Source: Thermococcus gorgonarius
GTDB taxonomy: Archaea; Methanobacteriota_B; Thermococci; Thermococcales; Thermococcaceae
Direction of reading: 5' to 3'
Length of the DNA: 64,000 nucleotides
Assembly (NCBI RefSeq): GCF_002214385.1
Contig: NZ_CP014855.1
Coordinates: 868,001-932,000 of the forward strand
Positions 1 to 64,000 of this stretch are shown piece by piece. Each line of letters starts with the position of its first letter. Position 1 is the stretch's first letter. The notes below the pieces were generated by a model, which was given only the letters and a program-made list of their open reading frames with translations, had not been told where the DNA came from and did no database searches. The position numbers and the translations under genes are program-made.

Positions 1-69
1 AAACGATTAGAAAGGCTTAAAAATGAGCGAAGAGTAAGTTAATTCCGGAAACATTCAAGGCGGAGGTCG

Positions 70-426
70 ATGAAAAGTATGGAGGACGAGTCCTCTAGCA
101 GTAGTTGGTTCTCGAGGATATTTGGATCGAGGTCAAAAAACGGTGCTCTTCTTGAACAGGAGCTGAGCGGCAGGGCATACGAGGACTACCGCAGGCTCCT
201 CCTGAAGGCAAGGCCCGAAGTGTCGCAGGACAGGATAGTGGTCAAGCTGCCGGAGGGCGAAGTCGAACTTAGAAAGGACAGACTGATAGTCCGCGCCAAG
301 GACAGGAAGACGGCGGAGAAAATACTCCGGAACCTCCATCACTACGATCAGCCGCCGAGCCTGTGGCCGGCCTATGGGCTCAGCTACTCCATAAAGCAGA
401 GGACAAGGCCCCGAATTCGTGCCTGA
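70..426 (+). CDS. Hypothetical protein, Thermococcales type
   Basis: I do not recognise this 118-residue protein. The N-terminus is acidic and serine-rich (residues 4-14), followed by a basic patch. Residues 50-85 look like a small alpha/beta unit with alternating charged and hydrophobic positions, and the C-terminus is Arg-rich. There is no signal peptide or membrane segment. The ATG sits four bases after a GGAGG ribosome-binding site at 62-66, and a TATA-like TTAAAAAT lies near 17-24. It is separated from the next gene by a guide RNA, so it is probably monocistronic. A DNA- or RNA-binding role is possible from the charge but is only a guess. Confidence 0.7.
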   Translation: MKSMEDESSSSSWFSRIFGSRSKNGALLEQELSGRAYEDYRRLLLKARPEVSQDRIVVKLPEGEVELRKDRLIVRAKDRKTAEKILRNLHHYDQPPSLWPAYGLSYSIKQRTRPRIRA

Positions 427-475
427 TTTCGGCGGCTTTTCAATTAATTTTAAAAGCCTCCCCTAAAAACTTCTT

Positions 476-533
476 TGCGGATGACGACCCTTGCCCAGTC
501 TGAGCTGTGATGACGTCGGTATTAGCTGACGCA
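476..533 (+). ncRNA. Box C/D guide sRNA
   Basis: The sequence has the full archaeal C/D layout in the right order and spacing. Box C is ATGACGA (481-487, one change from the consensus), followed by a 12-nt guide, box D' CTGA (500-503), a short spacer, a perfect box C' GTGATGA (507-513), a second 12-nt guide, and box D CTGA (526-529). A terminal stem TGCG/CGCA (476-479 with 530-533) closes it. A TATA box (TTTTAAAAG, 447-455) lies about 25 bases before the inferred 5' end, so it has its own promoter. Such RNAs direct fibrillarin 2'-O-methylation of rRNA or tRNA through L7Ae, Nop5 and fibrillarin. The guides read CCCTTGCCCAGT and CGTCGGTATTAG; I could not assign targets. Confidence 0.82.
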
Positions 534-567
534 GGGGCGGGGAGGTTCGCGGCCGATGACCCGCCCC
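534..567 (+). promoter_or_regulatory. K-turn hairpin in the leader of the Cas4-like gene
   Basis: An 8-bp GC helix (534-541 with 560-567) is followed by GA (542-543) opposite GA (558-559), a three-base bulge GAT (555-557), a 2-bp GG/CC helix, and a 7-base loop. This is the geometry of a kink-turn or k-loop: non-canonical stem, tandem sheared G-A pairs, 3-nt bulge, canonical stem. K-turns are bound by archaeal L7Ae. It begins directly after the C/D RNA and ends 7 bases before the GGAGG of the next gene. It could be part of a longer guide RNA or a leader element for translational control. Confidence 0.5.
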
Positions 568-586
568 GTTCCAGGAGGGAACATGA

Positions 587-1222
587 ATGAGCAACAACGG
601 AAGCGATGGGGACGGATTCATAGAGTTCTACGCGAGCGAGGCCCTGATCTGCCCCAGGAGGATATACTACCGCCTGAAGGGCTACCCCGAAAGATGGCCC
701 GAGTTCGTGAAGGTTAGACTAAACCAGGGAAGGAACACTCACGAAATCCTTGGAGATATACTGCAAAAGCGCTTTGGCTTTGAGCTTGAGAAGCATCTTG
801 TGCTTCGCTCCAGCAGGCTTGGCATTGAAATACACGGGAGGATAGACGCTTTTAGAGAGTTTCCAATCGAAATAAAGGGAAAAACCAGTCTGCCAAAGCT
901 GCCGTACGAGTACCATCTGGCCCAGCTCAACGTGTACCTCCGATGGGCGGAGGCCGAATACGGCTACCTTTACTACATAAAGCTCCACGAGCGTCCAAAC
1001 ACCGTTATCGGAAAGCTAGACTTTTCGGACTTTCCGGTTATCAAAGGACCGAATTTCAGGCTCTTCGAGGTTCCCTACGACAAGTCCCTCTTCAAAGCAA
1101 CTCTGAAGCATTTCTACTCCGTCAAAAAAGCCTATGAAAGGGATAGACCCCCAAAGGGAGAGTACTCCTACGCCTGCAAGTTTTGCCCGTACAGATACCT
1201 CTGTTATCCCTCAGAAGAATAA
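587..1222 (+). CDS. Cas4-like PD-(D/E)XK nuclease with iron-sulfur cluster
   Basis: This 211-residue protein has the RecB-type nuclease core: GRID (catalytic Asp near residue 87), IEIKGK (Glu/Lys near 95-97) and a QLNVY motif IV near 114. One Cys at 22 and three at 197, 200 and 206 form the four-cysteine iron-sulfur signature of Cas4. Cas4 proteins cut single-stranded DNA ends and trim CRISPR prespacers. No cas1, cas2 or CRISPR array is present in the window, so this is a solitary Cas4-like gene whose job may be general DNA repair. The ATG at 587 follows GGAGG at 574-578; an overlapping out-of-frame ATG at 583 was rejected. The leader carries a k-turn hairpin. Confidence 0.85.
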   Translation: MSNNGSDGDGFIEFYASEALICPRRIYYRLKGYPERWPEFVKVRLNQGRNTHEILGDILQKRFGFELEKHLVLRSSRLGIEIHGRIDAFREFPIEIKGKTSLPKLPYEYHLAQLNVYLRWAEAEYGYLYYIKLHERPNTVIGKLDFSDFPVIKGPNFRLFEVPYDKSLFKATLKHFYSVKKAYERDRPPKGEYSYACKFCPYRYLCYPSEE

Positions 1223-1311
1223 AGGGGGCCGTTTTTGGGGACAACTGAACCGCTTAAAGTCCTCAAAAACCCTTAAATACTTCCGCGCCAATACTATTTT
1301 GAGTGGTTACA

Positions 1312-2280
1312 ATGGAAGCGGGCTTCAGGTGCGAGAGGTGTGGGGCGCCGCTTGAGGTGTCGCCCGAGACGATAGTTGCTATCTGCCCCTACTGCGGCTT
1401 TCCGAACCACATAAGCGGGAACCTGAAAACCGAGAGCATATTCATAATCCCGTCTGTGAACAAGAACGCCATAGCCAAGGCCTTCTGGGATCACGTCGAG
1501 GGGGACTTTGACCTGAATAGAATAAAGGACGAGATACAGGTTGTTGATATAGAGGGCCACTACGCCCCATACTGGAGTGGCATCGTCCATGTGTATGGAA
1601 CGGTTCGCTATATGAGACGGGAACAGGAGTGTCACACCGACTCCAAAGGAAATACCCACTGCCACACGGTCGAGAGGCATTACATCGAGAGGGTGAACGA
1701 GAACATGCACCTCCTGGGTTCAGCCAGAAGGCAAGTCAAGAGCCTCGGCGTGGACGACCTGATAAAGCACTTCTCCAAGACCAGACCGGAAGGAAAGAGG
1801 CTCCTCGACCTCGACGAGGACGAATGGAGTAAGGTAAAGCTTGAGATACTCAACACGGAGATGGACGAAAGGCATGCCAAGCTAATGATGAGGGAAGACG
1901 CGGTGGACATAGTGAGGAACCACTTCTTGGCCAAGTCCGACAGGATAGAGCTCTTTGACATCCACGCGGAGGAGCCCAGGGACGTTAAGCTTCTCCTTCT
2001 CCCGATGTGGACGGTTTATTACAAGTACCAGAACTCGATATTCCACGCGGTCTTCGCGGGCTGGGACGGAAAGAGAGTAGCCGCAACCGAGCCTATGAAC
2101 GTCTTCAGGCGGGCGCAGTACCTGACGGGAGCGGGAATAGGAATACTGCTCGGTGCCTTTGGCTCAGCCTACACGGGGAGTGGGGTTGGAGCGCTTATCC
2201 TTACTGCCATAGGCGGCGGGATCGGCTGGTTCTTCGGCAGCAAAGTCCTCGAAGGACAGAGAGTCGAGAGGGGTGGCTGA
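1312..2280 (+). CDS. Zinc-ribbon membrane protein, first gene of the SPFH operon
   Basis: The N-terminus has a CxxC...CxxC zinc ribbon (CERCG and CPYCG, residues 7-30). A central soluble part of about 230 residues includes a Cys/His pair region near residue 110 (ECHTDSKGNTHCH). Two hydrophobic, Gly-rich segments lie close to the C-terminus (about 270-312). The layout suggests a membrane-anchored protein with the ribbon in the cytoplasm. A TATA box TTAAATAC (1273-1280) predicts transcription from about 1302, so the mRNA is nearly leaderless; GTG 1303 is the alternative start, three codons earlier. It is followed after two bases by a paralogue with the same plan. It resembles YdjG-type proteins of Bacillus membrane-stress operons in architecture only. 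Confidence 0.75.
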   Translation: MEAGFRCERCGAPLEVSPETIVAICPYCGFPNHISGNLKTESIFIIPSVNKNAIAKAFWDHVEGDFDLNRIKDEIQVVDIEGHYAPYWSGIVHVYGTVRYMRREQECHTDSKGNTHCHTVERHYIERVNENMHLLGSARRQVKSLGVDDLIKHFSKTRPEGKRLLDLDEDEWSKVKLEILNTEMDERHAKLMMREDAVDIVRNHFLAKSDRIELFDIHAEEPRDVKLLLLPMWTVYYKYQNSIFHAVFAGWDGKRVAATEPMNVFRRAQYLTGAGIGILLGAFGSAYTGSGVGALILTAIGGGIGWFFGSKVLEGQRVERGG

Positions 2281-2282
2281 AG

Positions 2283-3176
2283 ATGGAAGTTCAGTGTCCA
2301 ACCTGTTCGGCTAAGTTTAAGGTTCCAGACACGGTCAGCGTCGTCACCTGTCCCTACTGCGGGACGACCTTCCACGTACACACCGGCGAGGAAGCGAAGG
2401 AGGAGCACTACTTCTTCCCGCCGATGAGGGAAGACCCGGCTGGAAAGCTCCTGAAGTTCCTTTCGAGGCAGTACGGTGCTCCAGCCGACATAGTTGACGC
2501 TAGGGTTATTGAGAAAAACCTCCACTGGGTCCCGGTTTACTTCTTCTACCTCCACGGAAAGGCAAGCGAGACGGTTGAGGAGGTTGAGTTCCTGGGAATT
2601 CCGGCAGGTTCGCCCTTGAAAACCCTCCTCATGGACTATCCCTTCCCGGTCAGAGGAAAGAGGTTCTTTGATGAAGCGATGGTGAAGAAGGGAACCTACC
2701 ATGAGCCGGAGATGAAAAAAGAGGAAGCTGAGACGATAGCCCGGTCGAGGCTTGAGAACGCGCTGAAAGAAGAGGCAAGGGAAGAAAGCTCCCACCTCGG
2801 AAAACCCGAGCTTGAAGTTAAGTTCCAGGGGCTCGTTCACTATCCCGTCTGGGAGATAGCCTACGAGTACGGCGGGGAGACCTTCAGGGGCAACTACGTC
2901 GACGGAACAGACGGCAGGGTCATAAGGGCTGTTTACCCGCTCATGAGCGAAGCGAGGAAGAAAGCGACACTGCTCGGTTCGGGGGTTATAGGCGCGGGAG
3001 TTATTCTCGGGCTCATAGCCTCGGCCATCTACTCCAACGCGTGGGGAATAATAGGTGGCCTCGTCTCTGGAATAGCGGCTGGAGCCGGGATATTCTCAAA
3101 GGGCTCGGTGAGCAGGAGAACGGTCAGTGAGGTAATGAGAGCTGGGAGAGGCAACGTCTACTTCAGGAAGGTGTGA
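2283..3176 (+). CDS. Zinc-ribbon membrane protein, second gene of the SPFH operon
   Basis: This 297-residue paralogue of the preceding gene opens directly with a zinc ribbon (CPTCS near residue 5 and CPYCG near 22). It has a mostly charged middle and two Gly/Ala-rich hydrophobic segments around residues 225-270. The reading frame is open upstream to about 2007, but the ATG at 2283 lies two bases after the previous stop and puts the ribbon at the N-terminus, exactly as in the paralogue. The adjacent arrangement suggests translational coupling and possibly a heteromeric membrane complex. Function is unknown. Confidence 0.75.
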   Translation: MEVQCPTCSAKFKVPDTVSVVTCPYCGTTFHVHTGEEAKEEHYFFPPMREDPAGKLLKFLSRQYGAPADIVDARVIEKNLHWVPVYFFYLHGKASETVEEVEFLGIPAGSPLKTLLMDYPFPVRGKRFFDEAMVKKGTYHEPEMKKEEAETIARSRLENALKEEAREESSHLGKPELEVKFQGLVHYPVWEIAYEYGGETFRGNYVDGTDGRVIRAVYPLMSEARKKATLLGSGVIGAGVILGLIASAIYSNAWGIIGGLVSGIAAGAGIFSKGSVSRRTVSEVMRAGRGNVYFRKV

Positions 3177-3185
3177 GGTGGTAGT

Positions 3186-3680
3186 ATGGGTAAGGAAACA
3201 AAGCTTTTGGAGAAGTTGGAGCTCGTAATTCCGGGCTTCCACGGCTACAAGAAGAAGGAGCTCTTGAGGGAGGACGACAGAATCGTAAGAGCAAAGGTCG
3301 CAGACATACTCGTTCAGGCAAGAAAAGAGATTGAAAGGGCACTGCAGAGATGTGCGATGGTCAGCTGCTCCCAGCTGGTCGCGATAGACTCCTTAAGGAA
3401 GAAGCTCGTCGGCCTTGAGGGCAGGGTAAGGCACGCAGAAGCTGGCTACGCGGGCTACTTCGACAGGATAAGCGTCAGGGAAAAGGAGCTCGAAAAGCTC
3501 ATAGAATACGACGCCAAGATGATAGAGCTTGCCGAGGAAATACTCAGCAAGGCAAAATCCCTTGGAGGGGAGGTCGTCAATCCTCAGGCTCTGGGGCTTT
3601 CAGTCCTCGAGCTGGACGACAAGCTGAGAGCCCTTGAGGAGACCCTTGACAGAAGGATGAGCATCGTGGTGGGTGAGTGA
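3186..3680 (+). CDS. Helical protein of the SPFH operon
   Basis: This 164-residue protein is not recognised by name. It is almost entirely helical and highly charged, with long heptad-like stretches at about 30-65 and 80-155, and has no membrane segment. A Cys-x-x-x-x-Cys pair lies near residue 57 (CAMVSC). Start ATG 3186 follows GAGGTGG. It sits between two membrane zinc-ribbon proteins and the SPFH protein, the place taken by a PspA-like coiled-coil protein in bacterial YdjFGHI-type operons. That it plays a similar membrane-scaffold role is inference from position and helical character only. Confidence 0.7.
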   Translation: MGKETKLLEKLELVIPGFHGYKKKELLREDDRIVRAKVADILVQARKEIERALQRCAMVSCSQLVAIDSLRKKLVGLEGRVRHAEAGYAGYFDRISVREKELEKLIEYDAKMIELAEEILSKAKSLGGEVVNPQALGLSVLELDDKLRALEETLDRRMSIVVGE

Positions 3681-3681
3681 A

Positions 3682-4686
3682 ATGGTGCAGGTTATTGAGT
3701 GGGTCAATCCGGGTGAAGACGAGATAATCTGGCGCTACCCTAACGAGGTAATAAAGTGGGGGGCTCAGTTAATAGTCCACGAGTACGAGGTAGCCGTCTT
3801 CATGCGCGATGGAAAAGTCTACGACGTCTTCGGCCCCGGAAGGCATACGCTAACGACGCAGAATTTGCCTCTCCTCTACAAGCTCGTCGGCGGGAGCAAC
3901 AGCCCATTCAAGGCAACCGTAATCTTCGTCAGCATGAAGGAGTTCCAGGGGAGGTATGGTGGAGAAACGCAGACGAGGGAGCTTGCTCCCATAAAGTACT
4001 ACGGCGTCTACTGGTTCAAGGTCGCCGACCCGGTTCAGTTCATCACAGAGGTCGTCGGCGGGCAGAGCCTCTACGATACGCAGGACGTAACCAAGTTCAT
4101 CCGTGCATACTTCAACGAAGGCATGATGAAGCACCTTTCATCTTATTCAATCGTCGACCTCTTCCAGAACCTCGACATGGTGAGCACGCAGGTGAAGGTT
4201 AAGCTCATGGAGGACTTTAGAAGGCTCGGCCTTGAGCTGGTCGATGTAAAAATTGAGGGAGTCAACACCACCGACGAGTGGCGCCAGAGGCTCTTCTGGC
4301 TCATGCAGACTGGAAACGCCCAGGCCGTTATGCAGATGGACACTGTAAAGCAGGTGGCAGCTGAACTCGGAAAGAGCGGGAGCGCTTCCGTGGGAACGGG
4401 AATGGTTCTGATACCCCAGCTCATGCAGCCCGCCCCACCAGCTCAGCCAGCTCAACCGGCACAGCCTTACGCGGGCGGTGGTGTTCCGCCGGCGCAAGCG
4501 GCTCAACCAGCTACCCCTACCCAGCCAGCGGCCCAGCAGGAGATATGCCCCTACTGCGGAAAGCCTATTCCGCCGGGTGCGCGCTTCTGTCCCTACTGCG
4601 GGCACGAGATAAAGCGCTGTCCCAACGGCCACATAGTTCCAGAGGGAGCGAAGTTCTGCCCTGTGTGCGGGGCAAAGATAGAGTAA
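3682..4686 (+). CDS. SPFH (band-7/YdjI-like) protein with C-terminal double zinc ribbon
   Basis: Residues 1-225 form an SPFH domain of the virion-core/YdjI type (IIWRYPNEVIKWGAQLIVHEYEVAVF and a VYDVFGPGRHTL motif). A Pro/Ala/Gln-rich flexible linker follows (about 245-285), then two zinc ribbons (CPYCGKPIPPGARFCPYCG and CPNGHI...CPVCG, 290-334). SPFH proteins assemble into membrane-associated rings. The ATG at 3682 lies one base after the previous stop; the in-frame GTG at 3673 would overlap it. This is the last gene of the four-gene operon, followed by a T-run terminator. Its repeated zinc ribbons match the ribbons at the N-termini of the first two gene products, which suggests shared partners. 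Confidence 0.85.
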   Translation: MVQVIEWVNPGEDEIIWRYPNEVIKWGAQLIVHEYEVAVFMRDGKVYDVFGPGRHTLTTQNLPLLYKLVGGSNSPFKATVIFVSMKEFQGRYGGETQTRELAPIKYYGVYWFKVADPVQFITEVVGGQSLYDTQDVTKFIRAYFNEGMMKHLSSYSIVDLFQNLDMVSTQVKVKLMEDFRRLGLELVDVKIEGVNTTDEWRQRLFWLMQTGNAQAVMQMDTVKQVAAELGKSGSASVGTGMVLIPQLMQPAPPAQPAQPAQPYAGGGVPPAQAAQPATPTQPAAQQEICPYCGKPIPPGARFCPYCGHEIKRCPNGHIVPEGAKFCPVCGAKIE

Positions 4687-4689
4687 TGC

Positions 4690-4703
4690 CCTCTTTTTTT
4701 CTT
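4690..4703 (+). terminator. T-rich terminator after the SPFH operon
   Basis: A run of seven T (4694-4700) within a pyrimidine stretch just after the SPFH stop codon is the usual archaeal intrinsic termination signal. No stem is needed in this group. Confidence 0.55.
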
Positions 4704-4807
4704 CATTACCCTTTTGCCCCGGCAGTAGTTGGGCCTCCCTAATTCAAAAGCCATTCACATTTTCGGAGGACTTTTAAAATCCGCCGAGAAATCATGCCGG
4801 TGGTAAT

Positions 4808-6073
4808 ATGGACTGCACGAAGGACTACTGTGTTAAGGACTTAAATCTCGCCCCGAGCGGAGAGAGGAAGATAGACTGGGTCTCGCGCTTTATGCCGGTT
4901 CTCCAGCACATAAGGGCCGATTTCGAGAAGAGGAAGCCCTTCAGGGGCGTGAAGATAGCAACGACGCTTCACCTTGAGATGAAGACCGCTTTCCTCCTTC
5001 TGACGCTCAAAGCCGGTGGAGCAGAGGTTTCAGCGACAGCGAGCAACCCCCTCTCGACTCAGGACGACGTTGTCGCGGCACTGGCAAAGGCCGGCGTCAA
5101 GGTCTATGCGATACGCGGGGAAAGCAGGGAGGAGTACTACGAGTTCATGCACAAAGCTCTGGACATAGAACCGAACATCATCATCGACGACGGTGCGGAC
5201 ATGGTGAGCACCGTCCTCAAGGAGAGAACCGAGCTGATAGACAACATCTGGGGCGCGAGCGAGGAAACGACAACCGGCGTGATACGGCTCCGCGCGATGG
5301 AGAAGGACGGCGTGCTTAAGTTCCCGATAATAGCGGTCAACGACAGCTATACCAAGTACCTCTTCGACAACCGCTACGGAACCGGCCAGTCAACGTGGGA
5401 CGGCATAATAAGGACGACGAACCTTCTGGTTGCCGGAAAGAACGTAGTTGTGGTCGGCTACGGCTGGTGCGGTCGCGGAATAGCGATGCGCGCCAGGGGG
5501 CTGGGTGCAACCGTCATCGTCGTTGAGGTCGATCCGATAAGGGCGCTTGAGGCCAGAATGGACGGCTTCCTCGTCATGGACATGAAAAGCGCGGCTGAGA
5601 TAGGAGACATCTTCGTCACCTCAACCGGGAACATCAACTGCATAAGGAAGGAGCACTTCGAGCTCATGAAGGACGGCGTCATTCTGGCGAACGCTGGCCA
5701 CTTTGACGTCGAGATAAGCAAGCCCGACCTTGAGGCCTTAGCGGTCGAGATAAACGAGGTCAGGCCGAACATCAGGGAGTATAAGATGGCCGACGGAAGG
5801 AGGCTCTACCTCCTGGCAGACGGAAGGCTCGTGAACCTAGCAGCTGCCGACGGTCACCCGGCGGAGATAATGGACATGAGCTTCGCCCTGCAGGCGAAAG
5901 CCGCTGAGTACATCAAGGACAACCACGAGAAGCTTGAGCCCAAAGTCTACGTCCTGCCGAGGGAGATAGACGGGATGGTGGCGAGGATTAAGTTGAAGGC
6001 AATGGGGATAACGATTGAGGAGCTCACGGAGGAGCAGAGGAGATACCTTGAGAGCTGGGAGCACGGGACGTGA
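4808..6073 (+). CDS. ahcY: Adenosylhomocysteinase (SAH hydrolase)
   Basis: The enzyme splits S-adenosylhomocysteine, the inhibitory by-product of methyl transfer, into adenosine and homocysteine using tightly bound NAD. The 421-residue length is normal for archaeal forms. Visible features are the substrate region ([13 protein letters not shown], about 56-68), the [18 protein letters not shown] segment (about 178-195), the Rossmann glycine motif [11 protein letters not shown] (about 214-224) and the conserved GHFDVEI (about 297-303). The C-terminus lacks the extra tail of some bacterial forms. A TATA box (4771-4780) and GGTGG before ATG set the start. The methyltransferase gene trmO follows 37 bases later, fitting a methylation-cycle pairing. 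Confidence 0.96.
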
Positions 6074-6109
6074 AGTTTCTCATCTTCTCTTTTTCCCGGA
6101 GGGAACAAT

Positions 6110-6766
6110 ATGGAGTTCGAGCCCTTCAAAATCGTTCCAGTTGGCTACGTAAGAAAGGACGAGGAACTTCAGGAAACGTTTATCGAAATCCTTCCCGAGT
6201 TCATGAAAGCAATGGACGGCCTCCGCGAGGGCGACTGGGTAAAGCTGGTCCTCTGGTTCCACGGGAGCGATACGCCTGAGAGGAGAGGAATCCTCAAAGT
6301 CCACCCCTACGGCAACCCGGAGAACCCGCTGAAGGGAGTCTTCGCGACGCGCTCACCTTACAGGCCCAACCCGATAGCCCTCTACACAGTCAAAATCCAC
6401 CGCATCGAAGGAAACCGTCTTCACATTGACTGGATAGACGCGATGGACGAAACGCCAGTGGTGGACATCAAGATATTCGTCGAGCGCTACGACTGTCCGA
6501 AGGACGTTCCGATCGAAGAGAGGGAACTCCACATCAGTGGAGGCCGTATGATAGGGGAAGTAAACGTTATCCCGAGGAAGAGCGAACACCTCGACGAGCT
6601 TGAGGAAGTTTCTCCAGAGGAGTACGACGCGGTCATCCTTGAGATAGGGCCGAAAACGACGACGCTGACTGCTAAGGAACTGAAAGAGCTTATAGAGACA
6701 CTTGTCGGGATATACAGAAATCTGCCCGTGGAGATAAGGGATAAACTGGGTGAACTGGAATGCTGA
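6110..6766 (+). CDS. trmO: tRNA (N6-methyl-t6A37) methyltransferase TrmO/TsaA family
   Basis: TrmO uses S-adenosylmethionine to methylate t6A at position 37 of certain tRNAs. The family signature RSPYRPNPIA (about residues 83-92) and the VKLVLWFHG segment (about 43-51) of the beta-barrel fold are present. At 218 residues it is longer than the minimal archaeal form of about 130-170; the extra C-terminal part is helical and acidic. The ATG follows GGAGGGAAC. It is just downstream of SAH hydrolase and overlaps the HAD gene by seven bases, so the three genes are probably one transcript. Confidence 0.9.
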   Translation: MEFEPFKIVPVGYVRKDEELQETFIEILPEFMKAMDGLREGDWVKLVLWFHGSDTPERRGILKVHPYGNPENPLKGVFATRSPYRPNPIALYTVKIHRIEGNRLHIDWIDAMDETPVVDIKIFVERYDCPKDVPIEERELHISGGRMIGEVNVIPRKSEHLDELEEVSPEEYDAVILEIGPKTTTLTAKELKELIETLVGIYRNLPVEIRDKLGELEC

Positions 6767-7416
6767 AGGGGTTGATATTCGACGTTGACGAAACCCTGGT
6801 TTACTATGAAGGCTACGATCACCGGGAGTGGTTTGAGAATTGGGTCAAACCCGAGCTCGAAAAGAGGGGCATTAAACTGGACTACAGCCTGTACTCCAAA
6901 ACCGCCAGGCTGGAACTTCCCAGGACGTACGTTAAAAAACTCGGCATAAATCCGGTTGAACTTTGGAGGATAATCGATGAGGTCAACTGGAAGTACAGAA
7001 AAAAGATGCTGGCGGAGGGAAAGATAAAGGTCTTTCCGGATGCTGATGCACTGGAAGAACTCAAGAACCTCGGGCTTAAGCTCGCCGCGGTAAGCAACGC
7101 CTCCCTTGAGAACGCACTGTTAGTTCTCCGGGCCTTTGACCTTGAAAGGTACTTTGACGCTGTCTTTGGTAAGGATTACGCCAACTTGGATGGCGTAAAG
7201 CCAAACCCGTACCTCATACACAAAGCCCTGAAAGCGCTGGAACTCCAGCCAAACGAAGTTTTAGTAGTTGGAGACAGCGAAAACGACATTCTGGCCGCCC
7301 ATCGTGCCGGTGTTAAGGCCGTTAACGTCGTCAGGTTCGGAAGGGTTGAGGGAGCGGACTACTACGTGGATAGCCTGTGGGAGCTGCTCGAACTGATCAG
7401 GAATAATCCAGTTTAG
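6760..7416 (+). CDS. HAD-superfamily hydrolase
   Basis: This 218-residue phosphatase-like protein carries the HAD motifs: DVDETL (motif I, residues 9-14), a Ser in VSNAS (motif II, about 111), Lys in GVKPNP (motif III, about 147) and GDSENDIL (motif IV, about 169). A helical cap follows motif I, so it is a subfamily I member related to phosphoglycolate phosphatase or haloacid dehalogenase. The substrate cannot be read from sequence. It overlaps trmO by seven bases. Confidence 0.88.
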   Translation: MLKGLIFDVDETLVYYEGYDHREWFENWVKPELEKRGIKLDYSLYSKTARLELPRTYVKKLGINPVELWRIIDEVNWKYRKKMLAEGKIKVFPDADALEELKNLGLKLAAVSNASLENALLVLRAFDLERYFDAVFGKDYANLDGVKPNPYLIHKALKALELQPNEVLVVGDSENDILAAHRAGVKAVNVVRFGRVEGADYYVDSLWELLELIRNNPV

Positions 7417-7513
7417 TCAAAACATGACAGGGGATTTCGACCATTGATCGACCATAAATTTATATTTCCTGATCTAACACTTAAATGCCAATAACTTTCA
7501 AGAGGTGTTATCC

Positions 7514-8806
7514 GTGAAGAAAAACCTGTTTGCAATACTTTTAGTGGGCCTGATGGCCCTTAGTGTGGTAGCCAGCGGTTGCATCAGCGGAGGAAATTCC
7601 ACAGAAACAAAGATAAACATCCTCTACACCTACACCGGCTCCTTCGGTGACCCGGCCAAGGGCAAGCAGGCCGCACAGGCCCAGCTCCAGCAGGGTGCGT
7701 GGGTTATCTACCAGGTCGCGGGTGGAACCGGTCTCGGTGTCTTTGAGGCAGTGGGAGACTACCTGAAGGCGAACAACAAGAAGATGGGCCCGCCGTTTGC
7801 AATAGGCGTTGATTCTGCCCAGGACTGGATTAAGCCCGGCGTTATAATCGCGAGTATGATGAAGCGCGTTGACGTCGGTGTTTACAACGCCGTCAAGCAG
7901 GCAGAAGAGAACCAGTTCAAGGGCGGTGTCGTTGAGCTCGGCCTCAAAGAGGGCGGCGTCAAGCTCTCAACGATTGATGACGTCAAGGACATGTTCGATT
8001 CCCTTCCGGCAGATGTCAGGGAGAAGAAGCTTCAGGAGCTTGGCTTCAAGAGCGAGGATGAATTCATCCAGTTCCTTGAGCAGACCAGGAAGCAGGTTCC
8101 CGACTGGATTTGGCAGGCGGTTGACGACCTCCAGAAGCAGATAGTCAGCGGTGAGATAATCGTTCCCAAGGCCACAGCGAAAGACCAGATTGAGCTCCTC
8201 AGGAAGGCCCAGAACTGGACAATCATGGAGCAGTACGCCAAGGATTGGGCCGCCAATGAGCCAAAGCCGGAAACGTACTTTGATGAGAAGCTCAACCAGA
8301 GGCAGAACACCAAGAAGATAGCCATCGTGTACGACGTCGGCGGTAGGGGCGACCTGAGCTTCAACGATATGGCTTACATGGGCGCCGCAAGGGCAGCAAA
8401 GGAGTTTGGCCTCCAGCTCGTCGAGCTCCAGAGCAACAGCGAGAACGACTACCTCCCGAACCTCAGGAGCCTTGCCAAGAGCGGAGAATACGACATAATA
8501 ATAGCGGTCGGCTTTATGATGACCAACGCCGTTAAGCAGGTTGCCAGCGAGTACCCGAACCAGAGGTTCGTCATAATTGACGGTTACGACCCCGAGATGC
8601 CGCACAACGTCCAGATGGTCCTCTTCAAGGAGAACGAGGGTTCGGCACTTGCAGGAGCACTGGCTTCCCTTATAGCACTCAACAGCGGCAAGGACACGAT
8701 TGGAATCGTCCTCGGTATGGAGATTCCGGTTCTCTACAAGTTTGAGGGTGGCTACCGCTTCGGCGCCTACTGGGCCCTCGACTACTACAAGAACCACAAG
8801 CAGTGA
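7514..8806 (+). CDS. BMP-family nucleoside-binding lipoprotein, circularly permuted
   Basis: This is the substrate-binding lipoprotein of the ABC importer encoded downstream. Residues 1-22 are a lipoprotein signal with Cys23 in VASGC. From about residue 32 the protein reads as the usual C-terminal part of BMP/PnrA proteins: ILYTYTGSF, QVAGGTGLGVFEA, FAIGVDSAQDW, MMKRVDVGVY and ELGLKEGGV. From residue 266 to the stop it reads as the usual N-terminal lobe: KKIAIVYDVGGRGDLSFND, then DIIIAVGF, FVIIDGY and GYRFGAYWALDYY. The order is thus swapped relative to the family, while total length (430) is normal. Start GTG 7514 follows GAGGTG; GTG 7505 is an alternative. TATA TTTATATTT lies at 7459-7467. 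Misassembly is possible. Confidence 0.88.
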   Translation: MKKNLFAILLVGLMALSVVASGCISGGNSTETKINILYTYTGSFGDPAKGKQAAQAQLQQGAWVIYQVAGGTGLGVFEAVGDYLKANNKKMGPPFAIGVDSAQDWIKPGVIIASMMKRVDVGVYNAVKQAEENQFKGGVVELGLKEGGVKLSTIDDVKDMFDSLPADVREKKLQELGFKSEDEFIQFLEQTRKQVPDWIWQAVDDLQKQIVSGEIIVPKATAKDQIELLRKAQNWTIMEQYAKDWAANEPKPETYFDEKLNQRQNTKKIAIVYDVGGRGDLSFNDMAYMGAARAAKEFGLQLVELQSNSENDYLPNLRSLAKSGEYDIIIAVGFMMTNAVKQVASEYPNQRFVIIDGYDPEMPHNVQMVLFKENEGSALAGALASLIALNSGKDTIGIVLGMEIPVLYKFEGGYRFGAYWALDYYKNHKQ

Positions 8807-8829
8807 TTTTTTCTTCTCTTTTGTTTTTC
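8807..8829 (+). terminator. Pyrimidine-rich attenuator/terminator after the BMP gene
   Basis: Directly after the stop codon there is a run of Ts interrupted only by Cs and one G (8807-8829). It probably ends part of the transcripts, so the binding protein would be made in excess over the ATPase and permeases, as is common for binding-protein operons. This is inference from position. Confidence 0.5.
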
Positions 8830-8853
8830 CGTTCGGCTTTGGGGGTGGGTAAC

Positions 8854-10389
8854 ATGGAAGAGAAAACTCCAGTACTTGAAATGAGAGACATTGTCAAGGT
8901 TTATCCCGACGGGACAAAGGCCCTTAAGGGCGTTACAATTAAGGTTTACGAGGGAGAAATCCTCGGACTTCTCGGCGAGAACGGTGCGGGAAAAACGACC
9001 CTCATGAAAATCCTTTTTGGTATGCTCAAGCCGACGAGGGGGAAAATTATCCTCCGCGGTAAGGAGGTTCGTTTCAAAAGCCCAGCCGATGCAATAGCGA
9101 ATGGAATAGGGATGGTCCACCAGCACTTCACCCTTGTCGAGGTCTTCAACGCCCTTGAGAACATCATCCTTGGCATGGAAGGGCACGGCCTGCTGTCAAA
9201 AATTGACATGGAAAACGCCAGAAAGAAACTCCAGAAGTTAATGGACGAGCTGAACTTTCAGGTCCCGCTGGACGTTCCCGTTGAAAACCTTCCCGTTGGA
9301 GTCCAGCAGAGGATTGAGATTTTGAAGATGCTCTACCGTGACGTTGATATCCTCATCCTTGACGAGCCCACAGCTGTTCTCACGCCGATAGAGGTCAAGG
9401 AGCTTTTTGCCGTCCTGAGAAAACTCAAGGAACAGGGAAAGACGATCATTTTCATAAGCCACAAGCTCAACGAGGTCATGGGGATAACCGACAGGGTCAC
9501 CGTCATAAGGAAAGGTGAAGTAGTGGGAACAGTCAAAACGAGCGAGGCGACTCCGCAGATTTTGGCCAGGATGATGGTTGGAAGGGACGTCGTTCTAAGG
9601 ATTGAAAAGCCACCAAAAGAGCCCGGGGATGTTGTGTTCCGGGTCGAAGACCTATGGGTAAAGGGAGATAGAGGCGAGGAAGCCGTTAGGGGGCTCACGT
9701 TCGAGGTCCGCGCTGGAGAGATATTCGGCATAGCTGGAGTTGAAGGAAACGGTCAGAGCGAGCTAATAGAGGCCATAACCGGTCTGAGGAAGGTAGAAAG
9801 GGGCAGGGTCTACCTTAAGGGTGTTGACATCACGGGTAAAAAGCCAAGGGAGTTATACGACATGGGAATGGCCCACATCCCCGAGGACAGAACCCACATG
9901 GGGCTGATTCTGGAAATGAGCGTGATGGAGAACTCGATCCTTGGGATGCACTGGAGGAAGGAGTTCTCAAAGGGGTTCCTGCTGGACTGGGGCAAGGTTG
10001 AGGAACACGCAAAAAGGCTGATCGAGGAGTTTGAGGTGAGCGCACCCGGAACCAGGGCACCAGTTAAGAGCCTCAGCGGAGGAAACCAGCAGAAGCTCAT
10101 AGTCGCCAGGGAGGTCAGCAAAAAACCCGAGTTTATAATAGCCGCACAGCCGACGCGCGGCGTTGACGTCGCCTCAACAGAGTACATCAGGAACTACCTC
10201 GTCAAGCTGAGAAACGAGGGCAAAGCCGTTCTGCTTGTCTCGGCCGACCTTGACGAGGTTCTCCAGCTCAGCGATAGGATGGCGATAATGTACGAGGGGC
10301 AGTTTATGGGTATCGTCAAACCCGAGGAAGTTACCGAGGAGCAGATTGGACTGATGATGGGAGGTGTTAGGGTTGAGCCTCAAAAGTGA
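8854..10389 (+). CDS. Nucleoside-type ABC transporter ATPase, two fused nucleotide-binding domains
   Basis: Two ATPase domains are fused in 511 residues. The first has Walker A GENGAGKTT (about 40-48), a Q-loop, and Walker B ILILDEPTAVLTP. The second has a degenerate Walker A (GVEGNGQSE, about 297-305), signature LSGGNQQK (about 407) and a Walker B-like FIIAAQPTRGVD in which the usual Glu is Gln. The layout and degenerate second site match the BmpC/YufO/RnsB group, which drives purine nucleoside import with BMP proteins. Upstream in-frame codons run through the T-rich stretch and were excluded; ATG 8854 follows GGGGGTGGG. It overlaps the next gene. Confidence 0.93.
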   Translation: MEEKTPVLEMRDIVKVYPDGTKALKGVTIKVYEGEILGLLGENGAGKTTLMKILFGMLKPTRGKIILRGKEVRFKSPADAIANGIGMVHQHFTLVEVFNALENIILGMEGHGLLSKIDMENARKKLQKLMDELNFQVPLDVPVENLPVGVQQRIEILKMLYRDVDILILDEPTAVLTPIEVKELFAVLRKLKEQGKTIIFISHKLNEVMGITDRVTVIRKGEVVGTVKTSEATPQILARMMVGRDVVLRIEKPPKEPGDVVFRVEDLWVKGDRGEEAVRGLTFEVRAGEIFGIAGVEGNGQSELIEAITGLRKVERGRVYLKGVDITGKKPRELYDMGMAHIPEDRTHMGLILEMSVMENSILGMHWRKEFSKGFLLDWGKVEEHAKRLIEEFEVSAPGTRAPVKSLSGGNQQKLIVAREVSKKPEFIIAAQPTRGVDVASTEYIRNYLVKLRNEGKAVLLVSADLDEVLQLSDRMAIMYEGQFMGIVKPEEVTEEQIGLMMGGVRVEPQK

Positions 10390-11419
10390 GCTCAAAGGAT
10401 ACGTAAAGCCCGTGGCGGAGAGCGTCCTCGCGATACTCATTGGGGCCTTTGTGGGGGCCCTCGTCCTCTGGTTCAGTGGCTACAGTGCGGGTTCAGCTTA
10501 TTACTGGCTCATTAAGGGCTCGCTGGGTTCGATAGACGGCATCGCTGAGACGCTGAGCAAATCAGCCCCGCTGATACTAACCGCGATAACCTTCGCTATA
10601 GGAGCTAGGACTGGACTCTTCAACATTGGCGCGGAGGGAACCGTTTACTTCGGCGCCATCTCGGCCATCATAGTTACTCAGCACCTCCAGAACCCGATAG
10701 CGGGACTTTTAGCCGGCATCTTCGTTGGAGCCCTGTGGGCCCTTCCGTCCGCCCTCCTGAAGGTATACCGAGGAGTTCACGAAGTCATCTCGACGATAAT
10801 GTTCAACTGGATTGCCTTCTTCCTGGTCAGCTGGTTGGCCGTCAGCGTTTACTACAACCCCAAGGACCCCAACAGCACGCTTCCCGTTCCGCCGTCAGCC
10901 AGGTTGCCCCTCCTTATGAAGAACACAAGCCTTTCGTGGGCGTTTATAGTCGCCATCGCAACAGCGGTGATTGTTTTCATAGTAATGTGGCATACCAAGC
11001 TCGGCTATGAGCTCAGAACCAGCGGTCAGAACCCCAGGGCGGCCGAATACGGTGGAATAAACCCCAAGAGCTCGATGATATGGTCCTTCCTCATAGGCGG
11101 AATGACGGCCGGGCTGGCTGGTGCCGGAATAGTCATGGGGACCCCGCCGAGCTATGCAATAACCCAGGGCTTGGCCAACGTTTACGGCTACGGTTTCGAT
11201 GGAATAGGCGTTTCCCTCGTCGGGAGAAACCACCCGCTCGGCATAATCTTCTCGGGAATCCTCTTTGGGGCACTCAGTGCAGGTGCAACGGCAATGCAGC
11301 AACACGCCCAAGTACCGCTGGAGATGGTCAAGGTCATTGAGGGTATCATAATCATAGCCGTTGCAGTTCCCGGCTTGCTTGACCTCTTTGCAAAGCTCTT
11401 CAGGAGGGAGGGGGCATGA
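10373..11419 (+). CDS. ABC transporter permease, nucleoside-type, first subunit
   Basis: This integral membrane protein of about 348 residues has roughly 8-10 hydrophobic segments and the family marker NIGAEGTVYFGA (about 88-99), matching BmpF/YufP-type permeases. TTG 10373 is preferred because GGAGGTG lies six bases upstream, the same pattern as in the BMP gene; GTG 10364 is the alternative, three codons earlier. The gene starts inside the ATPase gene and its stop overlaps the next start by four bases, so the subunits are translationally coupled. Confidence 0.92.
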   Translation: MSLKSELKGYVKPVAESVLAILIGAFVGALVLWFSGYSAGSAYYWLIKGSLGSIDGIAETLSKSAPLILTAITFAIGARTGLFNIGAEGTVYFGAISAIIVTQHLQNPIAGLLAGIFVGALWALPSALLKVYRGVHEVISTIMFNWIAFFLVSWLAVSVYYNPKDPNSTLPVPPSARLPLLMKNTSLSWAFIVAIATAVIVFIVMWHTKLGYELRTSGQNPRAAEYGGINPKSSMIWSFLIGGMTAGLAGAGIVMGTPPSYAITQGLANVYGYGFDGIGVSLVGRNHPLGIIFSGILFGALSAGATAMQQHAQVPLEMVKVIEGIIIIAVAVPGLLDLFAKLFRREGA

Positions 11420-12327
11420 ACGAGGCCATGGCAATCAGCCTTCTCCTCGGTTCGCTCGCGGCAATGGTACCAATAGCCCTCACGAGCATAGGTGCGGTGA
11501 TCAGCGAGAGGGCCGGTGTGGTCAACATCGGCTACGAGGGAATCCTCATGTTCTCAGCCTTCTTCGGGGCAATCTTCGCCGAGTTGGCAGGCAACGGCTG
11601 GGTTGGTCTACTAGGAGGGGCGTTAGTTGGACTTCTCCTCGGTGCACTCCACGGCGTTTTGACAGTTTACCTGAAGGGCGACCACGTGATTCCGGGCATA
11701 GGCCTTAACCTCCTCGGCGCCGGTGCCGTCGCCTTCGGAATAAGGGCCTACTGGGGAACGGCAGGTCAGCACCAGGTTCCCAGCAACGCCCAGATTAACC
11801 CCCTCTGGATGGACGCCTTCGGAAACTCCCTCAGTCCCCTCGTGCCAATAACAATCGCGGTGGCGATAATTGCCTGGTGGGTGCTGTTCAAGACGCCCTT
11901 TGGACTGAGAATCCGCGCCGTCGGTGAAAACCCAGAGGCAGCCGATGCCCTGGGAATAAACGTTGAGCTCTACCGTTTCACGGCAGTTTTAATAGCGAGC
12001 GCTCTGGCCGGCATTGCAGGTGCATACCTAAGCGTTGACTGGCTGGGAACGGTGACAAAAACAATATCCGCAGGAAGGGGCTTCATAGCACTGGCCAACA
12101 TGGTGTTCAGCGGCTGGAACCCCTTGATAGCCCTTGGTGGTGCGTTCCTCTTCGGGTTCTTCGATAACCTCGCCATCTACATACAGAACAATCCATGGCT
12201 GGCCGGAACGATACCGTGGCAGTTCATAGCGACCCTGCCGTACGTGGTGACCCTAATAGTGGTTGCCGGAATAATAGGAAGGGCGAGGCCGCCAAAGTGG
12301 GACGGGAAACCGTACAGGAGGGAGTGA
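11416..12327 (+). CDS. ABC transporter permease, nucleoside-type, second subunit
   Basis: This 303-residue membrane protein is the partner permease (BmpG/YufQ type), with about eight hydrophobic segments. The N-terminal VVNIGYEGILMFSAF resembles the equivalent motif of the first subunit, and the cytoplasmic loop FKTPFGLRIRAVGENPEAADALGI is the ATPase-coupling loop typical of this family. The first permease has the matching TKLGYELRTSGQNPRAAEYGGI. ATGA overlap with the upstream gene; last gene of the four-gene importer operon. It converges on the minus-strand gene that ends 12 bases downstream. Confidence 0.93.
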   Translation: MNEAMAISLLLGSLAAMVPIALTSIGAVISERAGVVNIGYEGILMFSAFFGAIFAELAGNGWVGLLGGALVGLLLGALHGVLTVYLKGDHVIPGIGLNLLGAGAVAFGIRAYWGTAGQHQVPSNAQINPLWMDAFGNSLSPLVPITIAVAIIAWWVLFKTPFGLRIRAVGENPEAADALGINVELYRFTAVLIASALAGIAGAYLSVDWLGTVTKTISAGRGFIALANMVFSGWNPLIALGGAFLFGFFDNLAIYIQNNPWLAGTIPWQFIATLPYVVTLIVVAGIIGRARPPKWDGKPYRRE

Positions 12328-12339
12328 ATCCCTCCCCTT

Positions 12340-13323
12340 TCAGCTTTTTAAGATGTAACCCAACGCAGTTCCAAGGGAAAGCCCTGCTAACAGGGCAGAA
12401 ATCAAATACGCCAGGTCAAAGCCCCCAGAGCTCCTGTTTATGCTGACGATCTCTTTTTCACTGACCCTCAGCACGCTAACCGTGTTCTCCCTCAGGACTT
12501 CCGTGTAAGGCTTCCCCTCCCAGAAAACCGTTACCCCGGCAGCGGGCTTTCTGCTCTTCTCCGAGAGCTCAAGAGCAGCCTTTTTCAGCTGATCCGGGCT
12601 CTGAAGGGAGTAGACTATAATATCGAACTCATTGGCCTTGGAAAGAACCTCATCAATGCCGAGGGCGGGAACCTCCTCCTCGGGCTTTATCGAGGCAACT
12701 GCCTTTATCCCAAGCCACTCTATGGCGTACTGGACGGGGGGCATGTTTATCACCGCACTCCTGTTTTCCTCAACAAAGCCCGAATAAGCGTATTTTATCG
12801 CCTCAACCTTCTCCCTGAATTTCTCGAACCTTGGGCTGTATTCCTGGGCGTTGGCTGGGTCGGCCTTCTCCAAAGCTTTCTCGGTTGCCGCGGCAATCGC
12901 TACTGCATTATCGGGATCTAGCCAGGTGCCGTGGGGGTTGTCCTTGCCGCTGTACCACCGCTCGGGAAGATAGTGGAAGCCCTCCCGCTTGTAATCGTCT
13001 ATAAGGAGCAGTTCACCCGTGATCACGCCTTCCTTCTTCAGATCTGCCATCTTACCCTCGACAGGGAGGTGGCCGCCGGTTGTCACTATGACGTCTGCCT
13101 TTTTAAGGAGCTCGACCTGTTCAGCGGTTAGCTGGTATTCGTGGGGGTCGGCCCCGAGAGGAATCAACGTAACGACCTCAACTGAGTCCCCGAAGGCCTC
13201 GCCCACTATCGACGCTATCGGCCCTATGCTTGCCACCACGAGGGGTTTCTCTTCTGAGGCCCCTGAAAATGGCAGGATCATGCCAGTGAGCAGGAGTATG
13301 AGCAGTAATACCCTCGCCTTCAT
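12340..13323 (-). CDS. Metal ABC transporter substrate-binding protein, ZnuA-like
   Basis: This is a cluster A-I metal-binding protein of about 327 residues. A signal peptide covers residues 1-22, without a lipobox Cys. Likely metal ligands are the His in LGADPHEYQ (about 59), the His in DNPHGTWLDPDN (about 130) and acidic residues in the C-terminal lobe (KPEEEVPALGIDE, about 213). A hydrophobic segment at 303-322 followed by KS probably anchors it to the membrane in place of a lipid. Zinc or manganese is the expected cargo. No ATPase or permease partner is adjacent, so it is an orphan here. ATG 13323 is preferred, with GGTGA upstream; GTG 13332 is possible. Confidence 0.85.
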   Translation of the reverse strand: MKARVLLLILLLTGMILPFSGASEEKPLVVASIGPIASIVGEAFGDSVEVVTLIPLGADPHEYQLTAEQVELLKKADVIVTTGGHLPVEGKMADLKKEGVITGELLLIDDYKREGFHYLPERWYSGKDNPHGTWLDPDNAVAIAAATEKALEKADPANAQEYSPRFEKFREKVEAIKYAYSGFVEENRSAVINMPPVQYAIEWLGIKAVASIKPEEEVPALGIDEVLSKANEFDIIVYSLQSPDQLKKAALELSEKSRKPAAGVTVFWEGKPYTEVLRENTVSVLRVSEKEIVSINRSSGGFDLAYLISALLAGLSLGTALGYILKS

Positions 13324-13398
13324 TTCGGTCACCCTAAAAATTTATGGGAAATGGCTTTTAAGAGTATTCATTGAAGAAAAGGCAAGAGCAACAGCCGT

Positions 13399-13704
13399 TT
13401 AATCAGATGTCTCCTTCCTGTTTTCTCCGTTACCGTTGCTCTTTATATGCGGCTTGCCGATGGCTATGGTGAAGCCCTTGAAGCTGTCGTCCTTCCTGTT
13501 GAACTCTATCGCGAGTGGAAGGCCGTTGTCCTCATTGAAGACGATCCTGACGATTCTTGCACGGGAATGGCTGTTGAGGTAGTTCTCCTTCAGGTTTTCG
13601 TAGTTGTCTATCACATCATCTATGCTTTCACTGTGCATGTCATAGATTTCGCGGGAGTAAACGCTGTGGTTCCGTATCTCCTCAACCTTCTTTTCCTTAT
13701 TCAA
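13399..13704 (-). CDS. Hypothetical protein
   Basis: I do not recognise this 101-residue protein. The N-terminal half is helical and charged. The middle (ARIVRIVFNEDNGLPLAIEFNRKD) looks like two beta strands around a turn, and the C-terminal tail is polar and rich in Asn and Lys. No signal peptide or membrane segment. Start is TTG 13704 with GGGAGTGG upstream. It lies 12 bases after the phosphoribosyltransferase stop, so it is likely cotranscribed with it. Confidence 0.6.
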   Translation of the reverse strand: MNKEKKVEEIRNHSVYSREIYDMHSESIDDVIDNYENLKENYLNSHSRARIVRIVFNEDNGLPLAIEFNRKDDSFKGFTIAIGKPHIKSNGNGENRKETSD

Positions 13705-13716
13705 GCTACCACTCCC

Positions 13717-14364
13717 TCAGGCTTTGAGCCACTTCCCTTCCCTGAACTTAAAAATCTTCCTCCTTTCCGCCATCCTCAGGGCTTCTTCCAGTTTGCCCTT
13801 GGAAACATCCAGGCCGTGGAGTTCCTTAAAGAGCTCGACGATCTCGTCGGTGCTCACGGCTTCCCTTTCCTCAAGGATGTTTCCGACGAGGTTTATCATG
13901 TCCTCGACGAAATTCCAGGGAAAGACTATCCACGCCCACTCAATCTCCTCGGCGTAGTAGTCCGGCTTAAAGCGCGAACCCTTGATTGTCAGAAGGGTCG
14001 CAGTTCTAACTTCGGCAGGGTTCCGGCTTTCCACGTACTTCTTCGCCAGGGTTAGGCTTTCTCCAGTATCGCTGATATCGTCAACAATGAGAACTCTCTT
14101 GCCACCCAGGTCGTAGCTGCTGCCGTATTTGAGCTTTGCCTTTCCATCTGGAGTTGCAGTTACACCCCAGTGCTCGACCTTGAGGCTGACTAAGTCCTTA
14201 ACGCCCAAGTAGTCACAGTAGAGCCTAGCAGCGACCCAGCCACCCCTTGCGAGGCCGACTACGACGTCAGGTCTCCAGTTTTCCTCCAAAACCTTCCAGG
14301 CACCTTCCTTGGCCCACCTTTCGATATCTTCCCAAGAAGCGAGTCTTGCAGGAAACTTCTTCAT
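13717..14364 (-). CDS. Purine phosphoribosyltransferase (hypoxanthine/guanine/xanthine type)
   Basis: The PRPP-binding motif VLIVDDISDTGES (about residues 90-102) and an N-terminal VVVGLARGGW phosphate loop (about 34-43) identify a type I phosphoribosyltransferase. The length of 215 residues and the C-terminal helical tail match the archaeal xanthine/guanine-type group. It would convert a purine base and PRPP into the nucleotide. A TATA-like TTTAAATATC near 14394-14403 lies upstream. Together with upp nearby and the nucleoside importer at 7.5-12.3 kb it suggests a salvage neighbourhood. The exact base preference cannot be read from sequence. Confidence 0.85.
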   Translation of the reverse strand: MKKFPARLASWEDIERWAKEGAWKVLEENWRPDVVVGLARGGWVAARLYCDYLGVKDLVSLKVEHWGVTATPDGKAKLKYGSSYDLGGKRVLIVDDISDTGESLTLAKKYVESRNPAEVRTATLLTIKGSRFKPDYYAEEIEWAWIVFPWNFVEDMINLVGNILEEREAVSTDEIVELFKELHGLDVSKGKLEEALRMAERRKIFKFREGKWLKA

Positions 14365-14441
14365 TGGATTTCCCTTAACTGAGCGGAGGCAAAGTGATAT
14401 TTAAACGTTTTGGATAGCTTTTACAGAAAAATGTAAATTGG

Positions 14442-14693
14442 CTAGGAGTATCTGAGCTTAACGTAGAGGTTTATCCCGCTCTGAAGGGCCGCCAGACCGT
14501 TGAGAGCGGTGAATATCCAGTCCCTCCTGGCGTAGGCGTAGATCGTAAGGAGCGTTGATGCAGTGAAGTAAACCAGAATGAACTTAAGGTTCAGCGGACA
14601 GTTCTTGGTCTTTATTGTCTCCCAGGTCTGGGGTATCCACGAACCAACCAGGAGCAGCATCCCTATGAGTCCAAGAAGTTCCACGCCCGACAT
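14442..14693 (-). CDS. SemiSWEET-like PQ-loop membrane protein
   Basis: The 83-residue protein has three membrane helices (about 5-22, 36-54, 60-77) and the PQ-loop motif GSWIPQTWET (about 17-26), the signature of single-repeat SemiSWEET/MtN3 sugar transporters, which work as dimers. The reading frame continues upstream, but ATG 14693 follows GGTGGT and puts the first helix at the N-terminus. Transport of sugars is known for the family; the substrate here is unknown. Confidence 0.85.
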   Translation of the reverse strand: MSGVELLGLIGMLLLVGSWIPQTWETIKTKNCPLNLKFILVYFTASTLLTIYAYARRDWIFTALNGLAALQSGINLYVKLRYS

Positions 14694-14801
14694 TTTACCA
14701 CCCTGTCCTGGCAAGGGACTGAGCAAAAAAAACGTTTTGAACTGAAAGGACTCAAAAATCAAGAAAAACCATCAGTATCTGCTCAGAAAAGTGAAAAACG
14801 C

Positions 14802-15530
14802 TCACTTCTCATCGATTACTTTGACCATTCCGAAGCCGTACTTTGTTTTCTCCCCAAAGCCAAGGTCATAGGCGAACTTTGCTATCTCCTTTGACCCGGT
14901 GTACCTGAACACCATGAGTGATCCACGGTAGTAAGTATCGGCAACGAGTATTCTAACCGGCTTAAACTTTATGACCTCAACCGAGAAGGAGCTGTCTTCC
15001 GGAGTGGTGCCATAGAGCTCAGTATACCTGAGAAGGACTATCTTCCTGAATTTGTCAAAGAAAGTGGGTTCGTTGGGGTAGAGGTCCCATATCTTCATTT
15101 TTCCGTCGGAAAATTTAACCGTCCTCACAACTATTGGGCTAAGAGTCGAGAACATGACAGTGTCCTTTATCTCCGGCTCCCGCAGGGGCTTAACGTCCTC
15201 AGCGACAAAATCCGTTTCTCCAATCCTCATCGCGGGGTTTATTATGAAGCCCTCAACCATCGCAGTTATTATATTGGGTGAGTGTGATGATACGTAGAGA
15301 GAAACGGTATCGCTTAGAATTCTTATGCCCACTTCCGGAAGGAGCTCTCTCCTCCTGACCAGTATTCTCGAAAACGTTAGCAGGTCAACGTTACTTGCCT
15401 CTATTTTTCTGGCAAGCTCTGGATCTACAAGCGATACCTTATCCACTATATGACGGTACACTTCGTAGTTGTAATTGAAGGGCAATATTGGATTATCCCC
15501 CACAGGGCGCAGCTTTATTTCAATTCTCAT
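14802..15530 (-). CDS. Cas6 paralogue, probably non-catalytic
   Basis: The 242-residue protein has the RAMP fold of Cas6: an N-terminal beta strand RIEIKLRP, and the C-terminal Gly-rich loop GFGEKTKYGFGMV (about 225-237) that is nearly the same as in Pyrococcus Cas6. Catalytic Cas6 of Pyrococcus uses Tyr31, His46 and Lys52. By my manual alignment these positions hold Val, a non-His residue and Asp here, so the RNA-cutting site seems lost. Non-catalytic Cas6 paralogues are known in Pyrococcus. No CRISPR array or other cas gene adjoins it. ATG 15530 follows GGAGGGG; the frame extends nine codons further up. Confidence 0.85.
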   Translation of the reverse strand: MRIEIKLRPVGDNPILPFNYNYEVYRHIVDKVSLVDPELARKIEASNVDLLTFSRILVRRRELLPEVGIRILSDTVSLYVSSHSPNIITAMVEGFIINPAMRIGETDFVAEDVKPLREPEIKDTVMFSTLSPIVVRTVKFSDGKMKIWDLYPNEPTFFDKFRKIVLLRYTELYGTTPEDSSFSVEVIKFKPVRILVADTYYRGSLMVFRYTGSKEIAKFAYDLGFGEKTKYGFGMVKVIDEK

Positions 15531-15645
15531 TATAGCCCCTCCGAAGTTATTATTCAAAACCAGATTATACTCATCAAACTTCTTAATAAGAGTTTCGACA
15601 ATTGTTATTCAATTGAGAAATGAAAAACAAAAAATTACATCCGCA

Positions 15646-16317
15646 TCAGGAGACCTTCAGAGGCGCGCCAAAGGCCCTGTCTCCCGCATCACCAAGGCCC
15701 GGAAGGATGTAACCCTTCTCGTTGAGCTCCCTGTCCACCTTGGCAACGAAGATCTCAACTTCAGGAAACTGCTCCTTGATCCTGGAGATGCCTTCCGGGG
15801 CAGCCAGAACACCAAGAACTATCTTTCTCTTTGGCTTTCCGTACTTTTCAATCTCTCCAAGAACTTTAATGAGGGTTGAACCCGTCGCTATCATGGGGTC
15901 AGCAACGATCACTGTGTCCTCCGGCCTAAGGTCGGGTATCTTGATGTAGTTCATCTCTATCTCGAACTTCGGGGCTTTTCCTCTGGAGGCCGAGACTATA
16001 CCAACCCTAGCATGCTCAAAGACCTTTATCAACCCTTCCATCAGCGGTATCGCCGCCCTGAGGACTGTTATAATGACGACGTTCCTTCTGTCCCTAACGA
16101 TCACGCCCTTCGTCTTCTCCAGCGGAGTTTTGACATCAACCTCCTCAATGTCCATGGTTTTCGTAAGCTCGTACCCCATGTACCTCCCGAGCTTGACCAG
16201 ACCCTTCCTGAAGGCAATGCTGTCGGTGTTCTTGTCCCTGAGCTCGGTAAGAACCTCCATTATAAAGGGGGAGTCCTCAAAGGAGTAAACCCCGCTCCAC
16301 CTTTCATCAGCCTTCAT
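15646..16317 (-). CDS. upp: Uracil phosphoribosyltransferase
   Basis: This enzyme makes UMP from uracil and PRPP. The PRPP motif [14 protein letters not shown] (about 133-146) and the uracil-binding C-terminus [15 protein letters not shown] (about 203-217), with the conserved GD.GDR, are clear. Length (223) is standard. ATG 16317 lies two bases after the rhomboid stop; GTG 16326 is an in-frame alternative. It is the last gene of a minus-strand operon that runs from DUF63 through FBPase/IMPase and rhomboid. Confidence 0.95.
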
Positions 16318-16319
16318 CT

Positions 16320-16940
16320 TCACCACCTCAGATCCCAGTACTCCATCCGGGCCATCTTCCTCCTGACGTAAATTCCATAGTTATAACCAAAAGCCAGGCC
16401 AACGATGAGGCCGCCCAAATGAGCCACCCAGTTAACCCCCGGGAGCCAGCTGTTTATAAGGAATAGGAAGAAAGCGTTGCCAAGGGCCATCTGGATGTTC
16501 CTTTTCAACATGCCCTCCATCATTATCAGGGCCCCAGCAACTCCAAACAGTGCCCCGCTGGCACCGCCGCTCACTGTCCACGGATCCATCAGAGCAACTG
16601 TGAGCACATTGCCCAATATACCCGCGGTGAGGTAGAGCACGAGGTACCTCATCTTTCCCACGAAGAGCTCCAGTTGGCTGCCGAGGTAGATTAGAAAGAA
16701 CATGTTCATCGCCAAGTGAATCCAGTCGAGGTGAACGAACATGGCACTTACCAGTCTCCAGTATTCATGGCACTCGGTGACGCAGAAGTTTACCAGCGCA
16801 ACCTTGAGAAGGGCTTCTGTTTTGACAGTCAGAGCACCGCTCAGATAGAGCTCATAGGCAAAGACTGCTATGTTTATGAGGAGTAAAGTGTAAGTTAGCC
16901 ATGCGTATTTGGCGGCCTTTAGTAAGTCCTCCACACCCAT
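16320..16940 (-). CDS. Rhomboid family intramembrane serine protease
   Basis: This 206-residue protein has about six membrane helices and the rhomboid catalytic pair: Ser in GGASGALFG (about 127) and His in VAHLGG (about 174). The family's [22 protein letters not shown] segment (about 62-83) with its HxxxHxxxN pattern is present. Two Cys near 53-57 (CVTEC) lie in the long loop after helix 1 and could form a disulfide. Rhomboids cut membrane proteins within or near the bilayer. The start overlaps the FBPase/IMPase stop by one base. Confidence 0.93.
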
Positions 16941-17704
16941 TAGCGCTTCACCTCTTCGAGTATTAGCTCCAAAAGCCTCTCATCGCTTGATGCTATGATG
17001 TTCATTTTGTCCTCAGCGCTGAGAGCTGGGTCGAACTCTTTGCCGTTCTCGTCCACAACAATTCCCCCTGCCTCCCTGACAAGCAAAGCTCCGGCAAGGA
17101 CATCGGTTGGCCGGACATAGTTCCTTACGTCCACCGCCGCCTGGAGGGAGCCCCTGGCAAGGTAGGCCAGCTCGACGGCTATGGCACCGAGAACCCTTAT
17201 GCGCTTTACCCTCTCGATAATACTCACTCCCACACCCCTGGTGTAAAAGCTTATAGCGGCTTTTTCTGGCTCTCTCGGAACCACATGAATCCTCCTGCCG
17301 TTGAGGTAGGCACCATTGCCAGGTATGGCCTCATAGTAGTTCCCGAGGAGGAACTCGTAGATTGCTGAATAGACGGGTTTTTTACCCTTGAAGAGGGCAA
17401 AGCTAAAGGCAAAGATCGGTATTCCTGAAGAAAAATTATACGAGCCGTCTATAGGGTCAACTACAGCGGTAAGGTCGCTTCCCTGATCAACCAGACCTAT
17501 CTCTTCGCTGACGATGTTTATACCAAGCGGCTCAAGCCTCTTCACCACAATGTCCTCGGCAACCTTGTCAACGTACTTCGTAACGTCACCGCTGACGTTC
17601 TTACCGACTTCTCTACCGCCTTCGGGCTTTCCGAAGAGGGGCATCACGGCCCTTTCAACGTCCTTGGCAAGGGAGAAAACAACTTCGTTCCAGCTTATCT
17701 CCAT
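16940..17704 (-). CDS. Bifunctional fructose-1,6-bisphosphatase / inositol monophosphatase
   Basis: The archaeal class IV FBPase/IMPase dephosphorylates fructose 1,6-bisphosphate and myo-inositol 1-phosphate. Metal-site motifs are visible: SEEIG (about 65-69), DPIDGSYNFSSGIP (about 82-95), and TDVLAGALLVREAGG (about 199-213) with the third metal Asp. Length 254 is typical. The upstream DUF63 gene ends three bases before this start. In hyperthermophiles the inositol activity can feed the solute di-myo-inositol phosphate; which role dominates here is not visible. Confidence 0.92.
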   Translation of the reverse strand: MEISWNEVVFSLAKDVERAVMPLFGKPEGGREVGKNVSGDVTKYVDKVAEDIVVKRLEPLGINIVSEEIGLVDQGSDLTAVVDPIDGSYNFSSGIPIFAFSFALFKGKKPVYSAIYEFLLGNYYEAIPGNGAYLNGRRIHVVPREPEKAAISFYTRGVGVSIIERVKRIRVLGAIAVELAYLARGSLQAAVDVRNYVRPTDVLAGALLVREAGGIVVDENGKEFDPALSAEDKMNIIASSDERLLELILEEVKR

Positions 17705-17707
17705 ACA

Positions 17708-18520
17708 TCACGCCCCCATCAGAGCTATAAGCAGGTTTCTGGTTCCAGGCCCAAAGCCGAGAATGAACATGGCCAGCTTCACGAAGTTTATCAAATCGGG
17801 GTCTTCGTCCTCCATGTATCTGTCCAGTATCAAGACTATGGGAACCAGTATCACGAGTTTTTCCAGATAAATCACTGCGGGAGTACCAGTCAAATCTATC
17901 AAGGTTCTCGCAAGTACGTGCTGTTCCCAGTAACCGAAAAACTGTATCCCGACGAAAGTCGTGGTTGCGTCGTAGAAGTGGGTGTAGAACAGCAAACCGT
18001 TGTTCTTTATCAGGTCGAACTTTCTTGAGAGTATCCATATAACCCCTTCGGCCGCCAGAAAAGAAGGTATAAAATAGACGAAGTATTTCCATCTGAAATC
18101 TGTCTTGTCCAGGTTTATCAGTAGCAGAAAGAGCAGACCCCCAAGGAGAAGAAGTCCAACGTCCCGGTAGAGTGGATAGAGCTTCTCCCCCGGCCCAACG
18201 TGTCTCCAGACTATGAAAAGGGCAGCTATGGCAAAACCCGCTATTACAAAGTATCCCCCGGGGCTCACCGTTAGATACGTCCTTGGCAGCATTCCAACAT
18301 CAGTCATAGCCCTCATGAGCGGACCCAGGAAGATGTAGGGTATAAGGGCAACAAAAAACCTCTCATCCACCCTGATCTTCATCCTCTTCAGCATCCGGTG
18401 GAGGAGAAGAACCGCTATCCCGAGGATTATCGCGTAGACCGTCGTGTTCACGGGATTGTACCCCTGGTTGTACTTTATCGGGTCCACAAAGTACCGCTGA
18501 AAGAACTCCTGGAAACCCAT
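17708..18520 (-). CDS. DUF63 family membrane protein
   Basis: This 270-residue integral membrane protein has about eight hydrophobic segments and the N-terminal QRYFVDPIKYNQGYNPVNT region typical of DUF63, an archaeal family without known function. The charged cytoplasmic loop RMLKRMKIRVDERF follows the first membrane helix. ATG 18520 has GGTGG upstream. It is the first gene of the operon continuing into FBPase/IMPase, rhomboid and upp, and is divergent from egsA. Confidence 0.85.
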   Translation of the reverse strand: MGFQEFFQRYFVDPIKYNQGYNPVNTTVYAIILGIAVLLLHRMLKRMKIRVDERFFVALIPYIFLGPLMRAMTDVGMLPRTYLTVSPGGYFVIAGFAIAALFIVWRHVGPGEKLYPLYRDVGLLLLGGLLFLLLINLDKTDFRWKYFVYFIPSFLAAEGVIWILSRKFDLIKNNGLLFYTHFYDATTTFVGIQFFGYWEQHVLARTLIDLTGTPAVIYLEKLVILVPIVLILDRYMEDEDPDLINFVKLAMFILGFGPGTRNLLIALMGA

Positions 18521-18616
18521 TGAACCACCGGTTGAGGTTGGGGTTAACTGTTAAAGCTTTTCCGCTCCAATCACTTTTTAAGGTATCCCACCCTAAGTTG
18601 AGGAGGTGAGAGAAAA

Positions 18617-19657
18617 GTGCACCTAATGGAGCTCCCCCGCGAAGTGCTTCTCGGGGAAAACCTTACAGGGGAGGTTCTCAACGTTGCCAGAAGGCTCAGG
18701 CTTGGCAGGAGAGCTCTTGTCCTCTACGGCCCAAAGACCATGAAAATAGCAGGAAAAGACGTTGAGGAGAGCCTTTCCGAGGAGTTTGATGTCAAAGGAG
18801 TGACAATAAAAGGCGCCTCCATGGAGGAAGTCGAGAAGACAATGAAGCTGGCCTCCGACTTTAATGCAGACTGGATGGTGGCCGTGGGAGGGGGGAGCAT
18901 AATAGACGTTGCCAAGCTGTCCGCATACAGATTGGGGATTCCGTTCATCAGCTTTCCGACAACCGCTTCGCACGACGGGATAGCGAGCGCCAACGCCTCA
19001 ATAAAGGATCTGGGAGCAAAAACCTCGGTGAAAGCCAGGCCGCCAATAGCCGTTATAGCCGATGTGGAGATAATTAAAACTGCCCCCTACCGCTACCTGG
19101 CGGCGGGAGTGGGGGACATAATAAGCAACCTGACTGCGGTTAAAGACTGGCAGCTGGCCCACAGAATAAAGGGCGAGTACTACAGCGAGTACGCGGCATC
19201 GCTCAGCCTGATGAGTGCAAAGATGGTGATCAAGAACGCGGACATAATACGGCTCGGCAACGAGGAAAGCGTAAGAAAAGTTGTGAAAGGCCTCATATCC
19301 AGCGGTGTTGCCATGAGCATAGCGGGCTCTTCAAGGCCAGCGAGCGGTGCGGAACATCTCTTCAGTCACGCCCTTGACATGCTCCTGGAGAAACCCGCCC
19401 TCCACGGCGAGCAGGTCGGAGTCGGAACCATAATAATGGCCTATCTCCATGGGTTAAAGTGGGAAAGGGTTAAGGAAACCTTAAAGAAGGTAGGTGCACC
19501 AACTAACGCGTACGGATTGGGGATCGAACCAGAGGTAGTGATAAAAGCCCTCACCATTGCCCACACCATAAGGCCCGAGAGGTACACCATCCTCGGAAGG
19601 GACGGCCTGACCTGGGAGGCGGCGGAGAAGGCCGCTAAAATCACTGGGGTTATCTGA
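18617..19657 (+). CDS. egsA: sn-Glycerol-1-phosphate dehydrogenase
   Basis: The enzyme reduces dihydroxyacetone phosphate to sn-glycerol 1-phosphate, the backbone of archaeal membrane lipids. The nucleotide-binding GGGSIIDVAK (about 92-101), FPTTASHDGIAS (about 114-125) with a metal-binding Asp/His context, and the zinc ligands HLFSHALDM (about 247-255) and HGEQVGVG (about 263-270) are present. Length 346 is standard. Start is GTG 18617 with GAGGAGGTG upstream. The UPF0179 gene follows 27 bases later. Confidence 0.95.
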   Translation: MHLMELPREVLLGENLTGEVLNVARRLRLGRRALVLYGPKTMKIAGKDVEESLSEEFDVKGVTIKGASMEEVEKTMKLASDFNADWMVAVGGGSIIDVAKLSAYRLGIPFISFPTTASHDGIASANASIKDLGAKTSVKARPPIAVIADVEIIKTAPYRYLAAGVGDIISNLTAVKDWQLAHRIKGEYYSEYAASLSLMSAKMVIKNADIIRLGNEESVRKVVKGLISSGVAMSIAGSSRPASGAEHLFSHALDMLLEKPALHGEQVGVGTIIMAYLHGLKWERVKETLKKVGAPTNAYGLGIEPEVVIKALTIAHTIRPERYTILGRDGLTWEAAEKAAKITGVI

Positions 19658-19684
19658 CTATCATCGCTCACGGAGGTGTTGAGA

Positions 19685-20110
19685 ATGGTTATCACGCTGG
19701 TCGGAGAAAAACTGGCAAAACCCGGGCTTGAGTTTATCTACTATGGCCCCGCTGAACCCTGTAAGAGCTGCAGGCTGGCAAGGGTCTGTGTTGGGAACCT
19801 TGAACCGGGGAGAAGATACAAGATAGTCAGGGTCAGGAACATAGAACACTCATGCCCCCTACACGAGGGAAAAGTCAGGGTAGTGGAAGTGGTTGAACCT
19901 CCCATTGAAATCCTGATGGATCCCCGGAGTGCTATATTAGGGTCTAAAGTTACTCTAAAGTTCGTGGATTGCAGTGATCCGGAGAAAGAGAGCCTAGCAA
20001 GACCGGAGGGACTATTCGAAGGAGATCAGGTCAAGATAGAGGAGATAGTGGGCGAAGTGGAGTGCGACGGGAAGAAGTTCAAGCTGGTCCGCGTCGTCAG
20101 GGGGCAGTGA
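19685..20110 (+). CDS. UPF0179 family protein
   Basis: This 141-residue archaeal protein has four Cys in its N-terminal half ([10 protein letters not shown], about 26-35, and Cys near 57) that could hold a metal. The remainder is mainly beta-stranded. The family has no known function. ATG 19685 follows GGAGGTG with seven bases between; an upstream in-frame TTG was discarded. It is cotranscribed with egsA and converges on the GTPase gene. Confidence 0.82.
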
Positions 20111-20115
20111 GTCTC

Positions 20116-20679
20116 TCACTTTTCCGCGTACTGAGCGTAGTAGGCTATCGCCTTCAGAAGGTCGTTGAAGCCCTCGTAGGTAACTAGGGACAGGGGAATC
20201 GCGTCCTGTTCAAGACGCTTTTTGATTGCTTTTCTTATTTCCTCCACCTTCTCCCTGGGGACGAGGTCGATCTTGTTTACCACCACTATTATGGGCTTGT
20301 CGTACCTGAACTTCAGCAGGTGGTGGAGCTTCTCCATGCCCCTGTGAAGGCCAACGGTTGCATCGACCATGTGAATAACTACGTCCGCCGAGATTATCTC
20401 GTTTAAAATCTCCCTGAACTTCTCCTCGCTGAGAACTTTACCCCTGAGTTCCTTCTCCGGATCGAAGAGGCCGGCAGTATCGATGAGAACGAACTCGTCC
20501 GCCCCACCCAGGGGGTTTTTCATGCTCTTCGGTATTTTGAGCTTTCCAAAGCGCTTCTTTATCACCCCCTTCGTTGTTCCGGGGAGATTTTCTACTTCGC
20601 TTACCTTCCCTCCGATTAGGGCGTTCATGAGCGTTGATTTTCCCACATTCTCAGCACCTATTATGGCAACCTTTATCAT
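20116..20679 (-). CDS. Small Era/Obg-like GTPase
   Basis: A single G domain of 187 residues with all key motifs: G1 GAENVGKST (8-16), G2 Thr in LPGTTKG (about 34), G3 DTAG (about 68-71) and G4 NKID (about 135-138). Nothing is fused to the G domain; it ends shortly after a SLVTYEG G5-like segment. Such proteins usually act in ribosome assembly or signalling, but the specific role is unknown. ATG has GGAGGTGG upstream. It is divergent from the OB-fold gene. Confidence 0.88.
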   Translation of the reverse strand: MIKVAIIGAENVGKSTLMNALIGGKVSEVENLPGTTKGVIKKRFGKLKIPKSMKNPLGGADEFVLIDTAGLFDPEKELRGKVLSEEKFREILNEIISADVVIHMVDATVGLHRGMEKLHHLLKFRYDKPIIVVVNKIDLVPREKVEEIRKAIKKRLEQDAIPLSLVTYEGFNDLLKAIAYYAQYAEK

Positions 20680-20754
20680 CCGGCCACCTCCGTAAGGTTT
20701 ATCTCCACAACAGATAACATCCCCGATGATATAAAAGTGGTGGAAGGTGGAAGC

Positions 20755-21069
20755 ATGTCAAAGAGAGTGAAGCTTGGCCACCATTTCTATCACGTTGTGA
20801 CACTGGAAGACCTTAAATCGGGTAAAATGAGGGGTAAGAACGTCGTCTTCGAAGGAATCATCCAGGACAAACCCGTCGTTGAGTTCCTCCCCATGGAGCT
20901 CCCAAGTTACAGGACAACCTTTTCGGTTGATGGAATCAGGGTGGAGTTCTCGGGAAGTCCGTGCATAAAGAGGGGTGACAGAGTCAAGGTCTACGGCAGA
21001 TTTCTGGCGGGCGATCTGATAGCTACAGCCATCGAGACTGACGGAGCCATCTACATGGCGGAGGAGTGA
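20755..21069 (+). CDS. Small OB-fold nucleic-acid-binding-like protein
   Basis: The 104-residue protein has the strand pattern of an OB fold, including GKNVVFEGIIQDKPVVEF, TTFSVDGIRVEFSG and KRGDRVKVYGRFLAGDLIATAIE (about 77-99), the last resembling the beta4-beta5 region of OB proteins that bind single-stranded nucleic acid. ATG 20755 follows GGTGGAAG; an in-frame GTG upstream overlaps the ribosome-binding site. The TATA box GATATAAAAG is near 20727-20736. It overlaps the HD gene region by context and is probably cotranscribed with it. Confidence 0.65.
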   Translation: MSKRVKLGHHFYHVVTLEDLKSGKMRGKNVVFEGIIQDKPVVEFLPMELPSYRTTFSVDGIRVEFSGSPCIKRGDRVKVYGRFLAGDLIATAIETDGAIYMAEE

Positions 21070-21071
21070 GT

Positions 21072-21605
21072 ATGGAACTTTTGGAATTTTTTCTTGAGGC
21101 AGGGAACCTGAAAAGGCTGAGGCGAACCGGCTGGCTCCTCCGGGGAATTCCCAATCCGGAAAGCATAGCGGATCACTCCTTCAGAACGGCACTAATAACT
21201 CTGTTTTTGGGAGAGGAACTGAGAAGAAAAGGGATTGCTCTGGATCTCGAGAGGGCCCTGAAGATTGCCCTCATTCACGATCTCGGCGAGGCAAGGATAA
21301 CCGACATTCCATTCCCGGCTCAGAGGTATTTCAACAAGGTTGAGGGAGAAAGAAAAGCCCTTGTCGAGATGGTTGGAAGTGAATACCTGGCTCTTTTCGA
21401 TGAGTATGAGCAGGAAAGCACACTGGAGGGAAAGCTCGTCAAGTTCGCCGACAGACTCGAGATGCTCCTTCAGGCGCTGGAGTACGAAAAGAGCGGGTTC
21501 TCGGGTCTGGAAGAGTTCTGGAAAACGATTGAAAAATTGAAAAAGAACGAGCTATACGAGTATTTTGGCGGACTCGTTGAAAAACTTATTTCTCTCCGCC
21601 CCTAG
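21072..21605 (+). CDS. HD-domain phosphohydrolase (YfbR-like 5'-nucleotidase type)
   Basis: This is an HD protein of about 177 residues. Metal ligands are the His in IADHSFRTA (about 33), HD in LIHDLGEA (about 66-67) and Asp in KFADRLE (about 124). The layout, including the DHSFRTA helix and GEARITDIP, matches the YfbR/HDDC2 group of 5'-deoxynucleotidases that act on deoxynucleoside monophosphates. ATG 21072 follows GGAGGAG. Its end overlaps the convergent ABC permease gene by 20 bases. Confidence 0.85.
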   Translation: MELLEFFLEAGNLKRLRRTGWLLRGIPNPESIADHSFRTALITLFLGEELRRKGIALDLERALKIALIHDLGEARITDIPFPAQRYFNKVEGERKALVEMVGSEYLALFDEYEQESTLEGKLVKFADRLEMLLQALEYEKSGFSGLEEFWKTIEKLKKNELYEYFGGLVEKLISLRP

Positions 21606-22869
21606 TTCTCTTTCCCCACCTCAGCTTTGCCGTCAGGATCTTCTCGCTGGAAAACATCCTGGCCGTGAGATAGAGGGTAATCCCGGCAACGATGAAAAGA
21701 TACAGGGCACTCAACGCCAGCATATAGTATTCGCTGCCTATTGCAAACCTGTAGGCTGCTATTGGATGAGTGAAAGGATCTGCCAGAAGGACAGCCCTTA
21801 GAGCAACTGGCATCTCGCCCAGGTCTGTGAACATCAGGAGGAAAGCCGGAAAGGCCAGGGGAAGTACAACCGAGCTCACCACTGTGTTGGCGCTCTGCAC
21901 GTCTTCGGCATAGACCGCCAGTAGCATCGCAAGCGAGAGGGCAAAGACTATCGTCAGGAACACGATCAGGCCAAACACCACCATTCCCGCCGGAGTTATT
22001 CCGATTCCCAGATCCTCCGGGCTGATCCCAACATCTCCCTGGAACGATCCCATGTAACTCCTTAGACCGATCATATAAGCTAAAGCCGCTATGAGGCCCA
22101 TGACTGCGGTTCCACCTATTTTGGCCGCAACGATGGTAGTCCTCTTCACTGGGAGGGTTAACAGGGTCTCAAGGGTTTTGTTTTCCTTCTCCGCCGCGAC
22201 CGCTCCCGCGGCCATCTGGGCGGTGATCGTTACCATGAGGAACACGATGAGTGGAAGGCTGTATGACTGGGAGGCCAGCATAGCGGACACCACTGCAGGA
22301 GAGACGTTCACCACCCTGCCATTTATGTAAGACCTGCTCTCAGCCCGGATCGGATGGAGAACTGCATCCGGATTATCCACACCAAGGTTTTCCACCTTGA
22401 TTCTCGCTATACTCTCAGAGAGAACATCTATGACCGCGTTTATCCTCCCTTCGCTCACGCTCTCCCTCATTCCCGTGCTTACCGAGGAAAAAACCCCGTA
22501 GATATAAACGGTTGCAACCTGGTTGTTCTCTATGCTCTCGCTGAAGTTCTCTGGAATAACAACCAGGACGTTTTGCTTTTCCTCCGAGGCCTTTTTGAGG
22601 GCGTCTTCAATAGAAGGAGCACTTATAACGGCAACACTGACGTTCGGGCTTTCGTTCATGGTCTTTATCAAAATCATGCCGTACTTTCCACCGTCCAGGT
22701 TCATAACGGCCACGCTCGTAGTTGCTTGGGCCTTTTGAATTCCCAGCTGGATTCCCTTCCCCATGGCGGGGTAGATTATCAGGGGCACTATTACAAGCCC
22801 AAAGAGGAGTTTCTTGTCCCTCAGGAGGTTCATCAGCTCTTTCTTAAGCAACACCCAGAGGTCACTCAT
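21586..22869 (-). CDS. ABC-2 type exporter permease, NatB-like
   Basis: This permease of about 427 residues has one membrane helix near the N-terminus (about 18-36), a large extracytoplasmic domain (about 40-190), and five to six helices in the C-terminal half. This is the ABC-2/NatB plan with the loop EKENKTLETLLTLPVKRTTIVAAK (about 226-249) typical of CcmB/NatB-type permeases. The ATG at 22869 lies just after the ATPase stop, with GGAGGGG upstream. It is the last gene of a six-gene operon under the double operator at 24.9 kb. Confidence 0.9.
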   Translation of the reverse strand: MSDLWVLLKKELMNLLRDKKLLFGLVIVPLIIYPAMGKGIQLGIQKAQATTSVAVMNLDGGKYGMILIKTMNESPNVSVAVISAPSIEDALKKASEEKQNVLVVIPENFSESIENNQVATVYIYGVFSSVSTGMRESVSEGRINAVIDVLSESIARIKVENLGVDNPDAVLHPIRAESRSYINGRVVNVSPAVVSAMLASQSYSLPLIVFLMVTITAQMAAGAVAAEKENKTLETLLTLPVKRTTIVAAKIGGTAVMGLIAALAYMIGLRSYMGSFQGDVGISPEDLGIGITPAGMVVFGLIVFLTIVFALSLAMLLAVYAEDVQSANTVVSSVVLPLAFPAFLLMFTDLGEMPVALRAVLLADPFTHPIAAYRFAIGSEYYMLALSALYLFIVAGITLYLTARMFSSEKILTAKLRWGKRTRGGEK

Positions 22870-22871
22870 GA

Positions 22872-23624
22872 TCAATCCCCTCCAACCGGCTCGTCGGTCT
22901 CAAAGCCTACAGCCTTCATAAAGACCTCTTCAAGGTTCTCCGCACGGTATTTCTCCTTCAGCTCTGCTGGAGTCCCGCTCTCGATTATTCTCCCCTGGTT
23001 TATCAGGGCCACACGGTCGCAGAGAAACTCGACTTCGAGCATGTTGTGGCTGGAAACCAGGAAAGTTACACCTTCCTCCCTTGCGAAGCGCTTTATCGTC
23101 TTCCTTATGGTGTAGGCGTTGACTATATCGAGGCCGCTCGCGGGTTCGTCCAGTATCGCCAGCTTTGGCTTGACCATCAGCGCCCTCGCAAGGAGGAGCT
23201 TTCTCGTCATTCCCTTTGAGTAAGTTGAGACCTTGTCGTAAAGTCTTTCGCCAAGATCCGCCAGTTTGATGCCAAGTTCTACCATCTCCTCTGCCCTATC
23301 CTCATCCTTGGCGTAGAGCCGGGCCATAAAGCGGAGGTATTCAATGCCCGTGAGGTTCTTGTAGGCACCGGCTTCCTCGGGCAGGTAGCTTATGATCTTC
23401 CTTACCTCCTCGGCTTCATCAACAACATCGTGGCCGAAGACCTCAGCCTTTCCTCCGGTCGGTCTCAGAAGGGTTGCGAGTATCTTGAGTGTGGTGCTCT
23501 TTCCAGCGCCGTTCGGACCGATTAGCCCAAAGACCTCGCCTTCCTTCACTTCAAAGCTTATCCCCTTCAGGGCCTTGACCCTACCGTAGTCTTTCTCAAG
23601 GTTCTCAACTTTAACCGCCGGCAT
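22872..23624 (-). CDS. ABC exporter ATPase, NatA-like
   Basis: A single nucleotide-binding domain of 250 residues: Walker A GPNGAGKST (about 39-47), signature YSKGMTRKLLLARAL (about 133-147), Walker B LAILDEPASGLD (about 154-165) and H-loop SSHNM (about 196). The fused upstream frame is a by-product; ATG 23624 follows GGAGGTAGGG. It overlaps the preceding membrane gene by 14 bases. With the NatB-like permease it should form an exporter for sodium, drugs or lipids; the substrate cannot be inferred. Confidence 0.92.
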   Translation of the reverse strand: MPAVKVENLEKDYGRVKALKGISFEVKEGEVFGLIGPNGAGKSTTLKILATLLRPTGGKAEVFGHDVVDEAEEVRKIISYLPEEAGAYKNLTGIEYLRFMARLYAKDEDRAEEMVELGIKLADLGERLYDKVSTYSKGMTRKLLLARALMVKPKLAILDEPASGLDIVNAYTIRKTIKRFAREEGVTFLVSSHNMLEVEFLCDRVALINQGRIIESGTPAELKEKYRAENLEEVFMKAVGFETDEPVGGD

Positions 23625-23982
23625 TTTCCCTACCTCCGACCTTATAGGCGATAAGTCCAGGGGTGGCAAGGGCGACCCCAAACAGAAAAACGGCCGTAAT
23701 GTTGGAGTGACCTCCGATGATAGCCGCTCCGAGCCCACTTGTGACACCTATCCAGCCGTTTTTAGCGTAGCTGTTTTTGAAATCGTGCTCTAGAGCGAGG
23801 AGCACCGACCCGACTATCACCATACCGAGCTCAAGGGCCAGAAAAAACGGGTTGATGCCACTGGCCCCTTTTCCTCCTGGGAAAGTTATACATGCTGCCC
23901 TGTCCACCGGCGGGCGGAAGAGAGCCAGCAAGATACCGCCCGTGTAGAGAAGTACCCCTAGAATCCCCTCATTGACTTTCAT
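23611..23982 (-). CDS. Small membrane protein of the exporter operon
   Basis: This 123-residue protein has four hydrophobic segments (about 5-22, 42-60, 72-88 and 93-112) and short, mostly uncharged loops. I do not recognise the family. ATG 23982 overlaps the end of the regulator gene by 14 bases and has GGTGAGAACG upstream. It sits between the Xre regulator and the ATPase, so it is likely an accessory subunit of the exporter or a sensor for it. Confidence 0.65.
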   Translation of the reverse strand: MKVNEGILGVLLYTGGILLALFRPPVDRAACITFPGGKGASGINPFFLALELGMVIVGSVLLALEHDFKNSYAKNGWIGVTSGLGAAIIGGHSNITAVFLFGVALATPGLIAYKVGGRENAGG

Positions 23983-24181
23983 CGTTCTCACCTTCGTAGA
24001 TGAATATATCTTCAATCTTGACGTTGAAAAACCTTGCCATCTTAAAGGCCAGCCTGAGGGAGGGGTCATAGCGACCCTTCTCTATCGCTATTATCGTCTG
24101 CCTTGTAACACCCAGTGCCTTTGCGAGCTCTTCCTGGGTTAAGCCCCATTCCTCCCTGAGCTCTCGGAGACGGTTTTTCAT
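23969..24181 (-). CDS. Xre/YozG-type helix-turn-helix repressor
   Basis: At 70 residues this is a minimal HTH_3 domain: LREEWGLTQEELAKALGVTRQTIIAIEKGRYDP (about 8-40) is a textbook lambda-repressor-like motif, followed by two short helices. It has no ligand-binding domain. It lies inside the operon with two DUF2178 proteins and an ABC exporter, a common bacterial and archaeal arrangement. The paired palindromes upstream of the operon are the obvious candidate binding sites, so it is probably autoregulatory. Confidence 0.92.
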   Translation of the reverse strand: MKNRLRELREEWGLTQEELAKALGVTRQTIIAIEKGRYDPSLRLAFKMARFFNVKIEDIFIYEGENDESQ

Positions 24182-24190
24182 GGCGACACC

Positions 24191-24490
24191 TCACATCTTC
24201 CTTGAATAGTACAGCCTGAGTGCAAGGTTCCCGAAGAATATCAGGGTCAACAGGGTGGAGAGAATTCCAGCGCATAGGGCATCTTTTGCCACGATGAGGG
24301 AGTAATAAAGAAGGACAACATCCGCCAGAAGAACCAGTTCCAGTGTTCTTGCGGCGGCGAGCTTGGCTATCTCGTTGCCCCTTTCGTCCATTGGAACTCC
24401 AATGTTCTTTACAACTCCCCGGGTGAGCAGATAGCCGAGGATACCACCTATGAAGCCGGCGAGGAGTACCACGAAAGCCGCCCAGTTCAT
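24191..24490 (-). CDS. DUF2178-like membrane protein (second copy)
   Basis: This 99-residue protein has three membrane segments (about 5-22, 48-66 and 72-90). Between the first and second lies a DERGNEIAKLAAARTLEL stretch matching the MDERxxxIxxxA motif of DUF2178 proteins, which often sit next to YozG-like regulators. It is a paralogue of the upstream gene, which has the equivalent DERSLRINEVASRRTLQV. It starts one base after that gene ends. Confidence 0.75.
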   Translation of the reverse strand: MNWAAFVVLLAGFIGGILGYLLTRGVVKNIGVPMDERGNEIAKLAAARTLELVLLADVVLLYYSLIVAKDALCAGILSTLLTLIFFGNLALRLYYSRKM

Positions 24491-24874
24491 TCACATCACC
24501 CTCGCGTAGTAGTGCCTGAGGAGAAGGTGAACCAGTCCCATTCCGGCCAGCGTTAAGCTTATTGCGATAAAGGCTCCTCTAACCTCGGGCTCTGAGGTTC
24601 TGCCCGATAGGAGGAGCATTACCACCGCCAGGGTGATCATGGTAACTTGGAGCGTTCTCCTGGAGGCGACTTCGTTTATCCTCAACGATCTCTCGTCTTC
24701 GAGGACAAAACCCCTGCCCTCCAGGTAAGCGAAATACCTGTTTACGAAGAAAGCCGACAGCGCAAAAGCAACTAGGGAGATTTCCCCCTTTCCCGAGCTG
24801 ACCGCCCAGCCTACCACCCATCCCAGGGCCAAAACCGCCAGAAGGGCCGGCAACAGGGAAAGCTTCCGTCCCAT
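24491..24874 (-). CDS. DUF2178-like membrane protein (first copy)
   Basis: This is a 127-residue membrane protein with four hydrophobic segments and the cytoplasmic DERSLRINEVASRRTLQV motif (about residues 58-75). The frame continues upstream through the promoter, but ATG 24874 is the first start downstream of the inferred transcript start. This gives a leader of roughly 25 bases covered by the operator. It is the first gene of the six-gene operon. DUF2178 has no established function. Confidence 0.75.
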   Translation of the reverse strand: MGRKLSLLPALLAVLALGWVVGWAVSSGKGEISLVAFALSAFFVNRYFAYLEGRGFVLEDERSLRINEVASRRTLQVTMITLAVVMLLLSGRTSEPEVRGAFIAISLTLAGMGLVHLLLRHYYARVM

Positions 24875-24884
24875 TTTCCCCACC

Positions 24885-24922
24885 GATGTAAAGTTTCTTT
24901 TACGTAAAGTTTCCTTTACATC
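24885..24922 (-). promoter_or_regulatory. Double palindromic operator of the DUF2178/Xre/ABC operon
   Basis: Two 16-bp sites lie directly head to tail: GTAAAGTTTCTTTTAC (24888-24903) and GTAAAGTTTCCTTTAC (24904-24919). The second is a perfect GTAAAG-N4-CTTTAC palindrome and the first has one mismatch. On the minus strand a TATA box (TTATAAGG, 24923-24930) precedes them, so they cover the expected transcript start of the operon. This is the position for repression. The likely binder is the Xre protein encoded in the operon. Confidence 0.75.
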
Positions 24923-24983
24923 CTTATAAGCCTTGCTGCATAAAAACATAGAGCCATAATTAAAGAATTACATAAAGAAACAA

Positions 24984-25328
24984 TTAAACAGAAACGTCGC
25001 CGGTTTCCTCAGCATCTTCCCGGGCTACGGCCTCTATGTAGGACACCATGTCGTGGATGGCCAGGAAGTCGAGGAAGGCCACGACCCCCTTGAGGATGAC
25101 ACCGGCTATGAGATAGAATATCGCCAGAAACAGGTCGAGACCGAGGTATATGAGAGCCACCTTCACCGCGTTCCTGTTTTCAACGTAGACGCCGTAGGCC
25201 AGGATCAGGTCGAGTACAACAAAGGGACCGTAGATGAAAGGGCTTGAGAAAACGCTGATACCGTTTAAGATGGCCTGTATCAAAAGGACTATCGCGGTCA
25301 CCTTCAGCGTCCCAAAGGCCAGTTTCAT
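24984..25328 (-). CDS. Hypothetical membrane protein
   Basis: This 114-residue protein has three to four hydrophobic segments (about 8-24, 30-48, 55-78 and 80-92) and an acidic C-terminal tail. I do not recognise the family. Its start overlaps the MazG stop by four bases, so the two are translationally coupled. The gene runs toward the DUF2178 operon, with an AT-rich gap of about 60 bases between its end and that operon's TATA box. Confidence 0.65.
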   Translation of the reverse strand: MKLAFGTLKVTAIVLLIQAILNGISVFSSPFIYGPFVVLDLILAYGVYVENRNAVKVALIYLGLDLFLAIFYLIAGVILKGVVAFLDFLAIHDMVSYIEAVAREDAEETGDVSV

Positions 25329-25648
25329 TCCCGTCCCTCCACAGGATATTTTCTGGCGTTCTTTGCTATCTTCTTCAGGGCAGCATTCTCAAGGTCAATT
25401 CCAAGTTCATGGGCCAGGAGAACCAGGTAGATTAAAACGTCCGCCAGCTCGTCTTCAAGGTTTTCCCTTTCCACAGGATCATTCATCGAAGCCAGTATTT
25501 CTTCGTTCTCCCTCCACTGGAAGTGCTCCAGCAGCTCGCCGAGTTCAACCGCTATAGAAATGGCCAGATTTTTCGGGGTGTGGTATCTCTTCCAGTTCCT
25601 TTCGTCTCTAAACCTGACGAGTTCCCTCTCAATTTCCCGCAGGGACAT
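25325..25648 (-). CDS. MazG-like nucleotide pyrophosphohydrolase
   Basis: This all-alpha NTP pyrophosphohydrolase of 107 residues carries the metal-binding pattern: AVELGELLEHFQW (about 33-45, EXXE) and ENLEDELADVLIYLV (about 62-76, EXXD). Residues NLAISIAVE and the final ARKYPVEG match the RS21-C6/MazG-type pyrophosphatases that remove non-canonical dNTPs. ATG has GGTGAG upstream. Confidence 0.9.
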   Translation of the reverse strand: MSLREIERELVRFRDERNWKRYHTPKNLAISIAVELGELLEHFQWRENEEILASMNDPVERENLEDELADVLIYLVLLAHELGIDLENAALKKIAKNARKYPVEGRE

Positions 25649-25657
25649 GCTCTCACC

Positions 25658-25945
25658 TCAATACTCATGGGGCCTGCTTTTCCGGAGAAGCTCCAAAAGT
25701 CTTAGAAGTTCTTCAAGTTCTTCCTCCGTGAAGTACTTGCCCAAATCATCCTCGGGATCCAGGGAAGCTAAGTAATCCCTGAGCTTCTCCAGGTCTCTCA
25801 AGTCCTCGTCCAGTTCGGAGGCCCTCTGAAGGAACTCAAAGCTGGTGTATGGAGTCTCAAACGCCCTCTGCTGGTTGGCTGTCAGGGCTATCTTAAGCTC
25901 ACCTATGGTTTCCTCAACGATCGAAAGCAGTTCTTCAACTTTCAT
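25658..25945 (-). CDS. Hypothetical acidic helical protein
   Basis: This is an acidic protein of about 95 residues, nearly all helical (ELDEDLRDLEKLRDYLASLDPEDDLGKYFTEEELEELLRLLELLRKS pattern, with many Glu/Leu heptads). The N-terminal helix MKVEELLSIVEETIGELKIAL is amphipathic. I do not recognise it. ATG 25945 was chosen over GTG 25954 because it begins the amphipathic helix, though its ribosome site is weak. It is nine bases upstream of mazG and probably cotranscribed. Confidence 0.6.
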   Translation of the reverse strand: MKVEELLSIVEETIGELKIALTANQQRAFETPYTSFEFLQRASELDEDLRDLEKLRDYLASLDPEDDLGKYFTEEELEELLRLLELLRKSRPHEY

Positions 25946-26034
25946 AGCGCTCACTATCAGGGGTATTGTTGGATGGTATTTAAGGCCTCCGAAACGCTTT
26001 TATGAACAACGAGGTATAATCCCAGGGTGATCCC

Positions 26035-26289
26035 GTGGACTTCGCCCTCTTCATGGAGAGGTACGGTTACAAAATACTGCTCGGCCTCTTTGCCCTGATC
26101 ATAGTGGGCTTCTTCGCTTTCCTCGGCCTGTGGGTGTACGCCATGTTCAGGTTCCTTGGGGCCATAGCGGCTGTTGTGATACTCGGCTACGCGCTGTACG
26201 CGTTCATCGTCCAGAGGAGAGTTCTGGACGCACAGGCTGAAGCACACGGCAAGTACTTCTACGACCCCAAGTATGGCAAAAAACGCTGA
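26035..26289 (+). CDS. Small two-helix membrane protein
   Basis: This 84-residue protein has two membrane helices (about 12-32 and 36-60) and a polar C-terminal tail ending in basic residues (KYGKKR). Start is GTG 26035 with GGGTGAT upstream. The family is not recognised; two-helix proteins of this size are common in Thermococcales. Confidence 0.6.
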   Translation: MDFALFMERYGYKILLGLFALIIVGFFAFLGLWVYAMFRFLGAIAAVVILGYALYAFIVQRRVLDAQAEAHGKYFYDPKYGKKR

Positions 26290-26376
26290 GCTTTTTCGAA
26301 TATCCTTCGCACCACGTCCATATTTTCCGAGCCACAAGTTTTATACTCTCAGGCCCACATTCTGAAGGTGATCATA

Positions 26377-28290
26377 GTGGGGGCAGTTGAGGCTTACCCT
26401 TCTAACTCCTCTGAAGAGAGGGCTGAAAAGCGCGAAAAGAAGCTCTTAATGGGCAACGAGGCCATAGCCTATGGGGCCCTTGAGAGTGGCGTTGTTTTTG
26501 CGACGGGCTATCCTGGAACGCCTTCAACGGAAGTCGTTGAAACCATCGCGAAGCTTAAACCAGAGGTTTTCGCCGAGTGGGCACCCAACGAGAAAGTAGC
26601 CTTGGAGGAAGCCGCTGGAGTTGCCTACACCGGATTAAGGGCGCTCGTAACGATGAAGTGCGTCGGCCTGAACGTCGCCGCCGACCCGCTAATGAGCCTG
26701 GCTTATTCTGGAGTTGAGGGAGGTCTCGTTGTCCTCGTGGCGGACGACCCGGGGCCGCATACCAGCCAGACGGAGCAGGACGACCGCTATTACGGTAAAA
26801 TTTCCCTCCTTCCTGTTCTTGAACCTGCAGATCCCCAGGAAGCCCACGACCTCATAAAGTACGCCTACGAGCTGAGCGAGCGCTACAAGGTTCCGGTGAT
26901 CTTCCGCACCACAACAAGGGTTAACCACACGACGGCCGATGTTGAAGTTGGCGAGTTCGTCGAGCTGGACAGGAAGCCCGTCTTCAAGAAGGACATCGAG
27001 AGATACGTTAGGGCCAGCATGGAGGGCAACAGGAAGAGGCATAAGTGGCTCAACGAGACTCTCGCTAAAATCGAGGAGGAGTTCAACTCAATGTCCTTCA
27101 ACTGGATTGAGGGAAAGGAAGGCGCCAGAATCGGAATAATCGTCGAGGGGGCGCCCTACAACTACGTGAGGGAAGTGCTCCCGAAGATCAACGCGGACTT
27201 CAAGGTTCTCAAGCTCTCAACGCCCCACCCGCTCCCGAGGAAGCTGGTTACTGACTTCCTGAAGACGGTTGACTACGCGATAGTAATCGAGGACGGCGCG
27301 CCCTTCCTCGAGGAAGAGGTCAAGATAGCGGCCTACGAATCCGCCCTAAACGTCCCGATATACGGCAAGAGGACAGGGCATTTGCCCCTTGAGGGAGAGC
27401 TTACGCCTTCGCTGGTCAGAAACGCCCTGCTGAGGCTCATCGGCGAGGAAAGTGAAACATACGAGAAGCCTGAGGAAGTCGCCTACGCCGAAAGTTTAGC
27501 ACCGAAGAGGCCTCCGGTGATGTGCCCCGGCTGTCCGCACCGTGGTTCTTATAGGGCAGTTCTCGACGCACTGAGGGATTTAAAGCTCGGCCGCTACAAG
27601 GTTCCCATACACGGTGACATAGGTTGCTACGCGTTATCTCTCCTCCCGCCGCTTGAAGCAATCTGGACGGAATACGTCATGGGCGCGAGCATAAGCTTGG
27701 CCAACGGCCAGAGCGTCGTCATGGACAAGAAGATAATAGCAACCATCGGAGACTCCACGTTCTTCCACAATGGAATTCAGCCTTTAATTGACGCCATCTA
27801 CAAGAACCTGAATGTACTCGTCATGATACTCGACAACAGGACGACGGCAATGACCGGCCACCAGCCGCACCCGGGAACAGGAGGAAGCGAAACGGGCAGG
27901 AAGTTCAACGAGATTGACATTGAGGCCCTCGTTAAGGCGCTGGGAGTGAAGTACGTCAAGACCGTTGACCCCTACGACCTCAAGGCAACCAGAGAGGCCA
28001 TTAAAGAGGCCATGCAGATTGAGGGGCCTGCAGTTATCATCGCGAAGCGCGAGTGCGTCATACCAGTCATAAGGCGCGGCGAGATCGGAGAGAAGCCAGT
28101 TGTCATCGAGGACAAGTGCACAGGCTGTAAGGCGTGCATTCTCCTGACCGGCTGTCCAGCATTGGTCTATGACCCCGAGACGAAGAAGGTCAGAATAGAT
28201 GAACTCCTCTGCACCGGTTGCGGCGTCTGCAACCAGACGTGCCCGTTCGACGCCATAAAGTTCCCGAGTGAGCTGGAGAAGGGGGCTTAG
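26377..28290 (+). CDS. iorA: Indolepyruvate ferredoxin oxidoreductase, alpha subunit
   Basis: IorA, with IorB, oxidatively decarboxylates aryl pyruvates from aromatic amino acids to acyl-CoA, passing electrons to ferredoxin. The 637-residue protein shows the pyrimidine-binding part (FATGYPGTPSTE, about 45-56), the thiamine diphosphate site (GDIGCYALSLLPP, and GDSTFFHNGIQPL with LDNRTTAMTG, about 460-495) and two C-terminal [4Fe-4S] motifs (CTGCKACILLTGCP and CTGCGVCNQTCP, about 585-630). TATA TTTTATACT near 26338-26346 precedes; GTG 26377 follows GGTGAT, and GTG 26368 is an alternative. iorB is not next to it; a minus-strand gene follows. Confidence 0.95.
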   Translation: MGAVEAYPSNSSEERAEKREKKLLMGNEAIAYGALESGVVFATGYPGTPSTEVVETIAKLKPEVFAEWAPNEKVALEEAAGVAYTGLRALVTMKCVGLNVAADPLMSLAYSGVEGGLVVLVADDPGPHTSQTEQDDRYYGKISLLPVLEPADPQEAHDLIKYAYELSERYKVPVIFRTTTRVNHTTADVEVGEFVELDRKPVFKKDIERYVRASMEGNRKRHKWLNETLAKIEEEFNSMSFNWIEGKEGARIGIIVEGAPYNYVREVLPKINADFKVLKLSTPHPLPRKLVTDFLKTVDYAIVIEDGAPFLEEEVKIAAYESALNVPIYGKRTGHLPLEGELTPSLVRNALLRLIGEESETYEKPEEVAYAESLAPKRPPVMCPGCPHRGSYRAVLDALRDLKLGRYKVPIHGDIGCYALSLLPPLEAIWTEYVMGASISLANGQSVVMDKKIIATIGDSTFFHNGIQPLIDAIYKNLNVLVMILDNRTTAMTGHQPHPGTGGSETGRKFNEIDIEALVKALGVKYVKTVDPYDLKATREAIKEAMQIEGPAVIIAKRECVIPVIRRGEIGEKPVVIEDKCTGCKACILLTGCPALVYDPETKKVRIDELLCTGCGVCNQTCPFDAIKFPSELEKGA

Positions 28291-28305
28291 CCCCCCAACT
28301 TAAAT

Positions 28306-29001
28306 TTACCTCCGAAGTAACTCCAGGACCTCAAGGATTCCCTCGACGCTGGGAACCTCGAAGCCCCTCTCGTGGATCTGCCTTACTTCTTCTGCCTCTG
28401 GATTTATCCAGACGGCCCACATTCCAGCCTTTAAAGCTCCCTCGAAGTCTTCCGCCTTCGTGTCACCGATGTGTATTGCTTCCTCCGGCTTCACGTTGAA
28501 AGCTTTGAGAGGCTTCTCGAACATCTCCTTCATGGGCTTGAAGGCCCTGACTTCGTCCGCGAAGAATGTCCTGTCGATGTACTCCATGAGTCCAAACCTT
28601 TCGAGCAAAAGCCTTGTGTAGGAACCGGGCCAGAACATCACGTTGCCCGTAACTGTAACCTTTAGGCCTTTCTTTTTAACACCTTCGAGGGCCTCTCTAG
28701 CTCCTGGCAGGACTATCTCGTCCCCAACCCTCAGAACTGCCCTCGCAGCGGCCCTCCTAACGAGTTCGACGTCAATCCCGAGGAGCTCGGCCAGCATCTC
28801 CTGGCTCTCCTCCAGAGCCCGGGATGGGTCGCCGGCCTCCTTAGAGCGCATTGCCTTTATCCTCTCCCTCGTGAGCATCATGCCCTCAACTACATCCACT
28901 ATGCACGCTCCCATAAGCTTTGAGAGCTCAACTGCCATTGCGTCGAGCATGACGTTTATATCGAGGAGAGTGTTCCAGACGTCGAATGACACCAGCTTCA
29001 T
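28306..29001 (-). CDS. HAD-superfamily hydrolase
   Basis: A 231-residue HAD phosphatase with motif [11 protein letters not shown] (5-14), motif II Thr in VTVTGN (about 115), motif III Lys in [10 protein letters not shown] (about 154) and motif [15 protein letters not shown] (about 177-189). The helical cap between motifs I and II suggests subfamily IA. The Trp in DVWNT instead of the usual Asp-x-Asp means motif I has DxW: the second catalytic Asp is replaced by Trp, as in haloacid dehalogenase-like members. ATG 29001 has GGTGGT upstream. Substrate unknown. Confidence 0.85.
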
Positions 29002-29042
29002 GGGAACCACCGAAGGGAATATCAAAAGAAGAATTTAAAATT

Positions 29043-29297
29043 TCACGGCTCGGCCGCGAGGTATACTCCGTCCCTCTCAAAGGCTTCGAAGACCTTTCCG
29101 CCATCCTTCGTTTTGAGCTCAACGAGGACTCTCTTCGGGGTCTTTTCCACTTCAACCTCTACCTTTCTGGTGCTGAGAACCTGTATAAAGGCATCCCCCA
29201 GCCTTTCAAACTCAAAAACGAGTGCATCATCCTCCCAGCGGTGGCCGCGGTAGGAGACGCCGCCCATGCGGAAGGTAACCTCAAGAACGATTTTCAT
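29043..29297 (-). CDS. Hypothetical protein
   Basis: This 84-residue protein consists mainly of beta strands with alternating hydrophobic residues (KIVLEVTFRMGGVSYRG, DALVFEFERLG, KRVLVELKTKDGG). There is no membrane segment or clear active site. I do not recognise it. ATG 29297 follows GGAGGAA. It lies between the HAD gene and the DHH nuclease on the same strand. Confidence 0.6.
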   Translation of the reverse strand: MKIVLEVTFRMGGVSYRGHRWEDDALVFEFERLGDAFIQVLSTRKVEVEVEKTPKRVLVELKTKDGGKVFEAFERDGVYLAAEP

Positions 29298-29367
29298 CCA
29301 CCATTCCTCCATATCTTTCTTCGGAATAGGTTCTCTTAGAAGGTTAAAAAGGTTGGCAGGAGGTAAA

Positions 29368-31593
29368 TCATGCTTTCTTCTTCAGCTTGACAACCTGCTT
29401 CGCGAACTCCTCTAAAACTTCCTTCCTCATGCCCTCGAAGAACTTTATCGAGCCCGCGTAGCTGTGGCCGCCGCCCTCTATTCCGGCACTCGGCAGTTTC
29501 TCCTGCAGTTTTGGAATTATCTCGTTGAGGTCGAAGCCGTAAGCTGCCATTCCGTCGCTGGCCCTCACAACGGCGAAGTCCGGGCCGTAGGCGAGCGTTA
29601 GTATTGGCGAGTCCTCGCCGTACTTCTCTTTGAAGTGGTCGTGGATGAGTCCGCTCAGCTTGCCTGGTGAGGGATAGCTGAACTTCGGCGCGAAGAGTTC
29701 CACGTCTATCGTGTTGAACCTTATGCCGTTTGGAAGGACGACGCTCTTGACGTGCGGCAGGGATGCTTTGAGGGCCTTCTCCTGCTTCTCCTTTACTTCT
29801 GGATAGATCGCGTTTATGAGCTCACGGTGTCTCTGGAGGTTGCCGGTGAGGAGTAGTATCTCGTCGATGATGCCGTGCCCGTCCATGAACTTCCAGTAGA
29901 AGGCCTCGTGGTCTATCACCTCGGCTATCTTCTTCAGGTCTTCCTCGGTCAGGCCTTTGGCCTTCTTGGCTATCTCAAGGTACTGGTAGAACTCTGGTGC
30001 CTTGCTCCTGTCGCCGGTTCCCGCTATTGCCGGCAGGTGCTTTATCTTGTCCTCAACCTCGGGGTTGATGAAGCGGGCCACTTCGGTGGCGAGCATTCCA
30101 GCGGTAAGCTCGTAGTAGCCGCGCTTGACGTGGTGGGGATTGACGTGCACATCGACGTATTCATCAACCTTGGCCTTGTCCTCGCTCACCCACTCGCGCG
30201 GGTCGTGGTGGTCTATAACGACGATGGGAACTCCATAGGCCCTTATACGCTTGTAGGCCGGAATGTCCTCGCTCGTTCCTCCGTTGTCAACTATAACAAC
30301 GAGCGGGAGCGGGTCGCCAAACTTCTCGTGATCCTCGATCATGAATATGATGTCCTTGAGAACATCTTCGAGCTCGTAGAAGGGCGCCCTGCTTGGCCTC
30401 CTCTTAAAGAGCTTCCACCTGGCCTGCGGGTCCGGTGAGATCTGCTCTATGAGTGGGACTATAGCGTACTCCAAAGCCAGGCCGGAGGTGTAGCCGTCGG
30501 CATCGGCATGGTGCCTGAGGAGTATTGGCCTTCCCTCAAAGATTGCTCTTCTAATCATGAAGGCCGCCTTCATTATCTTGGGCTTGAGCTTCTCAAGAAC
30601 TTCACTCTCGACGAGGAAGCCCACATCCTCTGGCTGGGCGCGCTTGTCAAGCTCTGCCTCTATCTGCTGTTTGACCCTCGCTGCATCCGGTCCCCAGAGC
30701 CTAGCCATGTCGCTGACTTCTATCTGTATCTCGCCCGAGTGGAAGGCTATTTTGCCTATTATCTCAACGATGTCACCGACGTTGATGTTGGGATACGCCC
30801 TAACGCCCGGTGCCTCGAAGGCGGCCGCCCAGGTTATGCCGGTTCCGTCCGTTATTGTGAAGACGGTTGGGCCGCCGGTGACCTGTATCTGCGTTACTCT
30901 CCCCTGTATCCTTACCGTTTTACCTGCCATGTCCTTGCTTAGCTCAGCTATGGGCGTTACAGGTATCTCCTTTCTGACAACAACTTCTTTGTAGTGCTTA
31001 AGGGCAGATTCTATGAGGTCTATCTCCCTCTTATCGGGTCTAACGTCGAGAACCTGAACGAGTATCTCTTCGCCCGGTTTGTACTCTCTTCCACCCAGGA
31101 GGTCTTTACGCTTTATCAGGCCAACGACGTGAGGATTAAGCTTGACAAAGACTCCAAAGCGCTCGACTCTGTCGATTGTACCTTTGTAAACGTTTCCCAC
31201 CTCAACGTCTTCGTAGTCGCAGGTCTTGTCGAGGATGTAAACGACCTTATACTTCCTCAGGCAGTCCGGACAGACCCAAGTGGTTTCCATGCCGGGCTCC
31301 CAGGGCCCCTTGATTTTTCCACAGATGTCGCAGGCGAGAACCTTTCCCGTTCCGCCACAGGTCGGGCAGGTATCGTAAACTGGAACGGTTCCCTTCCCGT
31401 GACACTCTGGACAGGGGACTTCATCGACTTCCTCATCAACGCCAAAGTAGTCCAGGTTGCGGTAACCTTTGAGCTTGTCTTCGAGTTTAAAATCGGCAGG
31501 AACGTAACCCCAGCCACCGCACACCGGGCATTCCTTCTCGCCAACCTTTACCTTGCCCGTCCCATGGCATTCGGGGCACTCCTTCACAGCCAT
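29368..31593 (-). CDS. DHH-family nuclease with DnaJ-type zinc finger, S1 and OB domains
   Basis: Domains of this protein of about 741 residues, in order: four CxxCxGxG repeats as in DnaJ (CPECHGTG, CPVCGGWG, CPECHGKG, CPTCGGTG, residues 4-90) plus a further CDICG/CPDC pair; an S1 RNA-binding domain (about 135-205); an OB fold (about 220-300); a DHH phosphoesterase (HHADADGYTSG near 355 and VIDHHDP near 440); and a DHHA1 part with GGGHSYAGS near 705. From memory this matches the archaeal Hef-associated nuclease HAN, a trimeric 3'-5' exonuclease linked to DNA repair. RecJ-like proteins share the DHH core. ATG 31593 follows a GGGGGT site. Confidence 0.9.
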   Translation of the reverse strand: MAVKECPECHGTGKVKVGEKECPVCGGWGYVPADFKLEDKLKGYRNLDYFGVDEEVDEVPCPECHGKGTVPVYDTCPTCGGTGKVLACDICGKIKGPWEPGMETTWVCPDCLRKYKVVYILDKTCDYEDVEVGNVYKGTIDRVERFGVFVKLNPHVVGLIKRKDLLGGREYKPGEEILVQVLDVRPDKREIDLIESALKHYKEVVVRKEIPVTPIAELSKDMAGKTVRIQGRVTQIQVTGGPTVFTITDGTGITWAAAFEAPGVRAYPNINVGDIVEIIGKIAFHSGEIQIEVSDMARLWGPDAARVKQQIEAELDKRAQPEDVGFLVESEVLEKLKPKIMKAAFMIRRAIFEGRPILLRHHADADGYTSGLALEYAIVPLIEQISPDPQARWKLFKRRPSRAPFYELEDVLKDIIFMIEDHEKFGDPLPLVVIVDNGGTSEDIPAYKRIRAYGVPIVVIDHHDPREWVSEDKAKVDEYVDVHVNPHHVKRGYYELTAGMLATEVARFINPEVEDKIKHLPAIAGTGDRSKAPEFYQYLEIAKKAKGLTEEDLKKIAEVIDHEAFYWKFMDGHGIIDEILLLTGNLQRHRELINAIYPEVKEKQEKALKASLPHVKSVVLPNGIRFNTIDVELFAPKFSYPSPGKLSGLIHDHFKEKYGEDSPILTLAYGPDFAVVRASDGMAAYGFDLNEIIPKLQEKLPSAGIEGGGHSYAGSIKFFEGMRKEVLEEFAKQVVKLKKKA

Positions 31594-31690
31594 TTCCATA
31601 CCCCCTTTCTCTCTCCGCCCCACCTAGTGAAGCAGACTTATAACTTTGCCGGCTAAGGTTTATAACTGGAATGCAGAAGGTGAGAGAGCA

Positions 31691-32224
31691 ATGATGAGTG
31701 AATCCAATGCTGACAGGATGATGAGCCCCGAGCCTGAGCTCAAAAGCGTTGACCTAAAGGAGATAAACGAAAACCTCGATTCCATCAGGAGGCAGTTAGA
31801 CGAGCTCCAGAAGGAGCGAGAGCTAGAAAAGACCCCCGACAAACTGGGATGGGATGACATAGCCCAGGAGCTAGTGGGGGCGATAACCTTTGCCCTCCCC
31901 TTTCTCTTCACCGGAGAGCTCTGGGACGTGGCAAAGGACATCTCGATCGAGCGCTCCTTTGCGATATTCCTTCTAACGCTGGGTATTGCATATATCTTCA
32001 TAACCAAATCCAAAATCGGCAACCTCAAGCACGAAAACCTCTTCCACGTTCCCAAGAGACTCATAACAGTCTCGCTGATATCGTACACTATATCCGCCGG
32101 ACTGATCTACCTCTACGGGATAAACCACGTCGCCCACTTCAGCCCACTTCAATACGTAAACGCCACGGTTATAGTCAGTACATTTGCCGTGATAGGGGCC
32201 ATAGCCGTTGATATGGTGAAGTGA
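31691..32224 (+). CDS. DUF2391 family membrane protein
   Basis: The 177-residue protein begins with a charged, probably coiled-coil region (LKEINENLDSIRRQLDELQKERELEK, about 19-44), followed by four membrane helices (about 57-75, 85-103, 118-138 and 150-172). This fits DUF2391, of unknown function. ATG 31691 follows GGTGAGAGAG. The next gene starts immediately after the stop codon, so the two are coupled. Confidence 0.78.
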   Translation: MMSESNADRMMSPEPELKSVDLKEINENLDSIRRQLDELQKERELEKTPDKLGWDDIAQELVGAITFALPFLFTGELWDVAKDISIERSFAIFLLTLGIAYIFITKSKIGNLKHENLFHVPKRLITVSLISYTISAGLIYLYGINHVAHFSPLQYVNATVIVSTFAVIGAIAVDMVK

Positions 32225-33253
32225 ATGAGGATTATAACCGGAAAGGACTACGAAAAGTTCATGGACGAGGGCGCTATCCCCTTTCCTGAGTGCAGAAAAA
32301 ACAGGGAAGAGCTTGTTGGGTTCGTGAAAAATCTGAGAGGAGACGAAACGATTATTACCTCCAGCCTGGAACTCGTCGACCTGATTGCCTCCAACTTCAA
32401 AAAAGGAGAAGACAACGTTCTTATTTACTCCGAGACAGGTAAGTCGCTAACGCTCAAAGAGGTATACGAACTCAGAAAATACCTTGATTTCGACGTTAGA
32501 GGCGGATTCCCAAAGGAAAACGCCAGAACCACGGTGCTTTTCGTGGAAGGGAAAACAGACTCCAAGTTCTTTAAAGCTGTCTTCAAAAAGCTCTTCGAGT
32601 TCAGGGAAAGCAGAAGTTCCCCGGGAAACCTCAGGTTTATCGAAAGGGTTTTTGAGAGGGACAACTTCGACCTACTGAAGCGTGAGGATGGAGTGTACCT
32701 GGCGATTATCCCGAGCGAGGGCAATTCGGGTGTTATAAGAAACCTGGGCAACTTTCTGCGCGCTATGGACGTCTTCGGCTTCAATGTTCATAGAATAGGC
32801 GTTGCCGTTGACATCGACGAAGACGAGAAAAGTGCCATTGCCTCGATAGAGGGCACACTTTCTAGGTTCGACTACGAAAAAACCGATTACGGCTATCTTG
32901 TAGGCGAAACCGAGGTCGTTCCACTCTTCATAGGCCTCCCCTTCCGGGACGAGCTCATTGACTGGAAAAAGCCCACCGTTGAGGATCTCATGCTCCATCT
33001 CCTGGCCAAGGAGGGCCTGCTTGAAAGGATCAGACCGGGGTTAAAAGCCCTAAACGAGAACCTTGGGAGGAAGTTGAAACCAAAAGACGTCATGTATCTG
33101 GCCCTTTCCGCCTACGGCCACTGGGGCAACCTCGAGGGCTTCTACGAGCTCTTCGTCATGCGCTCCCGATTCAGAAACCTGAAAGCCATACTACGGGAAG
33201 CCAAACTGATGAAGGGAATTGCCCACCTGGCGTGGAGCGAAAAGGTAAAGTGA
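32225..33253 (+). CDS. Toprim-fold protein, DUF3226/OLD-nuclease-like
   Basis: The Toprim signature is present: a strand ending in FVEGKTD (about 110-116, catalytic Glu) and VAVDIDED (about 195-202, the DxD metal pair). Between them lies a helical insert. The N-terminal 100 residues have a Rossmann-like strand pattern, and the C-terminal part is helical. Toprim folds occur in OLD nucleases, primases and topoisomerases; the arrangement is like the stand-alone DUF3226 type. The ATG starts directly after the DUF2391 stop. Pairing of a Toprim nuclease with a small membrane protein is typical of defence modules, but this is speculation. Confidence 0.72.
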   Translation: MRIITGKDYEKFMDEGAIPFPECRKNREELVGFVKNLRGDETIITSSLELVDLIASNFKKGEDNVLIYSETGKSLTLKEVYELRKYLDFDVRGGFPKENARTTVLFVEGKTDSKFFKAVFKKLFEFRESRSSPGNLRFIERVFERDNFDLLKREDGVYLAIIPSEGNSGVIRNLGNFLRAMDVFGFNVHRIGVAVDIDEDEKSAIASIEGTLSRFDYEKTDYGYLVGETEVVPLFIGLPFRDELIDWKKPTVEDLMLHLLAKEGLLERIRPGLKALNENLGRKLKPKDVMYLALSAYGHWGNLEGFYELFVMRSRFRNLKAILREAKLMKGIAHLAWSEKVK

Positions 33254-33289
33254 AAATTAGCGAACAATTCCATAAGATGCTAACCGGAC

Positions 33290-34675
33290 TCAGAGTTCTC
33301 CCTTCTCCTTCAGCATCGCCAGATAGCTCGTGAAGGCACCCGTTGATATTGTATCTCCTAGACCAACCGTTGAAACGGGGTTCTGGACAAGTCTAGTCGG
33401 GATTATGACCAGCTTGTACTCCCTGGTTCTCAGCTTTCTCTTGGCCTCTTCAAAGCGGAGCTTAACGTATTCTCCCCTCTCGTTGTAGGGAACCTTCAGG
33501 CCGACATTGATCTGGTCCGGCGAGGTTACGTCCCCGAGGGAAGCCCTCGATGCTGCAAGGGTTGTTGCAAGCTCGAGGCTCTGCCTGAGCTCTTCCTCAC
33601 TCAGGGGGTTGTCTGCATGAGCGATGTACATGATGTAGTATATCGTGTGTATCTGGAGGATTTCAAGGTTCATCTCGTCTATGAGGATCTTTCCTCCCAG
33701 GACAGTGTCCTCTATGCGGTTGTAGGTGAATATCCTTTCGGCTAGCTTGTCATAACCCAGGGCACTCAGCACGTACGCTATCTCTGACTCATCCATGCCA
33801 ACGCTGTCGACAAGCGGGAAGAGGTTGTAGATGACTTTCTTTCTAAGCTCGCGGTTCTGTATCGAGGCGAACTCCAGGTGAACCTTCACGTCCTTCTCGC
33901 GCTTTAGGAGAAGAATGTCCTTTTTCGCCTCGCGAAGGTAGTGGTTTGCGTCTTTTCCATCAGAATAGCGGAGCTTTATCCCCTGATAGCCAGATAAAAT
34001 AGCTCCATCAACTCTCTCACCGATTTCCGGAAGGAACGGCTTAAGCTCGGGCTCGGTATAGATCCTTATGCTCTCAAACCTCGCCGAAACGATAAAGCGA
34101 CCCGAGAAGGGGACTGTTATCGTCTCATCCCCAAGCTTAAAAGTCGTCCCGGCGCGGAATTCAAAGATGCGGTTGACCTTTATCGGATCGTTCTCGCGGT
34201 AGGCCTCCCATGGGTGCTTTAAGACAAGTTTTCCGCCTTCAACAACAGGATAGAAAAGGTTAGGCTTTCTTACGAACATCTCGGCCTGTTTCTTTGCCAG
34301 GTGTGGGGTGTATACAATGACCTTCTTAAAATCGAGGTTGCTCAGGAGGTTGGCTATTATACCGGCCTGCCCGCCCATTCTCTCCACATCGTACTTGAAG
34401 TGGGAGTCAAACCAGGTGTGGAGCTCCTCGTTAACCAGAGGAACGGCCATCGGCTTTCCAGTCTTAAGGGCATGAACAAGTCTCGCCACGAAGTCAAGGG
34501 GCTCGTTTATCTCCCTCGGGTACTCGTCCATTCTCTTCTTCACGGCATCGGCGCCGAACTCATCTATCAGCTTCTGCACCATCTCTCCGTTCAGGTACAC
34601 TATGGCATCAACGTTGGTATTGTAGGCAGTGTATATTGAAAGTTTCCTCGCATTCTCCAGGAGCTCCCTGACCAT
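33290..34675 (-). CDS. pfkC: ADP-dependent 6-phosphofructokinase
   Basis: This key enzyme of the modified Embden-Meyerhof pathway in Thermococcales phosphorylates fructose 6-phosphate using ADP. Family markers include YTAYNTNVDAIV (about 16-27), RMGGQAGIIANLL (about 99-111) with the sugar-binding GGQAG, SVGMDESEIAYVL and the catalytic NPVSTVGLGDTIS near the C-terminus (about 434-446, Asp as general base). Length (about 461) matches Pyrococcus. ATG 34675 with GGTGATAC upstream; the leader contains the glycolytic regulator site, so expression should be controlled by sugar supply. Confidence 0.95.
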   Translation of the reverse strand: MVRELLENARKLSIYTAYNTNVDAIVYLNGEMVQKLIDEFGADAVKKRMDEYPREINEPLDFVARLVHALKTGKPMAVPLVNEELHTWFDSHFKYDVERMGGQAGIIANLLSNLDFKKVIVYTPHLAKKQAEMFVRKPNLFYPVVEGGKLVLKHPWEAYRENDPIKVNRIFEFRAGTTFKLGDETITVPFSGRFIVSARFESIRIYTEPELKPFLPEIGERVDGAILSGYQGIKLRYSDGKDANHYLREAKKDILLLKREKDVKVHLEFASIQNRELRKKVIYNLFPLVDSVGMDESEIAYVLSALGYDKLAERIFTYNRIEDTVLGGKILIDEMNLEILQIHTIYYIMYIAHADNPLSEEELRQSLELATTLAASRASLGDVTSPDQINVGLKVPYNERGEYVKLRFEEAKRKLRTREYKLVIIPTRLVQNPVSTVGLGDTISTGAFTSYLAMLKEKGEL

Positions 34676-34678
34676 GTG

Positions 34679-34695
34679 TATCACCTGTAGTGATT
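34679..34695 (-). promoter_or_regulatory. Thermococcales glycolytic motif in the pfkC promoter
   Basis: TATCACCTGTAGTGATT matches the consensus TATCAC-N5-GTGATA with a single change at the last base. It lies downstream of the minus-strand TATA box (TTTTAAAA, about 34719-34726) and overlaps the expected transcript start. In this position the TrmBL1/Tgr regulator is known to repress glycolytic genes when malto-oligosaccharides are absent. Confidence 0.85.
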
Positions 34696-34955
34696 AACAA
34701 TGGTATGAAAGGCCGAGATTTTAAAAGGGTTTCGGGCTGGTTATCACATAAAGTGTTGGAAAAGTCTTAAAAGTGACAGTGGTTTGTAGTACTATTAAAA
34801 TGGAAAAGTGAAGTGCCACTTGCAAAAGAGTTGATACACGTAAAGAACCTAAGAGCGTATGGGGTGGGAAAGGTCCCGACAAGCTCGGGAAGATCAGTGC
34901 GGCAATACATACAGTAACAGACAACTTAGTTAGAGACCCCGGTATAAATCCCTGC
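34696..34955. other. Upstream region without a recognised gene
   Basis: This stretch holds the pfkC promoter (TATA near 34719-34726) and a half-preserved second glycolytic motif, TATCAC-N5-GTGTTG (34742-34758). On the plus strand a frame is open from 34812 through to 35066 without an ATG, GTG or TTG before 34956. That could be a decayed gene or chance. I see no RNA gene in it. Confidence 0.4.
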
Positions 34956-35066
34956 ATGAATCCCAACTTTGATGGGATACGCGATAGAGAACTTCCCCCA
35001 TATTACACTCCAAAAACAAGTCCGTACACTGGCGTTGGTTACTTTATGGGGGTGAAGTGGGAATGA
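34956..35066 (+). CDS. Possible small peptide upstream of the 59-residue membrane peptide
   Basis: An ATG at 34956 opens a 36-residue frame rich in Pro, Tyr and Gly (for example ELPPYYTPKTSPYTG), ending in GVKWE. Its TGA overlaps the ATG of the next small gene (ATGA), a common sign of translational coupling. There is no strong ribosome site before 34956, and the same frame is open for about 48 more codons upstream without a normal start. It may be the tail of a broken gene. Confidence 0.3.
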   Translation: MNPNFDGIRDRELPPYYTPKTSPYTGVGYFMGVKWE

Positions 35067-35242
35067 GGAAGGCCTTAACTGTTGGAATCTTGCTTCTCCT
35101 CTTTTCCTTTTTCGCTTACAACGCCTACACTTACCACCAGCTCTCCCCGGCAGAGGGAGCTTACAGGCTGGTGGGAATCCCAAAAACGAAAAGCCCACCG
35201 CTGAATCCTTACATCCCCGGCCAAAAAAAGAGAGAGTTATAG
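35063..35242 (+). CDS. Small single-pass membrane or secreted peptide
   Basis: This 59-residue protein has a basic start (MRKALT), a hydrophobic helix (about 7-20) resembling a signal anchor, then a polar part rich in Pro and Lys that ends in GQKKREL. I do not recognise it. GGGGGTGAAG lies upstream of ATG 35063. The gene starts inside the last codons of the preceding small frame. Confidence 0.5.
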   Translation: MRKALTVGILLLLFSFFAYNAYTYHQLSPAEGAYRLVGIPKTKSPPLNPYIPGQKKREL

Positions 35243-35297
35243 AGTGCAGAGGCCTCAGTAAACTGCCCACCGAGATCTGACTAAAACCAAAAAAATT

Positions 35298-36011
35298 CTA
35301 ATACTCTGTGAACAGCCTTCCGAGCTCCGGAATCTTCTCCATGACGTCCATTTCCCTCAAAGCCAGCCAAAGTGAAGCCTGATTGCTCGTGACCACAGGA
35401 ACGCCCAGGTCTTCTTCCAGAGCCTCGATTATCTCGAAGGTTCTCCAGTTGGTGCAGCTTATGAAGATTGCATCAGCTTCGTCCATGAAGCTGGCCTTGG
35501 CAAGGCGGTACGCTTCATACGGCTCAAGCTTCCCTATCTTGGCGTTATCCTCAATTCCAAGCCCCCTGATGTCGAGAACCTCAAATTCGTTCGCCTCGAG
35601 AAACTCCTTTTCCCTCTGGTTTATCTCGTCGGTGTAGGGAGTTATCACCAGAATCGACTGGGCGTCGAGCATCTTTAGGGCCTCGACAACGGCGGTGCTC
35701 GTGCTGATTACTGGCACCTTCACTTCATCTTCTATCTTCGCCTCCAGCTCCTTCTCGTAGTCCTTACCGCCTATGAAGGAGCCGCTTGTGCACCCATAGA
35801 GGATCAGCTCGACGCCGGCGTCCCTAAGGAGTTTGGCAGCCTCAACGGCCAGGGCGTTCATCTTTATCAGCTCTTCCTCGTTGACGTTCCTGAGCGGAAC
35901 CCTCGCGGTGTGGAGCGAAACCCCCTCAGGGAGGTAATTGTGAAGCTCCATCTCCATGGTGGTGTTCGATGATGGGACGATAAGGCCCAACCTTCCTCTC
36001 CATCCGTACAT
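35298..36011 (-). CDS. Asp/Glu racemase superfamily enzyme, maleate isomerase/arylmalonate decarboxylase-like
   Basis: This 237-residue protein has the two-Cys active site of the superfamily: ILYGCTSGSFIGG (about 73-85) and IFISCTNWRT (about 185-194). The N-terminal LIVPSSNTTMEME (about 9-21) is characteristic of the maleate cis-trans isomerase and arylmalonate decarboxylase branch, as opposed to the racemases proper. The reading frame continues 40 codons upstream, but ATG 36011 follows GGTGAAAAC. The real substrate is unknown. It is divergent from the nitroreductase gene. Confidence 0.8.
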   Translation of the reverse strand: MYGWRGRLGLIVPSSNTTMEMELHNYLPEGVSLHTARVPLRNVNEEELIKMNALAVEAAKLLRDAGVELILYGCTSGSFIGGKDYEKELEAKIEDEVKVPVISTSTAVVEALKMLDAQSILVITPYTDEINQREKEFLEANEFEVLDIRGLGIEDNAKIGKLEPYEAYRLAKASFMDEADAIFISCTNWRTFEIIEALEEDLGVPVVTSNQASLWLALREMDVMEKIPELGRLFTEY

Positions 36012-36106
36012 GTTTTCACCTTTAGAGGGTTTAGGGGAGGTACTATTAAACCTTTGGTTCTGGAAAAGTTGATTAAGTCCCGCGGCAATACCTGTCCGGT
36101 GAGAGT

Positions 36107-36715
36107 ATGGAGCTGGATGAGGCAATAGCAAAGAGGACTTCGATCAGGTACTTCTCGGACGAACCGGTGAGCGATGATGCCATTAGGGAGCTAGTAAAAG
36201 CCGCCATAAGGGCGCCGACCGCGAGCGGCCTGGAAAACTGGCTCTTTGTAGTGTTCCGGAGCGAAGAAGCAAGGAAGAAAGTCTTCGACCTGATAGCAGA
36301 GGGCATGGTGGAGTATTACAAGGCGGTGAACCTGCCTGAGGAGAAGATAGAGAAGCTCAAAAACCGGATATATGAGGAGGGTATGTACCGGGCGCCGGTT
36401 TACATCGCTGTCTTCATCGACAGGCGCGTCCGCTTCCTCAAAGGCAGAGAGTTCGACGAGGTCGAGTTTATGTGGAGCGTGGAGAGCGCGGCGATGGCTA
36501 TTCAAAACCTCATGCTGAAAGCGGTAGAGCTCGGCCTCGGTACGGTGTACATCGGCGTGACGAACTTTCAAGCGATAGAGGAGAAAGTCCGTGAGCTAGC
36601 TGGCCTCGACGATAACTACTACCTCGTCGGCCTCATCCCTGTGGGCTATCCGAGGGGGGAGGTAAAGCCGCGGAAGAGGCGGAAAGGAATTGAAGAAGTC
36701 TTGAAGTTCCTCTGA
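36107..36715 (+). CDS. Nitroreductase family flavoprotein
   Basis: This FMN-dependent oxidoreductase of 202 residues contains RTSIRYFSDEPVSDD (about 9-23, FMN phosphate-binding Arg), APTASGLENWLFVV (about 37-50) and GLGTVYIGVTNF (about 143-154), the usual FMN contacts. The last part, LIPVGYPRGEVKPRKR, is the conserved C-terminal segment. Family members reduce nitro compounds, quinones or flavins with NAD(P)H and act as dimers. Substrate not inferable. Confidence 0.9.
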   Translation: MELDEAIAKRTSIRYFSDEPVSDDAIRELVKAAIRAPTASGLENWLFVVFRSEEARKKVFDLIAEGMVEYYKAVNLPEEKIEKLKNRIYEEGMYRAPVYIAVFIDRRVRFLKGREFDEVEFMWSVESAAMAIQNLMLKAVELGLGTVYIGVTNFQAIEEKVRELAGLDDNYYLVGLIPVGYPRGEVKPRKRRKGIEEVLKFL

Positions 36716-36761
36716 GCCAAACGTTTTTATCCTTCCCTTTCAATTTTCCACCGGTGGGAGG

Positions 36762-37082
36762 ATGATAGAATTCGTCATACTGCTCGGGGTCATCGGCGGC
36801 TGGTTCATTGCCGTCACTACTCTAATCGTCATGCTTGTATTCGGAAAGATGTGGGGCCTGCTGGGGGTTTTTCTGATGGTTCTGGGCGTTGAGCTTAACA
36901 AATTCCTGAAGAGAAAGTACATGGATGTCGTTGTTTCAAACTCGCCGTGGGCAAGGGAAGTTGCCAGGCACATCTTCGAGATGAACGAGCTGATAATCCT
37001 GTCCTCCTACGCTGCTTCTCTGTTCCTCTACGAGGTTATTCAGAAGTACGTCGAGATAGTGATAAACGTGCCGGCAGGCTAA
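36762..37082 (+). CDS. Hypothetical membrane protein
   Basis: This 106-residue protein has two adjacent N-terminal membrane helices (about 3-24 and 28-46), a charged middle segment, and one further hydrophobic stretch (about 74-94). Family not recognised. GGTGGGAGG lies upstream of the ATG, and a TATA-like TTTTTATCC is near 36725. The MutS-like gene follows after about 40 bases. Confidence 0.62.
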   Translation: MIEFVILLGVIGGWFIAVTTLIVMLVFGKMWGLLGVFLMVLGVELNKFLKRKYMDVVVSNSPWAREVARHIFEMNELIILSSYAASLFLYEVIQKYVEIVINVPAG

Positions 37083-37122
37083 TCCAGTAAGCTTTTTAGG
37101 CACTTCCCCTTCCAGTCCTTTG

Positions 37123-38853
37123 ATGAGCCTGAAGCTTAATCCCGAAGCCAGAGCAATCTACAGGTCGATAAGAGATGAAATAGCCAAAAAGCTGCTACTC
37201 AGGGGAAGCGAGGCATTCCTCGACGAGTTTTCTCCCACCACTAACCCCGAAGAGATAGCCAGAAGGCAAGCTTACCTGCGGGAGAACCTGCAGAGGATAA
37301 AACCTGAAATCGGGGAGTTCATCGAAAAAGTCCAGCCCATCCACTTCCGGAGGGAGTACCTCCACGACAGAATACTCATAGTGGACGAGAGCGAAGTTGA
37401 GAAGGCGGAAGCCCTCGGTTTGTGCGCAGTCTCAACGGATCCAGCCGACGCAGAGGATTACCCCCTGGTTCTGAGCACAGTGGGATACGGAATAGATGTT
37501 GAGCTAACCCCCACCCAGATAACTCCAGAGCTATACGTCCAGCCGCTGTGGGAAAACAGAGATACCCTGGAAGCCCTAGCCAAGATCGCGGAACTCACCG
37601 GCGAAAAAAGCATTGCTCCTGAACTGTTGAAGCAGATCAACGATATCAAGACCACCATGGATAGACTTTCAACAATAGAACAGCTTGAAGAGATACTACA
37701 CGAGAAAGAGCTAGAACTCAACGAAAAGATCTCAAAAAGACTCGAGCAGTTTTCTCTGACACTTAAAGGGAAGGAACTTCTGGAATTTCTTTCCGAGCTC
37801 AAAAGCGGTGATTACGGGGCAATATTCAGGCACTTCTCTTCAGTTGAGAACGAGATCCTCGAGATGATAAGGGAAGTCGAGGAAGAGCTGGAGGAAAGCC
37901 TGGGAACATCCGTTGAGATTTTCTCAAGGGAGGAACTGTATCCCGTCTCCGTGCCCCCGGAGAGGATTGAACTCATCAGGGAGGAACTAACCAGGGATTT
38001 CAAAGTTGAAATGTACCTCAAAAGCAGAGAACTGGCCGAGAAAATACGGCCGTTAATACCGAGGTTAAAGCAGGAAATCAGGAACGTTTACCGCCTCGAC
38101 TTCCTGAGGGCAGTTAAGCTGTTTACCGAGGGGTTCTCCTTCCCCGAGCTGGGTGATAATGGAATAGCTTTTCTAAAGGGAAGACACATCTTCATCGAGA
38201 ATCCCCAGCCTGTGAGCTACGTAATCGGGAAAAAACCAGAGTGGTTCGATGTCGAGGGATCGGAACGGGTTCTAGATGAGAACGTTGTCATCCTGACCGG
38301 AGCCAACAGTGGAGGAAAAACCAGCCTTCTCGAGCTCGTGACTCAGATAGCTATTCTAACCCACATGGGCCTTCCCGTGCCCGCCGAGAGGGCAGGGGTA
38401 AGCGTCCTCGATGAAATCTTCTTCTTCAGGAGAAAGAGGAGCACCTATGGAGCGGGGGCATTTGAAACAGCTCTAAATGGGTTTGTTAAAGCCCTGAAGA
38501 ACGAAGGACGAAAGCTAATCCTCATAGACGAATTCGAGGCCATAACCGAGCCCGGTGCCGCAGTCAAGATAATCGGCGAACTGCTGAAGGTCGCCCACGA
38601 AAGGGGCTTTTACGTCGTCATCGTTTCTCATCTCGGCGAAGACCTGAAGAAGGAGCTCCCCTTCGCCAGGGTTGACGGCATAGAGGCCAGGGGTCTCGAT
38701 GAGAGGCTTAATCTGATCGTCGACAGACAGCCGGTTTTTGGAAAAGTCGGAAGGAGCACACCCGAACTGATAGTGGAAAGACTCGCAAGGAAGAAACGGG
38801 GAAAGGAGAAGGAGATCTTTGAGAGGATTCTAAAAGCGTTCAAAAAGGACTAA
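37123..38853 (+). CDS. MutS-related ATPase
   Basis: The C-terminal half is a MutS-type ABC ATPase: Walker A LTGANSGGKTSLLE (about 388-401), Walker B KLILIDEFEAITEPGAA (about 465-481), and ST..GAGAFETAL in the signature position (about 443-452). The N-terminal half is mostly helical with long coiled-coil segments (about 175-290), like the clamp/lever of MutS. There is no N-terminal mismatch-recognition domain and no Smr nuclease at the end, unlike bacterial MutS2. Thermococcales lack classic MutS/MutL repair, so a recombination or ribosome-linked role is possible. Length 576. Confidence 0.85.
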   Translation: MSLKLNPEARAIYRSIRDEIAKKLLLRGSEAFLDEFSPTTNPEEIARRQAYLRENLQRIKPEIGEFIEKVQPIHFRREYLHDRILIVDESEVEKAEALGLCAVSTDPADAEDYPLVLSTVGYGIDVELTPTQITPELYVQPLWENRDTLEALAKIAELTGEKSIAPELLKQINDIKTTMDRLSTIEQLEEILHEKELELNEKISKRLEQFSLTLKGKELLEFLSELKSGDYGAIFRHFSSVENEILEMIREVEEELEESLGTSVEIFSREELYPVSVPPERIELIREELTRDFKVEMYLKSRELAEKIRPLIPRLKQEIRNVYRLDFLRAVKLFTEGFSFPELGDNGIAFLKGRHIFIENPQPVSYVIGKKPEWFDVEGSERVLDENVVILTGANSGGKTSLLELVTQIAILTHMGLPVPAERAGVSVLDEIFFFRRKRSTYGAGAFETALNGFVKALKNEGRKLILIDEFEAITEPGAAVKIIGELLKVAHERGFYVVIVSHLGEDLKKELPFARVDGIEARGLDERLNLIVDRQPVFGKVGRSTPELIVERLARKKRGKEKEIFERILKAFKKD

Positions 38854-40251
38854 TCATACTTTTACGGTCTTCCACTTCCCTTTTCTAAAGATCCACCAGT
38901 ACATGGCCGCGCTCGTAAAAGTCTCCAGGGTCATCGCAAGCCATGCCGCTATGACTCCAAGTCCGCGGAAGGTGAAGCCCTTAAAGCTGACTCCGTCGAT
39001 GTGAACCGGTGGAATCCTAAAGCCAAAGCCCAAGAGGTACGAGGGAAGAATCCTGAAGAGGAGCTTACTCACCGCTGTAACGTACATCGGGCTCTTGGTG
39101 TCCCCGGCCCCCCTAAGTGAACCGCTCAGCACGAAGACCCACCCGAGTGGGATCTCGCTTATCCCAACTATTATTAGGTAGATGCTCGCCAGGCGGAGAA
39201 CCTCGTGGTAGTGGGGGTCGTTTGGCGTTAGGAAGGGCATGACGAGGTAGCGCGGGAAGGCAACAAGGACGAAGGCCATAACCCCCATGAAGGCCGTGAC
39301 CATTTTCAGGGCCTCTTTGACGGTCTTTTCAGCTAGATCGGGCCTGTTTGCGCCGAGGTTCTGACCTACCAGGGCAGAAGAAGCAACGTTGAAGCCAAAT
39401 GCCGGCATGTAGGCTATACTCTCTATCCTCAGGCCAATCTGGTGAGCACTAAGGGCAACGTCGCCGAAGCGGGTAACTATGCTCATGTAGAGGAAGTTGT
39501 AAAAGCTGAAGAGGCCCCGTTCTACCAATGCAGGAACGCCTATCCTAAGGATCCGCCTGACCATCTCAACTTCAAACCTCCAGCTCGGCTCAAAGCGGAG
39601 GATGAGCCTTCCGCTGAGGAGAAGGTATGCTCCGGCCAGGAAGGAGAAGGTTATCCCTACTCCAGAGGCCCAGGCCGCACCGACGGGACCCAGCCTTGGA
39701 AAGCCGAACTTTCCGTAGATGAGCAGGTAGTCGAGGGCCGCGTTGATAACGTTCATCGCTATGCCCAGCTTCATTGGCGTTTTGGTGTCTCCAGCCCCTC
39801 TCAAAGCAGAGAACATTGCAAAACCAGCAAAGCGGATCGGGTAGAACAGGAAGACAACCCTGAGATAGGAATAGGCCAGGTTCAGCAGCTCGCCCTTGGC
39901 ACCCATTATTCTGAGCAGGTCGTCGCCGAAGAACCAGCCGAAGAGGAAAACTGGAATGCCAAGGAGAAATGAGAGGTAAATGCTCTGCTCCAGGACGAGT
40001 TCCGCTTTCTTGATGTCCTTTGCCCCAACGAACCTGGCAACGAGGGCCAGAGTTCCGACCGATACTGCCATCATTATCGGAAACATGAACCAGCTGACCT
40101 GGCCGCCAAGACCAACGGCGGCGACGGCTAGAGAACTGACATGGCCGACCATCAGCGTGTCCACTAGGTTGAGCAGCGTTTGAGAGATGTTCCCCATTAT
40201 CGCTGGCCATGCCAGGGACCAAAGTCTCTTTCTGAGATCGTCCATGGTCAT
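38854..40251 (-). CDS. MATE family multidrug exporter
   Basis: This protein of about 465 residues has twelve hydrophobic segments in two homologous halves and MATE markers: WPAIMGNISQTLLNLVDTLMVGH (about 13-35), GAGDTKTPMKLG (first half) and the repeated SGSLRGAGDTKSPMYV (second half). It exports drugs or metabolites with sodium or proton exchange. The start is ATG 40251, with ATG 40245 close by. The stop lies directly after the convergent MutS-like gene. Confidence 0.93.
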   Translation of the reverse strand: MTMDDLRKRLWSLAWPAIMGNISQTLLNLVDTLMVGHVSSLAVAAVGLGGQVSWFMFPIMMAVSVGTLALVARFVGAKDIKKAELVLEQSIYLSFLLGIPVFLFGWFFGDDLLRIMGAKGELLNLAYSYLRVVFLFYPIRFAGFAMFSALRGAGDTKTPMKLGIAMNVINAALDYLLIYGKFGFPRLGPVGAAWASGVGITFSFLAGAYLLLSGRLILRFEPSWRFEVEMVRRILRIGVPALVERGLFSFYNFLYMSIVTRFGDVALSAHQIGLRIESIAYMPAFGFNVASSALVGQNLGANRPDLAEKTVKEALKMVTAFMGVMAFVLVAFPRYLVMPFLTPNDPHYHEVLRLASIYLIIVGISEIPLGWVFVLSGSLRGAGDTKSPMYVTAVSKLLFRILPSYLLGFGFRIPPVHIDGVSFKGFTFRGLGVIAAWLAMTLETFTSAAMYWWIFRKGKWKTVKV

Positions 40252-40353
40252 CACTCAACCTGTTAGACACCAATCTAAACGATAAAAAAGCAATCTGATA
40301 TTTAAGGGTTTTTCTTTGGAAACATCAAGACAGAAAGAAGAGAACAGAGGGGC

Positions 40354-40764
40354 TCACTCGCCCCTGAGCCTCATGATCTTTATCCTGCCGAGGGTCTCCC
40401 AGTACTCAACGGTTATGCCCTCTGTGAGCTGATCCTTGATGTCGTCCTCGACACCGGTTTCAATTGGAACGTCGAAGGTCTCGTAGGTCTCCATGTCCAT
40501 GAGCTGAACGGTGTCCGGGGTTATAGCGATTATCTGGCCGACCCTTTTGTCGATGATCGGAACCTCAACTTCAGCGCTCGTGGGCTTTACGATGCTTCTG
40601 ACTTTCTTATCAAAAACGCCTACTGCTTCAATTCTGGCCTTGGCAGACCCATGCTTCCCCGGGGAGGAAACCGTTATGTTGGTTATCCTGCAGGGCTCTC
40701 CATCTATTATGATGTACCTACCGGGCTTGAGCTTGCTGACCTGAACCTTTGTCTTGTCTCCCAT
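40354..40764 (-). CDS. eif5a: Translation factor aIF5A
   Basis: The archaeal homologue of eIF5A eases peptide-bond formation at stalled ribosomes. The hypusine loop [12 protein letters not shown] (33-44) is intact, with Lys37 the residue modified by deoxyhypusine synthase. An SH3-like N-terminal domain and OB-fold C-terminal domain fit within 136 residues. ATG 40764 has GGGAGG upstream. No deoxyhypusine synthase gene is visible nearby. Confidence 0.97.
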
Positions 40765-40829
40765 CTCTCATACCTCCCAAAACGTTCTACACGAAATCAG
40801 AAGGGGCGTTTAAAAAATTTTTGAAAATA

Positions 40830-42188
40830 CTACCTGCCCCTGGCCGAGGCCAGGAGGTAACCGTTAAACAGGAGAGGAGCCAGGAGCAGGAGGCCTACGA
40901 GAAGACCCAGCCTCAGGTAAGTTCCTCCCAGTTTGAGTAGATAGGCCACCCCTAGAACGCCCAAGAGCAAGGAAACTGAAATTCCCAGTATTACAGCTCC
41001 CCGGTTTACGGGAGCGATGCCCCTAAGTAGGGGGAAGGCTTCGACCACCGCCATAAACGCCACGAAGCCGATTAAAGATGCCACCAGCATTATCCTGACA
41101 CTATCGATTACCATGATGCCACCCAAAACTGCCATCGTCAAACCCACAAACAGTATTCCTTGAATCCTCCTTGTCTGGAAGACTTCTCCCGATATCTGAC
41201 CCCCGATTTCAACAAGAACCATCAAACTTGTAAAACCTGCTAGGAAGAGAGACCCCATGAGAAGGGCTATGACCAACCTTCCACCGGGAACCCCGCTGTC
41301 CCTGATCACAGCGGGGATCAGATAAAAAGTCTCCACTGCCGTTATCGGGTTCTGAAGACTGTCCTTTGAGTACACCTCTATCCTGTGGAGAACCCCATCG
41401 TACTTGGCCTGAGCGTTTTCGTAACCCTGGTATGCAACCCCAATCGAGTAAACAGTGGTCATGGCAGCAGAAAAGCTTAGAAAGATCTGAAGGGTAACAA
41501 CAAAGGCAAGAATTCTCTTAATGTTTATTCCCCCTGGAAGAAAGCTTCCCAGGACGTAGTAGACTCCAGCACCAAGGCCAAGGGCAAGAATAACCGTTAA
41601 GCCCATGAGAACGAGACCGTTTAAGTTCAGACTGGACGAAAGCGAAAACACAGACTGTCTGTAGGAATTCAGATAGCTCACAGCTTTTGGACTTGTGACA
41701 AAGCCGTAAACCTTACTCCTGAGGAGCAACGTCGCCAGGGGGGTGAAAACTATCAAGAGAACCGCCATAGCCCCCAAGAACTCAACACTCCTCCCCTTTA
41801 GGGTCACCAGGAGAATAATTATTGAAGCGATAACTCCGGCCATGATTGGGATTAAAAGGTTGTCGGGGAGATCGAATATCGGCAAGATAGCCCTTGCAGA
41901 GTAGTAAAGAATTACGCCCCCAGAAAGCATCAGGAACATCAAGAGCACAAGCGTTACGGCAGGCAATTTTGAGACCTTGAACATGAACTCGTGGGCAAGA
42001 TAGCGTGTAGTCCTAGTCGCGTTGATCTCTGAGTGGATAAGCAGCAACCCAAAACCGAGCACGAGCAGGGAGACCAAAAATCCCTTAAGACCAAAGATTA
42101 TGTAGTATTTAGGCATCAGCAGGAAGTTCCATATTCTGAGAATGTATCCGGTTATTAAAAGTGTCATAAGTATTGAGATTTTCCTCAT
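40830..42188 (-). CDS. Multi-pass membrane transporter, possibly SNF/APC superfamily
   Basis: This protein of about 452 residues has 11-12 hydrophobic segments. The first segment (GYILRIWNFLLMPKYYIIFGLKGFLVSLLVLGFGLLLIHSE) resembles the start of sodium-dependent neurotransmitter-type (SNF) transporters, where a GxxRFP-like unwound helix is followed by PYL..., but the key motif is not exact. I am unsure of the family. ATG 42188 is preferred, with GGGGGGATG upstream. Confidence 0.6.
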   Translation of the reverse strand: MRKISILMTLLITGYILRIWNFLLMPKYYIIFGLKGFLVSLLVLGFGLLLIHSEINATRTTRYLAHEFMFKVSKLPAVTLVLLMFLMLSGGVILYYSARAILPIFDLPDNLLIPIMAGVIASIIILLVTLKGRSVEFLGAMAVLLIVFTPLATLLLRSKVYGFVTSPKAVSYLNSYRQSVFSLSSSLNLNGLVLMGLTVILALGLGAGVYYVLGSFLPGGINIKRILAFVVTLQIFLSFSAAMTTVYSIGVAYQGYENAQAKYDGVLHRIEVYSKDSLQNPITAVETFYLIPAVIRDSGVPGGRLVIALLMGSLFLAGFTSLMVLVEIGGQISGEVFQTRRIQGILFVGLTMAVLGGIMVIDSVRIMLVASLIGFVAFMAVVEAFPLLRGIAPVNRGAVILGISVSLLLGVLGVAYLLKLGGTYLRLGLLVGLLLLAPLLFNGYLLASARGR

Positions 42189-42318
42189 TTGCATCCCCCC
42201 GGGTTATATCTAATTACTGACGAACACGCGAAAATATAAAAGAGTTATGGAAACTCCAAGTTATCCTAGATTGCAAAAAAAGTTCAATCCAAGCAACAGA
42301 AACTAGGAGGGGTAGCGT

Positions 42319-42966
42319 ATGAGAATACTTGGAATAACAGACATTCACGGGAGGATAAGCGTTGTTGAAAAGCTCGCAAAGAGCTTTGAAAAAGAACCGC
42401 CCGACCTCATCATGATAGCAGGGGATTTAACAAACTTTCAGGGCAGAGAAGCAGCCCTTAGGGTTCTAGATCCAATTCTATCCCTTGAGGTACCAACAGT
42501 TGCCGTCTTCGGGAACTGCGACGGAAGGGATGTTCCAGAGCTGCTGGATGAGCTCGGAATAGGGGCACACAACAGAAGAATAGAGGTTAAGGGGTTGGGC
42601 ATCGTCGGTATAGGCGGATCCAACATAACCCCCTTCAACACGGTGTGGGAACTTAGCGAGGAGGAGATAGACAAAATCCTCAGGCAGAATTACATGACGG
42701 GAGACCTGATACTCAGCCACGTTCCGCCTTACGGCACCAAGGCAGACAGAATAAGTTCCGGTCTTCACGTTGGAAGTAAAGCCCTTAGAAAATTCATCGA
42801 AGAAGAACAGCCCCCACTCGTCTTGACCGGACATATCCACGAGGCAAGGTCAGTGGACATGCTGGGGGAGACTCTAATAGTCAATCCGGGCCCTCTCTTT
42901 AGGGGCTACTACTCGGAGATAAGGATAGAAAACGGAAAAGCCTCAGCAGAGCTGAAGAGGCTCTAA
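42319..42966 (+). CDS. Calcineurin-like metallophosphoesterase
   Basis: This 215-residue protein contains the metal-site motifs in order: DIHG (7-10), AGDLT (about 35-39), GNCD (about 75-78), HVPP (about 140) and TGHIHEA (about 177-183). This is the full set for a binuclear phosphoesterase of the MPPED/YfcE-like group. AGGAGGGG lies upstream of the ATG. Substrate unknown; it converges on fba. Confidence 0.92.
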   Translation: MRILGITDIHGRISVVEKLAKSFEKEPPDLIMIAGDLTNFQGREAALRVLDPILSLEVPTVAVFGNCDGRDVPELLDELGIGAHNRRIEVKGLGIVGIGGSNITPFNTVWELSEEEIDKILRQNYMTGDLILSHVPPYGTKADRISSGLHVGSKALRKFIEEEQPPLVLTGHIHEARSVDMLGETLIVNPGPLFRGYYSEIRIENGKASAELKRL

Positions 42967-42988
42967 CGCTTGATAAAAAGTTGGTGGC

Positions 42989-43834
42989 TCAAAGAAGCCC
43001 CTCGGCTTTGGCGGCCTCCTCCGGATCCTCGTTCCTGTGGACGACCTTGAGGAGGGCCTTTATGAAGGGCTCCGGGTTCTCGCGCTGGAAGATGTTTCTA
43101 CCGACGACAGCCCCAGCGCCTCCAGCCTCTATGACCTCCCAGACGAGCTTGAGGAAGTCAACCGGATTGTCAGTCTTCGCTCCACCGCTGAGGAGGACGG
43201 GAACTCCGGCGGCGGCTTCGACCACCTTTGCAAAGGTCTCCTTTGAACCAGTCCAGTAGGTCTTTATCATGTCCGCCCCGCTCTCCACAGCGGCTCTCGC
43301 TCCATACATAACAACCCTGTAGTCCTCTTTCTTGCCGTACTTCTCGTTGATGTATGGGCCCCTTGGGTAGGCGAACTGGACAACCGGGAAGCCTAAATCA
43401 TGGGCGTAGCTCGCTATCTCCGCGAACTGGCGCATCATGACGTCTTCAGCCGGGCTACCCCAGTAGACGGTTGCCGCTATCGCGTCGGCGCCGAGCTTTA
43501 CCGCGTCTTCAACGAAGCCCAGCTGGCTCTGAAGGAGCTGGTCATCCTTCGGCCTGAGCTCCGTCTTGCTGGTGAGCTTTATCATGAGCCCCGTGTCGGG
43601 CTTGAGCTCATCGACGGCCAGCCTGGCAACTCCCGGAAGCATCATAACGCCGTCTATGCCCGCCCTGACGACCTTCCTTATGATTACCCTCGGGTCAACG
43701 TGCTCCCAGACGGGCTCGAAATCCGTCGGCCCGTGCTCGAAGCCGTGGTCCATTGCAAAGATTAAAGCCCTCCCGTCCCTGCGGAAGAACCTCTTCAGTC
43801 TTCTCCTAATGCCAACGCTCTGGTACGCATCCAT
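42989..43834 (-). CDS. fba: Fructose-1,6-bisphosphate aldolase, archaeal class I
   Basis: The DhnA-type aldolase splits or forms fructose 1,6-bisphosphate via a Schiff-base Lys. Seen are [11 protein letters not shown] (about 26-36), the Schiff-base region [11 protein letters not shown] (about 190-200, Lys near 194), LLSGGAKTD (about 217-225) and [15 protein letters not shown] (about 244-258). Length 281 is typical. ATG 43834 follows GGTGATTAG, and a glycolytic motif overlaps the transcript start, as in pfkC. Confidence 0.95.
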
Positions 43835-43837
43835 ACT

Positions 43838-43854
43838 AATCACCGTGGGTGATA
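43838..43854 (-). promoter_or_regulatory. Thermococcales glycolytic motif in the fba promoter
   Basis: AATCACCGTGGGTGATA matches TATCAC-N5-GTGATA with a single change at the first base. It lies downstream of the minus-strand TATA (TTAAATTCC, about 43866-43874) at the expected transcript start, the same arrangement as for pfkC. That position predicts repression by TrmBL1/Tgr. Confidence 0.8.
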
Positions 43855-43918
43855 TATCAGTTGGGAATTTAAGGTTTTTCCCGTTAACCGTTTAAAGAAA
43901 CACGGGGGAGGAACGGAT

Positions 43919-44310
43919 ATGGAGTGGAGAACCATACGCCTCGAAGATGTTAGCTTGACCAATGACTACACGAGGAGCATCGCTGAAAAATCCCCCAAGG
44001 GAACGGTTGTAATAGCGAAGGATCAGCCGCCGGTAAAGACTGAAAAGGTCGTTTCTGGGCCTCCCCGGAAGGTGGCCTCTGGATGAGCATCATCCTGAAG
44101 CTAGAGAAGATAAGGAAAGCCCCCCTGAAAGTTATAGACGAAACAAGAAGGGGGACGTTAATGCTTGGAAAATTTGTCAAAGTGATAACTGATGAAGGCG
44201 TTATCTTCGGAAGGTTGCGGACACACTGGATGACGGTTCTCTCCCTCTGGAGACCATAAGAAGGCTCTCTAAGGGTACTACACGGCGACGTATCACTGAG
44301 GTTCAGGTAA
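43919..44310 (+). pseudogene. Decayed biotin protein ligase
   Basis: The reading frames, joined across shifts, spell a second copy of the biotin ligase found intact at 45764. It starts MEWRTIRLEDVSLTNDYTRSIA and GTVVIAK (intact copy: MEWKIIRLDEVDSTNEYAKGIA and GTVVVAK). A frameshift near 44040 leads to RFWASPEGGLWMSIILK, then about 130 codons are missing, including the KWPND biotin site. The C-terminal domain resumes (APLKVIDETRRGTLML, KVITDEG) with more shifts and ends in GDVSLRFR and a TAA. A ribosome-binding site and ATG remain. It lies upstream of the Glt symporter; the intact copy is downstream of it. Confidence 0.85.
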
Positions 44311-44406
44311 TTGTCATAACGACATAAATTGGAATCAAAAGGTTAATATTGCTTTCTGTTCACGGATAAAGTGTATTGATGCACAGCTATTTGGAGGTGT
44401 ACTAAA

Positions 44407-45693
44407 ATGGGCAAGAGCTTGTGGAGGCGATACCTGGACTACCCAGTTCTCTGGAAAATCCTCTGGGGTTTGATTCTTGGTGCAATCTTCGGCCTGATAG
44501 CGGGCCACTACGGCTATGCCGGTGCCGTTAAGACCTACATAAAGCCCTTCGGTGACCTCTTTGTGCGCCTGTTGAAGATGTTAGTGATGCCAATAGTCCT
44601 TGCCTCTCTCGTCGTCGGTGCGGCGAGCATAAGCCCGGCAAGGCTTGGAAGGGTCGGCGTCAAGATAGTGGTCTACTACCTGGTAACCTCGGCCTTCGCA
44701 GTCTTCTTCGGCCTCATAGTGGGCAGGATCTTTGCTGTTGGAACAGGCATCCACCTAGGAACCGGTGAGGGCAAGGCCATAGAAGCAAACCCACCTTCCC
44801 TCGTACAGACGCTGCTCAACATAGTCCCCACTAACCCGTTCGCATCCCTTGCCAAGGGCGAGGTTCTGCCGGTGATATTCTTTGCAATAATCCTCGGAAT
44901 AGCGATAACGTACCTTATAAACAAGAACGACGAGAGGCTTAAGGCGGCGGGCACAACGCTCCTCAGGTTCTTTGACGGCCTTGCCGAGGCTATGTACATC
45001 ATAGTTGCGGGAGTAATGCAGTATGCACCGATAGGTGTCTTCGCGCTCATAGCCTACGTCATGGCTGAGTATGGAGTCAACGTCGTCGGGCCGCTCGCCA
45101 AGGTGGTTCTAGCGGTCTACGTTGGTCTTACCCTTCAGGTACTCTTGGTTTACTTCGTCCTTCTCAAGGTGTTTGGCATTGACCCGCTTAAGTTCATCAA
45201 GAAGGCCAAGGATGCGATGATAACCGCTTTTGTCACCAGGAGTTCGAGCGGAACCCTGCCGGTTACGATGCGTGTCGCCGATGAGGAGATGGGGGTTGAC
45301 AAGGGAATCTATTCATTCACCCTGCCCCTCGGTGCGACGATAAACATGGACGGAACGGCACTCTACCAGGGCGTCACCGTACTCTTCGTGGCGAACGCCA
45401 TAGGTCACCCGCTCACGCTCGGCCAGCAGCTTACGGTTGTTCTCACAGCGGTTCTAGCTTCAATAGGAACCGCCGGCGTTCCCGGTGCTGGAGCAATAAT
45501 GCTCGCGATGGTTCTCCAGAGCGTCGGTCTTGAGCTTACCGCAGGAAGCCCCGTGGCTCTGGCGTATGCTATGATACTCGGAATCGACGCCATCCTCGAT
45601 ATGGGCAGGACAATGGTCAACGTCACCGGTGACCTTGCCGGAACGACGATAGTGGCCAAGACCGAGGGCGAGCTGGACGAGAGCAAATGGTAA
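44407..45693 (+). CDS. Sodium/aspartate symporter, GltTk type
   Basis: A DAACS-family transporter of 428 residues, very similar to the structurally known Glt of Thermococcus and Pyrococcus. It takes up L-aspartate with three sodium ions as a homotrimer. HP1 TRSSSGTLP (about 275-283), the NMDGTALYQ of TM7 (about 310-318), HP2 [11 protein letters not shown] (about 352-362) and the TM8 [12 protein letters not shown] (about 398-409) with substrate-binding residues are all intact. GGAGGTG precedes ATG 44407; TTAATATT near 44343 is a possible TATA box. It is flanked by the decayed and intact biotin ligase genes. Confidence 0.96.
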
Positions 45694-45763
45694 CGCCCCT
45701 TCTGTTTTTCTTTCTTGGGATACTGTTTTAAGAGTCCTTTTCCAGCACTTTCAGGTGAGGGTT

Positions 45764-46471
45764 TTGGAGTGGAAAATAATTCGGCTTGACGAAGTTGATT
45801 CCACCAATGAGTATGCTAAAGGAATAGCCCCGTCATCCCCCGAAGGAACTGTGGTCGTTGCGAAGCGCCAGACCGCCGGAAAGGGACGAAAGGGCCGCTT
45901 CTGGGCCTCCCCTGAGGGGGGACTCTGGGTCAGCGTCATTTTGAAACCTAACAGATCAGACCCGAGGCTCGTCTTCGTCGGAGCTCTGGCAGTAGTTGAT
46001 GCCCTTGCAGATTTCGGAATAAGAGGCTGGATTAAGTGGCCCAACGACGTTTGGGTCGGGGGAAAGAAAATAGCTGGGATTTTAACGGAAGGAAAAGCAG
46101 GAAAGTTCGTGGTAATGGGGATTGGCCTCAATGTGAACAACGAGATACCTTCTGACCTCAGAGAAACGGCCACCTCTATGAGAGCCATCCTGGGGAAGCG
46201 TCTGGAGCTCAATGAGGTCACTAACCGGGTGCTTGATCATTTGGGAAGGTGGTATAAGATCTTCCAAAGGAACCCTCTGAAAGTCATCGAAGCGGTAAAA
46301 GAGAGGACTATACTCATAAACAGGGAAGTCAAGGTAATCCACAGTGATGGCGAAATCTCGGGAACCGCAGTAGACATTCTCGAAGATGGTTCGCTTCTTA
46401 TCGATACGGGTGAAGGAAAGGTGAGGGTGGTTTACGGGGACGTCTCCATCAGGCCCATTCGATACGGTTGA
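45764..46471 (+). CDS. birA: Biotin--protein ligase
   Basis: The enzyme attaches biotin to carboxylase subunits through biotinyl-AMP. It has the GKGRKGRFWASPEGGLW motif (about 41-57, adenylate loop), KWPNDVW (about 90-96) and GIGLNVNN (about 120-127), and an SH3-like C-terminal domain ending in YGDVSIRP. There is no N-terminal DNA-binding domain, so it is a catalytic-only form. TTG 45764 is chosen because GGTGAGG lies just upstream and because the decayed copy starts with ATG at the same residue (MEW); GTG 45755 is the longer option. Confidence 0.93.
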   Translation: MEWKIIRLDEVDSTNEYAKGIAPSSPEGTVVVAKRQTAGKGRKGRFWASPEGGLWVSVILKPNRSDPRLVFVGALAVVDALADFGIRGWIKWPNDVWVGGKKIAGILTEGKAGKFVVMGIGLNVNNEIPSDLRETATSMRAILGKRLELNEVTNRVLDHLGRWYKIFQRNPLKVIEAVKERTILINREVKVIHSDGEISGTAVDILEDGSLLIDTGEGKVRVVYGDVSIRPIRYG

Positions 46472-46547
46472 AAATCGACTATTAGGGCAAAGGTTAATAT
46501 ACCCCCAATCATTCAACCAGCTAGGAACGTTAACTGGAGGTTAAGAC

Positions 46548-47945
46548 ATGAAGAAGTTGGGTGTTTTTCTTGTTTTTCTGGTCCTCTCTGGAATTCTGGC
46601 AGGCGAAGTGCTGGCCGACAACGATTATAAAGAGGTTCAGGAGAACAGCTACCAGGTTCACTGGGACGGAAGCGCAGAGGTTACTTTTAGAACGATTCTC
46701 TATGGGCCGGAGGATATGCTGAACAAGACCAAAGAGACCATAATCCAGATGGGACTCGAAAACGCCACGAAACTTTTTGTTAATCAGAAGGTACAGTCTC
46801 TAAAAAATCTGGGATTAAACTTAGAAAATGCCACCGGGAAGATAATCGGGTACAACACCACGGATCCACTTGAAACTGTTATAACCGGCAGAATCACAAA
46901 TCTGGCAAAGTACTACTCCTACGATGGGGTTTGGGAAATAACCCTGGACGCCCTGAGAATATCGGATCTGGCCAATATAAACCCCACGGTCATAAACAGC
47001 TCCATCTATCTGGAAAACTATTTCACCGTCACGCTCCCCTCGGGAGCTAAAGTCACGAACATCACAAAAGGATTCGACGTTGAATCCAACGGAAGCTACA
47101 TCAAGCTCGAAACTAAGGAAGATGGCGGGAAAGTTACAGTCCACTCGATAATCTACCTCAAAAACGGTGTCTCAAGGGACGATCTGAAGACACTATACGC
47201 TAAGCTCCAGCCGGTTATTATTACCTACACCGGCCAGAGCGGAAACGAGGTTTACTCAACCTGGAAGATGACAACAGAGACCAACATTACCATAAGGAGT
47301 AACGAAACGATCGTAGACACCCTCGAGAAATACGAAGAACCCGAGAGCTACGTGAACTCCCTCAAAATGCAGTTTCTCATTGGTGGAGTCCAGACGGCTG
47401 AGCAGTCTATCTACCAAAACCGTCTGGAACAGTTCCAGACGAACGGGATAAAGGTCATCAACGGGAACGTTAAACTTCTCAACCTGAACTCGACGGAACC
47501 ACTGATGGTAAAGTACCACTGGATTCTTCAGGGGCTTATTGGAACAGCCAACGGAAACTACATCTATACCTACGATCCCAGACTCGAATTGGGGAACCTA
47601 ACTTTTCCTTACCGCCTCACAGTTGCCATCAATGAAACCAAGACCACCCGCATAATTCTCCCAGAAGGATACAAGTTCACTTCCATACCTCAAAACATCA
47701 GCGTAGAGACGAAAGCGGGAAGTGTAAAGATGACTATAAACAAGGTCAGCGACAGAGAGGTTGTTATCTCCAGCAACGTCTACCTGACCTATGGAGCCCC
47801 ATCAAAGGACTACAGGGATCTCATGGCCCAAATACCGGAGAACGTCGAGTTCAAATATGAAAAGACCGGCGGAAGTGGAATCTGTGGACCAGCGGGGCTT
47901 CTCCTGATCGGTCTGGTCCCGCTGATCATCAGGAGGAGAAAGTGA
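46548..47945 (+). CDS. CGP-CTERM surface protein with an internal duplication
   Basis: The protein has a signal peptide (1-24) and the C-terminal CGPAGLLLIGLVPLIIRRRK (about 446-465), the CGP-CTERM sorting signal known in Thermococcaceae. The extracellular part contains many N-x-S/T sites, likely N-glycosylated. Two units of roughly 190 residues appear related: each has a charged helix, a YF/YR-TV or LTVA-type strand with LPxG, a V-E-x-N/A-GS segment, and an end with IYL/VYL..G....D...L.A (ends near 227 and 440). Function unknown. TTAATATACC near 46493 looks like the TATA box. Confidence 0.8.
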   Translation: MKKLGVFLVFLVLSGILAGEVLADNDYKEVQENSYQVHWDGSAEVTFRTILYGPEDMLNKTKETIIQMGLENATKLFVNQKVQSLKNLGLNLENATGKIIGYNTTDPLETVITGRITNLAKYYSYDGVWEITLDALRISDLANINPTVINSSIYLENYFTVTLPSGAKVTNITKGFDVESNGSYIKLETKEDGGKVTVHSIIYLKNGVSRDDLKTLYAKLQPVIITYTGQSGNEVYSTWKMTTETNITIRSNETIVDTLEKYEEPESYVNSLKMQFLIGGVQTAEQSIYQNRLEQFQTNGIKVINGNVKLLNLNSTEPLMVKYHWILQGLIGTANGNYIYTYDPRLELGNLTFPYRLTVAINETKTTRIILPEGYKFTSIPQNISVETKAGSVKMTINKVSDREVVISSNVYLTYGAPSKDYRDLMAQIPENVEFKYEKTGGSGICGPAGLLLIGLVPLIIRRRK

Positions 47946-47963
47946 ACTTTCTTTTCTTTTTAC
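47946..47963 (+). terminator. Pyrimidine-rich terminator after the CGP-CTERM gene
   Basis: A CTTTCTTTTCTTTTTAC stretch follows the stop codon and is the likely transcription stop. The next 80 bases are AT-rich and hold the promoter of the RNA gene. Confidence 0.5.
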
Positions 47964-48073
47964 ATTCCTTGTTAAATAATTCTGCAATTCATGAATTACA
48001 TGATTACTTAAACATCAATCTGAGGATCACAAAACCGCCCAAAACTTTTTTAAACCTCTGTCCACCTCTATAC

Positions 48074-48170
48074 TCCGGTGGTGCCTATCGTCCACCGTAG
48101 GAACGATTTCAACCCCTGAACTCCAGGTGTTCCGCCCTTCTGGATTAGTCTCGGCTCTGGCGCCACCGTC
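48074..48170 (+). ncRNA. Candidate structured RNA upstream of valS
   Basis: A 10-bp terminal helix pairs CGGTGGTGCC (48076-48085) with GGCGCCACCG (48159-48168) with one G-U pair. Inside, ATCGT/ACGAT and GGAAC/GTTCC arms can form. A TATA box TTTTTTAAA (48046-48054) predicts a transcript start near 48074, matching the 5' edge of the helix, and a T-rich stretch follows the 3' edge. A separate TATA (TTTTTAAG near 48175) then serves valS. GC content is far above the flanking AT-rich DNA. No C/D, H/ACA or tRNA signature was found. It may be a free small RNA or a valS leader. Confidence 0.5.
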
Positions 48171-48232
48171 AAAGTTTTTAAGCCACCCTTCTGAGGGTAT
48201 TCCATCTTCAAAAAACCGAAAAGGTGATGGCT

Positions 48233-50899
48233 ATGCTTCCCAAGAACTACGACCCCAACGAGATTGAGCCCAAGTGGCAGAAGTTCTGGCTCGATGAGAA
48301 AATCTACAAGTACGAGCTGGACGAAAAGAGACCCGCTTACGCAATAGACACCCCTCCGCCGTTCACAAGCGGAACGCTCCACCTCGGCCACGTTTTAAGT
48401 CACACCTGGATCGACATCGTGGCGCGCTACAAGAGAATGACCGGCTACAACGTTCTCTTCCCACAGGGCTTCGACAACCACGGACTTCCGACGGAGCTTA
48501 AGGTCGAGAAGGAGTTTGGAATAAGCAAGGACCAGCCCGAGCTCTTTCTCCAGAAGTGTATCGAGTGGACGTGGCAGGCTATTGAAGCAATGCGCAACCA
48601 GTTCATCAGGATAGGCTATTCAGCCGACTGGGATTTAGAATACCACACGATGGACGACTGGTATAAAGCTGCCGTGCAAAAGTCCCTCATCGAGTTCTAC
48701 AAGAAGGGGCTCCTCTATCAGGCCAAGCACCCCGTTTACTGGTGCCCGCGCTGTAGGACGAGTTTGGCCAAAGCAGAGGTTGGCTACGTTGAGGAGGAGG
48801 GCTTCCTCTACTACATCAAGCTCCCGCTCGCTGATGGTTCCGGTTACGTCCCGATAGCAACCACCAGGCCCGAGCTCATGCCCGCCTGTGTTGCCGTCTT
48901 CGTCCACCCGGATGACGAGCGCTACAAGGACGTCGTAGGAAAGAAGGTCAAGCTCCCGATATTCGAAAGGGAAGTGCCTGTTTTGGCTGATGAGGACGTT
49001 GACCCAACCTTCGGAACCGGAGCGGTCTACAACTGTACCTACGGTGACGAGCAGGACGTCGTCTGGCAGAAGCGCTACAACCTGCCGGTGATCATTGCCA
49101 TCAACGAAGACGGAACCATGAACGAGAGGGCCGGCCCCTACGCAGGCCTCAAGACCGAGGAAGCGAGAAAGAAGATCGCCGAAGACCTTGAGAAGATGGG
49201 CCTGCTTTACAAGAAGGAGAAAATCAAGCACCGCGTTCTCAGGCACACCGAGAGGAGCTCCTGTATGGCCCCGATCGAGCTGCTGCCAAAGAAGCAGTGG
49301 TTCATAAAGGTCAAGGACTTCACCGACGAGATAGTCAAGGTTGCCGAGCAGATAAACTGGTATCCCGAGGATATGTTCCTCCGCCTGAAGGACTGGGCAG
49401 AGTCAATGGACTGGGACTGGGTCATAAGCAGGCAGCGTGTCTTCGGAACGCCGATTCCCTTCTGGGTCTGCGACAACGGGGAGGTAATCCTGCCCAACGA
49501 GGAGGATTTACCGGTTGACCCGCGCTTCGACAAGCCGCCGAGGAAGTGCTCCGACGGAAGCGAACCGAAGCCGGTAACCGATGTTCTCGACTGCTGGGTC
49601 GATTCGAGCATAACCCCACTGATAATAAGCAGGTGGCACGAAGCCATAAAGGGCAATGAAGAAGCCAAGCGCTGGTTCGAGCACAACTTCCCGACCGCTC
49701 TGAGGCCGCAGGGAACGGACATTATAAGGACGTGGGCATTCTACACTATATTCAGGACGTGGGTTCTGACCGGAGAGAAGCCCTGGCACGACATCCTCAT
49801 CAACGGTATGGTGGCCGGGCCCGACGGCAGGAAGATGAGCAAGAGCTACGGCAACGTAGTAGCACCAGACGAGGTTATCCCGAAGTACGGCGCCGACGCT
49901 TTGAGGCTCTGGACGGCTTTAGCGCCGCCCGGAGAAGACCACCCGTTCAAGTGGGAGACTGTCGATTATAACTACCGCTTCCTCCAGAAGGTCTGGAACA
50001 TCTACCGCTTCGCCGAGAGGCACCTTGAGGACTTCGACCCGGCCAATGCTCCAGCCGAGCTCGAACCCCTCGACCGCTGGATCCTCAGCAGGCTCCACAG
50101 GCTCATAAAGTTCGCCACCGAGGAGATGGAGCGCTACCGCTTCAACCTGCTCACGCGCGAGCTGATAACCTTCGTGTGGCACGAGGTGGCCGATGACTAC
50201 ATCGAGATGATCAAGTACCGCCTCTACGGCGACGACGAGGAGAGCAAGCTCAAGGCCAAAGCGGCCCTCTACGAGCTGCTCTACAACGTCATGCTCCTGC
50301 TCGCTCCCTTCGTCCCGCACATCACTGAGGAGCTCTACCAGGAGATGTTCAAGAAGTACGCCGGGGCCAAGAGCGTGCACCTCCTCGAGTGGCCGAAGTA
50401 CGACGAAGGAAAGATAGACGAAAAGGCTGAGAAGCTCGGCGAGCTCGCCCGCGAAATAGTCGGCGCCATGAGGCGCTACAAGAACAGCCACGGCCTCGCT
50501 TTGAACGCCAAGCTCAAGCACGTTGCCATCTATGCCACTGACTCCTATGAGCTGCTCAAGACCATCGAGAAGGACATAGCCGGAACGATGAACATCGAGA
50601 GGCTTGAAATCATCAAAGGCGAGCCCGAGCTTGAGGAGAGGATTATCGAAATCAAGCCGAACTTCAGGACGGTCGGGCCGCGCTACGGCAAGCTCGTGCC
50701 CAAGATTACCGCTTACCTCAAGGAGAACGCGGACGAAGTGGCTAAGGCCCTCAAGGAGAACGGAAAGGTCGAGTTCGAGGTTGATGGGCAGAAGGTAGAG
50801 CTTACCAAGGACGACATCGTCCTCAGGAAGGCGGTGTTCAGCGAGGGCGAGGAGGTAGAGACAGCCGTCGTTGGAGACGCGGTTGTTCTCTTCTTCTGA
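48233..50899 (+). CDS. valS: Valyl-tRNA synthetase
   Basis: This class I synthetase charges tRNA-Val. It has the HIGH-type motif TSGTLHLGHVLSHTW (about 44-58), the KMSKS loop GRKMSKSYGN (about 533-542), an editing domain (about 195-330) and an anticodon-binding helical domain. Two Cys pairs (CPRCRTSL near 174) suggest a zinc site. Length 888 is normal for archaea. ATG 48233 follows GGTGATGG; ATG 48227 and GTG 48224 in frame are too close to the ribosome site. A T-rich terminator follows the stop. Confidence 0.97.
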   Translation: MLPKNYDPNEIEPKWQKFWLDEKIYKYELDEKRPAYAIDTPPPFTSGTLHLGHVLSHTWIDIVARYKRMTGYNVLFPQGFDNHGLPTELKVEKEFGISKDQPELFLQKCIEWTWQAIEAMRNQFIRIGYSADWDLEYHTMDDWYKAAVQKSLIEFYKKGLLYQAKHPVYWCPRCRTSLAKAEVGYVEEEGFLYYIKLPLADGSGYVPIATTRPELMPACVAVFVHPDDERYKDVVGKKVKLPIFEREVPVLADEDVDPTFGTGAVYNCTYGDEQDVVWQKRYNLPVIIAINEDGTMNERAGPYAGLKTEEARKKIAEDLEKMGLLYKKEKIKHRVLRHTERSSCMAPIELLPKKQWFIKVKDFTDEIVKVAEQINWYPEDMFLRLKDWAESMDWDWVISRQRVFGTPIPFWVCDNGEVILPNEEDLPVDPRFDKPPRKCSDGSEPKPVTDVLDCWVDSSITPLIISRWHEAIKGNEEAKRWFEHNFPTALRPQGTDIIRTWAFYTIFRTWVLTGEKPWHDILINGMVAGPDGRKMSKSYGNVVAPDEVIPKYGADALRLWTALAPPGEDHPFKWETVDYNYRFLQKVWNIYRFAERHLEDFDPANAPAELEPLDRWILSRLHRLIKFATEEMERYRFNLLTRELITFVWHEVADDYIEMIKYRLYGDDEESKLKAKAALYELLYNVMLLLAPFVPHITEELYQEMFKKYAGAKSVHLLEWPKYDEGKIDEKAEKLGELAREIVGAMRRYKNSHGLALNAKLKHVAIYATDSYELLKTIEKDIAGTMNIERLEIIKGEPELEERIIEIKPNFRTVGPRYGKLVPKITAYLKENADEVAKALKENGKVEFEVDGQKVELTKDDIVLRKAVFSEGEEVETAVVGDAVVLFF

Positions 50900-50913
50900 G
50901 CCTTTTCAGTATA

Positions 50914-50920
50914 TTTTTTT
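50914..50920 (+). terminator. T-run terminator after valS
   Basis: Seven consecutive T, 15 bases after the valS stop codon and just before the repeat that flanks the ATPase gene. Confidence 0.55.
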
Positions 50921-50931
50921 GTTGTGGGTGA

Positions 50932-50957
50932 ACTTACGGTACCGTAAGTAACTTACG
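50932..50957. repeat. 26-bp repeat, copy downstream of the ATPase gene
   Basis: The pattern is ACTTACG-N4-CGTAAG-N3-CTTACG. It includes a perfect 16-bp palindrome, CTTACGGTACCGTAAG (50933-50948). The copy at 52019-52044 has the same order, spacing and orientation and differs at three inner positions. The repeat sits 10 bases beyond the ATPase stop codon. Confidence 0.8.
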
Positions 50958-50967
50958 CCCCAGGAAG

Positions 50968-52020
50968 CTAGTCCTTCAGTACAGTGGCAACGACGGGGTC
51001 AGTTATCCTGTAGGTGTCTCCCTCCTCTGTGACCCAGCTCATCTTTTTCAGGTTTTCCAGGAGGGCATAGAGGCGCGGGTCAGGGACCCTGGTCCCCCTG
51101 ACGGCGAGGTAGTCCCTTATGAGGCTCCACCGGTTGTAGCCAAGGGCTATTGCCCTTAGAATATCAACGTATCTCGGGCTTCTCCGTCTCAGCTCTTCAA
51201 GCTCGCCCATGACAAGCCCCTTGGCTATCCTGAGAGTTCTCTCCATTGCCCTCTGGAAGTTTCTCTCCCTAAGGTATTCGACGCCAAAGACCACGAGCCA
51301 GCCCGGAACTCCATCTAAAAGCTTTACAGCTTCTTTTATTTCCGTCTCGGACACGTTGAGGCCTGCTTCCCTGAAACCCTGCCTTAGGAACTCAATGGAG
51401 GTCTTTCTATCAAAGGGCTCCACTACGACCTCGCCAGCAATCCGACCGTAGAGCGGGCTCTCGTAATCGGTTATCTTCAGAAAATCGTGGAGGAGCCCAA
51501 CTTCAGAGCCGGTGAGTACTATCCTTAAATTTGGAAGGCTGTCGTAGGCGTAGGCAAACAGGGCCAAAAGTTCTTTTCCACCCCTTGAGCCGTAAAAGCG
51601 CAGGTACTGGGCTTCATCAAAGGCCATTATGAACCCTCCGAGCTTCTCGCCGAGGTCGTTTAACTCCCTGAAGACTTCCCTCAGGGAGAGCTCCCTAGGC
51701 TCCAGGGTCAAGAACTTGAGGTTGAGCGAGACCTTAAACCTCGACGTCAGCTTTCCGAGAAGGCTGACCCTTGACTGAAGCTCCTTTACGAGTTCGTCCC
51801 TCGTTAGGTGGCCTCTCTCGGCATAGAGCTCCCTACAATCTATTAGGACACCCGGTCTCTCGTTTAGGTAAGCCCTCAAAATTGAGCTCTTCCCAACGCG
51901 CCTTATCCCGAGCAGGAGTGTTATCGGGTAAGTTTCAAGGCTCTTCTCAAGTTCATTGAATTCCCTTTCCCTGTCGAATATCTCTTCTCTCCGGGTTTTG
52001 GGCCTGAGGTCGAACAGCAC
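50968..52020 (-). CDS. Archaeal ATPase-family (STAND/AAA-like) protein with winged helix
   Basis: The protein is about 350 residues. The N-terminus carries the FDREREFNELEKSL motif (about 14-27) and Walker A LGIRRVGKSSILRA (about 37-50), both typical of the Pfam 'archaeal ATPase' group. Walker B-like FIMAFDEAQYL (about 133-143) and a sensor-like VLTGSEVGLL (about 166-175) follow. The C-terminal 80 residues look like a winged helix (DILRAIALGYNRWSLIRDYLAVRG). Members are numerous in Thermococcales and mostly of unknown function, some linked to toxin or defence loci. GTG 52020 lies inside the upstream repeat; TATA TTATAACTTA (about 52050-52059) gives a nearly leaderless transcript. Confidence 0.82.
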   Translation of the reverse strand: MLFDLRPKTRREEIFDREREFNELEKSLETYPITLLLGIRRVGKSSILRAYLNERPGVLIDCRELYAERGHLTRDELVKELQSRVSLLGKLTSRFKVSLNLKFLTLEPRELSLREVFRELNDLGEKLGGFIMAFDEAQYLRFYGSRGGKELLALFAYAYDSLPNLRIVLTGSEVGLLHDFLKITDYESPLYGRIAGEVVVEPFDRKTSIEFLRQGFREAGLNVSETEIKEAVKLLDGVPGWLVVFGVEYLRERNFQRAMERTLRIAKGLVMGELEELRRRSPRYVDILRAIALGYNRWSLIRDYLAVRGTRVPDPRLYALLENLKKMSWVTEEGDTYRITDPVVATVLKD

Positions 52021-52044
52021 TTACGCCACCGTAAGTTACTTACG
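52019..52044. repeat. 26-bp repeat, copy upstream of the ATPase gene
   Basis: Same pattern and orientation as 50932-50957 (23 of 26 positions equal by manual comparison). It lies between the TATA box and the start codon of the ATPase gene, overlapping the GTG by two bases, so it can act as an operator there. Confidence 0.8.
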
Positions 52045-52095
52045 GGGGCATAAGTTATAAGGCTTTCGAAGTGCACGAGAAGTAGGGAGAAAAAG

Positions 52096-53205
52096 TCAGC
52101 AGTTGTAACACAGCATCGCGGCCTTTTTGAGGAGTAGGATGCGGTAAAGCTTGCCGTTGATTATCCGCGCGTTGGATATCTTGTTGAGGTGGTGTATCCT
52201 CTTCCGCTCGAGGGCTATGAGGTCGAGTTCTCTCAAGACTTTCACGAAGTCCTCCCAGCGGATTTTGAGCCAGCTGGAGTAGTAGTCGAAGAGCTCCTTC
52301 TCAACGACGCGGTAGGTCTTCCCGTCCACCTTGTAGCGGATTGCCCTTTTCGGAAGCTCCTTTCTGAGGCGCCAGCGCGCGTGCAGAGGCTCCTGCATCT
52401 CATATACAGCCTCGTCCATGCTCTTTCCTTCAACCATCATTTTGAGGATTATGCCGAGAATCCTGTTTATCCTGTCAGGGACGCCTAGGATGTCGCCTTT
52501 GAGAACAATCTTCCGCCGACGAACCTTTATTCCGGCTTTCTCCAGCTCCTCTCCTATCTTGGGGGTCAGCTTTTTCTCTCCGCCGGTGTCCACTATTCCC
52601 CCGATTATGAAGGCCTTAACGTCGAAGTCCTTTTCGCTCAAAACCTCGTCGGCCCAGGGGTCGAGGAGGACGACCTCGTCTATTTTTTTCTCCTTTAGAA
52701 ACTCGGCGGTTGGGCCATCGTAAACGGTTATCCTGTCGAGCGGGCCGTGGAACATCTTTCTGAATTCCTCGCCGGCCCAGGTAACAGCTAACTCGCTCCC
52801 CGTGAAGTAGTCCCTCAGCAGACCGTAGCACTGGTTAATCTGGAGGCAAACTTTGCCCTTCTCCTTCTGGGTGTGCTTGTCCCAGAGCTGGAGGTCAACT
52901 ATGAAGTACGGCCAGTCAGGCAATTTTGAGCGAAGCTCTTCTGGCGTGAGAACCGGCTCGAACTTCTCCATCATGCAGAGCGGGGCGTAGGCGTAGTAAG
53001 AGCCCTCGACGCGCCTTCCGCTGAGGTCCCAGGCTACTGCAGTCTTTTCCGGAACCCTGAAGATTGCCCCCTTTCCGTGGACTATCTCAATCGCTATGTC
53101 CTGGAGCTTGTTCTTTGACTTTCTAAACCTCTTTGAGAGGGTTCCGATACTCTCTATGCCCTTCTCCCTGAGCGCTTCCCTGAAGACATCGGCGAGAGTC
53201 TTCAT
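52096..53205 (-). CDS. trm10: tRNA (adenine/guanine-9-N1) methyltransferase Trm10
   Basis: The archaeal SPOUT-class Trm10 methylates N1 of A9 and/or G9 in tRNA; the Thermococcus kodakarensis enzyme does both. The sequence is close to that protein as I remember it, including FIIGGIVDTGG (SAM-binding knot, about 196-206), LDPWADEVL, and PLHARWRLRKELPKRA (about 281-296). The ending LLLKKAAMLCYNC carries two Cys. ATG 53205 (MKTLADVF) is preferred: a TATA TTTTTAACC (about 53232-53240) predicts transcription from about 53210, so the longer frame to TTG 53286 would start upstream of its promoter. Nearly leaderless; ATG 53211 also fits. Confidence 0.9.
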   Translation of the reverse strand: MKTLADVFREALREKGIESIGTLSKRFRKSKNKLQDIAIEIVHGKGAIFRVPEKTAVAWDLSGRRVEGSYYAYAPLCMMEKFEPVLTPEELRSKLPDWPYFIVDLQLWDKHTQKEKGKVCLQINQCYGLLRDYFTGSELAVTWAGEEFRKMFHGPLDRITVYDGPTAEFLKEKKIDEVVLLDPWADEVLSEKDFDVKAFIIGGIVDTGGEKKLTPKIGEELEKAGIKVRRRKIVLKGDILGVPDRINRILGIILKMMVEGKSMDEAVYEMQEPLHARWRLRKELPKRAIRYKVDGKTYRVVEKELFDYYSSWLKIRWEDFVKVLRELDLIALERKRIHHLNKISNARIINGKLYRILLLKKAAMLCYNC

Positions 53206-53304
53206 GGCCATCGGGTGGGGCTTAGACAGGGGGTTAAAAATGTTGCCCTCGAAGGCAATGACAATCCTTTTAACGCCGGAACCCAACTTTGTTAGGGGTC
53301 GAAA

Positions 53305-53586
53305 ATGCGCGGTGAACTTATCAGGGTTCTGAGTGAAATCGAAGAAAAGGCCAGCGAGCTCAAACTGGACGGCTATAAGCCGGACGTCGTCATAATGGGC
53401 AGAGAGGCCTACGAGTTCGTGAAAACCCAGGCAAACGAAGAGTTTGGCGGAGACGAGGAACTGCTGGAGCTATCCGGGTTAAAGGTCAGAATAGTTGACG
53501 AGCTTGGAGGGGACGCGCTGATAATGGACAGCCAGGCGGCAGGCTTTGAGGCCAGAGCAATCAGGAGAATAAAAGTTGTCAGATAA
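53305..53586 (+). CDS. DUF1884 protein, family 4 encapsulin-like
   Basis: The 93-residue protein matches the Pyrococcus furiosus DUF1884 protein of known structure (same opening MRGELIR-LSEIEEK, central VVIMGREAYEF near residues 28-38, and LGGDALIMDS near 68-77). DUF1884 has been classed as family 4 encapsulins, truncated HK97-type A-domains usually found next to a cargo enzyme. Here it lies between Trm10 and CitG, neither a listed cargo. TATA CCTTTTAAC at about 53269-53277 suggests a leaderless or near-leaderless transcript at ATG 53305. Its end overlaps the convergent citG gene by eight bases. Confidence 0.85.
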   Translation: MRGELIRVLSEIEEKASELKLDGYKPDVVIMGREAYEFVKTQANEEFGGDEELLELSGLKVRIVDELGGDALIMDSQAAGFEARAIRRIKVVR

Positions 53587-54496
53587 CGCCCCAGACCTTT
53601 CCATCCCTTGTTTCAAGCTTCAACCCTTTGAAAGCCAGCAGGCTCAACGATACTGCCATCACATCGGCTAAACTACCGGGGTTCCTCAGATCTCCCCTGG
53701 CCCTCATGAACTCGTCGAACTCCTTCTCGCTTAGCTTGCCTTCAAGTACTTCACCGGCTTTTTTCATAACGAGGACTGCTTCATCCCTGCCAGCTTTCCG
53801 CTCTATCAGGGTGTCAATCCTGCTCGCAAGGAGCTCAAGAAAAGCCCTTCTCACGGCCTCTTCGAGGGGAAGCTCGGGCAAAAGCTCATAAAGGCGGGAA
53901 AACATGGAATACGTCACCTCATATTCGCTGAGCCACTCGCAGAATATCAGCTCCCGTTCGCAGCTTATCTCGGCGAGCTTTAAAAGGTTCACGTTATCAT
54001 CGAAGAGCTCCCTAAAGGAATCGTCGCTGTAAACGTCGTACTTAACCCCGCTTGGAATCCCCTTGGGGTTCGCTATTCTGATGGCCCTGTAAAGCTCTAC
54101 CGTGTCCCTGACGGTTGATTCACCTATTAGCAGAGGGATTCTCTTCCTGGCCTCAAGGATGTCCCCTGACATGGAAAGGGCAATTATAAGCGGCACGGAA
54201 AGCGTTACAACACCAAAGTTGGGGTTTGCGTCCTGGAAAGTTCTCGAAGATTCAACGGCCCTTCTGATGAGTTCGCCGATTCCGGCATCGCTCGGCTTAA
54301 GGAGGCCTCTTCCGATGAGCTCACCAACCTTTGCCGCTTCGTAATAAACCCCAACAACCGCCGTGTCCGCGAAGAGGAAATGATAAAAAGTCAGGTCATC
54401 GAAATCCCTCAGCCTGCTGACGTTACCGGGTTTTGGAACGGCCGCTTCAAGCAGCGGGCCTAAGAGGAATGCCCGGACTATTCCCCACCTGCTCAT
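53579..54496 (-). CDS. citG: Triphosphoribosyl-dephospho-CoA synthase (CitG/MdcB-like)
   Basis: The 305-residue protein shows the family motifs AAVPKPGNVSRLRDFDDLTFYHFL (about 18-41), PNFGVVTLSVPLI (about 98-110) and DDNVNLLKLA. In bacteria it makes the prosthetic-group precursor for citrate or malonate lyase from dephospho-CoA and ATP. No lyase genes are nearby, so the archaeal role is unclear. It heads a minus-strand group with two small membrane proteins upstream of it in transcription. Confidence 0.88.
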   Translation of the reverse strand: MSRWGIVRAFLLGPLLEAAVPKPGNVSRLRDFDDLTFYHFLFADTAVVGVYYEAAKVGELIGRGLLKPSDAGIGELIRRAVESSRTFQDANPNFGVVTLSVPLIIALSMSGDILEARKRIPLLIGESTVRDTVELYRAIRIANPKGIPSGVKYDVYSDDSFRELFDDNVNLLKLAEISCERELIFCEWLSEYEVTYSMFSRLYELLPELPLEEAVRRAFLELLASRIDTLIERKAGRDEAVLVMKKAGEVLEGKLSEKEFDEFMRARGDLRNPGSLADVMAVSLSLLAFKGLKLETRDGKVWGVI

Positions 54497-54727
54497 TCAC
54501 ACCACCAGATAAAGTGCAAGGTAGATAACGTAGAGGAGAGCAATAATCCGCCTAATGGATCCCCGCGCGAGAAGGTAGGAACCGGCCGCGATAAGAGTTA
54601 CTCCTCCCAGGGAATTTCGTATAACCTCCCTGTATGGCTCAAGCCAGATGATGAAGGCCGGCCTGAACTCCTTCATCAGGAGCAGCACGCCGAGGAATAT
54701 GAGGATAACGCCAGCGGTTCTCCCCAT
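54497..54727 (-). CDS. Small membrane protein downstream of pspC
   Basis: The 76-residue protein has two or three hydrophobic segments (about 4-18, 38-52 and 58-76) and resembles the C-terminal helices of PspC-like proteins. The reading frame extends upstream, but ATG 54727 is right after the PspC gene with a good ribosome site inside it. Probably a partner of PspC; family not recognised. Confidence 0.65.
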   Translation of the reverse strand: MGRTAGVILIFLGVLLLMKEFRPAFIIWLEPYREVIRNSLGGVTLIAAGSYLLARGSIRRIIALLYVIYLALYLVV

Positions 54728-54728
54728 C

Positions 54729-55166
54729 TCAACCACCCCTAAGGAGCAGGACGATGCCCAGTACGAGAAGCAAGATCGCCAAAAGGACGTTAACCGACGG
54801 AACCCTGAGGACGAAGAATATTGGGAATGTAAACGCAAGCAGATAGAGAACCCCAACTAGTATGAGAATCACAGCAAGGGCCTTAACGAGGTCGTTCTTT
54901 TCCTCGCCTGAAAACACTTTCTCAGTCTCTCTGATGATATCGTTAAACCTCTCCTCCACGGGTTTCTCCTCCCCGCTCTCCTCGGGAATCACGAGGGCGG
55001 CGAGGAAGTAGAGGAGGGTCATCGCAACCGGCTGAAAGACCAGGAGGACAACGAAGATCAGTCTTACAAGGGTTGGATCAACGTCAAGATACTCAGCTAT
55101 GCCCCCGAGAACACCCAGGAGCATGCGGTTCTTCTTTGAACGCACGAGCCGTTTTTGGCCTTCCAT
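54729..55166 (-). CDS. PspC domain membrane protein
   Basis: About 145 residues. The N-terminal KRLVRSKKNRMLLGVLGGIAEYLDVDPTLVRLIFVVL is the PspC signature (GVxGGIAEYxxxDPxLVR). Its own helix plus two further membrane segments follow, separated by an acidic linker (ESGEEKPVEERFNDIIRETEKVFSGEEKND). PspC proteins act in envelope stress, often as partners or regulators of PspA. ATG 55166 has GGTGAG upstream. It shares its strand with a PadR regulator. Confidence 0.9.
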   Translation of the reverse strand: MEGQKRLVRSKKNRMLLGVLGGIAEYLDVDPTLVRLIFVVLLVFQPVAMTLLYFLAALVIPEESGEEKPVEERFNDIIRETEKVFSGEEKNDLVKALAVILILVGVLYLLAFTFPIFFVLRVPSVNVLLAILLLVLGIVLLLRGG

Positions 55167-55247
55167 CTCACTCACCACCATTGGTTACGCAGATACTTAT
55201 TAAAGTTTTACCATTACTCCCCCGGCGGTCCGGGATTTAAAGAAAGG

Positions 55248-55598
55248 TCAGCCCATCTCCTCCAGAACCTTAATTATGCCCCCAATCTCATCCCTCAGCT
55301 CTCCCAAAACCTCCCTTCCGAGTTCAGTGAGACGGTAGTACTTCTTCGGCCTTCCACCCGCTTCGGCCCACTCGTCCTCCACAAGGCCGAGCTTCTTAAG
55401 CCCCTTCAGGATGTCGTACAGGGCCCCTTCACTCGGCACGAGCCTTCCACCGCTTAGCTCGCCGAGCCTCTTCCTTATCGCGTAGCCGTGCAGTTCGCCC
55501 TCCCTTTCTAGAATGGAAAGAATTAGGTAGGAGTAGAGGCCGGAGCGGAGTTCCTTTCGGAGCTTCTTGAGGGCCTTCTCCTTCGGGTTTCCAAGCAA
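55248..55598 (-). CDS. PadR-family transcriptional regulator
   Basis: A winged-helix regulator of 116 residues: SGLYSYLILSILEREGELHGYAIRKRL (about 19-45), SEGALYDILKGLKKLGLVEDEW (about 56-77) and GGRPKKYYRLTELGREVL (about 81-98) are PadR hallmarks; the C-terminal helix dimerises. It lies between pspC and the YhfC-like gene, all on the minus strand, so it probably controls one or both. Confidence 0.92.
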   Translation of the reverse strand: MLGNPKEKALKKLRKELRSGLYSYLILSILEREGELHGYAIRKRLGELSGGRLVPSEGALYDILKGLKKLGLVEDEWAEAGGRPKKYYRLTELGREVLGELRDEIGGIIKVLEEMG

Positions 55599-55604
55599 GC
55601 TTTC

Positions 55605-56336
55605 TCACCATATGGGCCTTTCTTCCACTTCTGGCTCGCTGAGTGCCTTTAACGCCCCGTAGGCAAACACCAGGATTCCAACAACCGCAACGGCGGCCTC
55701 AAGGAAGTAGGCCAGGATGTTTAACGTGTGAATTGGCCGGGGATCCATAAAGAATGCCAGCTGATAGTAAGCTGCACCCGTATCAAGTATCGTGTGCAGG
55801 CCAATCATGTAGAGGAGTCCCCTCTTTCCCAGGCCTTTTTGGGCGTAATAGGCTAAAAGAACCGTAGTTCCGACGTGGAAGAGGATCGTGAAATAGCGCT
55901 CGCCCATGGAAACGAGGGCGTTCAGGAGGGACACTTCCGGTGAGAGTCCGCGAGTAATAATCACTGGAGCGACAGCTATCACAACCGCTTCAGTCACACC
56001 AAAGCCTAAGCCGACGAAGACAGCCTCGCGGAGCTTTCTCTCCCTGACGAGGGAGTACTTAACGCCCTCCTGGACAAAGCCAGCGGCTAAGCCAAGCCAG
56101 AGTGCAACGGCCACCGTGAAGGTCGTCCCCCTCGCCACAACGTCCGCGTTTGACCTGATGCCGATCCCCATGAGAGGGAGCTGCTGAACCGGGTTCTGGA
56201 CTATCATGGCTATAAAGAACGCCGCAAGGCCCAGGAGAAGCTCAGCCCACCTCTGCTTCCTGAAGCCGACGGCATAAACCGTCACCCAGGCGAGCAAGGC
56301 CCCCAGGATGATAAATGGAAACGGGTACATGGCCAT
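55605..56336 (-). CDS. YhfC-family membrane protein, putative intramembrane protease
   Basis: This 243-residue protein has about seven membrane segments with polar residues inside them typical of YhfC/DUF2324 proteins: GFVQEGVKY (about 87-95), GFGVTEAVVI (about 111-120), FHVGTTVLLAYY (about 153-164) and GLHTILDTG (about 178-186). The Glu and His residues could form a metal site or a glutamic protease site. ATG 56336 overlaps the YbjQ stop. It precedes the PadR gene by six bases. Confidence 0.82.
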   Translation of the reverse strand: MAMYPFPFIILGALLAWVTVYAVGFRKQRWAELLLGLAAFFIAMIVQNPVQQLPLMGIGIRSNADVVARGTTFTVAVALWLGLAAGFVQEGVKYSLVRERKLREAVFVGLGFGVTEAVVIAVAPVIITRGLSPEVSLLNALVSMGERYFTILFHVGTTVLLAYYAQKGLGKRGLLYMIGLHTILDTGAAYYQLAFFMDPRPIHTLNILAYFLEAAVAVVGILVFAYGALKALSEPEVEERPIW

Positions 56337-56674
56337 CACTCCTTCTCGACGACGACGGCCGTTCCGTAGGCATAGACCTCCGCGACGCTCGAACCGACGT
56401 TTGATGTGGCAAAACGGACGTTAACGACTGCGTTGGCCCCCATCTCCTTGGCGTGGAGCACCATTCTTCTCAAAGCTTCTTCCCTCGCCTCAGCCATCAT
56501 CTCCGTGTACTCTTTAACCTCGCCGCCCTTGATGTTCCTGAGAATGGCCATTATGTCCCTCCCGATATGGGTTGCCTTCACGATACCTCCTCTGGCAATG
56601 CCCTTGACCTCGACTATTCTGTAGCCGGGGATTCCTTCGGTGGTGACGACAATGACACCTTCAACGGTCTCCAT
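56336..56674 (-). CDS. YbjQ family (UPF0145) protein
   Basis: A protein of about 112 residues with GYRIVEVKGIARGG (about 16-29) and MGANAVVNVRFATSNVG (about 82-98), the two conserved stretches of YbjQ/heavy-metal-binding-like proteins, which form pentamers. Function unknown. ATG 56674 follows GGTGAGTG. It overlaps the YhfC-like gene by one base. A tRNA gene lies about 120 bases further along the strand's upstream side. Confidence 0.9.
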   Translation of the reverse strand: METVEGVIVVTTEGIPGYRIVEVKGIARGGIVKATHIGRDIMAILRNIKGGEVKEYTEMMAEAREEALRRMVLHAKEMGANAVVNVRFATSNVGSSVAEVYAYGTAVVVEKE

Positions 56675-56794
56675 ATCACTCACCTCGATGTATCGAACTT
56701 CGAGGTATATTGAGTCAAAGAAATATTTAAGCCTTTTCGTAACTGGAAGGAACGGTTCATAGAGAACTGCACAAGAAAGCTCTCAGAAAACGTT

Positions 56795-56872
56795 TGGTAG
56801 CGGGGGGAGGATTTGAACCTCCGACCTCCGGGTTATGAGCCCGGCGGGCACTCCTAGCTGCCCCACCCCGCT
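56795..56872 (-). tRNA. Initiator tRNA-Met (CAU), with encoded CCA
   Basis: All arms can be read on the minus strand: acceptor AGCGGGG/CCCCGCT, D arm GGGC/GCCC, anticodon stem CCGGG/CCCGG with loop CTCATAA (anticodon CAT), T arm GGAGG/CCTCC with TTCAAAT, discriminator A and an encoded CCA. A1-U72 in the acceptor and three G-C pairs closing the anticodon loop are hallmarks of the archaeal initiator. No intron. Mature length 78 with CCA. Confidence 0.97.
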
Positions 56873-56903
56873 GCTCGACCCGTAGTTAGTGAACCCGCCT
56901 GGG

Positions 56904-56912
56904 TTTATAAAT
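56904..56912 (-). promoter_or_regulatory. TATA box of the initiator tRNA gene
   Basis: A strong TATA box (ATTTATAAA on the minus strand) lies about 32-40 bases upstream of the mature 5' end, with a GC-rich leader of some 8-10 nt to be removed by RNase P. The divergent gene at 56965 has its own weaker signal (TTTTATAACC, about 56927-56936). Confidence 0.75.
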
Positions 56913-56964
56913 TTTGCGGAGGCGGTTTTATAACCTAGGCTAACGTAATGGTTAGGGTGGTAAA

Positions 56965-58125
56965 ATGTACCTGACGAAGGAAGAGGAACTCATCCTGGCC
57001 GGGGAGTATGGCTATGCTCTCCAGAAAGCAATGGAAATTCTAGTTGCCCTCGGCGATATTTACGGAGCAGACCGGCTGATTCCAATCAAAAGCGCCCAGG
57101 TTGCGGGGGTTTCGTACAAGAACATAGGCGACGCCGGAATAGAGTTCCTGAGGGATTTTGTGAGAGCCGGAGCGAAGGTTAGCGTTTACACAACGTTGAA
57201 TCCTGCGGGAATCGGCGATGAAGAGTTCATGGAAAAGCAGAGAGAAGTGCTTGAGCTCTACAGAGAGATGGGAATCGAGACGACATCAACGTGCACTCCA
57301 TACTACGGAGCCAACCTGCCGAAGTTCGGCGACCATATAGCCTGGAGCGAGAGCTCGGCTGTAATATTTGCCAACTCAATAATAGGGGCAAGGACAAACA
57401 GGGAAGGCGGGCCGTCAAGTCTGGCCGCTGCAATAGTCGGGAAAACCCCAAATTATGGGCTTCATCTGGACGAGAACAGAAAAGCCACCGTTATAGTTGA
57501 TGTCCAGGCAAAGGTGAGAACGTTCGTCGATTATGCGGCCCTTGGCTACCACCTCGGGAGAACCCTCGGAAACGACGTGCTGTATCTCAGGAAGATAAAG
57601 CCCGAGAGGACAGAGTTTCTCAAAGAGATGGGCGCGGCAATGGCCGCGAGCGGTTCAATAGCCCTCTACCACGTCGAGGGTGAGACGCCGGAGTACAAAG
57701 GGGCAATAGTGGACAAACTGGAAAAGCTAACCGTTGAAGACAGTGACATCAAAGCCGTTAAGGAGCAGTTCAGCGACGACTGGAGCGATATCGATATGAT
57801 ACTCATTGGCTGTCCGCACGCTTCCCTCATGGAAGTCAAGGAGATCGCGGAGCTTCTGGTGATGCGGGGAAGACCCCTGAAAATACCACTCTTCATAACC
57901 GCCAGCAGGGCAGTCAAGGCACTTGCCGATAGCCTCGGCTATACTGAGGTAATAGAGCGCTACAACGGGAAGATCATGGCGGATTCATGCTTTGTTGTTT
58001 CTCCAATAAAAGGCTGGTACAAAGGAATAGCAACAAACAGCGGTAAGTCGGCTTTCTACTTCCGCTCCTTCGGTTTTAACGTGAGACTTGACGATACAGA
58101 GAACCTCATCAAAGAAGCCCCGTGA
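56965..58125 (+). CDS. Phosphomevalonate dehydratase large subunit (aconitase X)
   Basis: The 386-residue aconitase X (DUF521) catalytic subunit. In archaea this enzyme converts mevalonate 5-phosphate to trans-anhydromevalonate 5-phosphate in the archaeal mevalonate route to isoprenoid lipids. Seen are STCTPYYGANLP (about 111-122, cluster-binding Cys), GARTNREGGPSSLAAAIVGKTPNYG (about 142-166), IGCPHAS (about 284-290) and MADSCFVVSP (about 341-350) with further cluster cysteines. The small subunit follows after nine bases. Bacterial relatives act on hydroxyprolines. Confidence 0.9.
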   Translation: MYLTKEEELILAGEYGYALQKAMEILVALGDIYGADRLIPIKSAQVAGVSYKNIGDAGIEFLRDFVRAGAKVSVYTTLNPAGIGDEEFMEKQREVLELYREMGIETTSTCTPYYGANLPKFGDHIAWSESSAVIFANSIIGARTNREGGPSSLAAAIVGKTPNYGLHLDENRKATVIVDVQAKVRTFVDYAALGYHLGRTLGNDVLYLRKIKPERTEFLKEMGAAMAASGSIALYHVEGETPEYKGAIVDKLEKLTVEDSDIKAVKEQFSDDWSDIDMILIGCPHASLMEVKEIAELLVMRGRPLKIPLFITASRAVKALADSLGYTEVIERYNGKIMADSCFVVSPIKGWYKGIATNSGKSAFYFRSFGFNVRLDDTENLIKEAP

Positions 58126-58134
58126 GGTGAGAGG

Positions 58135-58530
58135 ATGAAGTTTAAAGGAAGGAAGATAGTCGGGGGAAAGGCGGAGGGAGAGCTAATAGTTTCTCAAAAA
58201 CCCCTCTCCTTTTTGGGCGGCGTCGACCCTGAAACTGGCATTGTAACCGATGCTGAGAGCGACATAAGGGGCGAGAGCATAGCGGGGAAGATACTCGCCT
58301 TCCCGCGCGGAAAGGGTTCGACAGTTGGCTCCTACATTATCTACGCCCTTAAAAAGAACGGAAAGGCACCAAAGGCAATTATAGTTGGTGAGGCTGAGAC
58401 GATTGTTTCAACAGGGGCAATAATAGCGGAAATCCCGATGGTGGATGGTATAGACGTGTCAAAGCTGAAAACGGGCATGAGGGTCCGCGTTAACGCCGAT
58501 GAAGGGGAGGTGGAACTACTCGAGGACTAG
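58135..58530 (+). CDS. Phosphomevalonate dehydratase small subunit (aconitase X swivel domain)
   Basis: The 131-residue DUF126 swivelling domain that completes aconitase X. It has GKAEGELIVSQKPLSFLGGVDPETG (about 12-36), with a substrate-binding Ser, FPRGKGSTVGSYIIYAL (about 61-77) and IPMVDG (about 107-112). In the archaeal pathway the two subunits form the [4Fe-4S] enzyme making trans-anhydromevalonate phosphate. GAGGTGAGAGG lies upstream of the ATG; cotranscribed with the large subunit. Confidence 0.92.
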   Translation: MKFKGRKIVGGKAEGELIVSQKPLSFLGGVDPETGIVTDAESDIRGESIAGKILAFPRGKGSTVGSYIIYALKKNGKAPKAIIVGEAETIVSTGAIIAEIPMVDGIDVSKLKTGMRVRVNADEGEVELLED

Positions 58531-58569
58531 TTTTTTAACCCACCAGTTCAAATATCCGGGGGAAGAACG

Positions 58570-59811
58570 ATGACAAAGGGAGTATACGAGTGCGTTAACT
58601 GCGGACATCGGGAAGTACTCGACTCAACAGAACCACTTCTGGAAAAAGCCTGCCCCAAGTGCGGGGGGGACATGGTACTAGTGGGCTTTTCGGTGGAGGT
58701 AGGGGAAACGATTACCTCCCGCCCCACGCTTCCGGCGGAGGTAGAGGAGAAGATCCGGGAGTTTTACTCCGTCGAACCTCTCGAAGTCAGGGAGGGAGTT
58801 TTCACATTTGAGGTTAGGGAAATCATTAACGACGACTTTGAGAGGTTTTTGGGTGAGATAGAGGACTATGGCTACTGGGCAGCTTTGAAAAAATCCAACG
58901 GAAGAGTCGTCCTTTACCTCTTCCCCGCAGGGGAAATCAAACGGGACAACCCCTGGATAGGTGTGCTGCTCTTCATAGCGACGCTTCTCTCAACGCTGTG
59001 GGCGGGATATGTTCTTGCCCTTAACTACATCGGGACCCTCGACGAGTTCGGCTTACCCGGTTACAGAAATCCATACGTGATAAGCCTAGCATTCTCCATG
59101 AGCGTTTTGGGAATACTTGGAACCCACGAGCTGGGGCACAAGATAGCTGCCTCCCTCCACAACGTCAAGGCGACGTTTCCTTACTTCATACCCTTTCCCA
59201 ACCTGCTCGGAACTCTTGGGGCGGTCATAAGGGTAAAGTCCCCCATTCCGACAAGAAAAGCCGCGATCGACCTGGGAGTTAGCGGGCCTCTGGCCGGGAT
59301 TCTGGTCGCAATACCCGTTACGGCGATAGGTCTGAGGCTTTCCACCTTCGTTCCCGTCAGCGCTTTCCAGTCGTTGCCGGGGGAAGGAATATACTTTGGC
59401 ACCAACCTCCTATTTGAGATCCTCCAGAGGGCCATCCTCAACCCGCCCTCAGGAGACTACGTGCTCCTTCTGCATCCGGTAGCCATAGCCGGCTGGGTCG
59501 GGGTTCTCGTTACTTTCCTGAACCTGATCCCCGCGGCACAGCTCGACGGGGGGCACGTAGCCAGGGCTTTCATGAGCGAAAGGCTTCACCGCCAGTTCAC
59601 CTGGGGGATGGGGCTCTTCCTGGTGGTCATGAGCTACTTCTGGGTCGGGTGGTTCCTCTGGGCCCTGCTGATCCTTTTCATCGGAAGCGCCGGAAACCCG
59701 GGGGCTTTGGACGAGGTCTCACCGATACCAACAAGCAGAAAACTTCTGGCCCTCCTGGCGGCAATTCTCTTTGTACTGACTGCCACGCCGGTCCCATTTT
59801 ACACGGGCTAA
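58570..59811 (+). CDS. Site-2 protease family metalloprotease with N-terminal zinc ribbon
   Basis: This 413-residue protein opens with a zinc ribbon (CVNCG near 6-10, CPKCGG near 29-34) followed by an extramembrane region to about 125. About six to seven membrane helices carry the M50 motifs: zinc-binding HELGHK (about 187-192) and the LDGGH motif in NLIPAAQLDGGHVARAF (about 319-335). Such proteases cut membrane-bound regulators or signal remnants. It overlaps the convergent regulator gene by four bases. The zinc ribbon at the N-terminus is a common archaeal variation. Confidence 0.9.
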   Translation: MTKGVYECVNCGHREVLDSTEPLLEKACPKCGGDMVLVGFSVEVGETITSRPTLPAEVEEKIREFYSVEPLEVREGVFTFEVREIINDDFERFLGEIEDYGYWAALKKSNGRVVLYLFPAGEIKRDNPWIGVLLFIATLLSTLWAGYVLALNYIGTLDEFGLPGYRNPYVISLAFSMSVLGILGTHELGHKIAASLHNVKATFPYFIPFPNLLGTLGAVIRVKSPIPTRKAAIDLGVSGPLAGILVAIPVTAIGLRLSTFVPVSAFQSLPGEGIYFGTNLLFEILQRAILNPPSGDYVLLLHPVAIAGWVGVLVTFLNLIPAAQLDGGHVARAFMSERLHRQFTWGMGLFLVVMSYFWVGWFLWALLILFIGSAGNPGALDEVSPIPTSRKLLALLAAILFVLTATPVPFYTG

Positions 59812-60359
59812 TCCAGCTTTTTTTCCTTTAATATCTGCTGGATGTCATAGTATATGGTATCCCTGGAAACGCCAAAGACCCTGGCAAGTTCAGAGATGTT
59901 GAGAACTTTGGGATTGTAATCGAAGAGGGAAAGAACGTGGGCCAAAAGCTCCCTCCGGTCCTGGGTCTGTAAAACCTCTGAGGCCTGAAGTGCGGGCCTG
60001 TTGTAGGCGACCATTCCAACAGCATACGTTCTCCTGGTTACGGGCGTTGTATAGGACCCGACCCTGAAGGATACAACGTCCGCGTTCTGTATAATGGGGT
60101 TTAGCTTATCAATAACACCAAGAACAGCGGCCTCTCTTCCGCCCCCGGTAGAATAGACAACGGCCAAATCACCGCCCGTCTTTGACTCATCAACAAGGAG
60201 AAGTGCAGATAGGTGCATAAACGCACCGAACGTTAGGTTAAGTTGTGCAGAGACTATATACCACCCGGTTCTGTCTTTAGCGGTTTTAAGTTTCTCCATG
60301 AAATGATTTACCCCATCTTCAACGCTCGCTGATTCGGCGGAGATGTACACCAGTTTCAT
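59808..60359 (-). CDS. Putative HTH transcriptional regulator, Thermococcales type
   Basis: The last 45 residues of this 183-residue protein form an HTH (NISELARVFGVSRDTIYYDIQQILKEKK, about 155-182). The N-terminal part is an alpha/beta domain (KLVYISAESASVEDGVNHFMEKL, AVVYSTGGGREAAVLGVIDKL) with no recognised ligand site. TATA TTTATATAAC (60391-60400) gives a very short leader. It is divergent from the pilin-like genes, which makes it a candidate regulator of them. Domain family otherwise unknown. Confidence 0.7.
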   Translation of the reverse strand: MKLVYISAESASVEDGVNHFMEKLKTAKDRTGWYIVSAQLNLTFGAFMHLSALLLVDESKTGGDLAVVYSTGGGREAAVLGVIDKLNPIIQNADVVSFRVGSYTTPVTRRTYAVGMVAYNRPALQASEVLQTQDRRELLAHVLSLFDYNPKVLNISELARVFGVSRDTIYYDIQQILKEKKLD

Positions 60360-60629
60360 ACTCTACACTCCTCGTTAATCTGGCGAAAAAGTTATATAAA
60401 AGTTTTTGAACTTGGAGTTAGTCACTGCCCACCTAATAATCAGAGCGCATTGAATAGAGACCAACAATAACTGGGTTAGCTTGTTCTTCTTCCAGCAGAT
60501 TTACTGAGTAGTTAAAGGTTCACTGTCTATACCCAGATTTGCCGGGATATCCCACAAATGTGATGAGAAATCTATATAAGGCAGAGTAATGCAAGATATC
60601 ATGAAGAACCCACACGGAGGTGGTTTGAA
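60360..60629. promoter_or_regulatory. Divergent promoter region between regulator and pilin-like genes
   Basis: It contains the minus-strand TATA of the regulator (60391-60400) and a plus-strand TATATAAG (60573-60580) for the pilin-like gene, giving a leader of about 30 bases with GGAGGTGG at 60615-60622. The 170 bases between hold no recognised gene, RNA or clear palindrome. Confidence 0.6.
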
Positions 60630-60815
60630 ATGAAGAGGAAGGCTCAGGGTGCAATCGAGTACCTGTTTATGATTGCAGCGGCCCTGATAATCATAGCCGT
60701 TGTCATAAGGTACCTTAGGAGCTCAGGTCAGAAGACCGGGGAGACAATCAGCAGCGGGCAGGAGCAATTGAACTCCAAAGTCAATGAGGAGCTCAGCAGT
60801 GCTCTTGGCAGCTGA
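60630..60815 (+). CDS. Class III signal peptide (pilin-like) protein
   Basis: The 61-residue protein starts with MKRKAQGAIEYLF, the class III signal peptide (DUF361) cut by the EppA-type peptidase before Gln, followed by a hydrophobic helix (about 12-28) and a short polar, helical tail rich in Ser and Glu. Such pilin-like proteins assemble into surface fibres in Methanococcus and relatives. The ATG follows GGAGGTGG. It is paired with a second pilin-like gene 40 bases downstream. Confidence 0.88.
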   Translation: MKRKAQGAIEYLFMIAAALIIIAVVIRYLRSSGQKTGETISSGQEQLNSKVNEELSSALGS

Positions 60816-60855
60816 TTTCAAACGTTTTTCCTTTTTATTCCTGGAGGGCAAAGTT

Positions 60856-61056
60856 ATGAGAAGATTAAGGGCCCAGGGGGCCGTGGAATACCTCCTTATG
60901 GCGGCGTTGGTTCTGATTATTCTTGTCTGGGGTTTCCACTACTTAAGGATAGCCAAAGGAGAACATGGAAATCTTGCAGAGTCTCTCTCGTCTTCTGAGA
61001 GCCGCTTAAACGAAAAAATAAGGAGTGAAATATCCTCAAACCTGAACTCCAGCTGA
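60856..61056 (+). CDS. Class III signal peptide (pilin-like) protein, second copy
   Basis: The 66-residue paralogue begins MRRLRAQGAVEYLLM, a class III signal peptide, followed by a hydrophobic helix (about 12-28) and a Ser/Glu-rich tail (about 38-66) similar to the first. The reading frame is open upstream into the first gene, but ATG 60856 has CTGGAGGG upstream and gives the right signal. Its stop touches the end of the convergent glycosyltransferase gene. Confidence 0.85.
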   Translation: MRRLRAQGAVEYLLMAALVLIILVWGFHYLRIAKGEHGNLAESLSSSESRLNEKIRSEISSNLNSS

Positions 61057-63264
61057 TTAATTTTCCGCCTCGATTCTGACCTCTCTGCATTGTATAACGA
61101 CCTTGGATGAAGTTACCAGCGTTACCGTGCTGTTGCCTCCCACTGAAAAGCTCCCTTCGGGATAGAAAACCGTAAACTTACCACGGGTGCCTTCCCTGAG
61201 GAGCTTTCCGTTCTGAATGGCCACTGCGTTCTCCTTAAACTCTATAGTCAGGTTCACGACCACAGGGAAAGACAGTGTTAAAGAATTTCCATCCTGGGAA
61301 AGACGAACTGCAATTGAATTTCCATTCCGGGAGTAATAAGCGAGGTCATACTCTCCGTTGGGGTTCCTCTTGATGATTGCCCTCCACGAGTATGTGACGT
61401 TGCCAACTGAAGGATAAACGTAGGCAACCTCACTCCCATTTACCCACAGCTGAAGCTTCCCGAAGAAGGATGAGAACCCTATCACGTGAGATTTTTCCTC
61501 AGAGTTGTTAAAGAGCTCTATAACGTCTCCTCTGCCATAGCTTTCGGCGTAGAGGAGCGAGCCGTTCACGACTGCGCGTTCCTTTAGTTTTCCGAAGGTT
61601 TTCTCAAAAACTTTGGATTCCCTGCTCATTGCGTACATCCACGTACTGAAAAGCATGTAATCGCTTTTGTTTGCAGTCTCCCAAAGCCGGCTAGAGTTCC
61701 CCATATAGACAATCCCGAAGGTGTCAAGGCAGTAGGGATCGACCCGGAGGTTTAAGTAGTAGGCGTTAAAGGGGTTGACCGAGAGATACGTCCCGTGCAG
61801 GTTCGTGTTTTGAATATACTCACCAAGATCGTCCCTGAGGTCTTTACTGTGGCTCGCCCAGGCGATGAGCAGTTTTCCATTCCGGTAGTTGTAGGCGATC
61901 CCATAATCCGCCACCCCAAAAACCAGAACAATTGCAAAAGCTAAAGCAAGGAGCTTTCTCCCTTCAAACCTGCCCGGGAGAGATTCAAAAAACGCCAGGT
62001 ATGCCGTTAGCACCATTGGATAAAGGAACCGTATGTTCGGAATTACGGGGAAAAGGAGAAGATACATAACGGAGGAGACTACGAGGAGTGGGCCTGCAAC
62101 AGACGGCCTTCCTATTTTCTCCCCTCTGCTGAAGTAAAAGAGTAAAACCGTGAAGATAAAGATCAAGGGCACGTAAAAAACAACGAAGTCCGGCTTTTCG
62201 TTCGTGAATTTTCTAAGGATAGTTGAAAGGAGGTCAAAGAATCCGGCCAGGGGAATGTACCTGGAACCTTGGGCAAGATACGTCTGGTTAAAGTAATCTG
62301 CACTCACACCGAATCCCAGGATGCCCTCTATCACAGCTTTAGGGAGCAGAAAGGCCAGAAGGTACTGAAGGGCCGTTTTTAAGTTCCTGAGAATCAGATA
62401 GACAGAGCGCACAATTTTTCTGAGGTAAGATATCCTGAAGATGTAGAGGGTCAGAAAGCCCCAGAGTATCAAAAAGATCCCAGCCGGAATGACGTGTCCA
62501 ACAACGTCTATTCCATGCACCCCGGGGAGTATCAGGATGTGTCTCAGCTCATCCGATGGATAAAGCATTACCGCGCCCACGACGAGGAGGGACATGATGC
62601 CGTAGGTAACGAGAACAAGAAAAACCTGAACCCTGTTGAGCAGAACCCTGCCGAGGCCATCGAGGTAGGATTCGGTCTCGGCGTCAATGAAGAACACGAG
62701 AACAACGTAAAGGGCCGCTGCATAGGGCAGTATCGTAAACTTGGAAGTACTTCCAACTCCCGCCCAGAAGAGTGACCAGAGGGCATCCTTTCTGTTTCTA
62801 TGCTTTACGTACCTGACGAAGTAGTAGAGGGAAAGCAGAGTGAAAAGCTCAATCGTGGTCTCGTGAAACACGAGGCCGTTCATATGAACCATTATGGGAT
62901 CCATAGTAACAACGGCCGAGAAGAGAATTCCAGTTTTCCAATCGCGAAGCTCCCGGCCGACAAGGTAGGCGACTAAAGCAGCCAGAAGTCCCAGAAAAAC
63001 GGAGAGGAGTCTTCCAACGACGTAGCTGTCTCCAAAAATGCGGAGCCAGAGGGCGAGAAGGTAGTAATAAAAAGGTGGATGAACAGCGTAAATATCGCGG
63101 TAAGGCAGCACTCCGTGGTTGATGAACCTGGCTATCATTAGGTATGTGCCCTCGTCGTAGTCGAAATACTCGTTCATAGCAGACGAGATTCCCCAGAGGC
63201 GGGTCACGAGGTAGTAGGCTAGAAGAATTGAAAGGAGCATCGCACTCTTTTTCCTGTCCTTCAT
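61057..63264 (-). CDS. Membrane glycosyltransferase, GT39/ArnT-like
   Basis: A protein of about 735 residues with 11-13 membrane helices in the first two thirds and an extracytoplasmic beta-rich C-terminal domain. The first loop carries EYFDYDEGTYLMIARF (about 32-47), the Asp-Glu motif of dolichol-phosphate-dependent GT-C enzymes (PMT/ArnT). The HPPFYYYLLALWLRIFG that follows (about 62-78) is typical of GT39/GT83. It would transfer a sugar from a lipid carrier to a surface molecule. ATG 63264 follows GGAGGAG. A small gene lies one base upstream. Confidence 0.85.
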   Translation of the reverse strand: MKDRKKSAMLLSILLAYYLVTRLWGISSAMNEYFDYDEGTYLMIARFINHGVLPYRDIYAVHPPFYYYLLALWLRIFGDSYVVGRLLSVFLGLLAALVAYLVGRELRDWKTGILFSAVVTMDPIMVHMNGLVFHETTIELFTLLSLYYFVRYVKHRNRKDALWSLFWAGVGSTSKFTILPYAAALYVVLVFFIDAETESYLDGLGRVLLNRVQVFLVLVTYGIMSLLVVGAVMLYPSDELRHILILPGVHGIDVVGHVIPAGIFLILWGFLTLYIFRISYLRKIVRSVYLILRNLKTALQYLLAFLLPKAVIEGILGFGVSADYFNQTYLAQGSRYIPLAGFFDLLSTILRKFTNEKPDFVVFYVPLIFIFTVLLFYFSRGEKIGRPSVAGPLLVVSSVMYLLLFPVIPNIRFLYPMVLTAYLAFFESLPGRFEGRKLLALAFAIVLVFGVADYGIAYNYRNGKLLIAWASHSKDLRDDLGEYIQNTNLHGTYLSVNPFNAYYLNLRVDPYCLDTFGIVYMGNSSRLWETANKSDYMLFSTWMYAMSRESKVFEKTFGKLKERAVVNGSLLYAESYGRGDVIELFNNSEEKSHVIGFSSFFGKLQLWVNGSEVAYVYPSVGNVTYSWRAIIKRNPNGEYDLAYYSRNGNSIAVRLSQDGNSLTLSFPVVVNLTIEFKENAVAIQNGKLLREGTRGKFTVFYPEGSFSVGGNSTVTLVTSSKVVIQCREVRIEAEN

Positions 63265-63265
63265 T

Positions 63266-63373
63266 TCATCTCCTCCACACCGTGATGTAGAGCGCACATG
63301 GGAAGTCGTCCTCATGGAGGTGGACACCGTTTATCTTGTTTTTGCCCTCTATGCTTGATTGCCTCCTGCCCAT
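63266..63373 (-). CDS. Candidate small protein upstream of the glycosyltransferase
   Basis: A 35-residue frame, MGRRQSSIEGKNKINGVHL then HEDDFPCALYITVWRR, sits between a TATA-like TTTATTATT (about 63404-63412) and the glycosyltransferase gene. GGGGGT lies before its ATG, and its TGA is one base from the next ATG, which would give translational coupling. It is a better explanation of the leader than an extended glycosyltransferase start, but no known family is recognised. Confidence 0.45.
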   Translation of the reverse strand: MGRRQSSIEGKNKINGVHLHEDDFPCALYITVWRR

Positions 63374-63423
63374 CTGATACCCCCAAGAATCTGATATCGG
63401 AGAATAATAAACTTTTTCCAAAC

Positions 63424-64000
63424 TTACGAATCGGCCAATAGTTTGATTTCCCTTATCAACAGGGGGCCACTTTCAACCGAGAGCGATACGAAGGTAAGCC
63501 TGTCCTCAGGCAAGGTAACGGGAATCTCCAGACGGTTTTCTCCGGCCTTAAGTTCAAAATCCTTTAGCACGGGTTTTCCATTTACGGTAACGTTTATGGC
63601 CTGCTCTGTGAAGGAGTAAAGTTCTATCAACAGACCCCGATAGTCTTTACAGGGGGCGAATCCCACGATACCTTTTCTACCACCCATCCAGGCATATTCA
63701 AGGCCTTCCAGATACATACTTCTCACACCAAAGTACTTCTTTTTAAAGCCGTAGACGAAGTACTTTCCGTATCTCTCAGTATTACCTGGTATGGAATCCT
63801 CACAGAGTCTCAGAGCCAAAGCCGCAGTTTTCTCGTTCATAGATGTGTCTAAAGATGAGAGATCAAAAATCCAGTTGTTTCCGTTTACTCTTAGAAGCCG
63901 ATATTTTTGAAAGAAGTCAAGAGGGTTCAAACTGGGGGCGTTGGTGTCTATGTACGCTATATAGCCAGGAAGGATTTGACTTTCGTTCAACAGCTTTGCT
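63424..64000 (-). CDS. C-terminal part of a large membrane/surface protein (cut by the window edge)
   Basis: The reading frame is open to the window edge (AKLLNESQILPGYIAYIDTN onward), so this is the C-terminal end of a longer protein. The visible 190 residues are soluble: an alpha/beta start, then a beta-sandwich with INVTVNGKPVLKDFELKAGENRLEIPVTL (about 133-161 of the visible part). No membrane helix is in view. The C-terminal beta domain and its position upstream of the GT39 gene suggest another membrane glycosyltransferase, with low certainty. Confidence 0.55.
   Translation of the reverse strand, partial: AKLLNESQILPGYIAYIDTNAPSLNPLDFFQKYRLLRVNGNNWIFDLSSLDTSMNEKTAALALRLCEDSIPGNTERYGKYFVYGFKKKYFGVRSMYLEGLEYAWMGGRKGIVGFAPCKDYRGLLIELYSFTEQAINVTVNGKPVLKDFELKAGENRLEIPVTLPEDRLTFVSLSVESGPLLIREIKLLADS

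Follow-up and report, generated by a model that had tools for sequence, protein, structure and literature searches.

A lipoprotein gene of Thermococcus gorgonarius encodes a BMP/PnrA-type protein whose two halves stand in reversed order. We are highly confident that this lipoprotein of the nucleoside importer NupDABC was circularly permuted once, and that Thermococcus species have since swapped its four-gene block in place through homologous recombination. It also seems likely that the permuted operon is a single-origin allele that spread across Thermococcus by repeated in-place exchange with the normal-order operon, via the conserved codons of the signal peptide and of the permease C-terminus, and that the permuted and normal forms are, in nature, interchangeable alleles of one locus.

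Few natural circular permutations of ABC binding proteins have been described, and those that we found are TpMglB-2 and NupD. For type I binding proteins, TpMglB-2 already provides a natural example of permutation (PMC4990184), and the permuted protein itself has been reported from T. kodakarensis, where TK0657 (NupD) was published in October 2025 with a 'flipped' arrangement and with genetic evidence of nucleoside uptake (PMC12628685). The original prediction, which knew of no permuted member of the family, is thus superseded on this point, TK0657 being 85% identical to the T. gorgonarius protein. What appears to be new is the distribution of the permuted form and the exchange of its operon: a search of openly licensed papers found no literature on either, and in the main text of PMC12628685 we found no statement on the distribution of the form or on exchange of the operon between species.

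The permuted lipoprotein and its operon

The gene lies in the window, i.e., the whole stretch of 64,000 nucleotides of the T. gorgonarius genome that was analysed (Table 1). The open reading frame begins with GTG at 7514, preceded by a Shine-Dalgarno-like GAGGTG at 7502-7507, and ends with the stop codon at 8804-8806, and the lipobox cysteine is Cys23 (codon 7580-7582). Within 7505-7516, a further in-frame GTG lies upstream at 7505 and overlaps the Shine-Dalgarno-like sequence, and automatic annotation may begin the protein three residues early. This is the only Bmp gene in the genome, which is a single contig.

The protein matches the Pfam Bmp profile (PF02608) at 177.7 bits against a cut-off of 24.1 (whole-protein E 3.6e-52). 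The match comes in two stretches of reversed order, with profile positions 148-288 in the N-terminal half followed by positions 4-149 at residues 270-418, and not as the single collinear stretch with the N-terminal part first that is expected of a family member. Solved relatives align with the protein in the same reversed manner; in the best of them, 4pev, residues 52-211 correspond to residues 266-420 and residues 217-395 to residues 31-217. These matches, together with the same arrangement in 20 further genomes, bear out the predicted circular permutation. The transport operon was also correctly predicted to be intact, as one ABC_tran protein and two BPD_transp_2 proteins are encoded downstream.

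Table 1. Features of the permuted operon and its surroundings (positions in the window)
Feature	Position	Strand	Basis
TATA-box-like TTTATATTT, putative promoter element of the operon, ~50 bases 5' of the start codon	7459..7467	+	read from the sequence
Circularly permuted BMP/PnrA-type nucleoside-binding lipoprotein, NupD orthologue, 430 aa	7514..8806	+	ORF, Pfam, PDB matches, TK0657 orthology (PMC12628685)
Signal peptide of the lipoprotein, closed by the lipobox ASGC; sequence in common with the normal-order alleles of related species stops here, which makes it the 5' border of the exchanged block	7514..7582	+	
Exchanged block, ~4.75 kb: the body of the permuted SBP, the ATPase and the two permeases, all substituted together in comparison with normal-order relatives	7583..12327	+	identity profiles, trees
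Block a, now first (residues 31-248): what comes second in the normal BMP protein, namely the remainder of the C-lobe, the second N-lobe segment and the C-terminal helices	7604..8257	+	
Linker from old C-terminus to old N-terminus, ~21 residues (246-266); probable fourth inter-lobe connection	8249..8311	+	
Block b, first part of the normal BMP protein (first N-lobe segment, first C-lobe strand and helix), now last; residues 266-427	8309..8794	+	
ABC transporter ATPase, NupA-like, two ABC_tran domains; start codon 8854 assumed	8854..10389	+	PF00005; TK0658 orthologue by position
Permease, BPD_transp_2	10364..11419	+	PF02653
Permease, BPD_transp_2; conserved C-terminal codons form the 3' border of the exchanged block	11416..12327	+	PF02653; identity borders
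znuA-like convergent gene, judged by inspection to belong to a zinc/metal-binding protein family; lies downstream of both alleles and is not part of the block	12340..13332	-	

TK0657 corresponds to G023:C1:559513-560802, an assignment made because this gene contains the two mutated positions, 559628 and 559861, given in PMC12628685. It gives a full-length collinear match to residues 1-430, and the two proteins share the permutation, the junctions and the operon order (SBP first, then ATPase, permease and permease), differing only by sequence divergence; both mutation sites, T39 and K117, are conserved in the T. gorgonarius protein. Normal-order loci have the same layout, SBP-ATPase-permease-permease followed by the convergent znuA-like gene, and the latter adjoins the operon in all 21 larger loci examined, whether permuted or normal. 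In G072, the sister of T. gorgonarius in the tree, a normal-order gene sits between the same AHCY-Trm-HAD genes and the znuA-like gene.

Distribution and phylogeny

The permuted order occurs in 22 of the 94 Thermococcaceae genomes searched, T. gorgonarius included. Twenty other genomes of the Thermococcus group gave collinear full-length matches to residues 1 or 3 to 430 at 80-93% identity, one further permuted copy was cut by a contig end, and ~60 genomes gave a two-piece match in normal order, the pieces lying a few residues apart and the gene occupying the corresponding locus. The form is therefore common but far from universal in the Thermococcales, and the permutation is not the recent local event that had been supposed but old and of single origin. 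No full-length permuted match was found outside the genus of T. gorgonarius in a search of the whole phylum (115 genomes), and a scan of named genomes matched five Thermococcus metagenome bins, all permuted. Per half, permuted and normal SBPs are ~63-79% identical within the Thermococcus-like genera.

In a tree of the SBPs, for which the halves had been rearranged into the same order, all permuted operons form one clade with an SH-aLRT of 100, as they do in the permease trees. The ATPase tree requires two changes between types rather than one, and none of the ATPases has a nearest relative of the other type. When the tree is rooted on Pyrococcus-like sequences, the permuted clade branches off deeply, next to the normal operons of both the genus and its neighbouring genera, and its age is roughly that of the split between the Thermococcus-like genera. 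The species tree, built from a 6.1 kb rpoB/rpoA' codon alignment of 60 genomes, scatters the same operons: the permuted form needs at least 10 changes, nine of which are forced by well-supported branches. Imposing a single permuted clade on the species is rejected (AU p 1.3e-59), and none of 200 bootstraps gave a one-change tree. Eight changes remain when only genomes at least 98% complete are kept, and four when only assemblies of at most seven contigs are. The result was unchanged with the metagenome bin G053 (53% complete) omitted from the species tree; this bin holds both a permuted operon (L049, G053:C17) and a normal one (L099, G053:C27), whose leaders point to two different sources, so that it may be mixed.

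The normal-order operons of G088 and G001, which belong to other genera, group within the normal operons of the genus of T. gorgonarius. This suggests that normal operons have been exchanged too.

Identity borders of the four-gene block

Sliding identity was compared in close pairs of one permuted and one normal genome (G032/G019, G042/G030, G016/G039 and also G022, G023/G027 and also G069, and G000/G072). Across all five, identity is mostly 80-97% upstream of the lipobox, drops to ~60-85% over the 4.75 kb holding the SBP, ATPase and both permeases, and mostly returns to 80-95% just past the last permease. The exceptions are a 63-67% stretch within 750 bases upstream of the T. gorgonarius gene and weaker leaders for G023. 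Control pairs of two normal genomes mostly stay at 73-98% throughout, and distant pairs of two permuted genomes (G032/G024 and G000/G024) are consistently 80-94% identical only inside the block. At single-base resolution, G042 is nearly identical to G030 as far as the lipobox cysteine codon and loses all resemblance immediately beyond it, and G032 and G019 break at the 5' end in much the same way; the 3' border lies in the final, conserved codons of the second permease gene. In its leader, G016 resembles G042 more closely than its own sisters, so some crossovers lie further upstream; with the leaders of G023 and G016 each matching a more distant species, not every 5' crossover is at the lipobox.

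Taken together, the single clade, the ten or more changes on the species tree and the identity borders make the permuted operon look like a single-origin allele exchanged in place. One permutation event would have occurred in an old lineage, after which the four-gene block would have been swapped between species, replacing or being replaced by the normal-order operon through homologous recombination at its conserved ends; the crossovers would typically fall in or close to the stretch encoding the signal peptide and the final codons of the second permease gene. The direction is indicated in two cases, since the permuted genomes G016 and G042 are nested among normal ones, pointing to replacement of normal by permuted in both. 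A search of plasmid and phage records returned no Thermococcus-like or permuted relative, only matches below 60% identity, mostly bacterial, and a search of viral contigs returned one weak match, so no plasmid or virus carrier was found.

The depth of the permuted clade, roughly as old as the Thermococcus-like genera, and the presence of both types of binding protein in two genomes (G042 and G053) might instead be taken to mean that the permuted and normal operons are ancient paralogues, which coexisted in the ancestor and of which each lineage lost one. We consider this quite unlikely. The two types share one locus and its flanks, the flanks follow the species, and the borders at the lipobox and at the end of the last permease are sharp; loss of one paralogue would not graft the leader of one species onto the other type. 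Moreover, the second copy in G042 is part of a kinase fusion elsewhere in the genome, and G053 is the incomplete and possibly mixed bin.

In-place exchange of this kind would make the operon a clear example, in hyperthermophilic archaea, of a gene cassette with defined ends that can be swapped as a whole. It is unusual to have a close normal-order counterpart for comparison, and here the two forms are found at the same locus in sister species; the permuted form also occurs in T. kodakarensis, a species open to genetic manipulation, and the effects can be tested directly. It could be asked whether the permutation and the move of the anchor to the other lobe alter binding, docking or transport, and whether a permuted binding protein needs permeases of its own type.

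Architecture and function

Normal-order proteins have a hinge of the form ...GGYRFGVKWAEDYYKQKTGKDVNIDILYTYTGSF... (a composite of typical sequences). The permuted protein ends in ...GGYRFGAYWALDYYKNHKQ and, after the lipobox and a short linker, starts with ...TKINILYTYTGSF, and the cut therefore falls within the hinge loop. The N-lobe of BmpD and BmpA comprises residues 8-115 and 243-269 and the C-lobe the remainder (PMC7093131, PMC13325309), which places the first crossover between lobes at about residue 371-375 of the T. gorgonarius protein. The cut lies ~55 residues past this point, after the first strand and helix of the C-lobe, in an alpha-beta loop, so that the break, which had been proposed to coincide with the first lobe crossover, is instead inside the C-lobe. 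Of the normal protein, the C-terminal helix (TWQEMEELAKQW) is kept as NWTIMEQYAKDW, up to about residue 245, and ~21 residues then lead into KIAIVYDVGG, somewhat fewer than the 25 first attributed to this linker. The linker may form a fourth connection between the lobes, as described for TpMglB-2, and the lipid anchor would be attached to the C-lobe instead of the N-lobe.

Compared with PnrA, BmpD and BmpA (PF02608; PDB 2FQW, 6SHU and 9Q1U) and with 4pev, the protein belongs to the same domain family of lipoproteins of nucleoside ABC importers and has the same pocket residues where these were mapped; it is set apart by its reversed halves, the additional linker and the probable shift of the anchor. 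In an alignment to 2fqw and 7x0r with an assumed numbering offset of 15, the base-stacking Phe36 and Phe186 of PnrA correspond to F283 in the former first half and F44 in the former second half, and Asp27 corresponds to D274; the geometry of the pocket is probably that of PnrA. An AlphaFold2 model made from the protein and five relatives (six sequences) was poor (pLDDT 49), and the fold is therefore based on homology and on the published AlphaFold3 model of TK0657, which is reported to resemble PnrA (PMC12628685). The chain would fold as the usual two-lobed trap, with its new ends in a C-lobe loop and its old ends bridged by the linker, and, tethered to the membrane, would pass nucleosides to its own two permeases.

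The protein is thus most likely the substrate-binding lipoprotein of a NupDABC nucleoside importer, and the permuted transporter very probably works. Its functional counterpart is BmpA-NupABC of Lactococcus lactis: according to PMC12628685, TK0658-0660 are 33-47% identical to the ATPase and permeases of that system, and BmpA matches TK0657 only partially (35% identity over 36% coverage), as expected because BmpA has the normal order. One could imagine that the protein took on a new function, as a receptor or for another substrate, given the anchor on what would be the opposite lobe and the divergence of the entire operon from the normal one, the permeases being ~55-73% identical between types. 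Such a change is very unlikely, as the permuted protein retains the pocket phenylalanines, K117 and D274 and travels with its own intact ATPase and permeases; furthermore, as reported in PMC12628685, deletion of TK0657 in an evolved strain slowed growth on adenosine or uridine and abolished it on guanosine, inosine or cytidine.

Origin of the permutation

Tandem duplication followed by loss of the outer halves, as originally proposed, is a plausible origin of the permutation, and no intermediate was seen among the genomes searched (94 Thermococcaceae; 115 in the phylum). The glucose-binding TpMglB-2 (Tp0684), assigned to 'Type Ic / Cluster Bc', is likewise a type I substrate-binding lipoprotein that has been permuted naturally, its lobes being joined by a fourth connection, but it belongs to a sugar-binding family, and in it the cut lies inside the N-lobe, the first three strands of which have moved to the C-terminus (PMC4990184). 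In the T. gorgonarius protein, by the lobe limits of PMC7093131, the cut is in the C-lobe, and the part moved consists of the entire first N-lobe segment plus the C-lobe's first strand and helix. The protein therefore falls outside that type, and the two permutations are not homologous as permutations.

The patchy occurrence of the permuted form on the species tree could in principle reflect permutation arising independently several times in different Thermococcus lineages, but this is exceedingly improbable, as all permuted SBPs and permeases form one clade and share the same two junctions. Finally, although the T. gorgonarius order was read from an assembled sequence, chance and a misassembly or local sequencing artefact that misplaced the halves are excluded for practical purposes by the identical order in the 20 independent genomes, several of them single contigs, and in independently built metagenome bins, by the intact frame and operon, and by the experimental study of an orthologue by others (PMC12628685).

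Two normal-order genes showed unusual structures. L100 (G040:C1, ~233900-234962) lacks the C-terminal helices after a change of frame (ending in ...EEAQAEDHQR), and might represent a frameshift or a truncated allele. The fusion in G042 (L098:2873-5965; G042:C1, ~58372-61464) is an open reading frame of 1031 residues in which a BMP domain of normal order (35-322) is fused to a transmembrane stretch, DUF7662 and a Ser/Thr protein kinase domain (649-898). The full fusion occurs only in G042 among the 94 genomes, the kinase part being widespread on other frames, and it is likely a nucleoside-sensing receptor kinase in an archaeon.
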